Source: an uncultured Paracoccaceae bacterium
Lineage (GTDB): Bacteria > Pseudomonadota > Alphaproteobacteria > Rhodobacterales > Rhodobacteraceae
Assembly (NCBI GenBank): GCA_947498985.1
Contig: CANMMF010000002.1
Location: forward strand, 558,001-622,000
Reading direction: 5' to 3'
DNA: 64,000 nt
The notes under the pieces are model-generated. The model saw only the letters and a list, made by a program, of their open reading frames with translations, was not told the DNA's origin and ran no database searches. Shown here one piece after another: positions 1 to 64,000 of this stretch (positions are counted from its first letter, which is position 1; each line of letters starts with the position of its first letter). The position numbers and the translations under genes were made by a program.

Positions 1-1143
1 CAACGCCTCTCCGGAGCTGCGGATCGTGTCGGTATAGAGCTGCTGTTCAGCGCTGAGCTCGGTATCCATCAGCAGGTCGGACATGCCGACCACGCCGTTC
101 ATCGGTGTGCGGATCTCGTGGCTCATATTGGCCAGGAACGCGGATTTCGCGCGATTGGCGGCCTCCGCGCGGATCATCGCCTCCTGCAGGCGGCGCTGGT
201 CCTCTTTCAGCTCGGTGATGTCGATGCGCAGACCGACGCGCCCGCCATCGCGGGTCTCGCGCTCGTAGACGCGCACCCAGCGTCCGTCGCGCAGCAATTG
301 CTCCAGCTCGGTCGAGGCGGTGCGGTGCTCTTCGAGCCGCTGGTCCAGCCACTCCTCCTCGCGGCCTTCAGCCTCCTGCCATTGGCCGTGGTCCAGACCA
401 TAGCGCAGAATATCCTCGAAATGCGTGCCGGGCACCATCGCCGGGGCGGTCTCGGGGTAGATATCGCGGTAGGGATCGTTGCACATCAGCAGCCGGTCCT
501 CGGAATCGAAGATCACAAAGCCGTCCGGCAACTCCTCCACCGCGGACCACATGCGCATCAGATCGGTGATGTCGATGGCCAGCGACACCACGCCGCCTTC
601 GGGCACGCGGCGGTCCTGGATCTTGATGAAGCGCCCGTTCCAGAGCCGCAGCGTCTCGCTCGGGATCGGAGTCTGATCCCAGCGCGCCCGCATCCGCGCC
701 TGCCAGGCGGCGCAATCCTCGCCCTGCAGATCGACGATCCCCTCTTCGGCGAGGATTTCGACCACATGCGCGTAGCTGGCGCCGGGGCCGATGGTCTCGA
801 TATCCTCGAACAGAAGCAGGTAGGCGGGGTTGGCCAGCTCCAGCTGACCGGTGGCATCGAACATTGCAAAGCCGTCGCGGATCGTCTCGAGCGCCTTCCA
901 GAGCTGCCCCTCCACGATCTCGATCTTTTCGGTGGCCTGCCCGAGCTGGTGGATGACACGCTGGTTTTCATCCCGTACCTCGGCCACTTCGGCGCGGGTC
1001 TCGGTGATCTCGTGGCTGAGCTGCAGCGCGTGCTGGCCGAGTTTGCGATTGGCGGCAAAAAGCTCCTCCTGCTTGAGTTCAAGCAGGCGTTCCGCGGCCA
1101 GTCTGCCGCGTCGTTCTTCAGCCAGACGGTTGGCCAGCTTCAT
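1..1143 (-). CDS. PAS-domain sensor histidine kinase, 3' part cut off by the window edge
   Basis: The first 381 residues are visible; the rest lies left of the window. Reading from ATG 1143 (GGAGGG lies a few bases upstream) there is a coiled-coil-like N-terminus rich in Leu/Glu (residues about 1-65), then two PAS-like segments (about 65-185 and 185-300; phrases such as [16 protein letters not shown] and [16 protein letters not shown]). A HisKA H-box follows with the motif [18 protein letters not shown] near residue 340, where the His is the expected autophosphorylation site. No transmembrane segment is seen, so it is probably a cytosolic hybrid-type kinase; the ATPase domain and any receiver domain are off the edge. 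It diverges from the macroglobulin gene. Stimulus unknown. Confidence 0.9.
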
Positions 1144-1326
1144 CAATTGCCCTCCGCAATCGGGCGGACACTGCCACGCGCCGGTGAAAATCGTCTTAAC
1201 CCGCGCGGGCCCGGCGGCCGATCCTGTCAAGCACAAACCCTGCATCCGCAGGTATGGATTCCGCGCCTTGCCTGCCCGCGCGGCGCTGTGGCAAGCTCGC
1301 GGGCATATTTGGCAAGGAGCATTTCC

Positions 1327-4300
1327 ATGCGTCGCATTTTTCTGGCTTTCGTGCTGGGCTCTCTCGCCCTGCCCGCACAAACCACCCCGGTCTTTGCCCA
1401 GGATGCGATCCCGGACCGGCGGGTTGTCGTGACCCGCGATGTCGACTTTCCCGGCGCCGATCTGCAGACGCTTTTCGACACCTCCTACGATGCCTGCGCG
1501 CGCGTCTGCCTGAACGACCCGCTCTGCAAGGCCTTCACCTTCAACACCCGCAGCAATGCCTGTTTCCCGAAATCCGGGATCGCCGAGCCGGTGCCCTTCG
1601 AAGGCGCCAACTCCGCCCGAATCGTGGAGGTCAGCGCCTCTGCCCGCGCCCGTGCGGCGGACCGGCGCGCGGATCTGGGCTTCCTGCACGCCTCCGATCT
1701 GGAGCGCGCCCGCAATGAGGCGATGGCCCTCGCCGCGCGCCATGGCGGCGGGCAATGGACGGTCGAGGCGCTTCTCGATGCCGCAGAGCAGAGCCGCGCC
1801 AGCAACGATCAACCGACCGCGATCCACTGGACGGGTGCGGCACTGGCGCAGACCGACAGCCCCGCGCTCTGGCTACAATATGCCGAATGGTCGGCGGGGT
1901 ATGCCGCGGATCTCAAGGGCAGCGACCAGCGCAAATACCGCAACCGCGCGCATCTTGCCTATCTCAACGCCTATCTGCGCAGCGAAGATGACGCGCAGCG
2001 GGTCACCGCCCTGCTCGGCCTTGCCGACGCGCTCGAGGCGCAGCGCCGGGGACGCGCGATGATCGCGCCGCTGCGGCTGGCCGAAGAGATCGACCCGCGC
2101 GCCGACGTTGTCGCGGCGCTCGATGCGGCGATTGGCAAATACGGCTTCCGGATTCGCGAACACCTTGTGGAGGCCGACAGCGCCACGCCGCGGATCTGCG
2201 CCGCTTTCAGCGAACCTCTGGTCCGCGCAGGGCAGGATTACGCGCCTTACGTCCGGCTGCCTGACCCGCGTCTTGCGGTCACAGCGGATGACAGCCGCAT
2301 CTGCATCAGCGGCGTTCAGCATGGCAGCCGCTACACGCTGACGTTCCGCGCGGGGCTGCCCGCCGCCTCCGGCGAGGCGCTGGTCAAGGACATCACGATC
2401 AACGCCTATGTGCGCGACCGCACGCCCGCCGTGGCCTTTCCCGGGCGCGCCTATGTGCTGCCCAAAAGCCCCGATGCCGGGCTGCCCATCGACACGGTCA
2501 ACCTCGACACGGTGGATCTGGTGCTGCGCCGGGTGTCGGACCGCAACCTTGTGCGCACGCTGCGCGACAGCTATTTCGGCCGGCCCCTTTCGCGCTATGA
2601 CGAGCAGTATTTCAACGAGGATATCGCCGAAGAGATCTGGCGCGGCAGCGGCGAGGTGGAAAACCGGCTCAACGCCAATGTGCTGACGCGCCTGCCGCTG
2701 GGCGCGGTTGTGGACGAGTTGGACGCGGGCATCTACACGCTGACCGCCGCCCCTCCGGGCACGGCGCAGAACGAGGACGGGCGCGCGACGCAATGGTTCA
2801 TCCTTTCGGATATCGGCCTGACGACGCTGGCGGGCAATGACGGGCTGACCGTGGTGGCGCGGGGCCTGGGTGATGCGGAGCCTCTGGCCGGGCTCGACGT
2901 GTCGCTGATCTCCACCGCCAACCGCGTACTCGACACGGTGACGACCGATGCCGCGGGGCTCGCGCAGTTTGCGCCGGGGCTCTTGCGCGGCAAGGCTGGC
3001 GTCCGGCCTGCGCTGGTGATGGCGCGGCAGGGCGAGGCGGATCTGGCGTTTCTGTCGCTCACTGATCCCGCGTTCGATCTGTCCGACCGTGGCGTTTCGG
3101 GCCGCGATCCCGCCGGGCCCATCGATGCGTATCTGACCACCGACCGCGGCGCCTACCGCGTGGGTGAGGTCATCAACGCGACAGCGCTGCTCCGCGATGG
3201 CAAGGCGCGCTCTGTCACCGATGTGCCGGTGACTGCGATCCTGACACGCCCGGACGGGGTGGAATATTCCCGCCATGTCTCTGCCGACGATGTGGCGGGC
3301 GGCCATGTCTTCACCCTGCCGCTCGGCGCAACCGTGCCGCGCGGCACCTGGCGGCTGGCGCTCTTTGCCGATCCCGACGCGCCCGCGCTTGCCTCCGAAA
3401 CCGTGCTGGTCGAGGATTTTGTGCCCGAGCGGATCGATTTCGACCTGTCGCTGCCCGACGGCCCGATCAACCCGCTGTCGCCGCCGCTGCTCGATGTGTC
3501 GGCCCGCTATCTCTTTGGTGCGCCCGGCGCGGATCTGGCCATCGAAGGCGAGATGGTGCTGTCGACCCGCGCCACGCTGGAGGGCTTTCCCGGCTACCGG
3601 TTCGGACGTCACACCGAAAACTCGGTGCGCGAAGTCTCGAGCTTCCCGGCGGAGCTGCAAACCGGTCCCGACGGCACCGCGCAATTGACGCTTCCGATCC
3701 CCGACGCGGTGACACCCGGCCGCCCGCTCGAGGCCGATATCGTCCTGCGCCTGTCCGAAGCCTCCGGCCGCCCGGTCGAGCGGCGCATCACCCGCGCGGT
3801 GGCGCCGGATAGCCCGGTCATCGGCATTCGCCCCGGCTTTGACGACAGCCTGCCCGAAGGCGCCACTGCCCGTTTCGACATCATCGCGCTCGGGCCGGAT
3901 CTTGAGCCGCGCGCGATGGAGGTGAACTGGCAGGTCAACCGGGTGCGCACCCGCTACCAGTGGTACCAGCTTTACGGCAACTGGAACTGGGAACCTGTGA
4001 CCACCCGCGAGACCATCGCGCGCGGTACCGGCACGCTGGGCGACGCCCCGCTGACCGTTTCGGCGGATGTCGACTGGGGCCAGTACGAGATTGTGGTGGA
4101 GCGCACGGATGGCGGCTATGTGGCCTCGTCGATGGGCTTTGACTCGGGCTGGTACCCCCCCGCCACCGCCGCCGACACGCCCGACATGCTGGAGCTGTCG
4201 CTCGATGCGCAAAGCTACCGTCAGGGGGACCACGCCAATCTGCGCATGGTGCCGCGTTACGCGGGCAAGGCGCTGGTGACGGTGATGTCGGACCGGGTGA

Positions 4301-6768
4301 TCTCCATGCAGGCGATCGAGGTCACCGCGGGCGAAAACACGCTTGCCCTGCCGGTCACCGAGGAATGGGGCGCCGGCGTCTATGTGACGGCGCAGGTGCT
4401 GCGCCCGATGGATGTCGCCGCGGGCATGAACCCGGCCCGAGCGCTGGGTCTGGCCCATGCCGCCGTCGATCCCGGCGAAAAGCAGCTCTCGGTCAGGTTC
4501 GACGCGCCTGCCGAAAGCACCCCGCGCGGCCCGCTCGGCGCCGCGGTCGAGGTGGCCGGTCTCGGTGAAGGCGACACCGCCTGGGTCACCGTGGCCGCGG
4601 TCGACCTGGGCATTCTGAACCTCACAGGCTTTGACAGCCCCGACCCCTCGGCGCATTATTTCGGGCAACGTCGGCTCGGCGTCGAGATCCGCGACATCTA
4701 TGGGCGTCTCATTGACGGCATGAACGGCGCGATGGGGCAGGTCCGCTCTGGAGGCGACGCCGCCGCGGGCATGCGCATGCAGAGCCCGCCGCCGACCGAA
4801 GCGCTGGTGGCCTTTTTCTCCGGTCCGGTGGCGGTCAACGAGGATGGCCGCGCAGAGGTGTTTTTCGACATCCCCGATTTCAACGGCACCGTGCGGTTGA
4901 TGGCGGTGGCCTGGACCGACACCGGCGTCGGGCAGGCCGAAGCGGATGTGCTGGTGCGCGACCCGGTGGTGATGTCGGCCTCGCTGCCGCGCTTTCTGGC
5001 GCCGCTGGACAGCTCGCGGCTGCTGCTGGAGCTGACCCACGCAAAGGGGCCGGGGGGCGAGATGGCGCTTTCGGTCACCTCCGACGGGTTGCTGCTGGGC
5101 GCTTCGGCGATCCCCGAAACCGTCACGCTGGAGGAGGGTGGCAAGCGCGTGCTCGACATTCCCGTCACCGCCGAAGAGGTGGGCGATCACACCATTACGA
5201 TTGCCCTTGCCACACCCGATGGGCGGACGCTCAGCAAAGAGCTGAAACTCGGTGTACGCGCGCTGGATCCGGCCATCGGCCAGACGCGCCGGTTCTCGCT
5301 GGCACCCGGACAGACTTTCACGCTGGACCGCGAGGTGTTTGGCGGCTTCCGGCTGGCCTCTGCCTCGGCGATGATCTCTGCCGGTCCGCTGGCGCGGTTC
5401 GACGCGCCGGGGCTTCTGGCCTCGCTGGATCGCTACCCTTATGGCTGCACCGAGCAGGTGACCTCCAAGGCGCTGCCGCTGCTTTACATGTCCTCGGTCG
5501 CGGAACCGCTGGGGTTGGGCGATGGCGACCGCATCGCGCTGCGCATCGAGCAGGCGATTGCACAGGTGCTGACCCGTCAGGCCAGCAACGGGGCCTTTGG
5601 TCTCTGGCGCGCGGCATCGGGCGATTTCTGGCTCGACGCCTATGTCACCGATTTCCTGTCGCGCGCCCGTGCCGAAGGCCATGCCGTGCCTGACACCGCG
5701 TTTGCCAGCGCGCTCGACAATCTGGGCAACCGCATCGCCTATGCGCCCGAGTTCGACCGCGGCGGCGAGGACATTGCCTATGCGCTGATGGTTCTGGCCC
5801 GCGAGGGCAAGGCCGCGATGGGCGATCTGCGCTATTACGCCGATGAAAAGGCCGAGGCGCTGGCGACCCCGCTGGCGCAGGCCCAGCTGGGTGCCGCACT
5901 GGCGGCCTACGGCGATCAGGCGCGCGCCGATGCGATGTTCGCCCTTGCCGCCGCGCGCATCTCCGGGCAAAGCCGTGATCCGCAAAGCTATCGCGGCGAC
6001 TACGGCAGCCCGGTCCGCGACGCCGCAGGCATCCTGTCGCTGGCGGTCGAGGCCCGCTCGCAAGCCATCGACACCGCGGCGCTCACCACGCGGATCTCGG
6101 CGGTCTCCCGGCCCCTGTCGACGCAGGAACAAAGCTGGGCGCTGCTGGCCGCGCATGCCATGGTCAAGGACCCCACCGTGTCGGGACTGGAGGTGGACGG
6201 CGCGCCGCTTGCCGGTCCGTTTGTGCGGCGCATCGAAGGTGCCACGCTGGATCCGCTGCAGATCACCAACACCGCCGCCACGGCGACTGACATCACCCTG
6301 ACCACGCTGGGCGTGCCCGATGGGCCGACCGAGCAGAGCGGCTATGGCTACCGGATCGAGCGCGCCTATTACACGATGGAGGGCGAACCGGTGGGCGACG
6401 CGGTCGAGGCCGGGGACCGGCTGGTTGCGGTGCTGACGATCAAGCCTGCCGAAGCGACCCGCGCGCGGCTCATCGTGGACGATCCGCTGCCCGCAGGGTT
6501 CGAGATCGACAACCCGTCCTTGCTGCGGGCAGGCGACATCCGCGCGCTCGACTGGCTCGAGGTGGCCGAGGTCGATCACGCCGAATTCCGCACCGAGCGC
6601 TTCCTCGCCTCGCTGGATTACGGCGACACCAAACCGCTGCGGCTGGCCTATATCCTGCGCGCCGTGTCACCCGGCGTGTTCCATCACCCCGCCGCTCTGG
6701 TCGAGGACATGTACCGCCCCGATTACCGCGCCACCACCGCCTCCGGCACGGTGACGATCCGGCCATGA
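1327..6768 (+). CDS. bacterial alpha-2-macroglobulin family protein with N-terminal PAN/Apple-like domain
   Basis: A 1813-residue secreted protein. ATG 1327 is chosen because AAGGAG precedes it and a signal peptide follows (hydrophobic core [13 protein letters not shown], probable cleavage after VFA); the frame is open further upstream but antisense to the kinase. Residues about 30-110 carry a Cys-rich PAN/Apple-like segment ([20 protein letters not shown]). MG-type beta domains follow. The thioester motif YGCTEQ lies at residues 1372-1377, so the Cys1374-Gln1377 bond of protease-trapping macroglobulins should form. In the family the protein guards the periplasm by trapping incoming proteases. 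There is no lipobox Cys, unlike E. coli YfhM, so it should be soluble. pbpC follows 33 bases downstream, the usual partner. Confidence 0.93.
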
Positions 6769-6801
6769 CGCGGCGCGCGCCCCTCGAGCCCGGCCTGCGG
6801 C

Positions 6802-8844
6802 ATGGCTAGGCGGCGGTTTCCCTTTGGCGGCGGGCTGGCGCTGGTGCTGATGCTCTGGTCGGCGGCGCTGATCCGCGACCGCGTCGATCTCTGGATCGAT
6901 GCGACCGAGATGCCGGTGATGGTGCATGCCACCTCCCCCGAAGTGCGCGACCGCAACGGCCAGCTCTTGCGCGCCTACACGATCGAGGACGGGCTCTGGC
7001 GCATGGCGCTGTCGCCCGAACAGGTGGATCCGCTCTTTTACGAGATGCTGGTCGCCTACGAGGACAAGCGCTTTTTCACCCATTCCGGCGTCGATCCGCG
7101 CGCCACCGCGCGCGCCGCGCTGCAGGCGCTGCGCAACGGGCGCATCGTGTCGGGCGCCTCGACCCTGACCATGCAGGTGGCACGGCTGCTCGAGGACGGG
7201 CCAACCGGCCAATGGCATGGCAAGCTGCGGCAGATGCGGCTGGCGCTGGCGCTGGAACGGCAGCTCGGCAAGGACGAGATCCTGGCGCTCTACCTGCGGC
7301 TGGCGCCTTACGGCGGCAATGTCGAAGGGCTGCGCGCCGCCTCTCTGGCCTGGCTCGGAAAGGAGCCGGGACGCCTGACACCCGCCGAGGCCGCGTTCCT
7401 CGTGGCGCTGCCGCAGGCGCCCGAGAGCCGCCGCCCCGACCGCCATCCCGGCGCGGCGCGTATCGCGCGCGACCGCGTGTTGCTGCGCATGGCGGGCGCG
7501 GGTGTGATCGACATGGAGACCGCGCAGGCCGGTCACCGCGATCCGTCCCCCTCCGTCCGCCATCCGGTGCCGCAGATCGCGCCGCACATGGCCGACCGCG
7601 CCATTGCAACCGGCCCCGGACGCCATGACCTGACGCTGGACCGCGCGCTGCAGACCAGCCTCGAGGATCTGGTGACCCGGCACATGGCGCGCCGCGACCC
7701 GCGCCTGTCGATGGCGATTGTGCTTGCCGATATCGAGAGCGGCGAGATCCTCGCCTCTGTCGGCTCCCCGGATTATGCGGCAACGCAAGGCCAGGGCTTT
7801 GTCGACATGACACGCGCGCAGCGCTCCCCCGGCTCGACGCTGAAACCGCTGGTCTACGGGCTGGCCTTCGACCGCGGGCTGGTTCATCCGGAAACCCTGA
7901 TCCGCGACACACCGGTGCAGTTCGGCACCTACGCGCCAAAGAATTTCGACGGCCAGTTCCGCGGCGAAGTGTCGATCCGCCGCGCGTTGCAACTGTCGCT
8001 CAACATCCCCGTGGTGCGCCTGACCGAGGCGCTGGGACCGGCCCATCTGATCGCATCGCTCGAGGCGGCAGGGGTCGCACCCGCGCTGCAGGGCGGCGCG
8101 CCGGGTCTGGCGCTCAGCCTCGGCGGCGTCGGCGTGACGCTGGAAGAGATGGTGCAGCTTTACGCGGCTCTTGCGGGTGGCGGCACGGCGCGTCCGCTGC
8201 ACTGGCGGAAGGATGCCACCGGTGCAGAGACAGCGCCAAAGCGCATCCTCTCGCCGGTTGCGGCCTGGCAGCTGGGCGCGATCCTCGGCGATCTTGCGCC
8301 ACCGCCCGGCGCAGGTGTGCCCGGTCAGGTGGCGTGGAAAACCGGCACCTCCTACGGGCATCGCGATGCCTGGGCGCTGGGATGGGACGGGCGGCACGTG
8401 GCCGGTGTCTGGATCGGCCGGCCCGACGGCACGCCGGTGCCCGGCGCGTTTGGCGGAGATCTGGCGGCCCCGGTGCTCTTCGAGGCACTGGGCCGCGCCC
8501 GCTCCGGCCCCGCGCCGCTGCCAGCGCCCCCGGCGGAGACCCTTCTGGTCAGCCGCGCCAGGCTGCCCGCCAACCTGCAGCGCTTTGGTGCAAAAGAGCG
8601 CCGCCCGGCGCTCGATCTGACCTTTCCGCCCGACGGCGCGCGGCTCGCCATGGCGGAGGCTGGCCTGCCGGTGAAGCTGCGCGGGGGCACACCGCCTTAC
8701 ACGCTTCTTGCCAACGGCGCGGTCATCGCGACGGGCCTGCGGCAAGCGGAGTTTCTGGCGCCCGGCCTCGGCCGCGGCTTCACCACACTGTCGGTGATCG
8801 ACGCGCTGGGGCAATCGGGCCGTGTGTCGGTGGAGTTGCGCTAA
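6802..8844 (+). CDS. pbpC: penicillin-binding protein 1C
   Basis: A 680-residue bifunctional peptidoglycan synthase. One N-terminal membrane anchor (residues about 8-24) is followed by a GT51 glycosyltransferase domain (about 50-215, including YEDKRFFTHSGVDP with the catalytic Glu), a transpeptidase domain with all three active-site boxes (S345-T-L-K348 in SPGSTLKP, S399-L-N, K513-T-G) and a C-terminal BiPBP-C beta domain (about 590-680). It polymerises and crosslinks murein at the outer face of the inner membrane. An in-frame TGA 12 codons upstream fixes ATG 6802 as the earliest ATG. It forms a presumptive two-gene operon with the macroglobulin gene, a pairing conserved in many proteobacteria and taken to link wall repair with protease defence. 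Confidence 0.95.
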   Translation: MARRRFPFGGGLALVLMLWSAALIRDRVDLWIDATEMPVMVHATSPEVRDRNGQLLRAYTIEDGLWRMALSPEQVDPLFYEMLVAYEDKRFFTHSGVDPRATARAALQALRNGRIVSGASTLTMQVARLLEDGPTGQWHGKLRQMRLALALERQLGKDEILALYLRLAPYGGNVEGLRAASLAWLGKEPGRLTPAEAAFLVALPQAPESRRPDRHPGAARIARDRVLLRMAGAGVIDMETAQAGHRDPSPSVRHPVPQIAPHMADRAIATGPGRHDLTLDRALQTSLEDLVTRHMARRDPRLSMAIVLADIESGEILASVGSPDYAATQGQGFVDMTRAQRSPGSTLKPLVYGLAFDRGLVHPETLIRDTPVQFGTYAPKNFDGQFRGEVSIRRALQLSLNIPVVRLTEALGPAHLIASLEAAGVAPALQGGAPGLALSLGGVGVTLEEMVQLYAALAGGGTARPLHWRKDATGAETAPKRILSPVAAWQLGAILGDLAPPPGAGVPGQVAWKTGTSYGHRDAWALGWDGRHVAGVWIGRPDGTPVPGAFGGDLAAPVLFEALGRARSGPAPLPAPPAETLLVSRARLPANLQRFGAKERRPALDLTFPPDGARLAMAEAGLPVKLRGGTPPYTLLANGAVIATGLRQAEFLAPGLGRGFTTLSVIDALGQSGRVSVELR

Positions 8845-8870
8845 CGCCGCCCAGTGCGACCTGCGTCGAC

Positions 8871-9845
8871 CTAGCCCGACCCGATCAAGACCCCTGCGGC
8901 AAAGACCAGCGCGCCGCCCAGCACCACCTGGAACGCGGCGCGGAAAAACGGCGTGTCCATGTATTTGTTCTGGATCCAGGCAATCGCCCAGAGCTCGAAG
9001 AACACGACGATGATCGCGGTGATCGTGGCGGTCCAGAAATCCGGGATCAGATAGGGCAGCGCATGTCCCAACCCGCCCACGGTGGTCATGATGCCCGACG
9101 CAAAGCCCCGTTTGATCGGTGAGCCGCGCCCCGACAACCGACCATCGTCCGACGCCGCTTCGGTAAATCCCATCGAAATGCCCGCACCCACTGACGCCGC
9201 CAGCCCCACCAGGAAGGTGGTCCAGGTGTCCTGCGTCGCAAAGGCCACCGCAAAGATCGGCGCCAGGGTGGAGACCGAGCCATCCATCAGCCCCGCAAGC
9301 CCCGGCTGCACCCAGGTCAGGATGAACTGCCGCTTGGCGGTCTGATCCTCGCTTTCGCGCGCGTCGTCATCGAGATGCTCGCGTTCCAGCCGTTCGGCGG
9401 AATACTGGTGCCCGGCCTCGGCGGCGGCAAGATCGCCCAGCAGTTTGCGGGTCTCGGCATCGCTGCTGCGCTGCGCCGCCTGAAGGTAAAAGCGTTCTGC
9501 ATCGCGCTCCATCGCGGCGGCTTCCTCGCGGATGCGGTCGATACCGAGGTTCTTCAGCAGCCAGACCGGGCGGCGCGCGTAATAGCCTGCCACATGTTCG
9601 CGCCGGATAAGCGGGATCACCTCGCCAAAGCGCTTGCGATGCATCGCGATCAGCGCCTTGCGGTGGGTGTCCTCTTCGGCGGCCATGCCGTCAAAGACCT
9701 TGCCGGTATCCGGAAACTCGTCGCGCAGCATCTCGGCGTAGGAGCGATAGATGCGCGCGTCATCCTCCTCCGAGGAGATCGCAAGCGCCAGCACCTCCTG
9801 TTCGTTCAGGTCGCTGAAATGCCGCCTCTGGGTGAAAAAGCGCAT
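8871..9845 (-). CDS. mbfA: membrane-bound ferritin-like protein MbfA (ferritin-like plus VIT1/CCC1 domain)
   Basis: A 324-residue protein. The N-terminal half (residues about 10-160) is a ferritin-like/erythrin domain with metal-ligand Glu/His motifs (SSEEDDARIYRSYAEML, AAEEDTHRKAL, AAAEAGHQYS). The C-terminal half (about 175-324) is a VIT1/CCC1-type membrane domain with several hydrophobic helices (GLAGLMDGSVSTLAPIFAVA). In Agrobacterium and Bradyrhizobium, MbfA exports iron and protects against iron and peroxide stress under Irr control. The palindrome about 20 bases upstream fits that regulation. It is convergent with pbpC, with only 26 bases between the stops. Confidence 0.92.
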   Translation of the reverse strand: MRFFTQRRHFSDLNEQEVLALAISSEEDDARIYRSYAEMLRDEFPDTGKVFDGMAAEEDTHRKALIAMHRKRFGEVIPLIRREHVAGYYARRPVWLLKNLGIDRIREEAAAMERDAERFYLQAAQRSSDAETRKLLGDLAAAEAGHQYSAERLEREHLDDDARESEDQTAKRQFILTWVQPGLAGLMDGSVSTLAPIFAVAFATQDTWTTFLVGLAASVGAGISMGFTEAASDDGRLSGRGSPIKRGFASGIMTTVGGLGHALPYLIPDFWTATITAIIVVFFELWAIAWIQNKYMDTPFFRAAFQVVLGGALVFAAGVLIGSG

Positions 9846-9864
9846 GCCCGTCTCTCACTGGTTT

Positions 9865-9879
9865 TTAGAATAGTTCTAA
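9865..9879. promoter_or_regulatory. iron control element-like palindrome (candidate Irr box) of mbfA
   Basis: TTAGAA-TAG-TTCTAA is a perfect 6+3+6 inverted repeat beginning 20 bases upstream of the mbfA start. It matches the ICE/Irr-box type described for alphaproteobacterial iron genes, including mbfA. Binding by Irr is inferred. Confidence 0.75.
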
Positions 9880-9915
9880 TCTAGCCTGCGCACCTGCCGC
9901 TGCAAGAGCAAAAAG

Positions 9916-9931
9916 TGAACTGGTTGGTTCA
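9916..9931. promoter_or_regulatory. TetR operator-like palindrome, copy 1
   Basis: TGAAC-TGGTTG-GTTCA has perfect 5-base arms. It is the farthest upstream of four boxes sharing TGAAC-N6-GTTYA in the 300 bases before the TetR-type gene. Confidence 0.6.
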
Positions 9932-9939
9932 TTTTGCAC

Positions 9940-9967
9940 TTGCAGTCTGAACTGATCGGTTTAGATT
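9940..9967 (+). promoter_or_regulatory. candidate promoter of the 56-aa secreted peptide gene
   Basis: A TTGCAG/TAGATT pair with a 16-base spacer lies 35 bases before ATG 10002. Operator copy 2 occupies the spacer and copy 3 sits just downstream, a layout expected of a repressed promoter. Confidence 0.4.
9948..9963. promoter_or_regulatory. TetR operator-like palindrome, copy 2
   Basis: TGAAC-TGATCG-GTTTA, one mismatch between the arms. It lies between the candidate -35 and -10 of the small secreted-peptide gene. Confidence 0.6.
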
Positions 9968-9969
9968 TT

Positions 9970-9985
9970 TGAACAGAACGGTTCA
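9970..9985. promoter_or_regulatory. TetR operator-like palindrome, copy 3
   Basis: TGAAC-AGAACG-GTTCA with perfect 5-base arms, ending 16 bases before the ATG of the small peptide gene. Confidence 0.6.
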
Positions 9986-10001
9986 CTTCTGGAGATACAC
10001 C

Positions 10002-10172
10002 ATGAAACCTGTCCTTTTTGCCCTGCTCACCGGTTTTGCCGCGCTGACCGCCCTGCCCGCCGCGGCCAGCATTCCCACTATCACCCTGCCGGATCTGACC
10101 TTTCCGACTCCGGAGCCCGACATCTCCACGCAAGGCTGCGGCAAGTCCGGCCAGCGCGTCCTCTGCCCTTGA
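10002..10172 (+). CDS. 56-residue secreted peptide of unknown function
   Basis: GGAG lies eight bases before ATG 10002. The product is essentially a signal peptide (MKPVLFALLTGFAALTALPA, cleavage likely after AAA-S) plus a mature peptide of about 33 residues, rich in Pro/Thr/Ile, with two Cys (STQGCGKSGQRVLCP) that could form a small C-terminal disulfide loop. I recognise no family. The gene lies between mbfA and a TetR-type regulator and is surrounded by the operator copies, so it is probably a target of that regulator. Codon use and GC are like the neighbours. An alternative in-frame start at 9969 would add 11 residues but spoil the signal peptide. Confidence 0.65.
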   Translation: MKPVLFALLTGFAALTALPAAASIPTITLPDLTFPTPEPDISTQGCGKSGQRVLCP

Positions 10173-10185
10173 ATCGCCGTATCGC

Positions 10186-10215
10186 TTGCCCCAACTGAAC
10201 CGAGCGGTTTATAAT
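10186..10215 (+). promoter_or_regulatory. candidate promoter of the TetR-type gene
   Basis: TTGCCC and TATAAT are separated by 18 bases; the -10 is a perfect consensus. Operator copy 4 fills most of the spacer and overlaps the -10, which implies autorepression. Confidence 0.6.
10196..10211. promoter_or_regulatory. TetR operator-like palindrome, copy 4
   Basis: TGAAC-CGAGCG-GTTTA lies within the promoter of the TetR-type gene, 30 bases before its start. Confidence 0.6.
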
Positions 10216-10240
10216 AGCAAACGAGGATGTGAGGGGTCGC

Positions 10241-10855
10241 ATGAACAAACAAGCGGTTGTCCGCAAGGGCCGGAAATTCGACCAGGTGCTGGCCGGTGCG
10301 CGCGAGGTGTTCCTGCGCGACGGTTTCGAAGGTGCCAGCGTCGACGACATCGCCCGCGCCGCGGGCGTGTCCAAGGCCACGCTTTACAGCTATTTCCCGG
10401 ACAAACGCCTGCTCTTCATGGAGGTCGCGAAGGCCCAGTGCCAGCATCAGGCCGAAGCCGCGATCAGCACCATGGACACCACCAGACCGCCCGCCGAGGT
10501 GCTGCGCGAGATCGGACACACCTTTCTGGGCTTCATCTTTTCCCAGATGGGGCAGCGAATCTTTCGCATCTGCGTGGCCGAATCCGACCGGTTTCCGGAG
10601 CTTGGGCGCGAGTTCTACCAATCCGGCCCGATGACCATGCGCAACGCGGTGGTGGCCTATCTGCACGCGGCCCGGGACCGCGGCGAAGTGCGGATCGGCG
10701 ACATGGATCTGGCCGCCGACCAGTTTGCCGAGCTTTGCAAGGCCGACCTCTGGCCCAAGCTGATCTTCGGGCTGCGCGACAGCTTTACCGAAGACGAGAT
10801 CACCCGCATCGTCGACGGCGCGATCGAGACATTCATGGCCCGCTACGGCCCCTGA
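10241..10855 (+). CDS. TetR/AcrR-family transcriptional regulator
   Basis: A 204-residue protein with an N-terminal TetR helix-turn-helix at about residues 15-60 (ASVDDIARAAGVSKATLYSY) and a C-terminal AefR/TetR_C-like helical ligand domain with no recognisable inducer signature. ATG 10241 follows GAGGGG at good spacing; an in-frame GTG at 10229 is possible but lacks a better site. TetR repressors usually bind palindromes in their own promoter, and the four TGAAC-N6-GTTYA boxes fit. Likely targets are itself and the upstream secreted peptide gene; the inducer is unknown. Confidence 0.9.
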   Translation: MNKQAVVRKGRKFDQVLAGAREVFLRDGFEGASVDDIARAAGVSKATLYSYFPDKRLLFMEVAKAQCQHQAEAAISTMDTTRPPAEVLREIGHTFLGFIFSQMGQRIFRICVAESDRFPELGREFYQSGPMTMRNAVVAYLHAARDRGEVRIGDMDLAADQFAELCKADLWPKLIFGLRDSFTEDEITRIVDGAIETFMARYGP

Positions 10856-10966
10856 GCGCGGCCCGATCACGCAATGGGGCAAGATTTCCCTTGAAACTTG
10901 CCGGTGCTTGCTGCCCAAACTCCCCGCGACCAGATAAGGACGGCACGCGCGCAAGGAGATCGGGCC

Positions 10967-11797
10967 ATGCAGACAGTTTCGGAAAATCGCGCCTTTGGCG
11001 GCACGCAGGGGGTCTATACCCACGCCTCCACGGCCTGCGCCTGCGACATGACCTTCGGCCTTTATCTGCCGCCTGCGGCGCGCGACGTGCCGGTGCCCGT
11101 GCTGTGGTACCTCTCGGGGCTCACCTGCACCCATGAGAACGCCATGACCAAGGCCGGCGCGCAGGCCTGGGCCGCAGAGGCCGATATCGCGCTGGTCTTT
11201 CCCGACACCAGCCCGCGCGGCGAGGATGTCGCCGATGACGAGGCCTATGATCTGGGCAAGGGCGCGGGGTTCTACGTGAATGCCACGCAAGACCCCTGGG
11301 CGCCGCATTTCCGCATGTGGGATTACTTGACCGAAGAGCTGCCCGCGCTTCTGGGCGACCATTTTGCCCTCGATCTGGAGCGGCAGGCGATCACCGGCCA
11401 TTCCATGGGAGGGCATGGCGCGCTCACAATGGCGATGGGGCTGCCTGGGCGCTTTGTCTCCGCCTCCGCCTTTGCGCCGATTGCCAATCCGACCGCCAGC
11501 GACTGGGGCAAGAAACAGCTCGGCGCCTATCTGGGTCCGGACGAAAGCAGCTGGCGGGCCCACGATTCGACGCTGATGATGCGCGACACGGGCTTCGACG
11601 GCGCGCTGCTCATCGATCAGGGCGGCAGCGACCAGTTCCTCGACCTGCTGCGCCCCGAAGCGCTGTCTCATGCCATGGCCGAGCGCCGGCAGGAGGGCAT
11701 CATGCGCATGCAGAAAGGCTACGATCACTCGTACTTCTTTGTCTCCACCTTCATGGAAGACCACATCGCCTTTCACGCAGAGGCCCTTTACGCGTGA
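10967..11797 (+). CDS. fghA: S-formylglutathione hydrolase
   Basis: A 276-residue esterase-D family enzyme, the usual length. It hydrolyses S-formylglutathione to formate and glutathione, the second step of glutathione-dependent formaldehyde detoxification in the cytoplasm. Visible are the nucleophile elbow GHSMGGHG with Ser146, the acid region GGSDQFLD and the catalytic His in GYDHSYFF, plus the family motifs [10 protein letters not shown] and FPDTSPRG. The start ATG 10967 follows AAGGAG. Its metabolic partner, the class III dehydrogenase, lies at 18194-19306 on the other strand. The stop overlaps the start of the next gene by four bases (GTGA), so they are co-translated. Confidence 0.96.
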
Positions 11798-12255
11798 CTG
11801 TCCTGTTCATCGACGCCGATGCCTGCCCGGTCAAGGCCGAGGCAGAGCGCGTGGCAACCCGGCACAAGGTGGCGATGAAGCTGGTCTCCAACGGTGGCTT
11901 GCGACCGTCGCAGAACCCGCTGGTCGAAACGGTGATCGTGCCCGATGGGCCCGACATCGCCGATATGTGGATCGCCGAGCGCGCGGGCCGGGGCGATGTG
12001 GTGGTGACCTCCGACATGCCGCTGGCGGCCAGATGCGTGGAGGCGGGGGCGCAGGTGCTGCGCCATGACGGCTCTGCCCTCACACAGGCGAATATCGGCC
12101 AGCAACTGGCAATGCGCGATCTGATGGCCGATCTGCGCGCCGCCGATCCGTTTCGCCAGGGCGGCGGCAAAGGCTTTACCAAAGCCGACCGGTCGCGGTT
12201 TCTTGACGCGCTGGAACGCGCGCTGCGACAGGCCTTGCGCGAGGCGGTGACATGA
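11794..12255 (+). CDS. YaiI/YqxD (UPF0178, DUF188) family protein
   Basis: A 153-residue protein with the family's N-terminal signature [16 protein letters not shown] and the Asp-rich [15 protein letters not shown] region; UPF0178 proteins have a PIN-like fold and may be nucleases, but no activity is established. GTG 11794 overlaps the fghA stop, and the stop overlaps the next start (ATGA), so it sits inside a tightly coupled four-gene chain (fghA to the alpha/beta hydrolase). Confidence 0.9.
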
Positions 12256-12872
12256 ACCCCGGCGCGGTGGTCTTCGATGTGGGCAACGTGCTGATCGAAT
12301 GGCAGCCGGAGGCGTTTTACGACCGCGAGATCGGCGAGAGCGCGCGCCGCGCGATGTTTGCCGAGGTCGATCTGCACGCGATGAACGATGTCGTCGATCA
12401 GGGCGGGGATTTCAGGCAAACTATCTATGACTGGGCCGAGCGGACCCCGCGCTGGCGCGACGAGATCCGGCTGTGGCACGACCGCTGGCTCGACATCGCG
12501 CGCCCCGAGATCCCGCAGTCCGTGCGGCTTTTGCGGGCGTTGAAAGCGCGCGGCGTGCCGGTCTTTGCCCTCACCAATTTCGGCATCGGTACATGGCAGA
12601 TCGCAACCCCTGCCTACCCGTTCCTGACCGAGTTCGATCAGGCCTTTGTCTCGGGCCATATGGGGGTGACCAAACCCGCGCCCGGGATCTACCGGATGCT
12701 GGAGGAGCGCTGCGGGCATCGGCCAGAGGCTCTGCTCTTCACCGATGACCGCGCCGAGAACATCGCCGCGGCGGCGGCACGCGGCTGGCAGACGCATCTC
12801 TTCGAGCACCCGCAAGGCTGGGCCGACTGCCTTGTCGCAAAAGGCCTGCTGACCCCGGATGACGCCGGATGA
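12252..12872 (+). CDS. HAD-superfamily hydrolase (subfamily IA)
   Basis: A 206-residue phosphatase-like protein. Motif I is [11 protein letters not shown] (nucleophile Asp, though the second Asp of DxD is replaced by Asn in DVGN, as in several IA members), motif II is FALTNF, the motif III Lys is in TKPAPGIY, and motif IV is FTDDRAENI. The closest recognisable type is the YihX/haloacid-dehalogenase-like group acting on small phosphorylated metabolites; the substrate cannot be told. Start and stop overlap both neighbours by four bases. Confidence 0.9.
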
Positions 12873-13819
12873 GCGCCGCCGCGCTCATCGGCTGGCTTGT
12901 CGCGGTGGTCATCGCGGGCACGCCGCTGCTGCGCGAGTTGCTGCGCCGTCCGGTCACCCGGCAGACCCGCAAGGCCGCCCCCGGCGCATTTGTGGAACTG
13001 GCCGACGGCATCACCCATTACCGCTGGCTGGGCGCCGATGACGGCCCGGTGGTTGTCTGCGTACATGGCCTGACAACACCCTCGCAGGTCTGGGAGCCGC
13101 TGGCCGACAGGCTCGGGCGACAGGGCTACCGGGTTCTGGTCTACGATCTTTTTGGCCGCGGTGTCTCCGACGCGCCGCGCGGTCGGCAGGGGCCTGGGTT
13201 TTTCCTTCGGCAGCTGCGCGGGTTGCTAGACCATCTCGAGCTGCATGACGACCTGACGCTGATCGGCTACTCCATGGGCGGCGCCATCGTGACGGCGTAT
13301 GCCGCCGAGGACGACCACCGCCTGCGCCGGCTGATCCTCGTCGCGCCTGTCGGCATGGGGCAGCAGAGCGACCACCTGACCGAATGGGCCACGGGCTGGC
13401 CCGTGCTGGGTGACTGGCTCTTTCACATGCGCTTTCCTGGGCAGATGCGCAGGCTGATCGAGGCGGAGGAGGCCCGCGGCGATCCCCAGGCGCTGGCCGG
13501 CCCGCTGCGCACCACTCTGGCGCGGCGCGGCTATGTCCGCTCGGTTCTGGCCTCCCATCGCGGGATCATGTCGACGGAGATGAAACACATGCACCAGCAA
13601 ATCGCCGAGGCGCAATTGCCGGTCACCGCGATCTGGGGTGGCGCGGACGATGTCATCCCGATCCGCGCCATGGGCACGCTCACGCAATGGAACCGCGCGG
13701 TCGAACAGGTGGTCGTTGACGAGGCCGATCACCGCGTCGTCTACACCCATGCAACCGAGATCGCAGAGCAGATCGCGCGCCCGATGCCACTGGCCGGGCG
13801 GGCCCTGCCGGGCGATTGA
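12869..13819 (+). CDS. alpha/beta hydrolase
   Basis: A 316-residue alpha/beta-fold hydrolase with an N-terminal hydrophobic segment (residues about 2-25) that may be a membrane anchor. The oxyanion region is CVHGLTTPSQVW, the nucleophile Ser135 lies in GYSMGGAI, the acid is probably in WGGADDVIP and the His in DEADHRVV. Substrate unknown. It is the last gene of the overlapping chain starting at fghA; a hairpin element lies about 60 bases downstream. Confidence 0.9.
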   Translation: MSAAALIGWLVAVVIAGTPLLRELLRRPVTRQTRKAAPGAFVELADGITHYRWLGADDGPVVVCVHGLTTPSQVWEPLADRLGRQGYRVLVYDLFGRGVSDAPRGRQGPGFFLRQLRGLLDHLELHDDLTLIGYSMGGAIVTAYAAEDDHRLRRLILVAPVGMGQQSDHLTEWATGWPVLGDWLFHMRFPGQMRRLIEAEEARGDPQALAGPLRTTLARRGYVRSVLASHRGIMSTEMKHMHQQIAEAQLPVTAIWGGADDVIPIRAMGTLTQWNRAVEQVVVDEADHRVVYTHATEIAEQIARPMPLAGRALPGD

Positions 13820-13878
13820 CGGCTCCGCCGGGCTTGGTACATGCAGCTCTCGGAAAGCAGGTCGGATGACGCGCGGCT

Positions 13879-13904
13879 TAACCCGTTGAAATTTATGATT
13901 TCAG
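13879..13904. repeat. 26-bp hairpin element, copy A
   Basis: TGAAAT-TTATG-ATTTCA forms a 6-bp stem inside a 26-base block that begins TAACCCGTTG. 21 of 26 bases match the block at 32794-32819, and all but one of the differences fall in the loop. It lies between the alpha/beta hydrolase gene and the AEC transporter gene. Confidence 0.55.
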
Positions 13905-13953
13905 ACAGGTCGCGTTATTCCGGTTCCTCCGAAAGTACGATAGGAGGCTTGGC

Positions 13954-14886
13954 ATGCTGGAAGTGTTCCTCAAGACCTTGCCGTTCTTTGCCCTGATTGC
14001 CCTGGGATATGGCGCCGGGCGGACCAGGTTCTTTTCGCCCGAAGCCACCGCCTATCTGACCAAGTTCGTCTTCTACTTCGCGCTGTCGGCGATGCTGTTC
14101 CGGTTCTCGGCCAATCTCAGCATGTCCGAGATCTTCGATCCCCGGCTTGCGGCGGCCTATCTCTGGGGCACGGCGTTCACCTATGGCATCGCCATCGCCG
14201 CGGCGTTCCTGCGCGGGCTCGACACGCCCACCGCCGCAATCGAGGCGCAATGCGCGGCCATCGGCAATACCGGCTTTCTCGGCGTGCCGATGCTGGCTTT
14301 GCTGCTGGGGCAGGCGGCCGTCGGGCCGATCATTCTGATCCTGGCCATCGACCTGATCGTCTTCTCATCCCTGCTGGTCATCCTGGTGACCGGCGCGCGC
14401 GGCGATGGCGGGCGCGTCTCGGTGCTGAAAACCGCCGGTCTGGGCCTGCTGAAAAACCCGATGATCGTGTCGATTTCGCTGGGCCTTCTGGTCTCTGCCA
14501 GCGGCGTTGCGATCCCGGTGGTGGTCAACGACTTCCTGACCACGCTGGGAAACGCCGCCACGCCCGGCGCACTTTTTGCCATCGGCGCGTCGCTGGCCAC
14601 CAAATCCGCCGAACGGCTGCAGATCGCCGCGTGGCTGAGCTTTTGCAAGCTGATTCTGCACCCCGCGTTTGTCGCGCTTGGGGCGTTCCTCTTCTTTCCC
14701 ACCGATCCTTACAAGGCCGCCGTGGCGGTCTCCGCCGCCGCATTGCCGGTGGCGGGCAACGTCTTTATCCTGGCGCAGCATTACGGCATTGCGCCGCAGC
14801 GCGTCTCCGCCTCGATCCTGATTTCCACCGCGTTTTCGATCCTGACGGTCAGCGCCGTGATCGCGGTGGTCAGCGCGCCGACATGA
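13954..14886 (+). CDS. AEC-family (auxin efflux carrier-type) transporter
   Basis: A 310-residue inner-membrane protein with about ten hydrophobic segments and the family's two repeated halves; conserved polar stretches include AIGNTGFLGVPM and ATPGALFAIGASL. AEC transporters export or exchange small organic acids such as malonate; the substrate here is not readable. The start follows AGGAGG at ideal spacing. Its 3' end overlaps the convergent B12-binding gene by 17 bases. Confidence 0.92.
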   Translation: MLEVFLKTLPFFALIALGYGAGRTRFFSPEATAYLTKFVFYFALSAMLFRFSANLSMSEIFDPRLAAAYLWGTAFTYGIAIAAAFLRGLDTPTAAIEAQCAAIGNTGFLGVPMLALLLGQAAVGPIILILAIDLIVFSSLLVILVTGARGDGGRVSVLKTAGLGLLKNPMIVSISLGLLVSASGVAIPVVVNDFLTTLGNAATPGALFAIGASLATKSAERLQIAAWLSFCKLILHPAFVALGAFLFFPTDPYKAAVAVSAAALPVAGNVFILAQHYGIAPQRVSASILISTAFSILTVSAVIAVVSAPT

Positions 14887-15697
14887 GCGCCGGGATCAGA
14901 CCGTGCAGCCGCTCCATCTCCGACCGGCAGCCCTGGATGTCCCAGGCCGCGCCATCGGCCCCCACCCTTGTGGCGATGTCCGGCTCCACCCGCGCGATGT
15001 GACCGCTGACGAAAATCAGGATCTTCGGCGCCGCACGCCGCAATTCCGCGATGGTCTGTGCCAGCGCCCGCAACCGGGACAGGCTGGCCGCCGAGAGCCC
15101 GACAATCGGATAGCCGCCGCGCTGGACGATCCCGGTCAGTTCCACCTCGCTCCTGTCGAGCCGCAGATCCACATCCCAGCCTTCGCCGCGAAAGATATCG
15201 GCGGCCATCGTCACACCCAGAACGTGATGATCGCCGGGCACCGTGGCAAAGAGCGCGCTGCGCGTGCCGCGCGGCTGGAACGGGGGCGCCAGATCGCGCA
15301 GATCCCGCAACAGATGCAGGATCCGACCGGCGGCCAGCGCGATGTTGTGCAGCGAGATCTCGTCCGCGGCCCAGAGCTTTCCCAGCCGTCGGGCCGCGGG
15401 CGCCAGATGATGCAGGCAGAGGTCTTCGTGGCTGGCGCCCTCAGCGTGGGCCTCGCGGATCATCCCGCGCGCGCGATGCGGATCGAGCCCGATCAGCGCC
15501 GCGCAGAACGTCTCGATGTCCGGCAGGACCACGGGCCGCGCTTCCGGCACGGCACTGGCTCTGTCCAGACCCCAGCGCGCCAGCCGCAGGATCACCTCCT
15601 GCGCCAGCACCACAAGTGCGGTCTCGGGAAGCCCCGCCCGCGCCTGCCCATGTGCATCGCTCTCGATGGCACGGACAGGGATTGGCATGTCGATCAT
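14870..15697 (-). CDS. cobalamin (B12)-binding domain protein, PpaA/AerR-like
   Basis: A 275-residue soluble protein from ATG 15697, which AAGGG precedes (an in-frame upstream ATG at 15763 lacks a site). The C-terminal half is a B12-binding Rossmann domain: the DxHxxG ligand motif appears as PGDHHVLGVT near residue 155 and is followed by GLSAASLSRL and FVSGHIAR, so lower-axial His binding is possible. The N-terminal half is helical with His/Met residues typical of the cap region (ADEISLHNIALAAGRILHLL). In Rhodobacter, related PpaA/AerR proteins sense light or redox through cobalamin and modulate PpsR/CrtJ; no photosynthesis genes are seen here, so the target is unknown. Confidence 0.85.
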   Translation of the reverse strand: MIDMPIPVRAIESDAHGQARAGLPETALVVLAQEVILRLARWGLDRASAVPEARPVVLPDIETFCAALIGLDPHRARGMIREAHAEGASHEDLCLHHLAPAARRLGKLWAADEISLHNIALAAGRILHLLRDLRDLAPPFQPRGTRSALFATVPGDHHVLGVTMAADIFRGEGWDVDLRLDRSEVELTGIVQRGGYPIVGLSAASLSRLRALAQTIAELRRAAPKILIFVSGHIARVEPDIATRVGADGAAWDIQGCRSEMERLHGLIPALMSAR

Positions 15698-15776
15698 TTT
15701 GTGCCCTTGAGAACAGCGCCCGGCAGGCCGGAGCGCTTCAGGTCGGGACCCCTCGCACGCCAAGGGTGCGCCTTAC

Positions 15777-15793
15777 GTTGACGTGTTGTCAAC
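15777..15793. promoter_or_regulatory. perfect palindrome upstream of the B12-binding protein gene
   Basis: GTTGAC-GTGTT-GTCAAC, 6-base perfect arms, 80 bases before the B12-binding protein start. On the minus strand it contains TTGACA, so it could overlap a -35. The binding protein is unknown. Confidence 0.45.
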
Positions 15794-15863
15794 CAGGCCA
15801 GCGTGCGGGGCCCGGCGCAACACCTGCGCTCGGGCCGCCGCGAACGATTATCGGTCCGTGGCG

Positions 15864-16568
15864 TCAGTCGACCCGGCGCACCAAAAGCTGGTTGCCCGCG
15901 CCGCGCTTGGTCTCGAACACTTTCAGCTCCGCCACCAGATCGCTGAGCTTGCGCTTGCCATAGCTGCGGGTGTCGAAATCGGGGTTCGAGGTGCTCAGGA
16001 ACTGCCCGACATCGCCAAGACGGTACCAGTCGTCATCCTGCTCGATGGCCTCCATCGCGCCAAAGATCAGATCGCGCAGCTCTGTCAGATCGCGCCCGGG
16101 TTTCGACTTGCGGCCCTCGCTCTTTTCCGGCGCGCCGTCGAGGTTTTCCAGAAAGATGAAACGCTTGCATGCCTTGCGGAACGCATCCGGCGTCTTCTGC
16201 ATCCCCATGCCAAAGACGTCGAGCCCCTGCTCGCGCACCCGGCTGGCCAGCCGGGTGAAATCGCTGTCCGAGCTCACCAGCACAAACCCGTCGAAGCGGG
16301 CCGAATGCATCAGGTCCATCGCGTCGATCACCAGCGCGATGTCCGACGCGTTCTTGCCCACCGTGTTGGCGGGCTGATGATGCGGCACCAGTCCGAACTC
16401 GGCCTGCACTTTCGACCACCCGGCCATCTGCTGGCTCGAGAAATCGCCATAACAGCGGCGCACGCTGGCCTCGCCCAGGGTCGCGATCTCGTCAAAGATC
16501 GCCTTGGTGTATTTCGGAGAGGTGTTGTCGGCGTCGATCAGGACCGCCAGGAGTTTTGTATCTGCCAT
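15864..16568 (-). CDS. NYN-domain (PIN-like) protein with C-terminal OST-HTH/LOTUS domain
   Basis: A 234-residue protein. Residues about 5-140 form a NYN/LabA-type PIN-like nuclease domain with the acidic residues VLIDADNTSP, ASDIALVIDAMD and LVSSDSDFTRLA in the right order. Residues about 160-234 resemble an OST-HTH/LOTUS RNA-binding module (DWYRLGDVGQFLS, YGKRKLSDLV). RNA-directed function is inferred from the domains. ATG 16568 (MADTKLL) is taken because the conserved domain begins right there. Confidence 0.9.
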   Translation of the reverse strand: MADTKLLAVLIDADNTSPKYTKAIFDEIATLGEASVRRCYGDFSSQQMAGWSKVQAEFGLVPHHQPANTVGKNASDIALVIDAMDLMHSARFDGFVLVSSDSDFTRLASRVREQGLDVFGMGMQKTPDAFRKACKRFIFLENLDGAPEKSEGRKSKPGRDLTELRDLIFGAMEAIEQDDDWYRLGDVGQFLSTSNPDFDTRSYGKRKLSDLVAELKVFETKRGAGNQLLVRRVD

Positions 16569-16713
16569 GGCGCGCAGAGTGGACAGGTTCGCGTCCGGGC
16601 GCAATGGCAGACGGGCCTGCGCGCAACCAATTGCCCATCCCTGCCGCGACGGAACGCAAAGCCGGTGTCTCATGTTAAGCTGCAACAGAGATGCCTGAAA
16701 CGGAGGCTGCAGG

Positions 16714-17607
16714 ATGGCTTATGTAAAAACCGCAATGCTGCTGGCGGGGATGACCGCGCTTTTTGTCGCCATCGGCTACCTGCTGGGCGGACAGGGCGGC
16801 ATGGTGATCGCGTTTGTGATTGCTGCAGGGATGAACGCCTATGCCTACTGGTCGTCGGACAAGATGGTGCTTCGGATGCACAACGCGCAACCGGTGCTGG
16901 AGCGTGAGGCGCCGGAACTGGTGTCGATGATTCGCGACCTGTCGCAGAACGCCGGGCTGCCGATGCCCGCGGTCTACGTGATCGACACCGACCAGCCCAA
17001 CGCCTTCGCCACCGGTCGCAACCCCGAAAACGCCGCCGTTGCGGCCACCACCGGGCTCTTGCGCCGCCTCACCCGAGAGGAGGTGGCGGGCGTCATGGCG
17101 CATGAGCTGGCCCATATCAAGAACCGCGACACGCTGCTGATGACGATCACCGCAACGCTGGCGGGGGCGATCGGCATGCTGACCAATTTCGCCTTCTTCT
17201 TTCGCGGGGGCCGCGACAATCCGCTGGGCGCGGTGGGCATGATCGCGGCGGTGATCCTCGCGCCGCTGGCGGCCGGCATCGTGCAGATGGCGATCAGCCG
17301 GACCCGCGAATACGAGGCCGACCGCGTCGGCGCGGAGATCTGCGGCCAGCCGCTCTGGCTTGCCGCGGCGTTGCAGAAGATCCAGGCCTTTGCGCAGGGA
17401 CTCGACATGTATTCGGCAGAGCGCGCTCCGGCCACGGCACATATGTTCATCATCAACCCGCTGCACATGTTCCGCCGCGACAAGCTCTTCTCGACCCATC
17501 CGGCGACCGAGAGCCGTGTCGAGGCGCTGCGCGAGATGGCGCGGCAGATGCAGGGCGCGCGCGATCCAAGCCCGGCGGCGCGCGAGGTGAGCGGACCCTG
17601 GGGCTGA
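16714..17607 (+). CDS. htpX: membrane zinc metalloprotease HtpX
   Basis: A 297-residue M48 protease of the inner membrane that degrades misfolded membrane proteins. The zinc motif HELAH is at residues 130-134, with the third ligand in [13 protein letters not shown]. There are two N-terminal and two central hydrophobic segments (about 5-25, 28-45, 145-165, 175-200). ATG 16714 follows GGAGG. A GGAAC/GTT pair 18 bases apart (16651-16676) could be a stress-sigma promoter, but this is weak. It diverges from the NYN gene. Confidence 0.95.
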
Positions 17608-17616
17608 GCCGCGGCC

Positions 17617-18099
17617 TCAGAGCGTGCGGTACATCACCAGCGCATCCACATAGCCCTCGCGCGGATGCAGGAAGGCCCCCGGCAGGCGGCCGACCACGGC
17701 AAAACCTGCGCGTTCCCATGTGGCGATGGCGCGGGTGTTGGTGGCGACGACAAAGTTGTATTGCATCGCGCGGAACCCGAAGCCCGGCGCGACCTCCAGC
17801 GAATGTGCCAGCAGCGCGCGGGCGACACCGCGCCCCTGTGCTGCCTGCGCCGTGACGTAGCCGCAATTGCACACATGTGACCCGCCGCCTTTCTGGTTGC
17901 GCACCATGTAATAGGTGCCCAGCACAACGCCGTCCTCTTCGGCGACAAACACCCGCCGTTCCGGCCCGGTCCAATAGGCAAGCGCGCCGCCCTCGGAGAT
18001 ATCCGGGTCGATCGCGTAGGTGTCGCCTGCGGCAAAGACCGGCATCAGGATCGCCGTCACCGCCTGCGCATCGCCGGTCTGGTAAGGGCGGATCAGCAT
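17617..18099 (-). CDS. GNAT-family N-acetyltransferase
   Basis: A 160-residue acetyl-CoA-dependent N-acyltransferase. The acetyl-CoA-binding motif A is QAAQGRGVARALLAHSL, and the fold elements VAEEDGVVLGTYYMVRNQ and TWERAGFAVVGRLPGAF follow the family order. The substrate cannot be inferred. The start MLIRPYQTGD at 18099 is at the usual distance from the first strand. Confidence 0.9.
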   Translation of the reverse strand: MLIRPYQTGDAQAVTAILMPVFAAGDTYAIDPDISEGGALAYWTGPERRVFVAEEDGVVLGTYYMVRNQKGGGSHVCNCGYVTAQAAQGRGVARALLAHSLEVAPGFGFRAMQYNFVVATNTRAIATWERAGFAVVGRLPGAFLHPREGYVDALVMYRTL

Positions 18100-18163
18100 G
18101 GCATGTCTCTTTCGGTCTGCACAAACGAAACGGCGCCACCGGAAGGCGACGCCGCGAGGACCC

Positions 18164-18186
18164 GTAGGGTGGGTTTTCAACCCACC
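18164..18186. repeat. 23-bp dispersed hairpin repeat, copy 1
   Basis: The stem GGTGGGTT-TTC-AACCCACC (8 bp, 3-base loop) is preceded by GTAG. The same 23 bases occur exactly, in inverted orientation, at 57246-57268. It lies between the GNAT gene and the 3' end of the dehydrogenase gene and may act as a transcription end for the latter. Confidence 0.7.
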
Positions 18187-18193
18187 GCGCCGC

Positions 18194-19306
18194 TCAGTAC
18201 AGCACCACCGACCGGATCGATTCGCCCGCATGCATCAGGTCGAAGCCCTTGTTGATGTCATCGAGGCTCATGGTGTGGGTGATCATCGGATCGATCTCGA
18301 TCTTGCCCTCCATGTACCAGTCGACGATCTTCGGCACATCCGTGCGCCCGCGCGCACCGCCAAAGGCCGTGCCGCGCCAGCTGCGCCCGGTCACCAGCTG
18401 GAACGGCCGGGTAGAGATCTCGGCCCCCGCAGGGGCGACGCCGATGATGATGCTTTCGCCCCAGCCCTTATGTGCGCATTCCAGCGCATCGCGCATGACC
18501 TTGACGTTGCCGGTGGCGTCAAAGGTGTAATCCGCGCCGCCCTTGGTCAGGTTGACCAGATGGGGCACCAGATCGCCCTCGACCTCCGACGGGTTCACGA
18601 AATCGGTCATGCCGAACCGTTCGGCCATCGGTTTCTTGTCGGGGTTCAGATCGACGCCGACGATCTGGTCCGCCCCCGCCAGCCGCAGCCCCTGGATGAC
18701 GTTGAGACCGATGCCGCCCAGACCAAAGACCACCGCACGGCTGCCGATCTCGACCTTGGCGGTGTTGATCACCGCGCCGATCCCGGTGGTGACGCCGCAA
18801 CCGATATAGCAGACCTTGTCGAACGGCGCGTCGGGGTTGATCTTCGCCAGTGCAATCTCCGGCAGGACCGTGTGGTTGGAAAAGGTCGAGCAGCCCATGT
18901 AATGCAGGATCGGCGTGCCATCGAGCATCGAAAAGCGCGAGGTACCGTCGGGCATCACACCCTTGCCCTGCGTCTCGCGGATCGCCTGGCAGAGGTTGGT
19001 CTTGGGGTGCAGGCAATAGTCGCATTCGCGGCATTCCGGCGTGTAGAGCGGGATCACGTGATCGCCGGGCTTCAGGCTGGTGACGCCGGGGCCGCATTCG
19101 ACCACAACTCCCGCCCCCTCGTGACCGAGGATCGCCGGGAACATGCCTTCGGGATCGGCGCCCGACAGGGTGAATTCGTCGGTGTGGCAGATGCCGGTGG
19201 CCTTGATCTCCACCAGAACCTCGCCATCCCTGGGGCCATCGAGATTGACCTCCATGACCTCCAGTGGCTTGCCCGCTTCAAGTGCGACGGCTGCGCGTGT
19301 CCGCAT
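18194..19306 (-). CDS. frmA: S-(hydroxymethyl)glutathione dehydrogenase / class III alcohol dehydrogenase
   Basis: A 370-residue zinc-dependent MDR enzyme oxidising S-hydroxymethylglutathione (formaldehyde plus GSH) to S-formylglutathione with NAD+. Catalytic zinc ligands are in TGICHTDEF and ILGHEGAG; the structural zinc site is [16 protein letters not shown]; the NAD fold has [12 protein letters not shown] and VGVDLN. ATG 19306 follows AAGGGA and gives the standard class III length. The product is the substrate of the esterase encoded at 10967-11797. Confidence 0.96.
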
Positions 19307-19582
19307 GGTCTGTCCCTTCGCTTGATGTCTTTGCGACGACACTGCGTCAAACCGTTCCATGCCGCAAGCGTGGATGAGGGGAGACCGGGCTCGGGGCGCG
19401 GCGCTCCCGCGCCATCGCCCCCTTGCCCGCATGGATCCTGCATGGATTCTGCATGGATGCTGTGGCGGCATGGCGCAGCTCATGCGGACCAGCGGGGTGG
19501 TGCCGGACCCGAAGCGACAGAGCCGTTCAAATCGAGACCGGCGCCGCTGTAACGGACTCGACCTGCGTGGCATTACGCACTA
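19307..19582. other. intergenic region between frmA and imuB
   Basis: About 300 bases without a convincing gene. It holds the divergent promoters (none clear for frmA), a short three-unit tandem repeat at 19429-19461 and, at its right end, the SOS box of imuB. Short open frames through it lack ribosome sites and family resemblance. Confidence 0.5.
19429..19461. repeat. three tandem 11-bp units
   Basis: GCATGGATCCT, GCATGGATTCT and GCATGGATGCT follow each other without a gap; only one base of the unit varies. Function not evident. Confidence 0.6.
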
Positions 19583-19597
19583 GAACAAATACAGAAC
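19583..19597. promoter_or_regulatory. LexA (SOS) box of imuB
   Basis: GAAC-AAATACA-GAAC is the reverse reading of the alphaproteobacterial SOS box GTTC-N7-GTTC, a direct repeat with exact spacing. It ends 16 bases before the imuB ATG. Confidence 0.8.
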
Positions 19598-19613
19598 AAA
19601 CTGCTGCCGCCCC

Positions 19614-21269
19614 ATGCCACACCGCCGAATCCTCTCGCTCTGGTTTCCCCGCCTGGGCGCCGAACGCCACCTCAGGGCCGAGCCGCATCTGGCCGGAGCC
19701 CCCTTTGCCACCGTGCGCGATATCGCCGGCGCGCAGGTTCTGGGCGCGCTGTCGCAACAGGCTTCCGCCGCCGGGCTGCATCCCGGCCAGCCGCTGCGCG
19801 ATGCCCATGCCATGTGTGCAGGCCTGCTGACCCGGCCCGCCGTGGCCCATCGCGAACAGGCCTTCCTGAACGCGATGCACCGCTGGGCGGGCAAGTTCTC
19901 TCCCTGGGTCGCGGCGGAACCACCCGACGCGCTGATCATCGACCTGACCGGCTGCACGCATCTCTTTGGCGGCGAGACGCAGCTGGCCGCGCAGGTCACG
20001 CAGGATTGCGACGATCTGGGGCTTTCGGTGCGCATCGGCATTGCCGACACGCTGGGCGCGGCCTGGGCGCTGGCGCGCTTTTCCGCCTCCGACCGGACCG
20101 GGCATCGCAGCGGCGACGCCATCGAGCAGGAGGCGCCCGCCACCCGCGCCAAAGCGGGCAAGCGGCGGCATTGGGAACGCGGCGGCGCGGCCCCGGCGGT
20201 GACCACCCGCAGCACCGCCGAAGACCGCATCGCCCCCATCGGCAAGAGCTATTCGGCGCTGGCCGGTCTGCCGGTGGCCGCCTTGCGCATCGACGCGCAT
20301 ACCCAGGCCCAGCTGAACCGTCTGGGGTTGCGCCGCATCGGTGATCTGCTGGGCCAGCCCCGCGCCGGTCTTGCCCGGCGCTTTGGCCGCGGGCTGGTGG
20401 ACCGGCTCGATCAGGCCATCGGCAGCGCGCCGGAACCGGTGAGCCCCACCCCCGCGCCGGAACGCTTTGCGGTACGGCTCTCCTTTCCCGATCCTATCGG
20501 GCTGGCCTCCGATGTCGCCGCCGCCCTGGAACGGATGGCCACCCAGCTATGCACCCGGCTCAAGAGCAAGGGCCGCGGCGCGCGGCAGCTGCGGCTGGAG
20601 GCCTATCGCTGCGATCACAGCATGCAATGGCTGACCGTAACGGCGGCGGTGGCAAGCCACGACCCCTATCGGCTGATGCCGCTGCTCAGGCTCAAGATCG
20701 ACGGTATCGATGCCGGTCCCGGGATCGACATGCTACGGCTCGAGGCGGTGGGGCACGAGCCCCTGCATGCCCGCCACATGGCCGGTCACGCCGAAGCCGC
20801 CGCCCGCGGCCGCGCCCGGCAAGGCGACGGCGCAGCGCTGGAGGATCTGATCGGACGGCTGGGCGCGCGGATCGGCATGGACGCGATCACCCGCCGTCAT
20901 CCCGGAGAAAGCCACATCCCCGAAAAGGGCGCCCAGGTGCTGGCCGCGGCCTGGTCCGAACCCTCGGGCGACTGGCCTGCTCCTGCCACACCGCGCCCGC
21001 TGCTGCTGTGGCCGCCGGAGCCGGTCAACGCCCCCGACAGCCCCACCCCGCCTGCGCGGTTCCGCTGGCGCGGGCGCGATTTCGCCACCACCGGCCGGGC
21101 CGGGCCGGAGCGCATCGCGCCCGAATGGTGGCTCGACGATCCCGCCTGGCGCTCGGGCCCGCGCGATTACTGGCGGGTGGAGACCGATCACGGCGACCGG
21201 CTGTGGCTCTTTTATGCCCATGGGGCCGCACTTTCGCCGGGCTGGTTCTGCCACGGCGCCTTTGCCTGA
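19614..21269 (+). CDS. imuB: ImuB, Y-family polymerase-like mutasome protein
   Basis: A 551-residue protein. The N-terminus RRILSLWFPRLGAERHL is characteristic of ImuB rather than DinB/UmuC. In known systems ImuB lacks catalytic acidic residues and bridges ImuA, the beta clamp and DnaE2 during SOS mutagenesis. A Y-family palm/fingers region (about 5-170), thumb/HhH region (LNRLGLRRIGDLLGQPRAGL) and little finger are followed by the ImuB-type tail (PARFRWRGRDFATTGRAGPE and EWWLDDP). ATG 19614 comes 16 bases after the SOS box. No imuA or dnaE2 lies next to it, which is unusual because these normally form one operon. Confidence 0.9.
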   Translation: MPHRRILSLWFPRLGAERHLRAEPHLAGAPFATVRDIAGAQVLGALSQQASAAGLHPGQPLRDAHAMCAGLLTRPAVAHREQAFLNAMHRWAGKFSPWVAAEPPDALIIDLTGCTHLFGGETQLAAQVTQDCDDLGLSVRIGIADTLGAAWALARFSASDRTGHRSGDAIEQEAPATRAKAGKRRHWERGGAAPAVTTRSTAEDRIAPIGKSYSALAGLPVAALRIDAHTQAQLNRLGLRRIGDLLGQPRAGLARRFGRGLVDRLDQAIGSAPEPVSPTPAPERFAVRLSFPDPIGLASDVAAALERMATQLCTRLKSKGRGARQLRLEAYRCDHSMQWLTVTAAVASHDPYRLMPLLRLKIDGIDAGPGIDMLRLEAVGHEPLHARHMAGHAEAAARGRARQGDGAALEDLIGRLGARIGMDAITRRHPGESHIPEKGAQVLAAAWSEPSGDWPAPATPRPLLLWPPEPVNAPDSPTPPARFRWRGRDFATTGRAGPERIAPEWWLDDPAWRSGPRDYWRVETDHGDRLWLFYAHGAALSPGWFCHGAFA

Positions 21270-21349
21270 CACCACCCGCGGCCCGCCTCTGGCCAAGCCG
21301 CGCGCGCCATGCCAAAACCCCGCTCGCGCATCAGCAGGAGAGCCGCCCA

Positions 21350-22225
21350 ATGCCCACAGCCTCGCTCATCGCCCGCCCCGGCGCGCTTGACCCCGCGCTG
21401 GTCGAAAGCCTGCGAAACGCGCTGGGCGGCGGCACGGTGGACTGGCTCTCTCCGGACGAAGCGGCGGAGTTTCCGCTCGCCGCCATCCCCACCCATCTTG
21501 CAGAGCTGCGCGACAGCATCGCCGATCAGGCCGATCTCAACATCCTGAAGGACGGCCCGCGCCGCAAGGCCATGCTGCTGGCCGATATGGACAGCACGAT
21601 GATCCAGCAGGAATGCATCGACGAGCTGGCCGAAGAGGCGGGGGTCGGCGCGCGGGTCAGGGACATCACCGCCCGCGCGATGAACGGAGAGCTCGATTTC
21701 GACGCCGCCCTGACCGAACGCGTGGCGCTGCTGCGCGGCCTGCCGGAGACGGTCATCGACCACGTGGTCGCCACGCGCATCACGCTGATGCCGGGCGGGC
21801 CCGAATTGCTCGCCACGATGAAGGCCAACGGCGCCTATGCCGCGCTGGTCTCGGGCGGGTTCACTGCCTTCACCGCGCGCATCGCGGGCATGCTCGGCTT
21901 TGACGAGAACCGCGCCAACACCCTCGAGGCCGCGGATGGCACCCTCACCGGCACCGTCGGCCTGCCGATCCTGGGACGCGCGGCCAAGGTCGAGGCGCTG
22001 GAGCAGATCACCGCCCGGCGCGGCCTGACCGCCGCCGACGTGCTGGCGGTGGGCGACGGCGCCAACGATCTCGGCATGCTGACCCGCGCGGGCATGGGCG
22101 TCGCGCTGCATGCCAAGCCCTCCGTGCAGGCGCAAAGCGACCTGCGGGTGAACCACGGCGATCTCACCGCACTCCTGTTCCTGCAGGGCTACCCGCGCAG
22201 CACTTTCCTGACCGGCCCAAACTGA
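21350..22225 (+). CDS. serB: phosphoserine phosphatase
   Basis: A 291-residue HAD enzyme releasing serine from phosphoserine, the last step of serine synthesis. Motif I is LLADMDSTMIQQECIDELA with the nucleophile Asp in DMDST; motif II is LVSGGFTAFT; motif III/IV is GDGANDLGML with conserved Lys in AKVEALEQI. The N-terminal 75 residues resemble a degenerate ACT-like region as in other SerB. ATG 21350 follows CAGGAG. It follows imuB by 80 bases in the same direction. Confidence 0.95.
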   Translation: MPTASLIARPGALDPALVESLRNALGGGTVDWLSPDEAAEFPLAAIPTHLAELRDSIADQADLNILKDGPRRKAMLLADMDSTMIQQECIDELAEEAGVGARVRDITARAMNGELDFDAALTERVALLRGLPETVIDHVVATRITLMPGGPELLATMKANGAYAALVSGGFTAFTARIAGMLGFDENRANTLEAADGTLTGTVGLPILGRAAKVEALEQITARRGLTAADVLAVGDGANDLGMLTRAGMGVALHAKPSVQAQSDLRVNHGDLTALLFLQGYPRSTFLTGPN

Positions 22226-22375
22226 CCCCGGCCAAAACCGCCACGTCACCTTCCTCTCGGCCAACCAGCGAACACGCATCGCGACCCGGACCCGCGGTCC
22301 TTCCGGCCTGAAAGACCCTCGCGGGAATCGCGGCTTTGCCGCGGCGGGGGCAGCACCCCAAGCGCCTGACCTCAG

Positions 22376-22395
22376 GACCGGCACCAAAGCCGGTC
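22376..22395. terminator. hairpin between convergent serB and Nudix genes
   Basis: GACCGGC-ACCAAA-GCCGGTC, a perfect 7-bp stem. No U-run follows, so terminator function is tentative. A second hairpin (CGCGGC-TTT-GCCGCG) is at 22329-22343. Confidence 0.35.
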
Positions 22396-22406
22396 GGATG
22401 CGCAGG

Positions 22407-22850
22407 TCACCGCCAGATCGCCTCCAGCGGGTCGTAATCGAACCCGCCGCCAAACGCGATCTGCGCCAGCCGCCCGGGCCGCAGTTTCAATCCGGCCATC
22501 TCGTCGCGGTCAAAGAACCGCCGTGCGTGCACCACCCCTTCGGGATCGCGCCAGTCGTCGCGCAATGCCCCCGCCTCCACCTGACAACGGAAAAACACTT
22601 CGACCTGGTGGAAAACGCCCGCGGGATCGTGGAACTCGTTCACCAGGCAGGGTGCGCCCACCGCGATCTGCAAACCGGTCTCCTCATGCACCTCGCGCCG
22701 GAGGTTGTCCGGCAGGCTCGCGCCGCGCTCCACGCCGCCCCCCGGAGCGCACCAGAGCGCGCTGCCCTTGTCTTCGGGCCAGGCATTGACCAGCAGCAGA
22801 CGGGCATCTTGCACGATCACCGCGCGCACGGCCAGTCGGGGTGAGGGCAT
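22407..22850 (-). CDS. Nudix hydrolase
   Basis: A 147-residue enzyme with a complete Nudix box starting at about residue 40: GGGVERGASLP followed by LRREVHEETGL, carrying the REUxEExGU core that binds the metal and pyrophosphate. The N-terminal strand LAVRAVIVQDARLLLVN fits the family. ATG 22850 is chosen because AAGGAGA lies before it. The substrate (a nucleoside diphosphate derivative) is unknown. Confidence 0.92.
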   Translation of the reverse strand: MPSPRLAVRAVIVQDARLLLVNAWPEDKGSALWCAPGGGVERGASLPDNLRREVHEETGLQIAVGAPCLVNEFHDPAGVFHQVEVFFRCQVEAGALRDDWRDPEGVVHARRFFDRDEMAGLKLRPGRLAQIAFGGGFDYDPLEAIWR

Positions 22851-22903
22851 TGCAACTCTCCTTTGGCCTTTCATAGGGCGGCCCCGGACGCTATTCCAGC
22901 GCC

Positions 22904-23716
22904 ATGCGCCTGATCCTTGCCCTCTGCCTGATGCTCACCGCCGCCGCCCAACCGGCGCGCGTCCACGCGCAACCTTCGGAGGGTGCGGAAACCGAATGCA
23001 TCGTCATGCTGCACGGGCTGGCGCGCACCCAGTATTCCTTTGCGCTGATGGCCGAGTTCTTCCGGCTGCGCGGCTACCGCGTGATCGTGCCCGGCTATCC
23101 CTCGACGCAGTTTCGCGTGCAGACCCTGGCCGATGTCGTGATCCCCGATGCCGTCGCCCGCTGCGAGGGGATGCGCGTTCACTTCGTCACCCATTCGATG
23201 GGCGGAATCCTGCTGCGCTTCTGGCTCAAGGACAACCGGCCCGAACGGCTTGGCGACGTGGTCATGCTGGCCCCGCCCAACCAGGGCAGCGAGCTGGTGG
23301 ACGAAATCGGCGGCTGGGAGATCTTCGAATGGCTCAACGGCCCGGCAGGTCAGCAACTTGGCACCGGCCCGCAGGATCTGCCGCAGCTTCTGCCCATCGT
23401 CGACTTCCCGCTTGGCATCATCGCGGGCAGCCAGTCGCTGAACCCCGCCTTTTCGGCCATCATTCCCGGGGTCGATGACGGCAAGGTCTCGGTCGAGGCC
23501 ACCAAGGTCGCGGGGATGAGCGCGCATATCACCATGCCCGTCACACATACATTCATCATGCAGTCGCCTGCCGTGATGGCGCAGGTGGCGCTCTATCTGG
23601 AGGAAGAGCGCTTCGAGGTCGGGCTCGACTGGACACGCTATTTCGACGCCCAGCAACTGGCCTGCCTGCTCGGGCTCTGCCCCGAGGATGACGCCGGCGG
23701 CACCGATGGCGATTGA
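22904..23716 (+). CDS. secreted alpha/beta hydrolase, lipase-like
   Basis: A 270-residue protein with a signal peptide (RLILALCLMLTAAAQPARVHA). The oxyanion region is IVMLHGLARTQYSF and the nucleophile Ser98 lies in the elbow FVTHSMGGILLRF, which resembles PGAP1-like and LipA-type acylhydrolases. The likely His is in PVTHTFIM. C-terminal Cys pair: LACLLGLC. The substrate is probably lipid or ester in the periplasm. Its end overlaps the next gene, indicating coexpression. Confidence 0.88.
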   Translation: MRLILALCLMLTAAAQPARVHAQPSEGAETECIVMLHGLARTQYSFALMAEFFRLRGYRVIVPGYPSTQFRVQTLADVVIPDAVARCEGMRVHFVTHSMGGILLRFWLKDNRPERLGDVVMLAPPNQGSELVDEIGGWEIFEWLNGPAGQQLGTGPQDLPQLLPIVDFPLGIIAGSQSLNPAFSAIIPGVDDGKVSVEATKVAGMSAHITMPVTHTFIMQSPAVMAQVALYLEEERFEVGLDWTRYFDAQQLACLLGLCPEDDAGGTDGD

Positions 23717-24854
23717 GGCGCGTTTCACCGGCGCCCGCGTGCTCCACCCGTCAGGCTGGCAGGACGCGCCCTTGACCATCCGCGACGGATGGATCGACGA
23801 CGGCCCTGCAGCGCGTGAGATCGATCTTGCGGGCTATGACATCCTGCCCGGCATCGTCGATCCGCATGGCGACGGGTTCGAGCGTCACATGGCGCCGCGC
23901 CGCGGCGCGCTGCGCGAACGCGAGGCCGGGGTGGTCGCCACCGCCGCCGAGCTGGCCGCCAACGGCATCACCACCGGCGTTCTGGCGCAGTTCTGGTCCT
24001 GGGAAGGCGGCATGCGCGGCCCGGAATTCGCCCAGGAGGTTTTCGCCGCCGTCAGCGCCGCGCGCCCGTCGCTGCCCATCGACCTGAAACTGCAGATGCG
24101 GCTGGAAACCCATGACCTCGACACCCACGCCCGCGCCGAAGAGGCCATCGACACCTGGCATATCGGCTACGTGGTCTTCAACGACCACCTGCCCCATGCC
24201 CGGCTGGCCGAAGGCCGCCGCCCACCGCGCCTGACCGGGCAGGCGTTGAAATCGGGCCGCAATCCCGAGGATCACCTGGCGCTGTTGATGGGTTTGCAGG
24301 CGCGTACCGCCGAGGTGCCCGCCGCCATGGACGCGCTTTGCGCCCGGCTCTCGGCGCGCGGCATCCTTCTGGGCAGCCACGATGACCATACACTCGAAGA
24401 CCGCGCGACATGGCGGGCGCGCGGCGCGCGGATCTCGGAATTTCCAGAAACCGAAGACGCCGCCCGCGAAGCGCGCGACGCCGCAGAGCCGGTCATTCTC
24501 GGCGCGCCCAATGTCGTGCGCGGCGCGTCCCATGCGGGCAATGCTTCCGCGCTCGATCTCATCGCCGCCGGTCTCTGCACCGCGCTGGCCTCCGATTACC
24601 ACTACCCCGCCCCCGCCCGCGCCGCGCGGCGCTGCGTGGAGCTGGGCCTGCTGGACTGGCCCGCCGCCTGGGCGCTGGTCTCCTCCGGCCCTGCCGAGCT
24701 GCTCGGCCTGACGGACCGCGGCACGTTCGACGCGGGCAAACGCGCCGATCTCATCGTCGTGGAGCGCGCCAGCCACCGCATCGCGGCCACCATAAGCGCG
24801 GGGCATATCGCCTGCCTTACCGGACGGGTCGCGGAACGGTTCTTTGCCGCCTGA
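23706..24854 (+). CDS. PhnM-like amidohydrolase (alpha-D-ribose 1-methylphosphonate 5-triphosphate diphosphatase type)
   Basis: About 382 residues of the amidohydrolase fold. Features of the PhnM group are the beta-strand region LPGIVDPHGDGFERH, the metal residues in LGSHDDHT, and the C-terminal DAGKRADLIVVE typical of amidohydrolases. In the C-P lyase pathway PhnM removes pyrophosphate from ribosyl methylphosphonate triphosphate. None of the other phn genes is nearby, and HGDGFERH differs from the HTDNLE of E. coli PhnM, so a different substrate is possible. ATG 23706 follows GGCGG; ATG 23688 is an alternative. The start lies inside the lipase-like gene. Confidence 0.8.
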   Translation: MAIEARFTGARVLHPSGWQDAPLTIRDGWIDDGPAAREIDLAGYDILPGIVDPHGDGFERHMAPRRGALREREAGVVATAAELAANGITTGVLAQFWSWEGGMRGPEFAQEVFAAVSAARPSLPIDLKLQMRLETHDLDTHARAEEAIDTWHIGYVVFNDHLPHARLAEGRRPPRLTGQALKSGRNPEDHLALLMGLQARTAEVPAAMDALCARLSARGILLGSHDDHTLEDRATWRARGARISEFPETEDAAREARDAAEPVILGAPNVVRGASHAGNASALDLIAAGLCTALASDYHYPAPARAARRCVELGLLDWPAAWALVSSGPAELLGLTDRGTFDAGKRADLIVVERASHRIAATISAGHIACLTGRVAERFFAA

Positions 24855-24950
24855 GCTTCATCTTGCCATTAAACTCCGGCGATGAATCGGCCAGCGGCCA
24901 AGAGGGGGCTGGCCCCATCCCTTGCCTGCAGCCCAGCACCATGCCTGCGC

Positions 24951-27755
24951 TTAATGCGCCTCGGCCCAGTTCGCGCCTTGCCCGGCATCGACAACCAGCG
25001 GCACGTCGAGCTTGACCACCGGTTCCGCGGCCCCTTCCATCACGTCGCGGGCCGCGGCGATCAGATCCTCGACAGCTTCCGTCTCGACCTCGAAGAGCAA
25101 CTCGTCATGCACCTGCAGCAGCATCTTTGCGGGCAGACCGGCGATGGCCTCCGGCATCCGGATCATCGCGCGCCGGATGATATCCGCCGCCGTGCCCTGA
25201 ATGGGCGCGTTGATCGCCGCGCGTTTGGCAAAGCCCGCGCGCGGGCCCTTGGCGGCAATCTCGGGGGTGTGGATCACCCGGCCAAACAGCGTCTCGACGC
25301 GCTTGTGTTCCTTGGCGAACCCCACCGTGTCGTCCATATAGGCCTTGATCCCCGGGAAGCGCTCGAAATAGCGGTCGATAAAGCCCTGCGCCTCGGAGCG
25401 CGGGATCCGCAGGTTGCGCGCCAGACCAAAGCCGGAAATGCCGTAGATCACCCCGAAATTGATCGCCTTGGCCTGTCGCCGCACATCCGGCGTCATCTCG
25501 TCGAGCGGCACGTTGAACATCTCCGACGCGGTCATCGCGTGGATGTCCAGACCCTCCCGGAACGCCTCTTTCAACGCCTCGATCCCGGCCATATGCGCAA
25601 GGATCCTGAGCTCGATCTGGGAATAGTCCAGCGACACCAGCACGCGGCCCTCGGGCGCCACAAACGCCTCGCGGATCCGCCGCCCTTCCTCGGTGCGCAC
25701 CGGGATGTTCTGCAGGTTGGGATCGTTGCTGGCCAGACGCCCGGTATTGGCGCCTGCGATGGAATAGGACGTGTGCACGCGACCGGTATCGGGGTTGATA
25801 TGCTCCTGCAGGGCGTCCGTGTAGGTCGATTTCAGCTTCGACATCTGCCGCCAGTCCATCACCCGCGCGGGCAGATCGTGCTCGGTCGCCAGATCCTCCA
25901 GCACATCCGCGGGCGTCGAATACTTGCCGTTCTTGCCGCGCTTGCCGCCATCCAGCCCCATCTTGTCAAAGAGAATATCGCCCAGCTGCGCGGGTGAGCC
26001 CACGTTGAAGGTTTCTCCGGCCAGCTCGTGGATCTCTTCCTCGAGCTGCGCCATCTTCTGCGCAAACATGCCCGACATGCCCGACAGCACCTGGCGGTCG
26101 ACCTCGATGCCCGCGCGCTCCATCTCCGCCAGTACCGGCACCAGAGGCCGCTCGAGCCCCTCGTACACCCGCGTCACCTTTGTACGGTGCAGTTGCGGCT
26201 TGAAAAGCTGCGCCAGCCTCAGCGTGATATCCGCATCTTCCGCCGCATAGCGCACCGCCTCGTCGAGCGGGACGCGGTCAAAGGTGATCTGGCTCTTGCC
26301 CGAGCCCAGCAGCGTCTTGATCGGGATCGGCGTGTGGCTGAGATAGCGCTCCGACAGCGTGTCCATGCCGTGCCCGTGCAGCCCGGCATTCATCGCGTAG
26401 GACATCAGCATGGTGTCGTCGATGGGCGCGATCTCGATGCCATACCGCGCCAGAACCTTGGCGTCGTATTTCATGTTCTGCCCGTATTTCATCACCGCCG
26501 GATCCTCGAGCAGCGGCTTCAACGCGGACAGCGCCTCTTCCAGCCCAAGCTGTCCGGCAATCAGATCCGACGAGCCGAACAGATCGTCCGCCCCCGCCTC
26601 GCGATGCGCCAGCGGGATGTAGCACGCCTCGCCCGCCTCCACGCACAGCGACACGCCCACCAGATCGCACAGCATCTCGTTGAGGCCGGTTGTCTCTGTG
26701 TCCACCGCCACATAGCCCCGCTCCTTCGCCCTGGCGATCCAGCTTTCCAACGCCTTCATGTCCTGCACGGAGACGTATTTCGACGGATCGATCGGCGGGG
26801 CCTCGGGCAGATCCGCATCGCTCGGATTGGCGCCTTCGGGCGTTGTGTCGGGAATGACCGGCGCCTCGGCGCCCAGGGCCTCGGCCACGCGGCGGCTCAG
26901 CGTGCGGAACTCCATCTCCGCGAGAAAGCTCAGCAACGCATCGGCATCCGGATCGCGCAGTTCCAGATCCTCCAGCGCGAAATCGAGCGTCATCTTGTCG
27001 TCAAGCGTCACCAGACGCTTGCTCAGTTCGATCTGTGCACGCTTGTCGATCAGCGTCTCGCGGCGCTTGGGCTGCTTGATCTCTCCGGCGCGGTCCAGAA
27101 GCTCTTCGAGCGTTCCGTATTCATTGATCAGAAGCGCCGCCGTCTTGATCCCGATCCCCGGCGCGCCGGGGACGTTGTCCACCGAATCCCCCGCCAGCGC
27201 CTGCACATCGACCACCCGTTCCGGCCCGACGCCGAATTTCTCCTCGACACCCTCGCGGTCGATGCGGCGGTTCTTCATCGCGTCGAACATCTCGACCCCG
27301 TCACCCACCAGCTGCATCAGGTCCTTGTCGGAACTCACGATGGTCACCCGGCCCCCTGCGTCCCGCGCCTGCACCGCCAGCGTGGCGATGATGTCGTCCG
27401 CTTCGAAACCCTCTTTCTCCTTGCAGGCGATGTTGAACGCCTCCGTGGCCCGCCGGGTCAGCGGGATCTGCGGGCGCAGATCCTCCGGCATCTCGTCGCG
27501 GTTGGCCTTGTACTGGTCGTACATCTCGTTTCGGAACGTGTGGCTGCCCTTGTCGAAGATCACCGCGATATGCGTCGGCGCGTCGGTGCCGTGATCCTTG
27601 CCGACATATTGCTGCAGCATGTTGCAAAAGCCCTGCACCGCGCCCACGGGCAATCCGTCGGACTTGCGCGTCAGCGGCGGCAGCGCGTGGAACGCCCGGA
27701 AGATGAAAGCCGATCCGTCGATCAGATGCAGGTGACAACCCTTGCCGAATGCCAT
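24951..27755 (-). CDS. polA: DNA polymerase I
   Basis: A 934-residue polymerase for Okazaki fragment processing and repair. In order: 5'-3' exonuclease (residues 1 to about 280; LHLIDGSAFIFRAFHALPP and GEADD-like GFEADDIIAT), 3'-5' exonuclease (from about 340; VAVDTETTGLNEM with DxE present), then the A-family polymerase with VSLDYSQIELRILAHMAG, AKAINFGVIYGISG and LQVHDELLFEVE. Length and motifs are complete. ATG 27755 follows AAGGAG; the upstream ATG at 27815 has no site. Confidence 0.97.
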   Translation of the reverse strand: MAFGKGCHLHLIDGSAFIFRAFHALPPLTRKSDGLPVGAVQGFCNMLQQYVGKDHGTDAPTHIAVIFDKGSHTFRNEMYDQYKANRDEMPEDLRPQIPLTRRATEAFNIACKEKEGFEADDIIATLAVQARDAGGRVTIVSSDKDLMQLVGDGVEMFDAMKNRRIDREGVEEKFGVGPERVVDVQALAGDSVDNVPGAPGIGIKTAALLINEYGTLEELLDRAGEIKQPKRRETLIDKRAQIELSKRLVTLDDKMTLDFALEDLELRDPDADALLSFLAEMEFRTLSRRVAEALGAEAPVIPDTTPEGANPSDADLPEAPPIDPSKYVSVQDMKALESWIARAKERGYVAVDTETTGLNEMLCDLVGVSLCVEAGEACYIPLAHREAGADDLFGSSDLIAGQLGLEEALSALKPLLEDPAVMKYGQNMKYDAKVLARYGIEIAPIDDTMLMSYAMNAGLHGHGMDTLSERYLSHTPIPIKTLLGSGKSQITFDRVPLDEAVRYAAEDADITLRLAQLFKPQLHRTKVTRVYEGLERPLVPVLAEMERAGIEVDRQVLSGMSGMFAQKMAQLEEEIHELAGETFNVGSPAQLGDILFDKMGLDGGKRGKNGKYSTPADVLEDLATEHDLPARVMDWRQMSKLKSTYTDALQEHINPDTGRVHTSYSIAGANTGRLASNDPNLQNIPVRTEEGRRIREAFVAPEGRVLVSLDYSQIELRILAHMAGIEALKEAFREGLDIHAMTASEMFNVPLDEMTPDVRRQAKAINFGVIYGISGFGLARNLRIPRSEAQGFIDRYFERFPGIKAYMDDTVGFAKEHKRVETLFGRVIHTPEIAAKGPRAGFAKRAAINAPIQGTAADIIRRAMIRMPEAIAGLPAKMLLQVHDELLFEVETEAVEDLIAAARDVMEGAAEPVVKLDVPLVVDAGQGANWAEAH

Positions 27756-27837
27756 GGCGCGCTCCTTGGTCGTGTCGCGCCCTTCATGCCACGGCCACCG
27801 GGACAGCGCCAGCAAAGACCCGTTGCGGGAAATTCGG

Positions 27838-27866
27838 TTGACGGCAAAGCGCGCGCCGCCCTAGCG
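27838..27866 (+). promoter_or_regulatory. candidate sigma70-type promoter of the secreted protein gene at 27900
   Basis: TTGACG, a 17-base spacer, then CTAGCG. The -35 is good and the -10 is poor; the start codon is 34 bases on. Confidence 0.35.
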
Positions 27867-27899
27867 TTTGTCATTCGCGCGGTTCTGAAGGGTCATTTC

Positions 27900-28436
27900 A
27901 TGAAGACATGTCTTTGCGCATTGGCGCTTTCACTGATGGCCACCAGCAGCGTGGCCGACCTTCTGGTCTTCACCTGGGAACAGGATGGCGATCTGCATTC
28001 CGCCTATCAGGGCACGCTCGATCTTTCCGGTCTGACAAAGGTCCAGGACACCAACCTGCCCGAGGCCCGCTCCTATGTCGCGTCCGGGCGCAGCTACTAC
28101 ATCAACAACCTGAAAGCCTATTTCGGCTATGATGGCGCGCGATCGGAACCGAAGACGGCAGGTGTCGGCGTGACGTTCAACCAGAGCGAAAGCAGCGGTG
28201 ACGGGTTCGGCTATCTCAGCAGCCAGGGCCGCATCTACCTGCCCAAAGGCTATGTGAGCGGCACGGAATTTTCCGGTGCGTCGGTCATTGCCGACAAGAC
28301 ATTGCCGGGGATCGGCGTGCCGGAGCCGGTGACGCTGACCCTGAGCTGGCGTGGCGACACCATCACCCATGTTTACGGATCGCCACCGCCCTGGCTCTCC
28401 TCCCCGACCAGCGGCGCGCCGATCTCCTCGGACTGA
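27900..28436 (+). CDS. secreted protein of unknown function
   Basis: A 178-residue protein with a clear signal peptide (TCLCALALSLMATSSVADLL, cleavage near VAD) and a mature part that looks beta-rich, with evenly spaced Tyr/Gly (SYYINNLKAYFGYDG, YLSSQGRIYLPKGYVSG). No Cys remains after cleavage. I do not recognise a family. GAAGGG precedes ATG 27900. It is a single gene divergent from polA; the far end shows no terminator. Confidence 0.75.
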   Translation: MKTCLCALALSLMATSSVADLLVFTWEQDGDLHSAYQGTLDLSGLTKVQDTNLPEARSYVASGRSYYINNLKAYFGYDGARSEPKTAGVGVTFNQSESSGDGFGYLSSQGRIYLPKGYVSGTEFSGASVIADKTLPGIGVPEPVTLTLSWRGDTITHVYGSPPPWLSSPTSGAPISSD

Positions 28437-28561
28437 CCTGGCCAAATCGGACACGCGTCGATCACGCCTTGTCAGGTGCGTCGCGACACGCGCCTCAGCG
28501 CTCACCCAAGCGACACGCCTGCCCCCGGAGGCATACGGGCGCCTCGCAAGTCAGGTCCGGC

Positions 28562-28741
28562 TCAGACCTTGTCCTCGAAATCCTTGTGCACGTATTTCGC
28601 GTCGCAATAGCCACATTCGACCCAGCCCTGGTCCAGCGGGATCTGCAGCCAGACCCGCGGATGGCCCAGCGCGCCTTCACCGCCATCACAGGCGATGCGA
28701 TAGCTGTCGACGATTTTCGTCTCCGGTGCCTCGATGCTCAT
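28562..28741 (-). CDS. zf-CHCC zinc-finger domain protein
   Basis: A 59-residue protein. It carries the Cys-His-Cys-Cys zinc pattern of the CHCC family: [16 protein letters not shown], and [10 protein letters not shown]. The same domain occurs in the NDUFS6-type subunit of respiratory complex I, and small free versions are common in alphaproteobacteria. Role unknown. GGAGAG lies before ATG 28741. Confidence 0.9.
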
Positions 28742-28816
28742 ACGCGATCTCTCCAAAAGCGGCTTGCGACTTACCTGCGTTATGAGCAAAACCGCGCAGC
28801 AGAGCAAGGGGACCGC

Positions 28817-29734
28817 ATGACACAGGACGCAATCCGCATCGCGGGTCTGAAAAAGACCTACCCCGGTGGCAAGGAGGCGCTGAAAGGCATCGACCTTGCC
28901 GTGCCCGCCGGATCCGTCTTCGGTCTGCTGGGCCCGAACGGCGCGGGAAAATCCACCATGATCAACATCCTCGCCGGGCTGGTGCTGAAAACCGCCGGCA
29001 AGGTCGAGATCTGGGGCTGGGATCAGGACGCCAATCCGCGCCAGTCCCGCGCCGCCATCGGCGTCATGCCGCAGGAGCTCAATCTCGATCCGTTTTTCAC
29101 GCCGCGCGGCGCGCTGGACGTGCAGGCCGGGCTCTACGGTGTGCCGAAAGCGGACCGCAGATCGGACGAGATTCTGCGTATGGTCGGGCTGGAAGACAAG
29201 GCCGAGGCCTATGCCCGGACGCTTTCGGGCGGCATGCGGCGGCGCCTGCTGCTGGCCAAGGCTCTGGTGCACGCGCCGCAGGTGCTGGTGCTCGACGAGC
29301 CGACGGCGGGTGTCGATATCGAGCTGCGGCAGATGCTCTGGGAAAACGTGCGCAAGCTCAACCGCGACCGCGGCATGACCATCATCCTGACCACGCATTA
29401 CCTGGAAGAGGCCGAAGAGATGTGCGACGAGATCGCCATCATCAACCACGGCGCGCTGGTGGCCCGCGACAGCACCGCCAATCTGCTCACGCAGCTGGAT
29501 GCCCGCACCATGGTGATCGAACCGGAAAGCGCCTGCAGCGCGCCGCCGGACACGGACGCGATCAAGGTCGACACCCGCGCCGACGGCACCTTTGCCTTCA
29601 GCTACCGCGCGCGCGAGACCTCTGCCGAGGCGGTGCTGGAACATGTGCGCGCCGCGGGCATCCGTATCCGCGACGTGCGCACCGAACAGGCCGACCTGCA
29701 GGACGTGTTCCTCTCGCTGACCCGTAGCCGCTGA
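28817..29734 (+). CDS. ABC transporter ATP-binding protein
   Basis: A 305-residue ATPase: Walker [16 protein letters not shown]-loop [10 protein letters not shown], signature [15 protein letters not shown], Walker [13 protein letters not shown], switch His in [10 protein letters not shown]. This is the ABC-2/drug-export (DrrA/YadG-like) pattern, with a C-terminal extension ending [12 protein letters not shown] permease gene is normally adjacent, but the next gene is a convergent HIT gene, so the partner is elsewhere. GGGG precedes ATG 28817. Confidence 0.92.
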
Positions 29735-29740
29735 CCTGCG

Positions 29741-29809
29741 GCTTCTCTGGTTCCGAAATACTTCGGGGAGCGCGAGGGGCAGCGCCCCTCGCACCCGCAA
29801 GGGGGTGCC
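29741..29809. repeat. intergenic GC-hairpin element, family R, copy 1
   Basis: GCGAGGGGC-AGC-GCCCCTCGC makes a 9-bp stem at 29772-29792, next to a diverged form of the family core (TTCTCTGG, GAAATACTTCGGGG). It lies between convergent genes and could stop transcription from both sides. Confidence 0.5.
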
Positions 29810-29847
29810 AAAGGCGCCCTCTTGCTAAACCTGCGCGCCGCAGGCGC

Positions 29848-30213
29848 TCATTTTGACAGCATCCGCCCCAAAGGCCGGCCCGCCAGCACATGGACATGCA
29901 GATGCGGCACTTCCTGAATGGCCGCCTCGCCGGCGTTGGAGATCAGCCGCCAGCCATCGTCGGCCACCCCCTCCATCCGGCAGACCTCCCCTACCGCGCG
30001 CACGTAATCGACGATCTCCGCGTCGGACGCCTCTTGCGCGAAATGGTCGAAGGTCACGTAAGCCCCCTTGGGGATCACCAGCACATGCTGCGGCGCCTGG
30101 GGCTGGATGTCGCGAAACGCCAGGCTGTGCTCGGTCTCGAGCACCGTGTCATTGGGGATCTCGCCCCGCAGGATCTTGGCAAAGATGTTCTCGGAATCGT
30201 AGCGATAGGTCAT
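29848..30213 (-). CDS. HIT-family (HinT-like) nucleotide hydrolase
   Basis: A 121-residue protein with the HIT triad motif HLHVHVLAGRPLG near the C-terminus and the N-terminal IFAKILRGEIPNDTVLE typical of HinT. HinT proteins hydrolyse AMP-lysine and other adenosine phosphoramidates. ATG 30213 is preceded by GAGG; an in-frame TTG at 30225 overlaps the upstream gene's stop. It follows the glycosyltransferase gene on the same strand with an 8-base gap. Confidence 0.93.
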   Translation of the reverse strand: MTYRYDSENIFAKILRGEIPNDTVLETEHSLAFRDIQPQAPQHVLVIPKGAYVTFDHFAQEASDAEIVDYVRAVGEVCRMEGVADDGWRLISNAGEAAIQEVPHLHVHVLAGRPLGRMLSK

Positions 30214-30221
30214 GAAGGTCC

Positions 30222-31799
30222 TCAATCGGCGTAAAGATGGTCGAGCGACACGATCTCGCGCGCCTTGTCGGGCGGGATCGTCAGAAACTCCGACACCGCG
30301 CGGGCGCTGATATCCACCGGATCGACCTCGCGCATGCGCAGGAAATTGTCGAAGCTGGCATCCCGGATGCGGTCGCTTTCATGCATGATGTCGTTGCGCA
30401 CGGTCGGCAGCAGGCGTTGGATCGTCTCGGCGGGTGTGCGGTCCCCGGCCAGCCCCACGCGCATCGCGTGCCCGATCAGATAGGCGTCGGAGAAATGGCA
30501 CTCGATCTCCAGCATCCGCGTCAGCGACCGGTCGCGCCCGAAATCCTCCAGCAGATCCAGATTGGCCGGGTCCATGCAGACGATCAGCCGGTCGGTCTCG
30601 TAATAGTCGTAAAGCATCCGCATCAGCGCCCGGCGGTGCCGGTGGCGTTTGCCCATGGTCGACTGGATGCCGCCCAGATCCGGCAAGGGGCAGCTTTCCT
30701 CGTTAAAGAGATACTCGATGCACGGAATGTTGGTCATCTGCCGGATCCGGTCGAGCAGCCGCTTGGCCACATGCCATTTCTTGCACACGATGATCAGCAA
30801 TTCGCGCTCGCGCCCGAGCGAGCTTTCGGTCTCCCAGAAGCGCGGCGCAAAGCGGCGTCCGATCCGGCCCTTTTCGGTCAGGAACGTGTAAAGCGACCGG
30901 CCTTCGTTGGAGATCTGGAACCGCGCCCCTTCCGAGGAATACAGCACACCCAACCGCCGTTTGAGTTCCGTCGCATCGGCGCTGACCTTGCGTGCAAACA
31001 GGAAATCCTGGCTGAGCAACAGGTCGTAATGGTCGTTGTAGAACGTCACCGGCATGCCGTAGTCGGAAAACATCAGGAACGTCAGCGTGCGGCTTTCGAT
31101 CTCGTGTTCGGGCACGAGGTGGCGCACCAGGGTCTGGAAAAACGTCTCATCCGGGATCCAGGTGCTGCGGAAAAACGCCATCACATCCGCCCGGCGCTTG
31201 ATCATGTCGAGGATCCATTCGATCGTGCGGCGGCGCAGGCACCACCACTGGCTACCGATCATGATCTCGAGATCCTCGGGGATCCTGCGTTTCAGCCCAA
31301 GCCGCTTCTGCGCCTCGAACATCCAGTAGAATCGCCGTTTCTGGGTGCGTTCGTTGAACCAGTGGCGGTAGAGCAACCGCTCTTCCTTCCAGCCGGTCTT
31401 GATCCAGTCGGACTGGAAATAGTCAAAGCTCTCGATGTAGTCGCATTCGCGCCGGTCGAGAAACTCATGCGCGTATTCCGCCGACTTGATCGCCATGCAA
31501 TCGCCCGACAGCATGTAGAAATGCGTGGCCCGCGGAAAGGCGTCCACCGCCGCCTTGACCGCGTTGATCGTCGCCTCCACCAGGCTCCATTCCCCCCAGC
31601 CGCATTTGACGCGCTTCCGGGCGAATGTCACATTGGGGTTGTCGGCCAGCGCCTTGCGGATCCTGGCGAAGTGCGCCGGGTTGGCGCGCGCATCGAAATG
31701 GATCGACATGTAGTCGCCCACAGCCGTCAGGCTCTGCGCCTGCTTGATGATGGCGTCAGGATCCTTGTGACACAGAAGAATGAAGGCGATTTTTGCCAT
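30222..31799 (-). CDS. core-2/I-branching-type glycosyltransferase with DUF5928-like C-terminus
   Basis: A 525-residue protein. Residues about 1-270 match the beta-1,6-N-acetylglucosaminyltransferase (GT14-like) family: IAFILLCHKDPDAI, YMSIHFDAR, HFYMLSGDCMAI and WWCLRRRTIEWIL. The remaining 250 residues look like the DUF5928 region found fused to this domain in Rhodobacterales. It is expected to build surface or envelope glycans at the cytoplasmic face. The neighbouring divergent sulfotransferase suggests that the glycan or another surface molecule may be sulfated. The start ATG 31799 has only a weak site. Confidence 0.85.
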   Translation of the reverse strand: MAKIAFILLCHKDPDAIIKQAQSLTAVGDYMSIHFDARANPAHFARIRKALADNPNVTFARKRVKCGWGEWSLVEATINAVKAAVDAFPRATHFYMLSGDCMAIKSAEYAHEFLDRRECDYIESFDYFQSDWIKTGWKEERLLYRHWFNERTQKRRFYWMFEAQKRLGLKRRIPEDLEIMIGSQWWCLRRRTIEWILDMIKRRADVMAFFRSTWIPDETFFQTLVRHLVPEHEIESRTLTFLMFSDYGMPVTFYNDHYDLLLSQDFLFARKVSADATELKRRLGVLYSSEGARFQISNEGRSLYTFLTEKGRIGRRFAPRFWETESSLGRERELLIIVCKKWHVAKRLLDRIRQMTNIPCIEYLFNEESCPLPDLGGIQSTMGKRHRHRRALMRMLYDYYETDRLIVCMDPANLDLLEDFGRDRSLTRMLEIECHFSDAYLIGHAMRVGLAGDRTPAETIQRLLPTVRNDIMHESDRIRDASFDNFLRMREVDPVDISARAVSEFLTIPPDKAREIVSLDHLYAD

Positions 31800-31877
31800 T
31801 CTCGAAACGGTCTGCCCTACTTTCGCCTGATTGTTTATGTTGATAAGCGTGAACGGGCGTTGAATAAACCTGCTTTC

Positions 31878-31897
31878 TTTGCTTTTTTGTAAGCAAA
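31878..31897. promoter_or_regulatory. AT-rich inverted repeat between the divergent glycosyltransferase and sulfotransferase genes
   Basis: TTTGCTT-TTTTGT-AAGCAAA, perfect 7-base arms, in a 145-base gap that is clearly more AT-rich than its surroundings. It may be a shared operator or part of both promoters. Confidence 0.4.
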
Positions 31898-31944
31898 CGG
31901 CGCCAAAAAAGACAAGAGCGGCGCGATCAGCGGAGGCAACGAGC

Positions 31945-32763
31945 ATGGCCTTTCCCGGAACCTGGATGACCGAAAGCCAGAGTGTGGTGTATCGGGTGGT
32001 GCCCAAATGCGCCTGCTCGACCATTGGTCAGATCATGTTTTATTCCGACCATGGCAGCTTTTTCGACGGCGATATCCATGATGCAGAGCAGGGTCTGCAC
32101 AAATGGGCGCGCGAGGACAGCCAGCCGACGATCAAGGCAAACGTCAAGACGCAGACCTCTTATGCGTTCACCTGCGTGCGCAATCCCTACACGCGAATCC
32201 TCAGCTCCTTCTTCGACAAGATCTGCGGCATTCAGCGCAACGGTCGGCGCTACCGTGGCAATCTTGTCCCACTTCTGATCCAGAAATACGGGGTCGAGGT
32301 GGGCGGCGACGATGGCAAGGAAGAGTTCGACCAGATCAAGAGCTTCCGCCGGTTCCTGCTGTTTGCCCGCGACACCATCCGCTGGCGCCGCCCGATGGAG
32401 CCGGACATTCACTGGTCGGCCATGTCCGGCCATGTGAGCACCTTCATCGTCAATGGCGGGCGGTACCAGAAAATCTTCTGGACCGAAAAGTTCAACGAAG
32501 GCATGCAGCAGGTGCTCGATTCCATCGAGACGCCCGAAACGGTGGATCTGTCGGCGATCCCCCGCTTCAACGAAAGCGAAGGCCACGGCCCCAAGCGCCT
32601 GCATCCGGTGGAGGCGTATTTCGACGATCTGTCGATGCATCTGATGAAAGAGATCTACTGGCGCGACTTCAAGCTCTTCAAATACGACTTCGACGATCCG
32701 TCCAACAAGATGCCGATCGGCGAGATCGATCTGGACGAGGTCCATGCCAAGCTGGGCGACTAG
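31945..32763 (+). CDS. sulfotransferase family protein
   Basis: A 272-residue enzyme of the sulfotransfer_2 type (carbohydrate sulfotransferase-like). The 5'-phosphosulfate-binding motif is YRVVPKCACSTIGQ and the 3'-phosphate-binding motif is CVRNPYTRILSSFFDK, both complete. It would transfer sulfate from PAPS to an acceptor, plausibly a glycan. ATG 31945 follows GGAGG. It diverges from the glycosyltransferase gene. Confidence 0.88.
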   Translation: MAFPGTWMTESQSVVYRVVPKCACSTIGQIMFYSDHGSFFDGDIHDAEQGLHKWAREDSQPTIKANVKTQTSYAFTCVRNPYTRILSSFFDKICGIQRNGRRYRGNLVPLLIQKYGVEVGGDDGKEEFDQIKSFRRFLLFARDTIRWRRPMEPDIHWSAMSGHVSTFIVNGGRYQKIFWTEKFNEGMQQVLDSIETPETVDLSAIPRFNESEGHGPKRLHPVEAYFDDLSMHLMKEIYWRDFKLFKYDFDDPSNKMPIGEIDLDEVHAKLGD

Positions 32764-32793
32764 AGCGCCTGACGAAATACGTTATACATCTCG

Positions 32794-32819
32794 TAACGCG
32801 TTGAAATCCTCGATTTCAG
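32794..32819. repeat. 26-bp hairpin element, copy B
   Basis: TGAAATC-CTC-GATTTCA forms a 7-bp stem after TAACGCGT. It matches copy A at 13879-13904 in 21 of 26 bases. It follows the sulfotransferase stop by 30 bases; the rest of the gap to 33018 shows no gene. Confidence 0.55.
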
Positions 32820-33018
32820 GCCGCGTTCCGTGAGTCTGGTCTTTTACATGGCGCTGTCGCACGTCCTGACCGACTGTAGGGGCCCACGGAGCCACAGGGA
32901 GAGAGCCGCAGGGATTCACGTCGCACAAGACGTCGTGCCGCGCGCCCGCTCATGGCGCGCCGGACAATGCAGGGCCTGTCCGACGCGAACCAACCAGTCG
33001 CACCCGTCCCGACCGGCG

Positions 33019-33621
33019 CTACGCCTCCAGCACCGCGGACGGGATCACCGGGAAAAACTGGCCCGAGGACCACAGGCCGAACCAGCGCTCTCCGTCCACC
33101 TCGTGATGCGCGCCAAGCTCCACCAGCCGGTAAAAGCTCTTGCGGTCGATGAGCGCCTCGAGGTTCGCGCGGACCAGCACGTAAGGCGACGGCTCGCCGG
33201 TGCGGGGGTCGCGTTCCACCCGGATCGGATGCTCCGGCCCGGCCACGGCGATGTCGCCCACATGGGTCTCGAAGGTCAGCTCCTGCCCGTCCCCGGACCC
33301 TGTCGCCTCGAAATCCACCGCGACAAAAGGCGCGTCATCGACAAGGATGCCCACCTTCTCCACCGGGGTCACGAGAAAGTATTTGCCGCCCTCTTTCTTC
33401 AAAATCGATGAAAAAAGCCGCACCAGTTCGAACCGGTTGATCGGCGAGCCGAGATAAAACCACGTGCCATCCCGGGCGATCCGCATGTCCAGATCGCCGC
33501 AAAAAGGCGGATTCCAGGTGTGAACAGGCGGTAAACCGCGCCCCTTGGCGGCCCGGGCAGAGGCGGCAATGCCTTCTGCCGACGGTGTCACGACATTTTG
33601 TCCGCTCATTGCTTTTGCCAT
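33019..33621 (-). CDS. DUF1285 domain protein
   Basis: A 200-residue protein with the family phrases CGDLDMRIARDGTWFYLGSP and LVRLFSSILKKEGGKYFLVTP. DUF1285 has no established function. It is divergent from the MoxR operon, with 58 bases between starts, and may share its regulation. ATG 33609 is an alternative start. Confidence 0.9.
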   Translation of the reverse strand: MAKAMSGQNVVTPSAEGIAASARAAKGRGLPPVHTWNPPFCGDLDMRIARDGTWFYLGSPINRFELVRLFSSILKKEGGKYFLVTPVEKVGILVDDAPFVAVDFEATGSGDGQELTFETHVGDIAVAGPEHPIRVERDPRTGEPSPYVLVRANLEALIDRKSFYRLVELGAHHEVDGERWFGLWSSGQFFPVIPSAVLEA

Positions 33622-33679
33622 TTCCGATGCCAGCGATACACTCCTACATAAGACATAGAGACCGACAAGGAGAAGTCAT

Positions 33680-34699
33680 ATGGCCGGAAACGGGGCCGAG
33701 GCCGAAGATCTGGTGGCCGATATCGAGGCGCTGGAAGTGAAACTGGCCGAGGCCAAGCGCTCGATCACCGCGCGCTTCATCGGGCAGGAGCGGGTGGTGG
33801 ACCTGACGCTGGCCTCGCTGCTCTGCGGGGGTCATGCGCTGCTGATCGGTCTGCCGGGTCTGGGCAAGACCCGGCTGGTGGAGACGCTCAGCACGGTGAT
33901 GGGCCTCAAGGGCAACCGCGTGCAATTTACACCCGACCTCATGCCGTCGGACATTCTGGGCTCTGAGGTGCTGGAGACCGGCGCCGACGGCTCCCGCGCG
34001 TTCAAGTTCATCGAAGGGCCGATCTTCTGCCAGCTTCTGATGGCCGACGAGATCAACCGCGCCAGCCCGCGCACCCAGTCCGCGCTGCTGCAGGCGATGC
34101 AGGAAAAGGTTGTGACCGTGGCGGGCGAGACGCGCCCGCTCGAGGCGCCGTTTCACGTGCTGGCGACGCAGAACCCCATCGAGCAGGAGGGCACCTACCC
34201 GCTGCCCGAGGCGCAGCTTGACCGGTTTTTGGTGCAGATCGACGTGCCCTACCCGACCCGCGGCACCGAAAAGGACATCCTGCTGGCCACAACCGGCACC
34301 GAAGAGGCGCAGGCCCACGAGGTCTTTGACGGCCCCGGCCTGATTGCCGCGCAGCACCTGCTGCGCCGGATGCCAGTGGGCGATGCGGTGGTCGAAATGA
34401 TCCTCGATCTGGTGCGCGCCTTCCGCCCCGACGATCCTTCGGCCTCCGAGAGGGTGCGCGATGTGGTGGCCTGGGGCCCCGGTCCGCGCGCGGCACAGGC
34501 GTTGATGCTGACGGTGCGCGCCCGCGCGCTTTTGCAGGGCCGTCTGGCCCCGGCGCCCGAAGACGTGCTCGACATGGCGCGCCCGGTGCTGGTGCACCGC
34601 ATGGCGCTCAGCTTCTCGGCGCGGGCGCGGGGTGAGGATCTGGGCACGCTCATCGACGAGATCGCCCATGGCATGTCGGCGTCAGAGGCTGCCGCGTGA
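33680..34699 (+). CDS. MoxR-family AAA+ ATPase
   Basis: A 339-residue ATPase: Walker A LIGLPGLGKTRLVE, Walker B LLMADEINRASPRTQSALL, sensor VLATQNPIEQEGTYPLPEAQ, arginine-finger region QLDRFLVQIDV. MoxR ATPases act as chaperones that assemble or activate VWA-domain partners. It begins a four-gene operon with DUF58, DUF4159 and a VWA-like protein. ATG 33680 follows AAGGAG. Confidence 0.94.
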   Translation: MAGNGAEAEDLVADIEALEVKLAEAKRSITARFIGQERVVDLTLASLLCGGHALLIGLPGLGKTRLVETLSTVMGLKGNRVQFTPDLMPSDILGSEVLETGADGSRAFKFIEGPIFCQLLMADEINRASPRTQSALLQAMQEKVVTVAGETRPLEAPFHVLATQNPIEQEGTYPLPEAQLDRFLVQIDVPYPTRGTEKDILLATTGTEEAQAHEVFDGPGLIAAQHLLRRMPVGDAVVEMILDLVRAFRPDDPSASERVRDVVAWGPGPRAAQALMLTVRARALLQGRLAPAPEDVLDMARPVLVHRMALSFSARARGEDLGTLIDEIAHGMSASEAAA

Positions 34700-35574
34700 C
34701 GCCAGACGTCACCCAGCTTCGCAGCGAAGCGCAACGGGAAGCCAGCCGCTTTCCGGCGCTTCTGGCGCGCGCCGAGCAATTGGCGGGCACCGTCCTGCTG
34801 GGCGAACATGGCCGCCGCCGCGCCGGGCTGGGCGACGATTTCTGGCAATACCGCCCGCTGCGGGCGGGCGATTCCTACCGTCAGATCGACTGGCGCCGTT
34901 CCGGGCGCGGCGATGAGCAGTTTGTGCGCGAACGCGAATGGCAGGTGGCGCAATCGGTGCAGCTCTGGGTCGATCCCGGCGCCTCGATGCGGTTTTCCAG
35001 CCACAAGGACCTGCCCACCAAGGCCGAGCGCGCCCGGCTGGTGGCGCTGGCTGCGGCGATCCTGCTGATCCGCGGCGGCGAACGCGTTGGCCTGACTGGC
35101 TGGAAACTGCCGCCGCGCCGCGGTGACGTGCAATCGCTGCGGCTGGCCGAATTGCTCAGCGACGAGGGCGACGCAGATTACGCAGAGCCCGAGGCGCGCG
35201 GCATGATCCCCAACGCCAGGGCGCTGTTTGTGTCGGATTTCCTGGGCGATATCGACGCGGTCGAGGCGGCGCTCACCAAGGCCGCCGATCGCGGCGTGCG
35301 CGGCGTGCTCTGCCAGGTGCTCGACCCCGCAGAGGAAAGCTTTCCCTATCACGGCCGCACGATCTTCGAGAGCGTCGGCCAGACCATGGCGCATGAGACG
35401 CTGAAGGCCAATGAGCTGCGCGCGCGGTATCTGGAGCGGCTGGCGGAGCGCAAGGCGCGGCTCGAGGCGCTCTGCCGCCTGACCGGCTGGCATTACCAGT
35501 GCCACCATACCGACCAGAGCGCGCAATCCGCGCTGCTGTGGATTTACCGCGCGCTGGATGGAGAACACGGATGA
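34696..35574 (+). CDS. DUF58 domain protein
   Basis: A 292-residue protein with the DUF58 hallmark YRPLRAGDSYRQIDWRRSG and the following VREREWQVAQSVQLWVDPGAS, which begins a VWA-like fold. DUF58 proteins are the usual second partner of MoxR. GTG 34696 overlaps the moxR stop by four bases; its stop overlaps the next start (ATGA). Confidence 0.93.
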   Translation: MTPDVTQLRSEAQREASRFPALLARAEQLAGTVLLGEHGRRRAGLGDDFWQYRPLRAGDSYRQIDWRRSGRGDEQFVREREWQVAQSVQLWVDPGASMRFSSHKDLPTKAERARLVALAAAILLIRGGERVGLTGWKLPPRRGDVQSLRLAELLSDEGDADYAEPEARGMIPNARALFVSDFLGDIDAVEAALTKAADRGVRGVLCQVLDPAEESFPYHGRTIFESVGQTMAHETLKANELRARYLERLAERKARLEALCRLTGWHYQCHHTDQSAQSALLWIYRALDGEHG

Positions 35575-38354
35575 CCTTGTTCGGTACGATTGGCTTTACC
35601 GCCCCGTGGCTGTTGCTGGGGCTGCTCGCGCTGCCGATCCTGTGGATCATCCTGCGCGCCGTGCCCCCCGCCCCGATCCGGCGTCTCTTTCCCGGTGTTG
35701 TGCTGCTTTTGGGTCTCAAGGATGACGAGCAGGTCAGCGACCGCACGCCGTGGTGGCTGCTGCTGTTGCGCATGCTGGCGGTGGCGGCGGTGATCATCGG
35801 TCTCTCCGGCCCTGTGCTGAACCCCGAAAACGACAGCGAGGCGGCAGGCGACGGGCCGCTGCTGGTGGTGATGGATGCCAGCTGGGCCTCGGCACCAGAC
35901 TGGCGCGCGCGCATGGTGGCGCTGGATGGGCTCTTGTCGCGCGCCGCGCGGGATTCGCGCCCGGTTGCGCTCTTGCGGCTCACCAACCCCGAACCGGTGC
36001 AGTTCCTTTCGGCGGATGTGGTCCAGACCCGGATCACCGGCCTCGTGCCGGAGCCCTGGGCCCCGGGCGAGGACACCGTGGCCCGCGCCATCGGCATGTT
36101 GCCCGAGGGCGGGTTCGACAGCTACTGGATGTCCGATGCGCTGACCCGCGAGGACCGCGCGCCGCTGCTCGCGGCACTTGAGGACAAGGGCGCCGTGACG
36201 GTGTTCGAATCCCCCCGCAGCCTCTACGCGCTCGAGCCCGCGCGCTTCGAGGAGGGCAACCTGCATCTGACGCTGCGCCGCCTGCGCCCGGGCCCCGAGG
36301 CAGAGGTCACGCTGACCGGCCACGGCCTTGATCCGGCGGGCAATGCCGCGGTGCTGCTGCGCTCCGGTGTGACCTTCGAGGCGGACGCGCTGGCCGCCGA
36401 AACCGAATTGTCGCTGCCTGCCGAGCTGCGCGCCCGCATCACCCGGTTCGAGATCGAGGGCAATCGCAGCGCAGGCGCCGTGACCCTGCCTGACGACAGC
36501 CTGCGCCGTCGCGAGGTTGCGCTGATCGCCGGGCGCGAGGACCGCGAGGGGCTGGAGCTGCTGTCGCCGCTGCATTACCTGCAAAAGGCGCTGGTGCCGA
36601 CCGCCGATCTGCTGGACGGCGCTTTGCTGGACATCCTGCCCGCCAATCCCGATGTGATCGTGCTGGCCGATGTCGCCACGCTCTCGGCGGGTGAAGAGGA
36701 CGCGGTGACCGAATGGCTCGAAAAGGGCGGGTTGCTCCTGCGCTTTGCCGGGCCGCGCATGGCGGCGTCGGATATCAGCCGCGACGCCGAGGACCCGCTG
36801 ATGCCGGTGCGCCTGCGCGCCGGGGGCCGCAGCGTCGGCGGCGCGATGAGCTGGGGGGAGCCCAAGGCGCTTGCGCCCTTCACCGAGGACAGCCCGTTTT
36901 TCGGGCTGGAACTGCGCGACGATGTCACCGTCAACAGCCAGGTCATGGCCCAGCCCGATCCCAATCTGGCCGAGCGGGTGATCGCGCAGCTGACCGACGG
37001 CACACCGCTGGTGACCCGCAAGGCAGTGGGTCAGGGGCAGATCGTGCTCTTTCATGTGACCGCCAATGCCGACTGGTCGAGCCTGCCGCTCTCGGGGCTC
37101 TTTGTGCTGATGCTGGAGCGGCTGGCCGTGTCCTCCTCCACGTCCGCGCCAGAGGCCGAGGATCTCGAAGGCACGATCTGGCAACCGGTGACGGTTCTGG
37201 ATGCCTTTGGCGTCCCGCAGGATGCGGGCACCCTGCCCGGGGTCGCGGGCGAGGATCTGGTCAGCGCCGCTCTGGGCCCGGATCTGCGCCCGGGGCTTTA
37301 TCAGGGTGAGGACCGCAGCCTGGCGCGCAATGTGGTGACCGCCGAGACAGAGCTCGCGCCGATGGTCTGGCCCGACCGGGTGCCCGTCGAAGGCTTGAAC
37401 CGCCCGCGCGAAACGCCGCTCTCCGGCTGGTTGCTGGGCGGCGCCATCGCGTTGCTGCTGGCCGATGTGATCGCCTCTCTGGCGCTTTCGGGCCGGTTGC
37501 GGGGCGCGCGCCCTTCGGCGGCGGCGCTGGTTCTCGCAGCGCTCGCCCTGACGCCGCTCGACGCGCAGGCGCAGGACGCGACGCCGGATCAGGCCGCCGA
37601 CGACGTCGCGCTGGCCGCCACCGCAGATGTGGTGCTGGCCCATGTGCTGACCCGCGATGCGCAGATCGACGACATCGCCGCGGCCGGTCTCAAGGGGCTG
37701 AGCCAGACGCTGTTTTTCCGCACCTCGGTCGAACCCGCCGACCCGATGGGTGTGGATCTCGAAACCGACGAGCTGGTGTTCTACCCTCTGCTCTACTGGC
37801 CCGTGACACCCGGCCAGCCGACACCCTCTGCCGCTGCCTATGCCAAGCTCAACACGTATCTGCGCTCCGGCGGGATGATTGTCTTCGACACCCGCGACGC
37901 CGATGTGGCCGGGTTCGGCGGCAACACACCCGAAGGCCGCAAGCTGCAGGAGCTGGCGCGCCCGCTCGACATCCCGCCGCTGGAGCCGGTTCCGCAGGAT
38001 CACGTGCTGACCCGCACCTTCTACCTGCTACAGGATTTCCCCGGTCGTCATGCCGGGCGCGATGTCTGGGTCGAGGCGGCCCCGCCCGATGCCGAACTGA
38101 TCGAAGGCATGCCGTTCCGCAATCTCAACGACAATGTCACGCCGGTGGTGATCGGCGGCAACGACTGGGCGGCAGCCTGGGCGATGGACGCGCGCGGCAA
38201 TGCGCTCTTGCCCATCGGGCGCGGGTTCACAGGCGAGCGCCAGCGCGAGATCGCCTACCGCTTTGGCGTGAACCTGGTGATGCATGTGCTGACGGGCAAT
38301 TACAAATCCGACCAGGTTCACGTGCCCGCCCTTCTCGACAGGCTTGGCCAATGA
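35571..38354 (+). CDS. membrane protein with N-terminal BatA-like region and C-terminal DUF4159
   Basis: A 927-residue protein. Two N-terminal hydrophobic segments (about 8-28 and 58-78; LLGLLALPILWIILRAVP, WWLLLLRMLAVAAVIIGLSG) correspond to a BatA domain. A long periplasmic region follows, then another hydrophobic stretch (about 620-665) and the DUF4159 domain (about 700-927) with ELVFYPLLYWPV and FDTRDADVAG. The domain order is that of the aerotolerance-like MoxR operons in alphaproteobacteria. Function undefined. ATGA overlap with DUF58. Confidence 0.9.
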   Translation: MTLFGTIGFTAPWLLLGLLALPILWIILRAVPPAPIRRLFPGVVLLLGLKDDEQVSDRTPWWLLLLRMLAVAAVIIGLSGPVLNPENDSEAAGDGPLLVVMDASWASAPDWRARMVALDGLLSRAARDSRPVALLRLTNPEPVQFLSADVVQTRITGLVPEPWAPGEDTVARAIGMLPEGGFDSYWMSDALTREDRAPLLAALEDKGAVTVFESPRSLYALEPARFEEGNLHLTLRRLRPGPEAEVTLTGHGLDPAGNAAVLLRSGVTFEADALAAETELSLPAELRARITRFEIEGNRSAGAVTLPDDSLRRREVALIAGREDREGLELLSPLHYLQKALVPTADLLDGALLDILPANPDVIVLADVATLSAGEEDAVTEWLEKGGLLLRFAGPRMAASDISRDAEDPLMPVRLRAGGRSVGGAMSWGEPKALAPFTEDSPFFGLELRDDVTVNSQVMAQPDPNLAERVIAQLTDGTPLVTRKAVGQGQIVLFHVTANADWSSLPLSGLFVLMLERLAVSSSTSAPEAEDLEGTIWQPVTVLDAFGVPQDAGTLPGVAGEDLVSAALGPDLRPGLYQGEDRSLARNVVTAETELAPMVWPDRVPVEGLNRPRETPLSGWLLGGAIALLLADVIASLALSGRLRGARPSAAALVLAALALTPLDAQAQDATPDQAADDVALAATADVVLAHVLTRDAQIDDIAAAGLKGLSQTLFFRTSVEPADPMGVDLETDELVFYPLLYWPVTPGQPTPSAAAYAKLNTYLRSGGMIVFDTRDADVAGFGGNTPEGRKLQELARPLDIPPLEPVPQDHVLTRTFYLLQDFPGRHAGRDVWVEAAPPDAELIEGMPFRNLNDNVTPVVIGGNDWAAAWAMDARGNALLPIGRGFTGERQREIAYRFGVNLVMHVLTGNYKSDQVHVPALLDRLGQ

Positions 38355-38364
38355 GGACGCACCG

Positions 38365-40404
38365 ATGACCGGACAGATCGTTTTTGACCCGCTGCTGCCC
38401 TGGCCGGCCATCGCGGTGCTGGCCGCGCTGGCGCTTGTCGGCGTGGCGCTGGCGCTCTGGCGCGGGTTGTCGGGCTGGGCCTTGCGGGCGCTTGCCGGGG
38501 CGGTGCTGGTGGCCGCGCTGACGCAACCTTCCTATCAGATCGAGGACCGCGCGCCGCTCTCGGACATCGTGCTGATGGTTGTCGATCAAAGCGCCTCGCA
38601 GCAGCTGGCCAACCGCGCAGGCGCGACCGAAGACGCCGCCAGCGCGCTGGAGGCGCAACTGGCCGCGCGCCCCAACACCGAAGTGCGGCGCATTCCCGTC
38701 GGCGATGGCGACGGCGACGCGGGCACGCAGTTGATGATCGCGCTGAGCCAGGCCATGGCCGAAGAGCCGCGCGGGCGCATCGCCGGTCTTTTCCTGCTCT
38801 CGGACGGGCAGTTGCACGATCTCGAACGTGCCCCCGACCTGCCCGCGCCGCTGCATCTGATGCTCACGGGCCGCGACACCGACTGGGACCGCAGACTAAT
38901 CGTCAAGAACGCACCCGCCTTCGCCATCCTCGGCGAAGAGGTGGAGCTGACCCTCAGCATCGAGGACGAAGGGGCTGCACCCGAGGCGCAGGCGACCGAG
39001 ATGCTGATCTCTGTCGATGGCGAGGAACCGCAGCGCTTTGCGGTGCCCATCGGCGAGGATCTGACCTTGCCGGTGACGCTGCCGCATGGCGGGCTCAACG
39101 TGATCGAGTTCACCGTGCCGCAGGCCGAGGGAGAGCTGACCGACCGCAACAACACCGCCCTTGTGCAGATCAACGGCGTGCGCGACCGGTTGCGCGTGCT
39201 GCTGGTGTCCGGAGAGCCGCATGCCGGCGGGCGGACCTGGCGCAATCTGCTGAAATCCGACAGCTCCGTCGATCTGGTGCACTTCACCATCCTGCGCCCG
39301 CCGGAAAAGCAGGACGGTGTGCCGGTCAACGAACTCAGCCTCATCGCCTTTCCGACCCGCGAATTGTTCCTCGAAAAGATCGAGGATTTCGATCTGATCA
39401 TCTTCGACCGCTACAAGCGGCGCGGCATCCTGCCGTCGATCTACCTCGATAACGTGCGCAATTATGTCGAACAGGGCGGGGCGGTGCTGGTGGCAGCGGG
39501 GCCGGATTTCGCCTCTGCGGATTCGATCTACCGCTCGCCGCTGTCGCAGATCCTTCCCGCCGAACCCACCGCGCGCGTGGTCGAGGAAGGTTATCGCCCC
39601 ACTGTGACGGAGCTGGGCGAAAAGCACCCGGTCACCGCGGGGCTGTCTGGTGCCGGAACCTGGGGCCGCTGGATGCGCCAGATCGAGGTCGAGCCTGCCT
39701 CCGGCGACGTGGTCATGTCCGGCGCGGGTGACCGGCCGCTGCTGGTGCTCGACCGTGTGGGCGCGGGGCGCGTGGCGCTGCTGGCCTCCGATCACGCCTG
39801 GCTCTGGACCCGCGGCTACGAGGGCGGCGGTCCGCAGCTGGAACTGCTGCGCCGTCTCGCGCACTGGATGATGAAGGAACCCGAGCTTGAGGAAGAGGCG
39901 CTCTGGGCCGAACCCACCGGTCAGACCATGCGCATCATCCGCCGGTCTCTGGGTGACGAGGTCGGGTCGGTGACCGTGACGCGGCCCGATGGCGAAGAGG
40001 TGGAGCTTGCGCTCGAAGAGGTGAGCCCGGGCCGGTTCGAGGCGATCTATGAAGGGCCGCAGATCGGCCTTTACCGGCTGGTGGAGGGCGAACAGACCGC
40101 CGTGGTCGGGCTTGGCCCCGCCGCCCCGCGGGAGTTCGAACGCACCATCGCCTCTGCAGGTTTGCTGGAGCCGCTGATCGACACGATGCGCGGCGGCGTG
40201 ATGCGTCTGCAGGAGGGTGTCCCGGATATCCGCAGCGTGCGCGCGGGCCGTCCTGCCGCCGGGCGCGGCTGGATCGGCATCACCCCGCGCGAGGCCTATG
40301 AGACGCTCGATGTGCGCCAGACGCCGATACTGCCCGCGTGGCTGGTGCTGCTCCTGGCCTCGGCGCTGATTGTGGGCGCATGGCTGCGCGAAGGGCGATC
40401 CTGA
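38365..40404 (+). CDS. membrane protein with VWA/glutamine-amidotransferase-like domain
   Basis: A 679-residue protein closing the MoxR operon. Two N-terminal membrane segments (about 12-30 and 35-52) are followed by a VWA-like strand with a degenerate metal site (MVVDQSASQ instead of DxSxS-T-D), then a beta-rich periplasmic region and a class-I-amidotransferase-like fold (FDLIIFDRYKRRG, QGGAVLVAAGPDF) lacking a clear catalytic Cys. A C-terminal membrane segment ends at 675. Start ATG 38365, with GAGG upstream. Confidence 0.85.
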   Translation: MTGQIVFDPLLPWPAIAVLAALALVGVALALWRGLSGWALRALAGAVLVAALTQPSYQIEDRAPLSDIVLMVVDQSASQQLANRAGATEDAASALEAQLAARPNTEVRRIPVGDGDGDAGTQLMIALSQAMAEEPRGRIAGLFLLSDGQLHDLERAPDLPAPLHLMLTGRDTDWDRRLIVKNAPAFAILGEEVELTLSIEDEGAAPEAQATEMLISVDGEEPQRFAVPIGEDLTLPVTLPHGGLNVIEFTVPQAEGELTDRNNTALVQINGVRDRLRVLLVSGEPHAGGRTWRNLLKSDSSVDLVHFTILRPPEKQDGVPVNELSLIAFPTRELFLEKIEDFDLIIFDRYKRRGILPSIYLDNVRNYVEQGGAVLVAAGPDFASADSIYRSPLSQILPAEPTARVVEEGYRPTVTELGEKHPVTAGLSGAGTWGRWMRQIEVEPASGDVVMSGAGDRPLLVLDRVGAGRVALLASDHAWLWTRGYEGGGPQLELLRRLAHWMMKEPELEEEALWAEPTGQTMRIIRRSLGDEVGSVTVTRPDGEEVELALEEVSPGRFEAIYEGPQIGLYRLVEGEQTAVVGLGPAAPREFERTIASAGLLEPLIDTMRGGVMRLQEGVPDIRSVRAGRPAAGRGWIGITPREAYETLDVRQTPILPAWLVLLLASALIVGAWLREGRS

Positions 40405-40496
40405 CGCGGGCTTTCAATTGTGCATTCGCGGCGGCACAACCGTCTTGCACTCCGACCCGGGGATGCCCTCGCATTCACCGGACGCGACGCGCCACG

Positions 40497-40844
40497 TCAC
40501 TCCAGGGCAAATGCCGTCGTCGCCGCGTTCCAGCCATCCACCGAGCATTTCGCCCGGATCAGCACCTGAGTCACCCCGTCCGGTACATCGACGCCACCTT
40601 GCGAGCGGGTGAAGGGCTGCTCGGTCACATGCGGATGAAGCAACTCGCGGGTGGCCAGAACCGTGCCATCCGCAAGCTCCACCCGCCAGCCATCGGCGTA
40701 GTGATCCCATCCGGTGTCCGGATGGCTGAGTGTGACGGAAAAGCGCCAGCTGCCGCCGCTTTGCGTGGCTGTCACCTCTTCGACAACGGGTGGATCGGCA
40801 AAAGCCGCTGTGGCCAGGAAGAGGGCGGGCAGAAGATATCTCAT
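40497..40844 (-). CDS. small secreted protein of unknown function
   Basis: A 115-residue protein with a signal peptide (RYLLPALFLATAAFADPP). The mature domain is beta-rich with Trp residues (GSWRFSVTLSHPDTGWDHYA, DGWRVELADGTVLATRELL), an immunoglobulin-like look, and one Cys. I do not recognise a family. It is the last gene of a leftward group with the DUF599 and CopD-like genes. Confidence 0.7.
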   Translation of the reverse strand: MRYLLPALFLATAAFADPPVVEEVTATQSGGSWRFSVTLSHPDTGWDHYADGWRVELADGTVLATRELLHPHVTEQPFTRSQGGVDVPDGVTQVLIRAKCSVDGWNAATTAFALE

Positions 40845-40907
40845 GCCTGCAGTCTAGGCTGTGCGGCGCCCCGGCAGCAAGATCGCAGGGGCGCGCGGGG
40901 TGCCCGA

Positions 40908-41618
40908 TCACGGCTTCGTGCGCGCCGCCTCCGCCAGCAGCACGGCGCGGGATTGTGACGCAAATTCACGCCGGAGGATCACCGACACCGTGAACAGCAC
41001 CGCGATGATCAACGTGCCGCTGCCCACCAGCCAGGCCGAGCTGGCGATGCCGAAATAGACCGAGCGCAGCCCGCGATTGTAGCTGCGCGCCGCCAGCACA
41101 TTGACCTCACCGGCGGTGGCGGCACAGGGCATCGCCTGAGGATCCGCAGGATCGTTCGGCACCGCCGCCATCAGTACCGCGACATACCCGAAAAGCCGGT
41201 GCGCCCAGACGAATTTCAAAAACGCGTTGGTGGCGAAAAGCACCAGCACCAGCAGCTTGACCTCCCAGACAAAGATCGGATCGGCGGTCTGCGTGAGCTC
41301 TTCGGCGACGCCCTGAATGCGGTCGGTATTGCCCAGCAGCGCAAAGCCGCCGCCAATCGCGATCATGCAGGCCGAGGCAAAGAACGCCGTGCCCTGCCGC
41401 AATTGCCCGATGATCTGGCTGTCGAAGATCCGCGGCTCGCGCGTGACGAACTGGCGCATCCATTCGCGCCGGTACCCGGCCATCAGGGCGGCGGTGGAGG
41501 GGCGGCGCGCAGGCGAATGCTCGATCACGAAAGTGGCGCCCAGCCATGCACACAAGAGCAGGCCCAGCGCGGCGAGGTCATAGGCCGAAAACAGCGCGAT
41601 ACGGTCGATCACGGTCAT
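40908..41618 (-). CDS. DUF599 family membrane protein
   Basis: A 236-residue inner-membrane protein with four hydrophobic segments. The conserved DUF599 block is REWMRQFVTREPRIFDSQII and then GQLRQGTAFFASACMIAIGG. Function unknown. It starts 13 bases after the CopD-like gene stops. Confidence 0.9.
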   Translation of the reverse strand: MTVIDRIALFSAYDLAALGLLLCAWLGATFVIEHSPARRPSTAALMAGYRREWMRQFVTREPRIFDSQIIGQLRQGTAFFASACMIAIGGGFALLGNTDRIQGVAEELTQTADPIFVWEVKLLVLVLFATNAFLKFVWAHRLFGYVAVLMAAVPNDPADPQAMPCAATAGEVNVLAARSYNRGLRSVYFGIASSAWLVGSGTLIIAVLFTVSVILRREFASQSRAVLLAEAARTKP

Positions 41619-41631
41619 GGAGCGGGCTTTC

Positions 41632-42042
41632 TCAGAACGGTTTGACCACGACGATCCAGAGGATCGCGATCGCGCCCAACACGCTGATTTCGTTGAAGAT
41701 GCGCAGGAAACGGTCGCTCTCGTCAAAGACCCCGCGCCGGGCGCGCAGCACAAGCCGTCCGGTCCAGCCGTAATGCGCCGCGAGCGTCAGCACCAAAAGC
41801 AGTTTCACGAGAGACCAGGCGGGCCAGCCCCAGGAATGCGCCAGCCAAAGCCCGGTGCCGATGGCGATCACACCCAGCCCCGCGGAGAAGCGATAAAGCC
41901 GGATCGTGAGATCGCCCAGCGGGCCGAATTCGCCCAGCCGCTGCCATTCGCGCTTCCAGTAGATCAGCGCGCGGGGCACCGCAAAAATCGACGTCATCCA
42001 GCCCATGACGCACAGAAGATGAATGATCTTGACCCAATCCAT
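41632..42042 (-). CDS. CopD/HemJ-like membrane protein
   Basis: A 136-residue protein with four membrane segments. The N-terminal His in WVKIIHLLCVMGWMTSIF and the C-terminal FNEISVLGAIAILWIVVVKP recall the HemJ/UPF0093 and CopD superfamily, which binds heme or copper. It is probably a paralogue rather than the protoporphyrinogen oxidase itself, because the conserved Arg/Lys pattern is only partly kept. Confidence 0.75.
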   Translation of the reverse strand: MDWVKIIHLLCVMGWMTSIFAVPRALIYWKREWQRLGEFGPLGDLTIRLYRFSAGLGVIAIGTGLWLAHSWGWPAWSLVKLLLVLTLAAHYGWTGRLVLRARRGVFDESDRFLRIFNEISVLGAIAILWIVVVKPF

Positions 42043-42123
42043 GCGCGCACCTGACCCATGCGCGTGGTAAAGTTCAAGTCGGAGCAGACGGGCGCGACAA
42101 TTAGGACTCGCCTTTTTAGTAAT

Positions 42124-42146
42124 ATTGGTTATATATCTTTACCAAT
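42124..42146. promoter_or_regulatory. inverted repeat in the glcD promoter region
   Basis: ATTGGT-N11-ACCAAT, perfect 6-base arms, 15 bases before the glcD start in an AT-rich patch. The TTGGT/ACCAA arms resemble half sites of GntR-family operators (as for GlcC), but the spacing is wider. Confidence 0.4.
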
Positions 42147-42161
42147 TCCAGGAGATGCCAG

Positions 42162-43610
42162 ATGCAGATGCCCGAGCCGAACCCGTCCATCCTGTCGCGC
42201 AAGGCGCGGATCGTCGAGAAATTGCGCAGCGTTCTGCCGGAGGATGCGGTGATCTCGGACGAGGCGGAAACGCGGGCCTATGAATGCGACGCGCTCACCG
42301 CCTATCGCTGCCCGCCTTTGGCGGCGGTGCTGCCCGCCTCCACCAAGGAAGTGTCCGACGTCTTGCGGGTCTGCTTCGAGGAAGGTGTGCCGGTGGTGCC
42401 GCGCGGCTCCGGCACGTCGCTGGCAGGCGGCGCGCTGCCCACGGCGGATTCGGTGATCCTCGGCGTGGCGCGGATGAACGAGGTGCTGGAAACCGACTAC
42501 GCCAACCGCATCATCCGCGTGCAGACCGGACGCACCAATCTCAGCGTGACCGGCGCTGTGGAAGAAAACGACTTCTTTTACGCGCCCGACCCCTCCAGCC
42601 AGCTTGCCTGTGCCATTGCAGGCAATATCGCGATGAACTCGGGCGGCGCGCATTGTCTGAAATACGGCGTGACCACCAACAACCTGATGGGCGTCACCAT
42701 GGTGCAGATGGACGGCACCGTGGTCGAGATCGGCGGCGGCCATCTGGATGCGGGCGGGCTCGATCTGCTGGGGCTGATCTGCGGCTCTGAAGGGCAGTTG
42801 GGGGTGGTGACCGAAGCGACGCTGCGCATCCTGCGCAAGCCCGAAGGTGCGCGCCCGGTCCTGATGGGCTTCGATGCCAATGAAGTGGCCGGGGCCTGCG
42901 TCAGCGACATCATCAAGGCCGGTGTCCTGCCGGTGGCCATCGAGTTCATGGACCGTCCCTGCATCGAGGCGACCGAGGCCTTCGCCAAGGCCGGCTACCC
43001 GATGTGCGAGGCGCTCTTGATCGTGGAAGTGGAAGGCTCGGACGCGGAGATCGACGAACAGCTCGCCCTGATCCTGGAGATTGCCCGCCGCCACAACCCG
43101 GTGGAGCTGCGCGAGGCCCGCGATGCCGACGAGGCGGGCCGCATCTGGCTCGGGCGCAAATCCGCGTTCGGCGCGATGGGGCAGATCAACGATTACATGT
43201 GTCTCGACGGCACCATCCCGATCTCGGAGCTGCCGTTTGTGCTGCGCCGGATCGGCGAGATGTCGCAGGAATACGGGCTCGATGTGGCCAACGTGTTCCA
43301 TGCGGGCGACGGCAACATGCATCCGCTGATCTTGTTCGATGCCAACAAGGAAGGCGATCTGGAGCTGTGTGAGCAGTTCGGCGCCGACATCCTGCGGCTC
43401 TGCGTCGAGGTGGGTGGCTGTCTGACCGGCGAGCACGGGGTCGGCATCGAAAAGCGCGATCTGATGGTGGATCAGTACGCGCCCGAGGATCTGGAGGTGC
43501 AGATGGCGGTCAAGGACGTGTTTGACCCCAGATGGTTGCTCAACCCGGCCAAGGTGTTTCCGCTGGCCGCATCCGAAGCCCGCCGAGCGATGGCGCTTGC
43601 GGCGGAGTGA
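42162..43610 (+). CDS. glcD: glycolate oxidase subunit GlcD (FAD-linked)
   Basis: A 482-residue FAD-binding_4/FAD-oxidase_C protein. The FAD site shows VPRGSGTSLAGGALP and GGAHCLKYGVTTNNLMGV, and the C-terminal domain shows VFHAGDGNMHPLILFD and GCLTGEHGVGIEKRD. With GlcE and GlcF it oxidises glycolate to glyoxylate and passes electrons to quinone. Full length. AGGAG precedes ATG 42162. It is the first gene of the glc operon. Confidence 0.96.
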   Translation: MQMPEPNPSILSRKARIVEKLRSVLPEDAVISDEAETRAYECDALTAYRCPPLAAVLPASTKEVSDVLRVCFEEGVPVVPRGSGTSLAGGALPTADSVILGVARMNEVLETDYANRIIRVQTGRTNLSVTGAVEENDFFYAPDPSSQLACAIAGNIAMNSGGAHCLKYGVTTNNLMGVTMVQMDGTVVEIGGGHLDAGGLDLLGLICGSEGQLGVVTEATLRILRKPEGARPVLMGFDANEVAGACVSDIIKAGVLPVAIEFMDRPCIEATEAFAKAGYPMCEALLIVEVEGSDAEIDEQLALILEIARRHNPVELREARDADEAGRIWLGRKSAFGAMGQINDYMCLDGTIPISELPFVLRRIGEMSQEYGLDVANVFHAGDGNMHPLILFDANKEGDLELCEQFGADILRLCVEVGGCLTGEHGVGIEKRDLMVDQYAPEDLEVQMAVKDVFDPRWLLNPAKVFPLAASEARRAMALAAE

Positions 43611-43659
43611 GGACCGGGGCTCTGCCCCAGACCCCGGGATATTTTTCGCCCAAAGAAAC
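43611..43659. repeat. intergenic GC-hairpin element, family R, copy 2
   Basis: GGGGC-TCT-GCCCC followed by CCCCGGGATATTTTT and GCCCAAAGAAAC. It lies inside the glc operon between glcD and glcE, so it is transcribed with them. Confidence 0.65.
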
Positions 43660-43673
43660 AATGGGACAGTCAC

Positions 43674-44801
43674 ATGAGACCTGAGTCAGAAGCCGATCTG
43701 GCCGAGATCATCGCGGCCGCAAAGGCGCCGTTCCACATTCGCGGCGGCGGCACGCGCGGCATCGGGCGGCCGGTGGCCGGCGAAGTTCTGGAGACCGGTG
43801 CGTTGTCGGGGATCACGCTTTATGAGCCGGGCGCGCTGACGCTTGTGGCGCAGGCGGGCACGCCGCTTGCCGAGATCGAGGCCGCGCTTCAGGCGGAAGG
43901 CCAGCGGCTGGCCTTCGAGCCGATGGATCATCGCGGGCTGCTGGGCACAACCGGCGCGCCGACGCTGGGCGGTGTTGTGGCCGGCAATGTCAGCGGGCCG
44001 CGCCGCGTGCAGGCCGGGGCCTGCCGCGATTTCATGCTGGGTGTGCGGTTTGTTGATGGCGCGGGCCGGGTGGTGAAGAATGGCGGGCGGGTGATGAAGA
44101 ACGTCACCGGCTACGATCTGGTCAAGCTGATGACCGGCAGCTGGGGCACGCTCGGAGTGCTGACGGAGGTGAGCCTCAAGGTGCTCCCGACGCCGGAGAC
44201 GGCCGCCAGTCTGGTGATCCGCGGATTGTCCGCGCAGGATGCGGTGGGGGCGATGGCCAGGGCCATGGGATCGCCTTTCGAAGTGACGGGGGCCGCGCAT
44301 CTGCCATCAGGTGGCGACGGGCCCTCGGAGACGGTGCTGCGGATCGAAGGCTTCGAGACATCGGTGCATTATCGGGCAAACCGGCTCAGGGACATGTTTG
44401 CGGAGCACGACGTGCCGATCGAAAGCGATCCGGACCACGTGGCCGCGCGCTGGAGTGCAATCCGCGACGTGCAGGCAATGACCGGGCAGCCCGGCGATGT
44501 CTGGCGGATCTCCTGCACACCTTCGGAGGGTCCTGCGCTGGCCGCGCGGCTTGATGCGCAACAGCTGCTGTTCGACTGGGCCGGTGGCCTGATCTGGGCG
44601 CGCGTCCCCGAAGGCACCGATGCGCGCGCGCGGCTCGGAGCCTTCGGCGGGCATGCCACGCTGGTCCAGGGCTCGGAGGCCACACGCGCGGCGCTGCCGG
44701 TCTTTCAGCCGGAGCCCGCGCCGCTGGCCGCGCTTACCGACGGGGTGCGCGCGCAGTTCGACCCCAGGGGCCTGCTCAATCCCGGGCTGATGGCCGGATG
44801 A
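43674..44801 (+). CDS. glcE: glycolate oxidase subunit GlcE
   Basis: A 375-residue FAD-binding protein. Residues about 5-170 hold the FAD-binding_4 fold (FHIRGGGTRGIGRP, MDHRGLLGTTGAPTLGGVVA, KNVTGYDLVKLMTGSWGTLG), with a divergent C-terminal half as usual for GlcE. The stop overlaps the next gene start by four bases (ATGA). The start ATG 43674 follows the copy-2 hairpin element. Confidence 0.95.
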   Translation: MRPESEADLAEIIAAAKAPFHIRGGGTRGIGRPVAGEVLETGALSGITLYEPGALTLVAQAGTPLAEIEAALQAEGQRLAFEPMDHRGLLGTTGAPTLGGVVAGNVSGPRRVQAGACRDFMLGVRFVDGAGRVVKNGGRVMKNVTGYDLVKLMTGSWGTLGVLTEVSLKVLPTPETAASLVIRGLSAQDAVGAMARAMGSPFEVTGAAHLPSGGDGPSETVLRIEGFETSVHYRANRLRDMFAEHDVPIESDPDHVAARWSAIRDVQAMTGQPGDVWRISCTPSEGPALAARLDAQQLLFDWAGGLIWARVPEGTDARARLGAFGGHATLVQGSEATRAALPVFQPEPAPLAALTDGVRAQFDPRGLLNPGLMAG

Positions 44802-45145
44802 CGCAAACCACGTTCCTTGCCTTTGTCGCCACTTTTGTGGTCGGACCGCTGCTATGTGCCGCCGCGATGGCCCTGCCCGGACGGCTCGCGCCGCTTATCG
44901 GCTTGGCGATTGGCGTCGTGGCCGCGGTGACCCTTGCGCTGCGCTGGCAGCTTCAGGGCGGTCCGGCGCAGCTCTGGTCGCTGGTCGCCCTGTGGCTGGC
45001 CTGGGTTCTGGCGGTGGCGATGGTCGCGCGCGCCCTGCAAAGCCGTCTTGATACACCGCGCGCGCGCCGCATCCTGACGATCCTCGCCCTTCTTGCAACA
45101 ACATTGCCGTGGTTCGGATTGGCCACGGCCCGGATGATGAGCTGA
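44798..45145 (+). CDS. small integral membrane protein inserted between glcE and glcF
   Basis: A 115-residue protein with four hydrophobic helices (about 5-25, 30-50, 58-80 and 93-112) and a basic loop in between (RALQSRLDTPRARR). ATGA overlap with the glcE stop and two bases from the stop to the glcF start place it firmly in the operon. I recognise no family. It could be a membrane anchor for the GlcDEF complex or a transporter-like accessory; this is inference from position only. Confidence 0.75.
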   Translation: MTQTTFLAFVATFVVGPLLCAAAMALPGRLAPLIGLAIGVVAAVTLALRWQLQGGPAQLWSLVALWLAWVLAVAMVARALQSRLDTPRARRILTILALLATTLPWFGLATARMMS

Positions 45146-45147
45146 CC

Positions 45148-46536
45148 ATGCAGACCAATTTCACGGACGAGCAACTGAAGGATCCCGGCACCGCGCGGGC
45201 CAACGAGATCCTGCGCGCCTGCGTGCATTGCGGCTTCTGCACCGCGACCTGTCCGACCTATCAGGTGCTGGGCGATGAGCTCGACAGCCCGCGCGGGCGC
45301 ATCTACCTGATCAAGGACATGATCGAAAACGAGCGGGTGCCGGACGAAAAGACCGTCAAGCATATCGACCGTTGCCTGAGTTGCCTTGCGTGCATGACCA
45401 CCTGCCCGTCGGGGGTGCATTACATGCATCTGGTGGACCACGCGCGCGAGTATATCGAAGAGCATTACGACAGGCCCTGGCACGACCGGGCGCTGCGCTG
45501 GCTGCTGGCGCGGATCCTGCCCTATCCGACACGGTTCCGCGTGGCGATGCTTGGTGCCAAGATCGCCAAGCCCTTTGCCCCGCTGGTGCCCGACGCGCGG
45601 CTCCGGGCGATGCTGGCCATGGCGCCCAAGACAATCCCGCCGGTCAGCCGCAACGATGATCCGCAGAGCTTTGCGCCGCAGACGGAGCGGAAGATGCGCG
45701 TCGCGCTGATGACGGGCTGCGCGCAGAAGGCGCTGAACACCGATATCAACGATGCGACGATCCGGCTGCTCACGCGGCTTGGCTGCGAAGTGGTGATCGC
45801 CGAGGGTGCGGGCTGTTGCGGGGCGCTGACCCATCACATGGGCAAGACCGCGGAAAGCCACGGCACGGCGGGCCGGAACATCCGCGCCTGGGTGCGCGAA
45901 ATGGACGGCGCGGGGCTCGACGCCATCGTGATCAACACCAGCGGATGCGGCACCACGGTCAAGGATTACGGCCACATGTTCCGCAACACCGCGCTCGCCG
46001 AGGACGCCGCGCGCGTTGCCGGTATCGCGGTGGATGTCAGCGAAGTTCTGGTCAAGCTGATGGGCACGACGTCCGGCGCATCCGGCGCACTCGGCAATGT
46101 CGCGCGCGAGAGTGTCGCGGGCACCAGCGCCGCGCCCGGCAAAGGCGTCTTCGCGCCGTCCGGCCCGCATGGAGAGGGTTCGCTGAAAGTGGCCTATCAT
46201 GCCGCCTGCTCGCTCCAGCATGGCCAGCAGATCAAGACCCACCCCAAGGACCTGCTCCGGCAGGCGGGGTTCGAGGTGGTGGAACCCGCCGACAGCCATC
46301 TGTGTTGCGGCTCTGCGGGCACCTACAACCTCATGCAGCCCGAGATTTCCGGCAAGCTCAAGGCGCGCAAGATCCGCACGCTGGAAGCAAAGACACCCGA
46401 CATCATCGCGGCGGGCAATATCGGCTGCATGATCCAGATCGGGTCCGGCACCGATGTGCCGATTGTGCACACGGTGGAATTGCTCGACTGGGCGACCGGC
46501 GGGCCGAAACCGCCTGCGCTGGAAATTGCAGACTGA
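45148..46536 (+). CDS. glcF: glycolate oxidase iron-sulfur subunit GlcF
   Basis: A 462-residue protein with two [4Fe-4S] ferredoxin motifs near the N-terminus (CVHCGFCTATCP, CLSCLACMTTCP) and two C-terminal CCG domains (GCCGALTHH, LCCGSAGTYN), as in GlcF and heterodisulfide-reductase D-like proteins. ATG 45148 (MQTNFTDEQL) starts the family's usual N-terminus. A Ser/Gly-rich insertion at about residues 305-345 (TTSGASGALGN...) seems longer than in E. coli GlcF. Confidence 0.95.
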   Translation: MQTNFTDEQLKDPGTARANEILRACVHCGFCTATCPTYQVLGDELDSPRGRIYLIKDMIENERVPDEKTVKHIDRCLSCLACMTTCPSGVHYMHLVDHAREYIEEHYDRPWHDRALRWLLARILPYPTRFRVAMLGAKIAKPFAPLVPDARLRAMLAMAPKTIPPVSRNDDPQSFAPQTERKMRVALMTGCAQKALNTDINDATIRLLTRLGCEVVIAEGAGCCGALTHHMGKTAESHGTAGRNIRAWVREMDGAGLDAIVINTSGCGTTVKDYGHMFRNTALAEDAARVAGIAVDVSEVLVKLMGTTSGASGALGNVARESVAGTSAAPGKGVFAPSGPHGEGSLKVAYHAACSLQHGQQIKTHPKDLLRQAGFEVVEPADSHLCCGSAGTYNLMQPEISGKLKARKIRTLEAKTPDIIAAGNIGCMIQIGSGTDVPIVHTVELLDWATGGPKPPALEIAD

Positions 46537-46624
46537 CGCGCGAAAAAGGCACGATTGCGACGGGCCTGCCGCATTTTTGCCGCGATGCCCGGTTAGAAGC
46601 GCGAAAAAACGCGGGAGTTTTTGC

Positions 46625-47416
46625 GTGCGATTTGTATTGATTTTTGTTTTTTCACTTTGGGGCAGCCTCGCCGGAGCACAGGGCTTTTTCTCGATGGAGA
46701 GCCAGCAGGACGGCCGGAAATGGGAGGCGGTGGGCCGTCTCGAGATTGCAGGTGTCGCGTTTTGCACCGGGGCGCTGATCGAAGAGCGGATCGTTCTGAC
46801 CGCGGCGCATTGTCTTTACGACCCCACCACCGGCGCGCGCGTGGCCATCGAGGATATCCAGTTTCTGGCCGGGTGGCGGAACGGGCGCGCTTCAGCCTAT
46901 CGTCGCGTGCGCCGTGCGGTGCCGCATCCCGACTATGCCTATGCCGGCCCGTCGACCGCGTTGCGCGTGCGCAACGATGTGGCCCTGATCGAGTTGCAGC
47001 ACCCGATCCGCAACACCACGATCCTGCCGTTCGACACCGATATCCGGCCTGAGCCGGGTGCCGATGTGGGCGTGGTGTCCTACGCGCATGACCGCTCCGA
47101 AGCGCCGAGCCTGCAGGAAACCTGCAAGGTGCTGTCGCGGCAGGACGGTATTCTCGTGCTGTCCTGTTCGGTGGATTTTGGTGCTTCGGGCTCGCCTGTC
47201 TTTACGTTCGACGGTGACGGCACGCCTCGCATCGTTTCGGTGGTTTCGGCCAAGGCCGCCGCCGAGGGTGAGGCCGTGTCGCTCGGCACCGCGCTCGAAG
47301 AGCCGGTAACGGTTTTGAAAGATATCCTGTCGCAAAGTGCCAATGCGGGAGCGGGTCTGGAACGCATGACCGCAGGCAGTCGACGGGAAACAGGTGCAAA
47401 ATTCGTAAAACCGTAA
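46625..47416 (+). CDS. secreted trypsin-like serine protease
   Basis: A 263-residue S1-family protease. GTG 46625 starts a signal peptide (VRFVLIFVFSLWGSLAGAQG); the frame is open further upstream within glcF's end but lacks a signal. The triad is His62 (TAAHC), Asp118 (RNDVALIEL) and Ser188 (GASGSPV, in place of the usual GDSGGP). Four Cys could form two disulfides. The target protein is unknown. A short reading frame for a second secreted peptide begins at its 3' end. Confidence 0.88.
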   Translation: MRFVLIFVFSLWGSLAGAQGFFSMESQQDGRKWEAVGRLEIAGVAFCTGALIEERIVLTAAHCLYDPTTGARVAIEDIQFLAGWRNGRASAYRRVRRAVPHPDYAYAGPSTALRVRNDVALIELQHPIRNTTILPFDTDIRPEPGADVGVVSYAHDRSEAPSLQETCKVLSRQDGILVLSCSVDFGASGSPVFTFDGDGTPRIVSVVSAKAAAEGEAVSLGTALEEPVTVLKDILSQSANAGAGLERMTAGSRRETGAKFVKP

Positions 47417-47619
47417 AGATCATTCTGGGCACGGCGCTGGGATTGGCGGCGGTGTCGATGGCACACCGGGCACTGGCCTCCTCAGAGGAAATATTCGCCA
47501 CGCATGGGGTGGAGGCGCCAGCATCCCGGTCGCAAGGAACCCACGTGCCAGGCGTCTACCCTGCTGTTCCCGCGACATATTCCGCGCCGGAACGCATAAG
47601 GCCACCTGACACCGGGTGA
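47401..47619 (+). CDS. possible 72-aa secreted protein with ATT start
   Basis: An open frame of 73 codons overlapping the protease stop by 16 bases. Read from ATT 47401 it gives a strikingly normal signal peptide: basic RKTVK, hydrophobic IILGTALGLAAVSMA, then HRALA-S for cleavage. The mature peptide (about 45 residues) is rich in Pro/Ala/Thr. No ATG, GTG or TTG lies upstream in the frame; ATT is a rare but known start. A sequencing error upstream is the alternative. The only later starts (TTG 47443, GTG, ATG) would destroy the signal. Confidence 0.4.
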   Translation: MRKTVKIILGTALGLAAVSMAHRALASSEEIFATHGVEAPASRSQGTHVPGVYPAVPATYSAPERIRPPDTG

Positions 47620-47633
47620 ACCGCCTGCGGGGT

Positions 47634-47662
47634 CTTGAAACCCGCTTTTTCGCTCCCCACAT
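47634..47662 (+). promoter_or_regulatory. RpoH (heat-shock) promoter of the Hsp20 gene
   Basis: CTTGAAA, 14 bases, then CCCCACAT: a near-perfect sigma32-type promoter (consensus CTTGAAA-N11-16-CCCCATNT). It lies 104 bases before the Hsp20 ATG, leaving a leader of about 95 bases. Confidence 0.75.
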
Positions 47663-47706
47663 TGCTTGCGTCAGGGTGCCTTGAAAGGGCTCTGGCATCG
47701 GAACTT

Positions 47707-47765
47707 GGCGCCTGTCTCGGATGGGAAGGCGCCGCATCACAGGTATCGCTCAACGGAGGATTCCC
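47707..47765 (+). promoter_or_regulatory. ROSE-like RNA thermometer in the Hsp20 mRNA leader
   Basis: The last leader hairpin covers 47745-47761: AUC, an unpaired G, then CUC pair with GAG and GAU of the Shine-Dalgarno GGAGGA, around an AACG loop. The UYGCU motif (UCGCU, 47746-47750) with one bulged G against the ribosome site is the hallmark of ROSE elements of alphaproteobacterial small heat-shock genes. A second hairpin with GGCGCC arms (47707-47712 and 47728-47733) lies upstream. Confidence 0.65.
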
Positions 47766-48239
47766 ATGCGACACTACGATTTTGCACCGCTTTACCGTGC
47801 CACCGTCGGCTTTGACAAAATGGCCGACCTGATGGACCGGGTTCTGTCCAACGATGTCAGCACCCAGACCTACCCCCCGTATAACATCGAAAAGACCGCC
47901 GACGATGCCTACCGCATCTCGATCGCCGTGGCCGGTTTTTCCGATGACGACCTCTCGGTTGATGTGAAAGAGCAGGCGCTGGTCGTCTCTGCCCGCAAGG
48001 CCGAAGAAGACGAGAGCAAGACCTATCTGCATCGTGGCATCGCGACCCGCGCGTTCGAGCGCCGGTTCCACCTGGCCGATCATGTCCGCGTGACCGGTGC
48101 CGTGCACGAAAACGGCATGCTCCACATCGATCTCAAGCGCGAGATTCCCGAAGCGCTGAAACCGCGCCGGATCGAGATTGCCAAGCCGCAATCCGTCGGT
48201 GTCGAAAAGGACGTGGTCGACGCCAAGGCCGTGAACTGA
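47766..48239 (+). CDS. Hsp20/IbpA-type small heat-shock protein
   Basis: A 157-residue holdase chaperone. The N-terminus (MRHYDFAPLYRATVGFD) matches the IbpA/HspH class of alphaproteobacteria. The alpha-crystallin domain spans about 30-135 (YNIEKTADDAYRISIAVAGF, then GMLHIDLKREIP), and the tail contains the IEI motif (RRIEIAKP) that drives oligomer assembly. GGAGGA lies at 47755-47760. Expression is expected to rise with heat at two levels, RpoH promoter and RNA thermometer. A strong terminator follows. Confidence 0.96.
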   Translation: MRHYDFAPLYRATVGFDKMADLMDRVLSNDVSTQTYPPYNIEKTADDAYRISIAVAGFSDDDLSVDVKEQALVVSARKAEEDESKTYLHRGIATRAFERRFHLADHVRVTGAVHENGMLHIDLKREIPEALKPRRIEIAKPQSVGVEKDVVDAKAVN

Positions 48240-48264
48240 TCCCGACCTCAGCTCACTGATGGTG

Positions 48265-48292
48265 CGGCCCCGGATACGTCCGGGGCCGTTTT
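48265..48292 (+). terminator. rho-independent terminator of the Hsp20 gene
   Basis: CGGCCCCGG-ATACGT-CCGGGGCCG followed by TTTT, a 9-bp GC stem. It lies between convergent genes. Confidence 0.85.
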
Positions 48293-48305
48293 GCATTCCG
48301 ACCCG

Positions 48306-49301
48306 TCACGCCGCGCGGGCCGTCTCAACCGCGGGCGCCACATCGATGATGACCGCCCCCTTGCGGCTGCGCGCCTCGACATAGCGATGCGCGCCGACGA
48401 TGTCATCAAGCGCAAAATGCCGGTCGATCACCGGACGCAGCTTGCCCGCCGCATGCAGCTCCAGCACCGCCTGCAGATCTTCCGCCGTGTCGCCGCTCAC
48501 ATGCAGCGCGATCCGCGGTCCGCGGGTGAGCCGGGCCAGCAGCATGTGCCACAAGTCCCGCCCCGTGAAGTTCATCGGCAGGAACAACCCGCGCGGCTTC
48601 AGCGCTTTGAGCATCCCGGGCCAGCTGGTCGCACCCACTGTGTCCAGCACGAGATCATACGCGTTGCGCGCGGCTGAAACCTCTTCGCGCCGGTAATCGA
48701 TGACGTGATGCGCGCCAAGCGAGCGGACCAGCGCCAGTTTCTCGGCGCTGGCCGTTGCGGTCACGATGGCACCCATGGCCCGCGCGATCTGCACCGCGTA
48801 GACGCCCACGCCGCCCGACCCTCCGGTGATCAGAACATGCTGCCCCGGGCGGAGCCGGGCAAAATCGCGCAGGAACACCAGCGCCGAGAGCGCCCCGAAA
48901 GGCAGCGCCGCCGCCTCTGCATCACTCAGCGCGTCCGGCGTCGCAACCAGCGCCGCCTTTTCGTCGACCAGGGCGTATTCCGCATGGCCCCCGTGACCGA
49001 CAAACCCAAAGACCCGCTGGCCCACGGCAAAGCGCGTCACGTCGCGCCCCACCGCCACCACGCGGCCCGCGATATCGGTGCCGAGAACCTTCTGTTTTGG
49101 CGCAAAGAGCCCCATCATCAGGCGCCCGGGCAGCCAGGTCAGTCCCGGAAAGGCCGAGGCGCGCAGACGCCAATCCGCGGTTGTGAGGCTCGATGCGTTG
49201 ACACGCACGAGGATCTGCCGAGGCCCGGGCACGGGCACCGGGATGTCGGCGAGTGACACGGTCTCGGCAGGACCGTAGCGATGGTAGAGTGCGGCTTTCA
49301 T
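48306..49301 (-). CDS. zinc-free MDR oxidoreductase (quinone oxidoreductase-like)
   Basis: A 331-residue NAD(P)H-dependent medium-chain dehydrogenase/reductase. The N-terminal domain lacks the structural zinc Cys cluster (no CxxC set); the nucleotide fold has LITGGSGGVGVYAVQIAR followed by VTATASAEKLALVRSLGAHH. The closest type is quinone/enone reductase. Substrate unknown. It diverges from the LysR gene, and the 99-base gap holds palindromes, so it is probably regulated by that protein. Confidence 0.9.
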   Translation of the reverse strand: MKAALYHRYGPAETVSLADIPVPVPGPRQILVRVNASSLTTADWRLRASAFPGLTWLPGRLMMGLFAPKQKVLGTDIAGRVVAVGRDVTRFAVGQRVFGFVGHGGHAEYALVDEKAALVATPDALSDAEAAALPFGALSALVFLRDFARLRPGQHVLITGGSGGVGVYAVQIARAMGAIVTATASAEKLALVRSLGAHHVIDYRREEVSAARNAYDLVLDTVGATSWPGMLKALKPRGLFLPMNFTGRDLWHMLLARLTRGPRIALHVSGDTAEDLQAVLELHAAGKLRPVIDRHFALDDIVGAHRYVEARSRKGAVIIDVAPAVETARAA

Positions 49302-49326
49302 GACTGTCTCCTTTCTGATCTCTGGC

Positions 49327-49357
49327 GATTGCGAGCGTTATAACGCATGCCGCAATC
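49327..49357. promoter_or_regulatory. palindromes between the MDR reductase gene and the LysR gene
   Basis: A perfect 12-base palindrome GCGTTATAACGC (49335-49346) sits inside the wider inverted repeat GATTGC (49327-49332) / GCAATC (49352-49357). Such nested sites between divergent genes are typical of LysR-type operators, although the T-N11-A core is not clear. Confidence 0.5.
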
Positions 49358-49400
49358 ATCGCATATTGATCGATTCCGGCTTTCTGCTATGCAAGATCGC

Positions 49401-50324
49401 ATGGATTGGCGGTCGGTAAAATTCGACTGGAACCGCGCACGCGCGTTTCTGGTGACGGCGGAAGAGGGCTCTCTCTCGGCGGCGGCCCGGGCTCTGGGCA
49501 TGGCGCAACCGACACTCGGGCGGCAGGTCACCGCCCTCGAAGAAGAGTTGGGGGTCGCGTTGTTCGAACGGGTGGGCCGCGGATTGGCGCTGACCAAGGC
49601 GGGCACGCAATTGCTGGCACATGTGCGCGCGATGGGAGAGGCCGCCAGCGCGATGTCGCTTTCCGCCAGCGGTCAGGCCAATTCGGTCGAAGGGCATGTG
49701 GCGATCACCGCCTCGGAGATCTATGCGCAATGGTTGCTGCCGCCGATCCTGCGCCGGTTGCGGCAGGACGCGCCGGGCATCACGCTGGAGGTTGTGGCCT
49801 CGAACGCGATCCGCGATCTCAAGCGGCGCGAGGCCGATATCGCCATCCGAAACACGCGCCCCGACCAGCCCGACCTGATCGGCAAGCTGGTGGCGCAGGA
49901 TCGCGGCACGTTTTACGCGACCCCGGCCTGCCTGGCGCGCTTTGGACCGATCCAAACGAAAGAGGATCTGGCAAAGGCCGAGTTCATCGGGTTCGAGGAT
50001 CAAGCGCCGTTCCTCTCTGCGCTGGCCAAGTTCGGCGTGCCGGTGGACGAGACCAATTTCCCGGTGCTGGCCACCACCCATACCGCGCATTGGGCGCTTG
50101 CACAGGCGGGTGTCGGGATCGGGGTCGGCCCCTGTGGTCTGGGCGACAGCGATCCGGAGCTGCGGCGTGTCCTGCCCACCCTGCCCGAGTTCGAATACCC
50201 GGTCTGGCTTGTGGCGCATCGGGAGCTGCGCACCAGCCCGCGGGTGCGGATCGTCTGGGACATGCTGGCCGATATGCTGCCGGGGCTGCTCGGCGTGTCG
50301 GGGGCGGCGGGTGCGCCCCCCTGA
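49401..50324 (+). CDS. LysR-family transcriptional regulator
   Basis: About 307 residues. The winged-helix HTH covers about 8-65 (NRARAFLVTAEEGSLSAAAR, then ALEEELGVALFERVGR); the remainder is the two-subdomain effector-binding fold (DLKRREADIAIRNTRP). ATG 49401 puts the HTH at the usual distance from the N-terminus; ATG 49389 is possible. It most likely controls the divergent MDR reductase gene. Confidence 0.9.
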   Translation: MDWRSVKFDWNRARAFLVTAEEGSLSAAARALGMAQPTLGRQVTALEEELGVALFERVGRGLALTKAGTQLLAHVRAMGEAASAMSLSASGQANSVEGHVAITASEIYAQWLLPPILRRLRQDAPGITLEVVASNAIRDLKRREADIAIRNTRPDQPDLIGKLVAQDRGTFYATPACLARFGPIQTKEDLAKAEFIGFEDQAPFLSALAKFGVPVDETNFPVLATTHTAHWALAQAGVGIGVGPCGLGDSDPELRRVLPTLPEFEYPVWLVAHRELRTSPRVRIVWDMLADMLPGLLGVSGAAGAPP

Positions 50325-50389
50325 CACGGATAAATCCGCCCCCCGGCATCCGTTGTGACCAGAGACGCCGCGGCCCCTCCGGTCTTGCG

Positions 50390-52384
50390 TTACTGCGACA
50401 GGCTCTGGGCCAGGCGCATCAGGTTCAGCGCTTCCTGACGATAGCCGAAAGCGTCGTCGCCGCGGGCCGATTGCGCCAGCGAGATGGCCTCTGCATAGCC
50501 CCAGTCACCGAGGAAATCGGATCCGCGCAGAAGCTGGCCGAAACCGGCGATGGCCACCGCGAAATCGGCATCGGGCAGTGGCGTCGTCTCCAAGATCGGG
50601 GCCTCGATCAAGGCGCTGTCGTCTTCTCCCGGCGTCTTGTAGCGCAGCCGCAGGAACCCGAGCTCATCGCTGTCGGAGGCGACCACCGCGTCGCCGTAAC
50701 GCAGCGGATCGGTCAGCCGCGCGGGCGAGCCCACCGGCGTGACCTCATAGATCGCCGTCACCTGATGGCCCGCGCCGATCTCACCCGCATCGACCTGATC
50801 ATTGTTGAAATCCTCGCGGTTGAGCGCGCGGGTCTCGAACCCGATGAGACGGTATTCGGCCACCGTGGCGGGGTTGAACTCCACCTGGATCTTGACGTCA
50901 TCGGCGATCGGCACCAGCGCACCGGTCAGCTGGTCGACCAGCACTTTCTGCGCTTCGCTCAGCGTGTCGATATAGGCCGCCATGCCGTTGCCGGTCTGCG
51001 CCAGCGCCTGCATCGTCGCGTCGTCGAGATTGCCGCGCCCGAAGCCCAGAACCGACAGGTAGGTGCCGCTCTCACGCTCGGTTTCGATATAGTCCTTGAG
51101 CGCGTCGGGATCGGAAATACCGATGTTGAAATCGCCATCCGTGGCCAGGATCACCCGGCTGACCTCTCCGTCCTCGGTCATCTCTCGGGCGGTGGCATAG
51201 GCCTGCTGCAGACCGTCCTGACCCGCGGTGCCGCCGCCGGCCTTGAGGTTTTCCAGCGCATCGAGGATGGTCTGCCGTTCGGTGGCCGGGGTCGGGTCGA
51301 GCACACGGCCCGCAGAGCCCGCATAGGTCACAATCGAGACGCTGTCGTTCTCGCCGAGTTGCCCCAGCATCAGACGGAAGCTCTGCTTCAGGAGCGGCAG
51401 CTTGTTGGGCTGGTCCATCGAGCCGGAGGTATCGATGAGGAACACCAGGTTCATCGCCGGTCGCTCGGCGGGCAGCGCGCCCTGCAGCCCGATATGCACC
51501 AGTTGCGTGCCCGCGTTCCACGGCGTCTGCATCACACCGACGGAGGCGCGAAAGGCCTCCTCCTCGGCGGGGGCGGCGTAGTCGTAAGAGAAATAATTGA
51601 CCATTTCCTCGATCCGCACGGCGCCTTTCGGGGGCAGCGCGCCGCGCATCAGCGAGTTTCGGATCATCGACCAGGAGGCGGTGTCGACATCGATGGAAAA
51701 GGTCGAGACGGGGTCTTCGGCGGTGACCTTCAGCGGATTGGCCTCGGCCTGCGGGTAAGCTTCGGTATCGGCTTCGGGGAGGACGCGCGGAGCATCATAG
51801 CCCGGCACATAGGACTCCTGCACCTCCATCGCGATGTTGCCACCGGCGATGAGCCCGCGGTTTTGCAGCGCCTTGCGGTCTTCGGACGACAACGTGTTCG
51901 CACTGCCGCTATAGGTCTGCGCCAGCCCGTGATTCTGCAGGCGTTCGTTCGGCACGACCGGAGAATCGACCCGCGGTGCCGGCGCAGCAGCCGGGGCCAC
52001 CTCGTCGGCGGACATCATGTCCATCAGACCGCCAAAGCCGCCCGATTGCTCGACCTGGACAAAGTCCGGAGCCCCCGGCGCGTTTTGCTGCATGACCGGG
52101 AGAACGGCCAGCAAGGCCACGGCGGCCAGAGCGGTGGATGCGGTCAATACACCGCGCGACGTCCATGAATTCAGCATTGTCTTAACTCCTCTCAACAGCC
52201 CCCCAGCGGGGCGATCAGAGGTAGGACGCGCGTCCTCGGCGGTTTCTTGGAAAGAACTCTGCGCGCGGTCGAAATTTTTCATCGCAAGCGCGATCGCCTC
52301 TGCCTTGCGGGCAGGGTCGGGGCGGGGCGCGGCTGCGTCCATCGCCCGTTTGAGATCGTCCAGATCGTCAAAATCGTCGCTCAT
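50390..52384 (-). CDS. membrane-anchored VWA-domain protein, YfbK-like
   Basis: A 664-residue protein. Residues 1 to about 70 are a cytosolic acidic/helical segment (DDFDDLDDLKRAMDAAAP), then one membrane helix (about 78-98, VLTASTALAAVALLAVLPVM). Outside lie the YfbK_N region (VSTFSIDVDTASWSMIRNSL), the VWA domain with intact MIDAS (LIDTSGSMDQPNK, ATDGDFNIG) and a C-terminal DUF3520-like domain. The start overlaps the sigma-factor stop (ATGA) with AAGGAGG upstream. The N-terminal tail probably acts as an anti-sigma or partner of the sigma factor, by analogy with paired genes; not proved. E. coli YfbK is a lipoprotein instead. Confidence 0.9.
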   Translation of the reverse strand: MSDDFDDLDDLKRAMDAAAPRPDPARKAEAIALAMKNFDRAQSSFQETAEDARPTSDRPAGGLLRGVKTMLNSWTSRGVLTASTALAAVALLAVLPVMQQNAPGAPDFVQVEQSGGFGGLMDMMSADEVAPAAAPAPRVDSPVVPNERLQNHGLAQTYSGSANTLSSEDRKALQNRGLIAGGNIAMEVQESYVPGYDAPRVLPEADTEAYPQAEANPLKVTAEDPVSTFSIDVDTASWSMIRNSLMRGALPPKGAVRIEEMVNYFSYDYAAPAEEEAFRASVGVMQTPWNAGTQLVHIGLQGALPAERPAMNLVFLIDTSGSMDQPNKLPLLKQSFRLMLGQLGENDSVSIVTYAGSAGRVLDPTPATERQTILDALENLKAGGGTAGQDGLQQAYATAREMTEDGEVSRVILATDGDFNIGISDPDALKDYIETERESGTYLSVLGFGRGNLDDATMQALAQTGNGMAAYIDTLSEAQKVLVDQLTGALVPIADDVKIQVEFNPATVAEYRLIGFETRALNREDFNNDQVDAGEIGAGHQVTAIYEVTPVGSPARLTDPLRYGDAVVASDSDELGFLRLRYKTPGEDDSALIEAPILETTPLPDADFAVAIAGFGQLLRGSDFLGDWGYAEAISLAQSARGDDAFGYRQEALNLMRLAQSLSQ

Positions 52385-52926
52385 GCCTCCGCCTCCTTCA
52401 GGGCTTTCAGCCTTTTCTTTGCTTCCGAGATGCGCCAGCTGACCGTACCGTCGGAAACTCCGAGGATCTGGCCCGCTTCCGCGTGGCTTTGCCCGTCGAG
52501 CACCAGCGCGAGGGTTTCGCGCAAATCGTCCGGCAAAGCGCGCATCGCCGTCATCAGCCAGTCGACGCGTTCGGCGGTCTCGGCATTGGCCGCGCGGCGC
52601 GACACTTCCCAGTCGCCCCAGCCTTCCGCGGCGCGCGCATGGGTGCTCAACCGCCGATGCCGGTCCCGTGCGGCGTTCACCGTGACACGGTAGAGCCATG
52701 TCGTCACCCGCCCATCGCCCCGCCAGCTGCGCAGTTTGACCGGCAGCGCCGCGCAGATATCCTGCGCGAGATCCTCGGCCTCCGCCCGGCTGCCGGTCAG
52801 CCGGAAGGACAGGCCCAGCACCCGGTCGTAAAGCCGTTCCACCAGCAGCGCAAAGGCCGCGCGGTCCCCCCGCGCCGCCGCATCCGCCAGATCCTCGTCG
52901 CTCACATCCTTGCGCATCTTGACCAT
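52381..52926 (-). CDS. ECF-family RNA polymerase sigma factor
   Basis: About 181 residues. Sigma region 2 (about 10-80) contains LSFRLTGSRAEAEDLAQDIC, then WRGDGRVTTWLYRVTVNAA; region 4 (about 115-175) contains LPDDLRETLALVLDGQSHAE and SWRISEAKKRLK. Start ATG 52926 (MVKMRKDV) is near the normal ECF N-terminus; ATG 52995 would add 23 residues. It is followed by, and translationally coupled to, the VWA protein. The regulated genes are not evident. Confidence 0.9.
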   Translation of the reverse strand: MVKMRKDVSDEDLADAAARGDRAAFALLVERLYDRVLGLSFRLTGSRAEAEDLAQDICAALPVKLRSWRGDGRVTTWLYRVTVNAARDRHRRLSTHARAAEGWGDWEVSRRAANAETAERVDWLMTAMRALPDDLRETLALVLDGQSHAEAGQILGVSDGTVSWRISEAKKRLKALKEAEA

Positions 52927-53204
52927 GGGACGCAGCCCGCACCCGGTTCCTTGGAAGAAATCTGCAAACAGGTCATGTCTCGTCTCATCTTGCATGAATG
53001 CCGTTCAAATGCGGTGCAAAATCCGGCGCGCGGGCATGCGCTGCCCCGCGCCTCTTCCTACAACCTCGCACCCCGCGCTGGCAGGCTGGAAAACCGGACC
53101 TCCCGCGCCTCAGTGTCACGGCTTTCCGAGATCACTTGCCGGGTTTGCAATCCGCCACGGGGGCCTTCGCCGCGCCGCAAAGCGCAGGCTGCGACAAACC
53201 GACC

Positions 53205-53230
53205 GGAACAGATCGGGTTGGTTTTGCGTT
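53205..53230 (+). promoter_or_regulatory. candidate ECF-type promoter of gabD
   Basis: GGAAC, 17 bases, CGTT: this fits the -35/-10 pair recognised by alphaproteobacterial ECF stress sigma factors (GGAAC-N16-17-CGTT). It is about 100 bases before the gabD start and next to an ECF sigma gene. Confidence 0.4.
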
Positions 53231-53287
53231 CCGTGCCCGACACGATCCATCCCGACGCGGTGCGCACAGAGGAGGATCAGAGCCTCA

Positions 53288-53308
53288 GGGTGTCTTGGCC
53301 AGACACCC
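53288..53308 (+). promoter_or_regulatory. leader hairpin of gabD
   Basis: GGGTGTCT-TGGCC-AGACACCC, perfect 8-bp stem, 21 bases before ATG 53330 and just upstream of its ribosome site. It may affect translation or mRNA stability. Confidence 0.4.
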
Positions 53309-53329
53309 CGACACAGATGGGAGAAAAGC

Positions 53330-54802
53330 ATGCTCGACCAAAGTACAAACCTCGCCAGTCGGTTGAACGATCCGTCGCTGCTGGAAACACGCAGTTTCAT
53401 CGACGGCAAATGGATCGAGACCGGTAACAGCTTCAGCGTGCGCAATCCGGCGCGCGGCGATGTCATCGCCGAGGTCACCGACCTCGACCGCAGCGGCGCG
53501 GCGCTTGCCATCGAAGCCGCCTATGAGGCGCAGAAGGACTGGGCCAGCTGGACCGGCAAGGAGCGCGCGGAGGTTCTGCGCCGCTGGTACGAGCTGATGA
53601 TGCAGCACCAGGACGATCTGGCGACGATCATGACCGCCGAGCAAGGCAAGCCGCTGGCCGAGGCCAAGGGAGAGGTCGCCTACGGCGCAAGCTTTGTGGA
53701 GTTCTTCGCCGAAGAGGCCAAGCGCATCTATGGCGAGACCATTCCCGGCCACCAGCGCGACAAGCGGCTTATGGTGATCAAGCAGCCCATCGGCGTCGCC
53801 GCATCTATCACACCGTGGAATTTCCCCAATGCGATGATCACCCGAAAGGCCGCGCCCGCTCTGGCCGCCGGGTGCAGCTTTGTCGCACGTCCGGCCAGGG
53901 AAACGCCGCTCTCCGCGCTGGCTCTGGGCGTGCTCGCATCGCGCGCCGGCATCCCCGCCGGTGTCTTCAACGTGGTCGCGTCGTCGTCGTCTTCCGAGAT
54001 CGGCAAGGAGTTCTGCGAGAACCCGAAAGTGCGCAAGCTGACCTTCACCGGCTCCACCGAAGTCGGTCGCATCCTGCTCAGGCAGGCCGCCGATCAGGTG
54101 ATGAAATGCTCCATGGAGCTGGGCGGCAACGCGCCCTTCATCGTCTTTGACGACGCCGATCTGCATGAGGCCGTGCAAGGCGCCATTGCCTGCAAGTTCC
54201 GCAACAACGGCCAGACCTGCGTCTGCGCCAACCGGATCTATGTGCAGGCCGGTGTCTATGACGCGTTTGCGCAAATGCTCGCCAAGGAAGTGCGCAAGCT
54301 CAGCGTCGGTGACGGTCTGGACGAGGAGCCCGACCTCGGCCCGCTGATCAACGCCGATGCCATCGAGAAGGTGCAGGAACACATCGCCGATGCCCGCGAA
54401 AAGGGTGGCGAGGTCATTCTCGGCTCACAGGACAACGACAAGCCCGGCGCGTTCTTCGGCCCGACCATCATCACCGGCGCCACGCAGGAGATGAAGTTCG
54501 CGCAGGAGGAAACCTTTGGCCCGCTGGCGCCGCTCTTCAGGTTCGAGGATGAGGAGGACGTGATCGAGATGGCCAATGACACGATCTTCGGCCTCGCGTC
54601 CTATTTCTACGCAAAGGATCTCAGCCGGGTCTACAAGGTGGCCGAAGCGCTGGAATACGGCATTGTCGGCGTGAACACCGGCATCATCTCGAGCGAGCTT
54701 GCGCCGTTTGGCGGCGTCAAGCAATCGGGGCTTGGCCGGGAAGGCAGCCACCACGGCATCGATGAGTTTCTGGAGATGAAATACATCTGCATGTCGGTGT
54801 GA
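53330..54802 (+). CDS. gabD: NAD(P)+-dependent succinate-semialdehyde dehydrogenase
   Basis: A 490-residue aldehyde dehydrogenase of the GabD type, oxidising succinate semialdehyde to succinate (end of the GABA shunt). Catalytic Cys297 (GQTCVCANR) and Glu263 (MELGGNAP) are present; the Rossmann motif is FTGSTEVGR. The cofactor-binding Lys of the common KPAxxTP motif is Arg187 here (VARPARETPLSAL). AGATGGGAG is at the ribosome site. No GABA transaminase is nearby. Confidence 0.93.
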   Translation: MLDQSTNLASRLNDPSLLETRSFIDGKWIETGNSFSVRNPARGDVIAEVTDLDRSGAALAIEAAYEAQKDWASWTGKERAEVLRRWYELMMQHQDDLATIMTAEQGKPLAEAKGEVAYGASFVEFFAEEAKRIYGETIPGHQRDKRLMVIKQPIGVAASITPWNFPNAMITRKAAPALAAGCSFVARPARETPLSALALGVLASRAGIPAGVFNVVASSSSSEIGKEFCENPKVRKLTFTGSTEVGRILLRQAADQVMKCSMELGGNAPFIVFDDADLHEAVQGAIACKFRNNGQTCVCANRIYVQAGVYDAFAQMLAKEVRKLSVGDGLDEEPDLGPLINADAIEKVQEHIADAREKGGEVILGSQDNDKPGAFFGPTIITGATQEMKFAQEETFGPLAPLFRFEDEEDVIEMANDTIFGLASYFYAKDLSRVYKVAEALEYGIVGVNTGIISSELAPFGGVKQSGLGREGSHHGIDEFLEMKYICMSV

Positions 54803-54897
54803 AAGATGCGCGGCGCGCCCGTCCCGCCGCCTGCGCGCCGCCTGATGTCGCCCGATGTCGCATTGACCCCGCGCCGTGCGACGCCCATTTGATCTGA

Positions 54898-55224
54898 ATG
54901 CTGATGTCACTCGCTCTGCCCACGCTTGTGCTGATGACCCTGGCGGTGCTGGTCACGCGGGGGGTGGAGGCGCTGATGCCGGAAAGCGTGCCCGGCCTCA
55001 TCGCCACGGCGCTGCTCTCGGCGCTGCTGCTCTGGGCTCTGGCCACCGGTCTTTTTGCGCTGCTCTATCTCTGGCAGGACGCGCGGATCAGCGCGCTGCT
55101 GGGGGACGCGCGCGGCTGGGCGCATATGTCGGGGCTCGGCGCCAGCGCCGCGCTGATCTGGGCGCCGCTCATGCTGCTGACCGTCGCCACCGCCCCACGG
55201 CGCTGGAAAACCGCCGTGTGGTAA
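54898..55224 (+). CDS. small membrane protein of unknown function
   Basis: A 108-residue protein with three hydrophobic helices (about 2-22, 35-62 and 75-97). No family recognised. The ribosome site is weak. It is first of three same-strand small membrane genes ending at 56192. Confidence 0.6.
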   Translation: MLMSLALPTLVLMTLAVLVTRGVEALMPESVPGLIATALLSALLLWALATGLFALLYLWQDARISALLGDARGWAHMSGLGASAALIWAPLMLLTVATAPRRWKTAVW

Positions 55225-55278
55225 CTTGATTTTCCCGCCTGCTGCTATCAGGTGATGTCGCAAGCAAAGGGGAACAGC

Positions 55279-55545
55279 ATGATCGCTCTTGCGCGGTTGC
55301 TCGTCGTCGGATTCCTGGTTCTGACAGTGGTCTATATCTGCCTGTCGCTCTATTCGCGCGCGATGCGCCGGGCCAAACTCAGGACCTGGTGGGTCGAGGC
55401 GGGCCGCCCGGGCGACGAGGAAAGCTATGTCGAAAAGGGGCTGGCGGAATATGACGGCTCGCTCCGGCGCAAGCTGATCCTCGGCGTTTATGTCGTGCCT
55501 CTTTGCCTGATGGGGCTTATCCTCTATCTCACCAACTTCTACTGA
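55279..55545 (+). CDS. small membrane protein of unknown function
   Basis: An 88-residue protein with an N-terminal (about 2-22) and a C-terminal (about 68-87) membrane helix flanking a charged middle (RAKLRTWWVEAGRPGDEESY). AAAGGGGA precedes ATG 55279. It lies between the three-helix protein and the DUF1523 gene. Confidence 0.75.
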   Translation: MIALARLLVVGFLVLTVVYICLSLYSRAMRRAKLRTWWVEAGRPGDEESYVEKGLAEYDGSLRRKLILGVYVVPLCLMGLILYLTNFY

Positions 55546-55574
55546 TCCCGAAACGCGCTGCGAAAGGACCCGGC

Positions 55575-56192
55575 ATGTCATACGTGAAATGGACTTTCAT
55601 CATCGTGTTCTGGGGGCTGGTGGCGGGTTTTCTCCACTATACGCTGCCGCAGCACGACGTCGCGCGGATCACCGACACCTATGAAAAACGCGTCGATCCC
55701 GGCGAGAACAGCTGGTTCTGGGCGCAGCCCGATGTCGGCAGCGACGGCACCATGCTCAGCCGCGATGTGTTCTTCATCCAGACCCGCCGGGCCGATGACA
55801 GCGTGATGGTCTATCGCAACGAGGATACCGGCTGGGGCTGGCCGCCCTATTTCAAATTCGACACGTCCAACCTGCAGGCCGAGGCGGCGGATCTGCGGTC
55901 CACCGCGGGCACGCCGCAATGGGTGGTGATCCGCCATTACGGCTGGCGCAACGAGCTCATCTCGATCTTCCCCAACGCGATCTCCGTGCGCCCGGTCGAG
56001 GGGCCCGATGTCACGATCATCCCGTGGATCAATATCGTGATCCTGACGGTGCTGGCGGCGCTCTTCTGGGCGATCTGGGTGCGCTGGCGCCGATTCCGCG
56101 AAGCGCGGATCGATCCGACCCTGGAAAACGTTGGCGACCGGATCGACGATGGCGGCTCGCGCCTGCGCAACTGGTTCGGCCGCAAGACCTGA
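55575..56192 (+). CDS. DUF1523 family protein
   Basis: A 205-residue protein with an N-terminal membrane helix (about 5-22) and a C-terminal one (about 150-170; WINIVILTVLAALFWAIWVRW). The central part YTLPQHDVARITDTYEKRVD and RDVFFIQTRRADDSVMVYRN is characteristic of DUF1523, known mainly in alphaproteobacteria; function unknown. GAAAGGACC precedes the start. Confidence 0.88.
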   Translation: MSYVKWTFIIVFWGLVAGFLHYTLPQHDVARITDTYEKRVDPGENSWFWAQPDVGSDGTMLSRDVFFIQTRRADDSVMVYRNEDTGWGWPPYFKFDTSNLQAEAADLRSTAGTPQWVVIRHYGWRNELISIFPNAISVRPVEGPDVTIIPWINIVILTVLAALFWAIWVRWRRFREARIDPTLENVGDRIDDGGSRLRNWFGRKT

Positions 56193-56237
56193 TCCACGGC
56201 TGGCGCAACGCTGCTGTCCTGGCACGCAGGTCTGCTG

Positions 56238-56335
56238 CTTCTTTGGGCCTGAAATATCCCGGGGGGGTCAGGGGGGCAGCGCCCCCCTCGCGCGCCGCAG
56301 GCGCGCGCGGATCGGATCGCCGAAGGCGATCCGAC
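56238..56335. repeat. intergenic GC-hairpin element, family R, copy 3, with two extra hairpins
   Basis: Read on the minus strand, the core CCCGGGATATTTC and GCCCAAAGAAGC recurs. It is followed on the plus strand by GGGGGGC-A-GCGCCCCCC, a GCGCGCC-GCA-GGCGCGC stem and CGGATCGCC-GAA-GGCGATCCG, three stable hairpins in about 70 bases between convergent genes. Confidence 0.6.
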
Positions 56336-56345
56336 ACCGGCGGCG

Positions 56346-57218
56346 TCACCGCTTGCCGTAATAGAGCCCGACCACGTGCTCGGCTTCCGCAAAGAAAAGC
56401 CAACGGGCGACGAACACACCCGCGACATGACTCAGCACCGCCGCAAGCGCCAGGATATGGTGAAACGGCAGCAGCAACAGCACCACCGGCAGAGCCATCA
56501 TCAGCGCCAGCGCAATGAGCCGCAGTTTCTGCGCATGTTTGCGCCCGACCACATGCACCATCTCGCGCAGCAGGTAATTCGAGCCGGTGTGCGGCGGCTC
56601 GAAACTGCGCACGGCGCCGATCCCGCCAAGCCCGGTGGCGCTGGCCAGATCCGTGCCGGAGGCCGCCAGCCGCTTGTCGCCGTCGCGCCACCACCACATC
56701 TGCAGACCGCCCGCGATCAGCAGCAGCACCATGGCGATGCTCACCCGCCCCGACAGCAGCGCGCCGCCGGCCAGCGACAGCGTCAGAAACAGCGCCGAGG
56801 TGGACCAGTGGTGCCAGCGCGGCACGGTCTTGAGCTGCGCGTAGATCATCGACGTCGTATAGACCGTCACGACGCTCAGCCACGCGCCGAGCCAGCCCAG
56901 CACCGCCACCCGCACTTCGCTGAAAATCAGCAGCAGCGCATAGAGCCCCATGACGGCAAACGCCGCCACTGCGCACCAGGCCTCGCGCGAGAGCCAGCTC
57001 GTCTGCCATTGCGTGAAGGCCTTGAGCGCCCGTTCGGGACGGCCGAGGTGGAAGGTCGACGAAATCAGTCCGGCCCCGGCAAGCCCGATGCCGATGGCGA
57101 AGAAGACAAACGCTGTCCAGCCGGTCGGAGGGGTGGCATCGATGCCCAGCCAGAACAGCAGACCGAAGCCCAGACCCGAGAGCGAGGTGAACGCGATGAT
57201 GGAGGCGGCTGGATGCAT
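56346..57218 (-). CDS. soeC: sulfite dehydrogenase membrane subunit SoeC (DmsC/NrfD type)
   Basis: A 290-residue protein with eight hydrophobic segments typical of DmsC-type quinone-reacting anchors (FTSLSGLGFGLLFWLGIDAT, STFHLGRPERALKAF). With SoeA and SoeB it oxidises sulfite to sulfate on the cytoplasmic side and feeds electrons to the quinone pool. ATG 57218 (MHPAASII) is a conventional N-terminus. The copy-2 23-bp hairpin lies before it. Confidence 0.9.
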   Translation of the reverse strand: MHPAASIIAFTSLSGLGFGLLFWLGIDATPPTGWTAFVFFAIGIGLAGAGLISSTFHLGRPERALKAFTQWQTSWLSREAWCAVAAFAVMGLYALLLIFSEVRVAVLGWLGAWLSVVTVYTTSMIYAQLKTVPRWHHWSTSALFLTLSLAGGALLSGRVSIAMVLLLIAGGLQMWWWRDGDKRLAASGTDLASATGLGGIGAVRSFEPPHTGSNYLLREMVHVVGRKHAQKLRLIALALMMALPVVLLLLPFHHILALAAVLSHVAGVFVARWLFFAEAEHVVGLYYGKR

Positions 57219-57245
57219 CAGGGGGCCTTTTCGACAGGGCGGAGC

Positions 57246-57268
57246 GGTGGGTTGAAAACCCACCCTAC
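57246..57268. repeat. 23-bp dispersed hairpin repeat, copy 2
   Basis: GGTGGGTT-GAA-AACCCACC plus CTAC: the exact inverted copy of 18164-18186. It lies between soeB and soeC, within the operon. Confidence 0.7.
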
Positions 57269-57297
57269 AGCGGACGGCGAGGGGGTGGCGGCGCGCA

Positions 57298-58047
57298 TCA
57301 GATCTTCTCCAGCGCGCGGTCGAGCCAGCCCAGAAAGCCTTTTGGCTCTTCGGCCACCGGGGTCAGGAAAGGTGCCAGCACATCGGTCTCCCCTTCCCAG
57401 CTGTCCTTGGGCCGCGGCGGCAGGTATTTGTTGGCGGGCCGCGCGCCCTGTTCGGGCATCAGGTCCATGCCGCCCCGCTCGGCCACCAACTGGCTGACCG
57501 CGCTTTCGGGATCCGAGAGGTCGCCGAAATGCCGCGCACCGGCGGGGCAGGTGCGCACGCAGGCGGGCACCCGGTCCTCTTCGGGCAGGTTCTCATTATA
57601 GATCCGGTCGACGCAGAGCGTGCATTTCTTCATCACCCCTTCCGCCTGATCGAGCTCGCGCGCGCCGTAAGGGCAGGCCCAGGCGCAGAGGCCGCAGCCG
57701 ATGCAGTCGCTTTCGTTGACCAGAACGATGCCGTCTTCGCTGCGCTTGTAGCTGGCACCGGTGGGGCAGACCGGCACGCAGGGCGCGTCCTCGCAATGCA
57801 GGCAGGATTTGGGAAAGTGGATGAGCTGGGCCGGGCCGGTCTCGGGCTGCACCTCATAGGAGTGGATCCGGTTCAGGAACGTGCCGCTGGGATCGCCGCC
57901 ATAAGGCTCCTGATCGCTGAGCGGCGCGCCGTAATTCTCCGTGTTCCAGCCTTTGCAGGAGGTCACGCAGGCATGGCAGCCGACGCAGGTGTCCAGATCG
58001 ATGACAAGGCCAAGCTGGCGGTCGGTGGATGCGGGCAGTTGCGTCAT
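57298..58047 (-). CDS. soeB: sulfite dehydrogenase iron-sulfur subunit SoeB
   Basis: A 249-residue protein with four [4Fe-4S] motifs (DTCVGCHACVTSCKGWN; SCLHCEDAPCVPVCPTGA; DCIGCGLCAWACPYGA; KCTLCVDRI, then PACVRTCPAGA), as in DmsB-type subunits. It transfers electrons from SoeA to SoeC. No Tat signal, so it is on the cytoplasmic side. The start overlaps the stop of a 53-aa reading frame by four bases. Confidence 0.95.
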   Translation of the reverse strand: MTQLPASTDRQLGLVIDLDTCVGCHACVTSCKGWNTENYGAPLSDQEPYGGDPSGTFLNRIHSYEVQPETGPAQLIHFPKSCLHCEDAPCVPVCPTGASYKRSEDGIVLVNESDCIGCGLCAWACPYGARELDQAEGVMKKCTLCVDRIYNENLPEEDRVPACVRTCPAGARHFGDLSDPESAVSQLVAERGGMDLMPEQGARPANKYLPPRPKDSWEGETDVLAPFLTPVAEEPKGFLGWLDRALEKI

Positions 58048-58205
58048 GTCTGGCCTCCGCGCAAAACGACCCGGAGCGGATCGAGAAAGGTGAGCGTTTC
58101 TTCCTGGGAAGGGTCCCAGGTGGCGACAAACCAGATGAAGGATGCCGCAACCGCCAGAAAGAAGAAGGCGATGGCAAAGAGGGTGAGTTTCATCATCTTC
58201 GTCAT
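58044..58205 (-). CDS. 53-aa single-pass membrane protein between soeA and soeB
   Basis: From ATG 58205: MTKMMKLTLFAIAFFFLAVA, then a helix-ending SFIWFVATWDPSQEET and a short tail LTFLDPLRVVLRGGQT, stop at 58044. One strong membrane helix (about 6-28). The stop overlaps the soeB start (ATGA), which is good evidence for translation. I know no family. It could be an assembly factor or extra subunit of the sulfite dehydrogenase. The ribosome site is weak. Confidence 0.65.
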   Translation of the reverse strand: MTKMMKLTLFAIAFFFLAVAASFIWFVATWDPSQEETLTFLDPLRVVLRGGQT

Positions 58206-58232
58206 GTGCGGCACCGGTTTGCAGATCTGTTC

Positions 58233-58294
58233 AGGGGGCGCTGCCCCCGTCCGCCGGAGGCGGACTCCCCCGGGATATTTTCAGCCCAAAGAAA
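58233..58294. repeat. intergenic GC-hairpin element, family R, copy 4
   Basis: GGGGGC-GCT-GCCCCC, then GTCCGCC-GGA-GGCGGAC, then CCCCCGGGATATTTT and CAGCCCAAAGAAAC. It lies between soeA and the small membrane gene, so both are transcribed through it. Confidence 0.65.
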
Positions 58295-58302
58295 CACGGA
58301 CA

Positions 58303-61131
58303 TCATGAGCCCACCTTCCAGCGCAACTCCGCAGGACCGGTGCCGACGGGAGAGCGGATGGCGTCGAATTCCGGCTGCACTTCGGCGGGCGGATCGGCCT
58401 TTTCCAGCCGCACCCGCAGGTCGAACCACGCCGCCTGCCCGGTGATCGGATCGGAGTTGGACCATCTGAGCCCGTCGCCCTTGGGCGGCAGCAGCTCGTG
58501 GATGAGGTGGTTGAGCAGGAAGCCTTTCGTGGCCTCGGGTGCGTCGCGGTCGAGCGCCCAGGCCCCCTTGCGCTTACCGATGGCGTTCCAGGTCCAGACC
58601 GTGTCGCGGTTGAGCGCGGCCATATGCGCCGCGGGCACGGTGATCGCGCCATGGCTGGAGGTCACGCGCACCCAGTCGCCGTCCGCAAGCCCCAGTTTCT
58701 CCCACCAGAAGGTGGGCACATAGAGCGGGTTTCGGCCGTGGATCTGGCGCAGCCAGGCGTTTTGCGTGCCCCAGCTGTGATACATCGCCATGGGCCGCTG
58801 GGTGAGCGCATGCACCGGGAAGGCCTCTGTGTCCTCGCGATCATCCGAGAGCGGCGGGTACCAGACCGGCAGCGGGTCCATCGTCTGTTTCAGGCGCTCG
58901 CGCAGATGTTCGGGCGGCTGGTGGGGTCCGTGCCCTTCGGCGGCCAGCTGAAAGCGGCGCAGCGGTTCGGAGTAAAGCTCGAAGATGTAAGGCGTCGGCG
59001 CGTCGTAGAGCCCCAGATCCACCGCCCAGTCCTGGTAGGCCATGTTCCAGGGCTTCATGAACTGCGCCTCGTCGGGGATGTGGAAGACCGAAAAGCCGCC
59101 GTTCTTGATGTAGCTGTCGATCTGCGCCTCGTTGGGGGCGCCACGGCCAGAGGTCAGCCCCTTGTCGCCCATCCGCCAACCCGAGAGCGGCCCGATCCCC
59201 GGCTTGCGCTGGTGATTGACGATGTAATCGGCGTAATCGGCATATTTCGCGGTGCCATCCTCGTTCACGAAGCCGGGCAGACCGAGCCGCGCGCCAAGAT
59301 CCACCAGCACCGACTGGAAGCCGCGCACATCGCGGTCGGGCTCGACCACCGGCCAGCGGATCGCATCGGCGGCGGCTTCGGGCTCCGAGATCGGGCGGTC
59401 GAGCAGCGAAATGCAGTCATGCCGCTCCAGATAGGTGGTGTCGGGCAGCACGAGATCGGCATAGGCCACCGTTTCAGAGCTGTAGGCGTCCGAGTAGATG
59501 ATATGCGGAATCACGTAGTCGCCGTTCTCGTCGGTGTCGGTCAGCATCTGCATGACCGCGGCGGTGTTCATCGACGAGTTCCACGCCATGTTCGCCATGT
59601 AGAGAAACAGCGTGTCGATCCTGTAAGGATCGCCGGCATGGGCGTTCGAGATCACCATATGCATCAGCCCGTGCGCGGATAGCGGGTTTTCCCAGGTATA
59701 GGCCTTGTCGATGCGGATGGGCTGGCCGTCCTTGGTCAGACCCAGATCGGCAGGCCCTTGCGGGTAGCCCAGATGCGGACCGTCGAGCGGCTTGCCGGGG
59801 GTCGCCATGAAATGCGGCCTGGGATGGGCGGAGGCCGGTTTGGGGTATGGCGGCTTGAAACGGAAGCCTCCGGGGGTTTCGACCGAGCCCAGCAGGATCT
59901 GCAGCACATGCAGCGCGCGGGCGGTCTGGAAGCCGTTGGAATGGGCCGAGATGCCGCGCATCGCGTGGAAGCTGACCGGGCGGCCGATCATCTTCTCGTG
60001 CCGCTCTCCGCGGAAATCGGTCCAGGGCTGGTCGATCTCGATGGCCTCGTCAAAGGCAACGCGGGCGATATCGGCGGCCAGATGACGGATCCGCGCGGGA
60101 TCGAGCCCGACCTGGGGGCCGACCACCTCGGGCGAATAGGCCGCGTCGAGATAGCGCTCGGCCATTTTCTGCATCACCGTCACGTGGCTTATGCCCGCGC
60201 GCCGGATATGCCCGCCAAGATCGGGTTTCACATCTGCGGCGTCAAATGCCGCGGGCTTGCCGGTGCGGCGGTCGATGACCTGCGGCTTGCCCTCCTCGTC
60301 GCGCAGGATCAGCCCGTATTCGGCGCTTTTGGGATCGCAATTGAGCAGCACCGGCGCATTGGTGAAGCGCGCGAGATAGTCGAGGTCGATCTTGCCCGCC
60401 TTCATCAGGCAATGCACCAGCGACAGGATAAAGAGCCCGTCGGTGCCCGGGGTGATGCCGATCCACTCATCCGCCACGGCGTTGTAACCGGTCCGGATCG
60501 GGTTCACGCCGACCACCCTGGCGCCGCGCTCTTTCAGGCGGCCGATGCCCATCTTGATCGGGTTGCTGTCATGGTCCTCGGCCACGCCGAAGATCATGAA
60601 AAGCTTCGTGCGGTCCCAGTCCGGGCTGCCGAATTCCCAGAACGCGCCGCCCATCGTGTAGATACCGCCCGCGGCCATGTTGACCGAGCAGAACCCGCCA
60701 TGGGCCGCGAAATTGGGGGTGCCGTAGGCCTGCGCCCAGAAACCGGTGAAGGATTGCGACTGATCGCGCCCGGTGAAAAAGGCGAGCTTCTCGGGCGCGG
60801 TGTCGCGGATCGGTTTCAGCCAGCTGACTGCAAGCTCCAGCGCCTCGTCCCAGGAGATCTCTTCAAATTCGCCGGAGCCGCGCGGGCCCACGCGTTTGAG
60901 CGGCGCGCGCAGCCGCGACGGTGCGTTGTGCTGCATGATGCCCGCGGCCCCCTTGGCGCAGAGCACACCCTTGTTGACCGGGTGATCCCTGTTGCCCTCG
61001 ATATAGGCGACCTTGCCGTCCTTCATGTGCACGTTGATGCCGCACCGGCAGGCGCACATGTAGCAGGTGGTCTTGCGCACCTCGTCCGAGACCTTTGGCG
61101 AAAGGTCGATCTTTGGCTGCTGAACGGTCAT
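58303..61131 (-). CDS. soeA: sulfite dehydrogenase molybdopterin subunit SoeA
   Basis: A 942-residue molybdopterin oxidoreductase of the DMSO-reductase family. The N-terminal [4Fe-4S] ligands are Cys23-x2-Cys26-x3-Cys30-x27-Cys58. There is no Tat signal (starts MTVQQPKIDLSPK), so unlike periplasmic dehydrogenases it works in the cytoplasm, as SoeA does. The molybdopterin domain (about 60-700) includes GRDQSQSFTGFW and FMIFGVAEDHDSNP; the C-terminal molydop-binding domain is about 780-930. Operon order is soeA, small ORF, soeB, soeC. GGGAGG precedes ATG 61131. Assignment to sulfite rests on these neighbours and the family. Confidence 0.93.
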   Translation of the reverse strand: MTVQQPKIDLSPKVSDEVRKTTCYMCACRCGINVHMKDGKVAYIEGNRDHPVNKGVLCAKGAAGIMQHNAPSRLRAPLKRVGPRGSGEFEEISWDEALELAVSWLKPIRDTAPEKLAFFTGRDQSQSFTGFWAQAYGTPNFAAHGGFCSVNMAAGGIYTMGGAFWEFGSPDWDRTKLFMIFGVAEDHDSNPIKMGIGRLKERGARVVGVNPIRTGYNAVADEWIGITPGTDGLFILSLVHCLMKAGKIDLDYLARFTNAPVLLNCDPKSAEYGLILRDEEGKPQVIDRRTGKPAAFDAADVKPDLGGHIRRAGISHVTVMQKMAERYLDAAYSPEVVGPQVGLDPARIRHLAADIARVAFDEAIEIDQPWTDFRGERHEKMIGRPVSFHAMRGISAHSNGFQTARALHVLQILLGSVETPGGFRFKPPYPKPASAHPRPHFMATPGKPLDGPHLGYPQGPADLGLTKDGQPIRIDKAYTWENPLSAHGLMHMVISNAHAGDPYRIDTLFLYMANMAWNSSMNTAAVMQMLTDTDENGDYVIPHIIYSDAYSSETVAYADLVLPDTTYLERHDCISLLDRPISEPEAAADAIRWPVVEPDRDVRGFQSVLVDLGARLGLPGFVNEDGTAKYADYADYIVNHQRKPGIGPLSGWRMGDKGLTSGRGAPNEAQIDSYIKNGGFSVFHIPDEAQFMKPWNMAYQDWAVDLGLYDAPTPYIFELYSEPLRRFQLAAEGHGPHQPPEHLRERLKQTMDPLPVWYPPLSDDREDTEAFPVHALTQRPMAMYHSWGTQNAWLRQIHGRNPLYVPTFWWEKLGLADGDWVRVTSSHGAITVPAAHMAALNRDTVWTWNAIGKRKGAWALDRDAPEATKGFLLNHLIHELLPPKGDGLRWSNSDPITGQAAWFDLRVRLEKADPPAEVQPEFDAIRSPVGTGPAELRWKVGS

Positions 61132-61185
61132 TGATATCCTCCCGGTCGATGCAGGCTAGAAAACGCCGCAGGCAAGGTAAAGGCG

Positions 61186-61204
61186 TTCCGCGCGCTGCGC
61201 GGAA
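61186..61204. terminator. hairpin between the exporter gene and soeA
   Basis: TTCCGCGC-GCT-GCGCGGAA, a perfect 8-bp stem in the 124-base gap. There is no clear U-run, so it may be a leaky terminator or processing site. Confidence 0.35.
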
Positions 61205-61255
61205 ACAAAACCGGCGTTCTTTGGAAAGCCGGAAGCGGGCGCGTCTGTTCGCGGC

Positions 61256-62005
61256 TCATGTAAGCACCAGCCGGGCCATCGCGGCAAATGCCAGCGCCAG
61301 CAGCAGGACAAGGCAGAACGGCTTGTAATAGGGCTCCCAGGCGGGGCGGAAGGCAAGCTTGCCGACCATCACGCCCAGCGCCGAAAACGGCGCGAGCGCC
61401 AGGCCGCGCAGCATCGCCTGCCAGGTCATGACCTCGAAGAGGACAAGCGTCACCATCGAGATGAGCGAGGACAGGAAAAGGTAGAGCACCAGCGATCCGC
61501 GCATTTGCCGCGCGGCAGATTCTCGGGCGAGCACGTAAAGCGCCACAACCATGCCGCCGACGCCTGCAATTCCGGTCACGATCCCAGACATCACGCCGGA
61601 ACCGTAAAGCCCCGGGCGCGTGGCCAGGAACCGCATGCGCACACGCGCGAGCTGCGCGGCAGCAAGCGCCATGATCACCAGAAGTGCGGCCAGTTTCGAC
61701 GGCTCCGGCGTCAGCCAGTTGGTGAGCCACAACCCGAGCGGCAGACCCGCCGCCGAGCCGATCACCAGCCCGTAGGTCACGCGTCGGTCGGCATCCTGCC
61801 AGCCGCCGCGCAGCATCAGCATCGAGGCGGTCATCTCCTGCCACCACAGGATCGGGATCATCTCGACCGGCGGCAGGAACAGCACGGCGACCGACATCGC
61901 CACCGCCGACAGCGCAAAGCCCGAAAACCCGCGCACCAGACCGGCCACAAAGCAGATCAGCCCGAGCCAGAGATAGACGCCCGGCGCGAGGGAGAGCGCG
62001 TTCAT
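61256..62005 (-). CDS. TauE/SafE (TSUP)-family anion exporter
   Basis: A 249-residue membrane protein with about eight helices; the N-terminal ICFVAGLVRGFSGFALSAVA and central GVMSGIVTGIAGVGGMVVAL are the paired TSUP signatures. In taurine-degrading bacteria such a protein exports sulfite or sulfoacetate. Its position between pta and soeA argues for sulfite. ATG 62005 (MNALSLAP) is preferred; an in-frame start at 62035 adds ten residues. Confidence 0.9.
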   Translation of the reverse strand: MNALSLAPGVYLWLGLICFVAGLVRGFSGFALSAVAMSVAVLFLPPVEMIPILWWQEMTASMLMLRGGWQDADRRVTYGLVIGSAAGLPLGLWLTNWLTPEPSKLAALLVIMALAAAQLARVRMRFLATRPGLYGSGVMSGIVTGIAGVGGMVVALYVLARESAARQMRGSLVLYLFLSSLISMVTLVLFEVMTWQAMLRGLALAPFSALGVMVGKLAFRPAWEPYYKPFCLVLLLALAFAAMARLVLT

Positions 62006-62066
62006 CACCGCGCATTCCACCCGCCTCGGGCACACCGCTCCGGATGACGTTTGGCCTGTGCCGCGC

Positions 62067-63083
62067 TCATGTCGCCCCCGTGGGCTGCGCGGCGGCTTGC
62101 AGAACCGTGACGGCGATCATGTTGACCACATCCTCGGTGGTGCAGCCGCGCGACAGATCGTTGGCGGGTTTGGCCAAGCCCTGCAGGACCGGCCCGATGG
62201 CCGTGCAGCCGCCGACGCGCTGCGCGATCTTGTAGCCGATATTGCCTGCGTCGAGATTGGGAAAGATCATCACATTGGCCTGCCCGGCAACCTCGGATCC
62301 CTTGGCCTTGGTCTGCCCGACCTCCGGCACGAACGCCGCGTCGAACTGCAGCTCTCCGTCGCTGGCGATCTCTGGGTGTCTCTCGCGCAGCAGGGCGGCG
62401 GCGTCGGTTACCCTGGTCACGTTGGGATGTGCAGCACTGCCCTTGGTGGAAAAGGACAGCATCGCCACTTTCGGAGTCTCGCCCAGCAAGGCGGTACAGG
62501 AGGCCGCGGATTGCGCGGCGATGGCGGCAAGCTCTGGCGCGCTGGGGTCGATCACCAGACCGCTGTCGGAAAAGATCATCGCCGCCCGGCCAGAGGCATG
62601 ATCTTGCGGCAGCACCATCAGGAAAAAGCTCGACACCAGATCGGCATCGGGCGCCTTGCCGATCACCTGCAGGGCCGCGCGCACGGTGTCGGAAGTGGTG
62701 GCCACAGCACCACCCACGGTGCCGTCCGCATGGCCCAGATGCACCAGCGTCGCGGCAAATACCAGCGGATCGCGCGCGGCGGTCGCGGCCTCGTCCGGGG
62801 TCATCCCCTTGTGCTTGCGGCGTTGATAAAAGGCCTCGCTGACCGCGTCGCGCAATGTCGAGCGGTCCGGATCCTCGATGCGCAGCCTCTCGGAAGGGAC
62901 CGCCCCCTGCGCGGTCAGTTCCGCGCGCACCACCGCATCGGTGCCCACGAGGATCACCGACGCGATCCGCGCATCAGCCGCAGCGATGGCGGCGGCCACA
63001 ACCCTGGGATCATGGCCTTCGCTCAGCGCGATGGTGGCGGGATGCGCCGCGGCCCGGCTCTGCAGATCGTCGAGAACCGTCAT
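62067..63083 (-). CDS. pta: phosphate acetyltransferase
   Basis: About 338 residues: the short PTA_PTB-type enzyme converting acetyl phosphate and CoA to acetyl-CoA. Visible motifs are ALSEGHDPRVVAAA, GTVGGAVATTSDTVRAALQV and MIFPNLDAGNIGYKIAQRVG. It lacks the DRTGG regulatory domain of long Pta. It directly follows xsc, whose product it consumes. The start is ATG 63083 (MTVLDDL) or ATG 63092. Confidence 0.94.
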   Translation of the reverse strand: MTVLDDLQSRAAAHPATIALSEGHDPRVVAAAIAAADARIASVILVGTDAVVRAELTAQGAVPSERLRIEDPDRSTLRDAVSEAFYQRRKHKGMTPDEAATAARDPLVFAATLVHLGHADGTVGGAVATTSDTVRAALQVIGKAPDADLVSSFFLMVLPQDHASGRAAMIFSDSGLVIDPSAPELAAIAAQSAASCTALLGETPKVAMLSFSTKGSAAHPNVTRVTDAAALLRERHPEIASDGELQFDAAFVPEVGQTKAKGSEVAGQANVMIFPNLDAGNIGYKIAQRVGGCTAIGPVLQGLAKPANDLSRGCTTEDVVNMIAVTVLQAAAQPTGAT

Positions 63084-63119
63084 GCGGCGCATCCCATTGT
63101 GCGCGTCAGCTCCACGCGC

Positions 63120-64000
63120 TTACGCGCTGGCCTGCGGCACCATGTCCGACGCCGAGATCCCGGCCACGGAGACCGGCTTTTTCATCGCGTCGCGGCGGAA
63201 CGGCTCACCCAGTTCCTGATTGAGCAGAACCTCGATCAGGGTGGTCTTGCCGTTCTTCATCTGGTCCTCGATGGCGGTGTTGAGTGCGGCGGTCAGCTCG
63301 TCCATGGTCTTGACCGCGACCCCTTCGAGACCGCAGGCCCGGGCGATGCCCGCGTAGGAGACCTGCTCGTCCAGTTCGGTGCCGACGAAATTGTCATCGA
63401 ACCAGAGCGTCGAGTTGCGCTTCTCCGCACCCCACTGGTAGTTGCGGAAGACGATCTGCGTGACCGGCGGCCAGTCGCCGCGACCGATGGCGGTGAGCTC
63501 GTTGACCGCGATGCCGAAGGCGCCGTCGCCGGCAAAGCCCACGACCGGCACGTCCGGCTGGCCGATCTTGGCACCGACGATGGCGGGCAGACCGTAGCCG
63601 CACGGCCCGAAGAGGCCGGGGGCGAGGTATTTGCGGCCCTCGTCGAAATCCGGATAGGCGTTGCCGATCGCGCAATTGTTGCCGATATCGGAGCTGATGA
63701 TCGCCTCGCGCGGCAGCGCCTGCTGGATCGCGCGCCACGCCATGCGCGGGCTCATCCAGTCGGGTTTGGCCTGACGCGCCCGCTCGTTCCAGGTGGTGCC
63801 CGGATCGTCCTGCTCGTGCGTGAGCGAGGTCAGCTCCTGCGCCCAGGCGGATTTGCGCTGCGCGATGTTTGACTTGCGCTCGGCCCGGCCCGCATCGCCT
63901 GCATCGTCGGCAAGATTGGCCAGAATGCCGCGGGCGACCTTGGCCGCATCCCCGACGATCCCGACAGAGACCTTCTTGGTCAGCCCGATGCGGTCGGGGT
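63120..64000 (-). CDS. xsc: sulfoacetaldehyde acetyltransferase (C-terminal part)
   Basis: The last 293 residues; the gene continues past the right edge. It is a thiamine-diphosphate enzyme cleaving sulfoacetaldehyde with phosphate to acetyl phosphate and sulfite. The C-terminal ThDP-binding domain has SSDIGNNCAIGNAY, the GDG motif as FAGDGAFGIAVNEL with NYQWGAEKRN downstream, and DELTAALNTAIE. The stop is 36 bases before the pta start. Identification is by the combination with pta, exporter and soe. Confidence 0.93.
   Translation of the reverse strand, partial: PDRIGLTKKVSVGIVGDAAKVARGILANLADDAGDAGRAERKSNIAQRKSAWAQELTSLTHEQDDPGTTWNERARQAKPDWMSPRMAWRAIQQALPREAIISSDIGNNCAIGNAYPDFDEGRKYLAPGLFGPCGYGLPAIVGAKIGQPDVPVVGFAGDGAFGIAVNELTAIGRGDWPPVTQIVFRNYQWGAEKRNSTLWFDDNFVGTELDEQVSYAGIARACGLEGVAVKTMDELTAALNTAIEDQMKNGKTTLIEVLLNQELGEPFRRDAMKKPVSVAGISASDMVPQASA

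Follow-up and report, generated by a model that had tools for sequence, protein, structure and literature searches.

In ROSE elements, non-canonical pairs are reported between the anti-Shine-Dalgarno strand and the Shine-Dalgarno (SD) sequence. A U(U/C)GCU sequence facing the SD in the 3' hairpin is described as the mark of ROSE-like RNA thermometers, and the number of hairpins is given as three to four in classical ROSE elements and two in those of Pseudomonas (PMC3669281). The same study reports that deletion of the comparable unpaired G left expression repressed at every temperature. The group, i.e., elements with two to four hairpins that are linked to small heat-shock genes, is stated to have its founding member on Bradyrhizobium hspA (PMC4166951). 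In the Roseobacter clade, ROSE-like motifs are reported upstream of both ibpA and hspD of Nautella sp. R11 (PMC3230580). Among the titles and abstract openings listed by a literature search, with most subscription journals outside its range, none described experiments on a Rhodobacteraceae ROSE element. Translation under heat stress in Rhodobacter sphaeroides is reportedly the subject of one study (doi 10.1111/1462-2920.15818). A look-up of small heat-shock gene terms in PMC3441632 gave no occurrence.

Here, we analyzed a stretch of 64,000 nucleotides (the window) from the 5.29 Mb genome, in 48 contigs, of an uncultured Paracoccaceae bacterium. The leader of an Hsp20 gene in the window has the anatomy, conservation, covariation and gene context of a ROSE-type RNA thermometer and very probably is one, with a heat response expected by analogy. 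With the Rfam ROSE family (RF00435), this leader shares three hairpins, an unpaired G in hairpin 1, the UYGCU/SD pairing, a start codon in the outer stem and an Hsp20 gene downstream. As in the Pseudomonas ibpA elements described in PMC3669281, a UYGCU/SD core is combined with sigma32 control (here, a promoter that is sigma32-like by its sequence); however, those elements are short and have two hairpins, as does the leader of the second Hsp20 gene of this genome, whereas the element in the window has three. The likeness to Nautella sp. R11 is that of a related clade, in which both small heat-shock genes are stated to have ROSE-like motifs. Because such motifs are already in print for the Roseobacter clade (PMC3230580), the element is of a known kind, noted before in the clade, and it is a clear, ordinary member of ROSE. 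Compared with what that report states, the present analysis adds the measured spread of the element, its covariation, and the size of the blind spot that Rfam has for ROSE in this family.

Gene Context and Promoter

The gene for the Hsp20/alpha-crystallin small heat-shock protein (157 aa; PF00011, E = 4.4e-20) occupies positions 47766..48239 of the plus strand, with the start codon at 47766-47768. An in-frame ATG at 47721, which would open a frame of 172 aa, was rejected as start codon in favour of 47766, to which both the SD and the ATG retained in the alignment point. Among the relatives listed, those nearest to this Hsp20 come from Cognatishimia, Mameliella, Salipiger, Ruegeria, Sulfitobacter and others, which we take to be Rhodobacteraceae in the wide sense; below, "family" denotes a grouping of the genome sample that was used for the searches. 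On the 3' side of the gene, there is a stem-loop resembling an intrinsic terminator (48264..48289, plus strand; 11 pairs, 9 of them G-C), and two such stem-loops were found in the kilobase searched, compared to a mean of 0.8 in shuffles. Just 5' of the locus, an open frame of 320 aa (46454-47416) has a translation that, by eye, resembles a secreted trypsin-type serine protease.

Upstream of the leader is a sigma32 (RpoH)-like promoter (47634..47662, plus strand), composed of CTTGAAA at 47634-47640, 14 nt, and CCCCACAT at 47655-47662, with 13 of 14 matches to the sigma32 consensus. In the upstream regions of the 81 genes compared below, the best promoter score had a mean of 12.3/14, versus 8.6 in mononucleotide shuffles, and the -35 element started 120-134 nt 5' of the ATG in 72 of the 81. 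The position of the promoter suggests that the 5' end of the Hsp20 mRNA is near 47670, with a leader of about 95 nt.

Anatomy of the Leader and the Match to RF00435

Folding of positions 47660-47770 produced three hairpins, at 47670-47696, 47707-47733 and 47734-47769, the last of which includes the SD and the start codon. All three are on the plus strand. In hairpin 1 (47670..47696), the 5' arm consists of GUCAGGGU, a bulged G at 47678, and CCU, and is paired with AGG GCUCUGGC; in hairpin 2 (47707..47733), the 5' arm consists of GGCGCCU, a bulged G at 47714, and UCUC, and is paired with GGGA AGGCGCC. Hairpin 3 (47734..47769), the putative thermosensing hairpin, has an outer GCAU/AUGC helix over the start codon, followed by GG/CC and by a core in which AUC-G-CUC faces GAG-GAU. 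The letters of this core are AUC (47745-47747), G (47748), CUC (47749-47751), the loop AACG (47752-47755), GAG (47756-47758) and GAU (47759-47761). The SD arm, GAGGAU (47756..47761, plus strand), is separated from the ATG of Hsp20 by four bases, and the UYGCU anti-SD motif is present as UCGCU (47746..47750, plus strand).

The original prediction had placed a hairpin with this core, one bulged G and a covered SD at 47745-47765, and both the letters and the fold agree with it; the UYGCU motif that it saw facing the ribosome site is the UCGCU given above, and the motif is kept in all aligned leaders. It had further described a leader of about 95 nt with a second hairpin, which agrees with the estimate above in length but not with the fold in the number of hairpins, the fold having two in addition to the thermosensing one. 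The folding energy of the leader was nothing unusual compared to shuffles (z = -0.33; 59/200 shuffles were as good), which is neutral on the ROSE reading, and chance was therefore judged by conservation instead.

At the Rfam gathering thresholds, no RNA family matched in the window. When the threshold was lifted for positions 47600-47830 (231 bases), RF00435 matched over its full length (model 1-94) at 47672..47772 of the plus strand (E = 0.026), with a score of 26.7 bits that is under the gathering score of 45; this was the best of four Rfam matches, the other three having E of 2.6 or worse. The match to the ROSE covariance model that had been predicted thus exists end to end, but falls below the cut-off. 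Of the features by which ROSE elements are recognized, the U(U/C)GCU/SD pairing, two to four hairpins with the SD in the last, and the site 5' of a small heat-shock gene are all present, and a score over the gathering threshold is absent. It should be noted that the gathering score sets a limit for searching and does not describe a biological property, and the assignment is carried by the full-length sub-threshold match together with the comparison of leaders.

Conservation and Covariation among 81 Leaders

We compared 81 leaders, i.e., that of the window and the best 80 of at least 582 confirmed Hsp20 relatives, which were aligned with MAFFT, a structure-blind procedure. A UYGCU motif opposite the SD is present in 81/81 leaders, the window included (77 UCGCU and 4 UUGCU), and the SD arm is GAGGAT in 78 and AAGGAT in 3. 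In all three leaders with the latter arm, AAGGAU is faced by CUU and not by CUC, which is a compensatory change; three further CUU leaders keep GAG, giving a G-U pair. The first core pair of hairpin 3 is mostly A-U (66/81), with U-U in 3/81, and the last is mostly C-G (75/81). The 5' arm of each hairpin has a single unpaired G, at 47678 (81/81), 47714 (79/81) and 47748 (81/81); the second of these distinguishes the clade of the window from the RF00435 consensus, in which the stem of hairpin 2 is unbroken.

The RNAalifold structure from the same alignment has 19 pairs, 8 of them with double changes. Scored on the very alignment from which it was drawn, this structure had 95.0% paired cells, versus 89.8% in shuffled data, 98 double-change cells versus 42.5, and a covariation of 0.231 versus 0.139, and none of the 500 shuffles matched any of these values. 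By the number of double-change pairs, 4/500 shuffles did as well. When the structure was slid by -1, the counts of double-change pairs (8) and of pair types (27) stayed the same, yet only 66.7% of the cells were paired. By helix, the paired cells amounted to 88.9, 95.5 and 99.4% for hairpin 1, hairpin 2 and the core of hairpin 3, respectively; the first two values indicate that hairpins 1 and 2 are imperfect in some rows, and some of the aligned rows show a clear register shift in hairpin 1. Double changes were found in 4 of the 8 pairs of hairpin 2 and in 1 of the 6 pairs of the hairpin 3 core, in which three pairs are invariant.

In an arm-swap test on 61 of the 81 leaders, from which near-duplicates had been removed, the arms of hairpin 1 gave -15.3 kcal/mol with their own partners and -10.2 kcal/mol with swapped ones, and those of hairpin 2 gave -14.3 versus -11.1 kcal/mol (0/200 permutations in both cases). 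For the lower stem of hairpin 3 in these 61 leaders, the arm swap detected no covariation (30/200). The ROSE-type identity that had been proposed from the sequence of the window is upheld by the full-length RF00435 match and by aligned relatives with the ROSE architecture and compensatory changes.

Predicted Folding at Different Temperatures and Alternative Explanations

The ViennaRNA outcome for the SD depends on how many coding bases are included. With 3, 6 or 9 coding bases attached to the 96-nt leader, the predicted unpaired fraction of the SD was 2-8% at 20 °C and 11-32% at 42 °C; when 14, 25 or 40 were attached, this fraction was 60-67% throughout 20-50 °C, owing to a pairing between UCGC and the GCGA of codon 2. 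The opening of the SD with temperature, as originally expected, is therefore reproduced, in a gradual form, by the former constructs but not by the latter. The gap between this alternative and a forced ROSE fold is 0.6-2.6 kcal/mol at 25-42 °C. For a 40-nt leader, the ROSE stem holds with 6 and 14 coding bases and is lost with 25 or 40. Across the 81 leaders, the predicted SD exposure rose only slightly between 20 and 42 °C, from 0.10 to 0.16 when 6 coding bases were included and from 0.21 to 0.26 with 25, whereas controls with shuffled upstream sequence had an exposure of 0.40-0.46 (at 20 °C, 0.40 with 6 and 0.42 with 25 coding bases). In 9 of 27 further UYGCU loci, the unpaired fraction of the SD was 0.44-0.57 at 20 °C, and it was lower by a few hundredths at most at 30 or 42 °C. 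Folding across the 81 leaders supports the predicted sequestration of the SD; melting is neither shown nor excluded by folding.

We propose that Hsp20 would be transcribed from the heat-shock (sigma32-like) promoter, and that its leader of about 95 nt would fold into two stable hairpins and the 3' hairpin, in which UCGCU would pair imperfectly with the SD GAGGAU, leaving one G unpaired and the start codon inside the outer stem. In the cool state, ribosomes would be kept off the Hsp20 mRNA, and upon heating, the imperfect 3' hairpin would loosen, such that translation could begin. Melting with temperature, translational control and use of the promoter by RpoH are all attributed to this locus by analogy with ROSE elements that have been studied.

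The codon 2 pairing could alternatively mean that the leader is bistable, with the SD and GCGA as alternative partners of UCGC, and that the start of the coding sequence is itself part of the switch. ViennaRNA indeed favours the alternative when 14, 25 or 40 coding bases follow the 96-nt leader, but GCGA, which the alternative fold requires, is found in only 20/81 leaders, with GCGU in 51, and the energy model does not score the non-canonical pairs that are reported for ROSE; we consider such a switch highly improbable. Less remote, but still improbable, is a conserved structured leader that mainly protects the mRNA or fixes a constant rate of translation, with an SD hairpin that does not respond to temperature and heat control exerted by the sigma32-like promoter alone. 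Such a role would agree with the strong promoter match and with a predicted SD exposure that barely shifts with temperature; it would leave unexplained the UYGCU motif opposite the SD in every one of the 81 leaders and the end-to-end ROSE match, and Pseudomonas ROSE elements on ibpA, which is itself sigma32-controlled, are described as acting as thermometers (PMC3669281). A ROSE-type thermometer that acts together with the promoter is the reading that we prefer.

A Second Hsp20 Gene in the Same Genome

A second Hsp20 gene (L002/L127; own genome, C1, 32405-32812, minus strand) has a shorter, two-hairpin ROSE-like leader, in which GUCGCUU is opposite AAGGAC. RF00435 had no match at this leader at E ≤ 10, and the element is therefore based on alignment and covariation. 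A search with the second Hsp20 protein found a match in 60/61 family genomes, and the best 30 loci, including the own one, were compared. UYGCU within the final 40 nt and a YGCC..GGG core of the first hairpin are common to all 30, and 29/30 have a promoter-like pair CTTG..CCATAT. RNAalifold on the 30 leaders gave two hairpins, with the core as in the first gene; here, the first core pair is G-C in 29/30 and the last is U-A in 23-24/30, one row (L144) having a start codon that is probably mis-set and a misaligned core. Hairpin 1 of these leaders passes the arm swap (0/200). Positions 42-70 of L127 also have a sub-threshold match to the stem of the sRNA SorX (RF02784; 19.1 bits versus a cut-off of 46.6).

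A single genome with two Hsp20 genes and ROSE-type leaders of different length offers a natural comparison for the role of the upstream hairpins. It is conceivable, although rather unlikely, that the long ROSE of this family is a distinct subtype with a bulged G in all three hairpins, that its upstream hairpins, each with such a weak point, contribute to sensing or bind a factor in addition to aiding folding, and that both Hsp20 paralogues are under the same double control by promoter and thermometer.

Spread of the Element

In a search of the whole genome with RF00435 at E ≤ 10, the place in the window was the sole match (E = 0.137). In such whole-genome searches, 3/14 control genomes, i.e., Caulobacter and two from outside the class, also matched below the cut-off; thus, RF00435 matches of this strength are, by themselves, no proof. 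Under strict filters, 68 of 295 genomes of the family matched at E ≤ 1, and 2 of the 295 scored above the cut-off, compared to 0/14 controls. In genomes G000-G060, 13/14 RF00435 matches adjoin an Hsp20 gene, the exception being G047:C16, and one of the 13 belongs to the second paralogue of G035.

The 81 leaders were used to build a clade-specific model (R1). At E ≤ 0.01, R1 matched 275 of the 295 family genomes, some of whose species are likely to be represented among the training loci. The Rfam cut-off, which 2/295 pass, omits nearly the whole sampled family, and annotation that relies on it would miss the ROSE elements of this family. In the own genome, R1 found the place in the window (E = 1.2e-14) and three weak places (E from 0.058 to 4.1), two of which (L095 and L096) are inside long coding frames and were taken as chance.

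In a sample of the class, R1 matched 122/385 genomes at E ≤ 0.1, and 5 of these 122 are from the family of the window. The best 30 R1 loci of this sample were inspected, namely that of the window and 29 others (L098-L126), four from the same family and 25 from other families. An Hsp20 match was found at 29/29 of the latter loci, and the pattern UYGCU-AGGA-ATG in 27/29. The Rfam gathering threshold accepts 1 of 20 R1 loci (L102-L121), all of which are outside the family of the window. At the two loci outside the UYGCU-AGGA-ATG pattern (L103 and L115), both from other families, the SD, by eye, is GGAGAAU in place of GGAGGAU and faces UUGCU.
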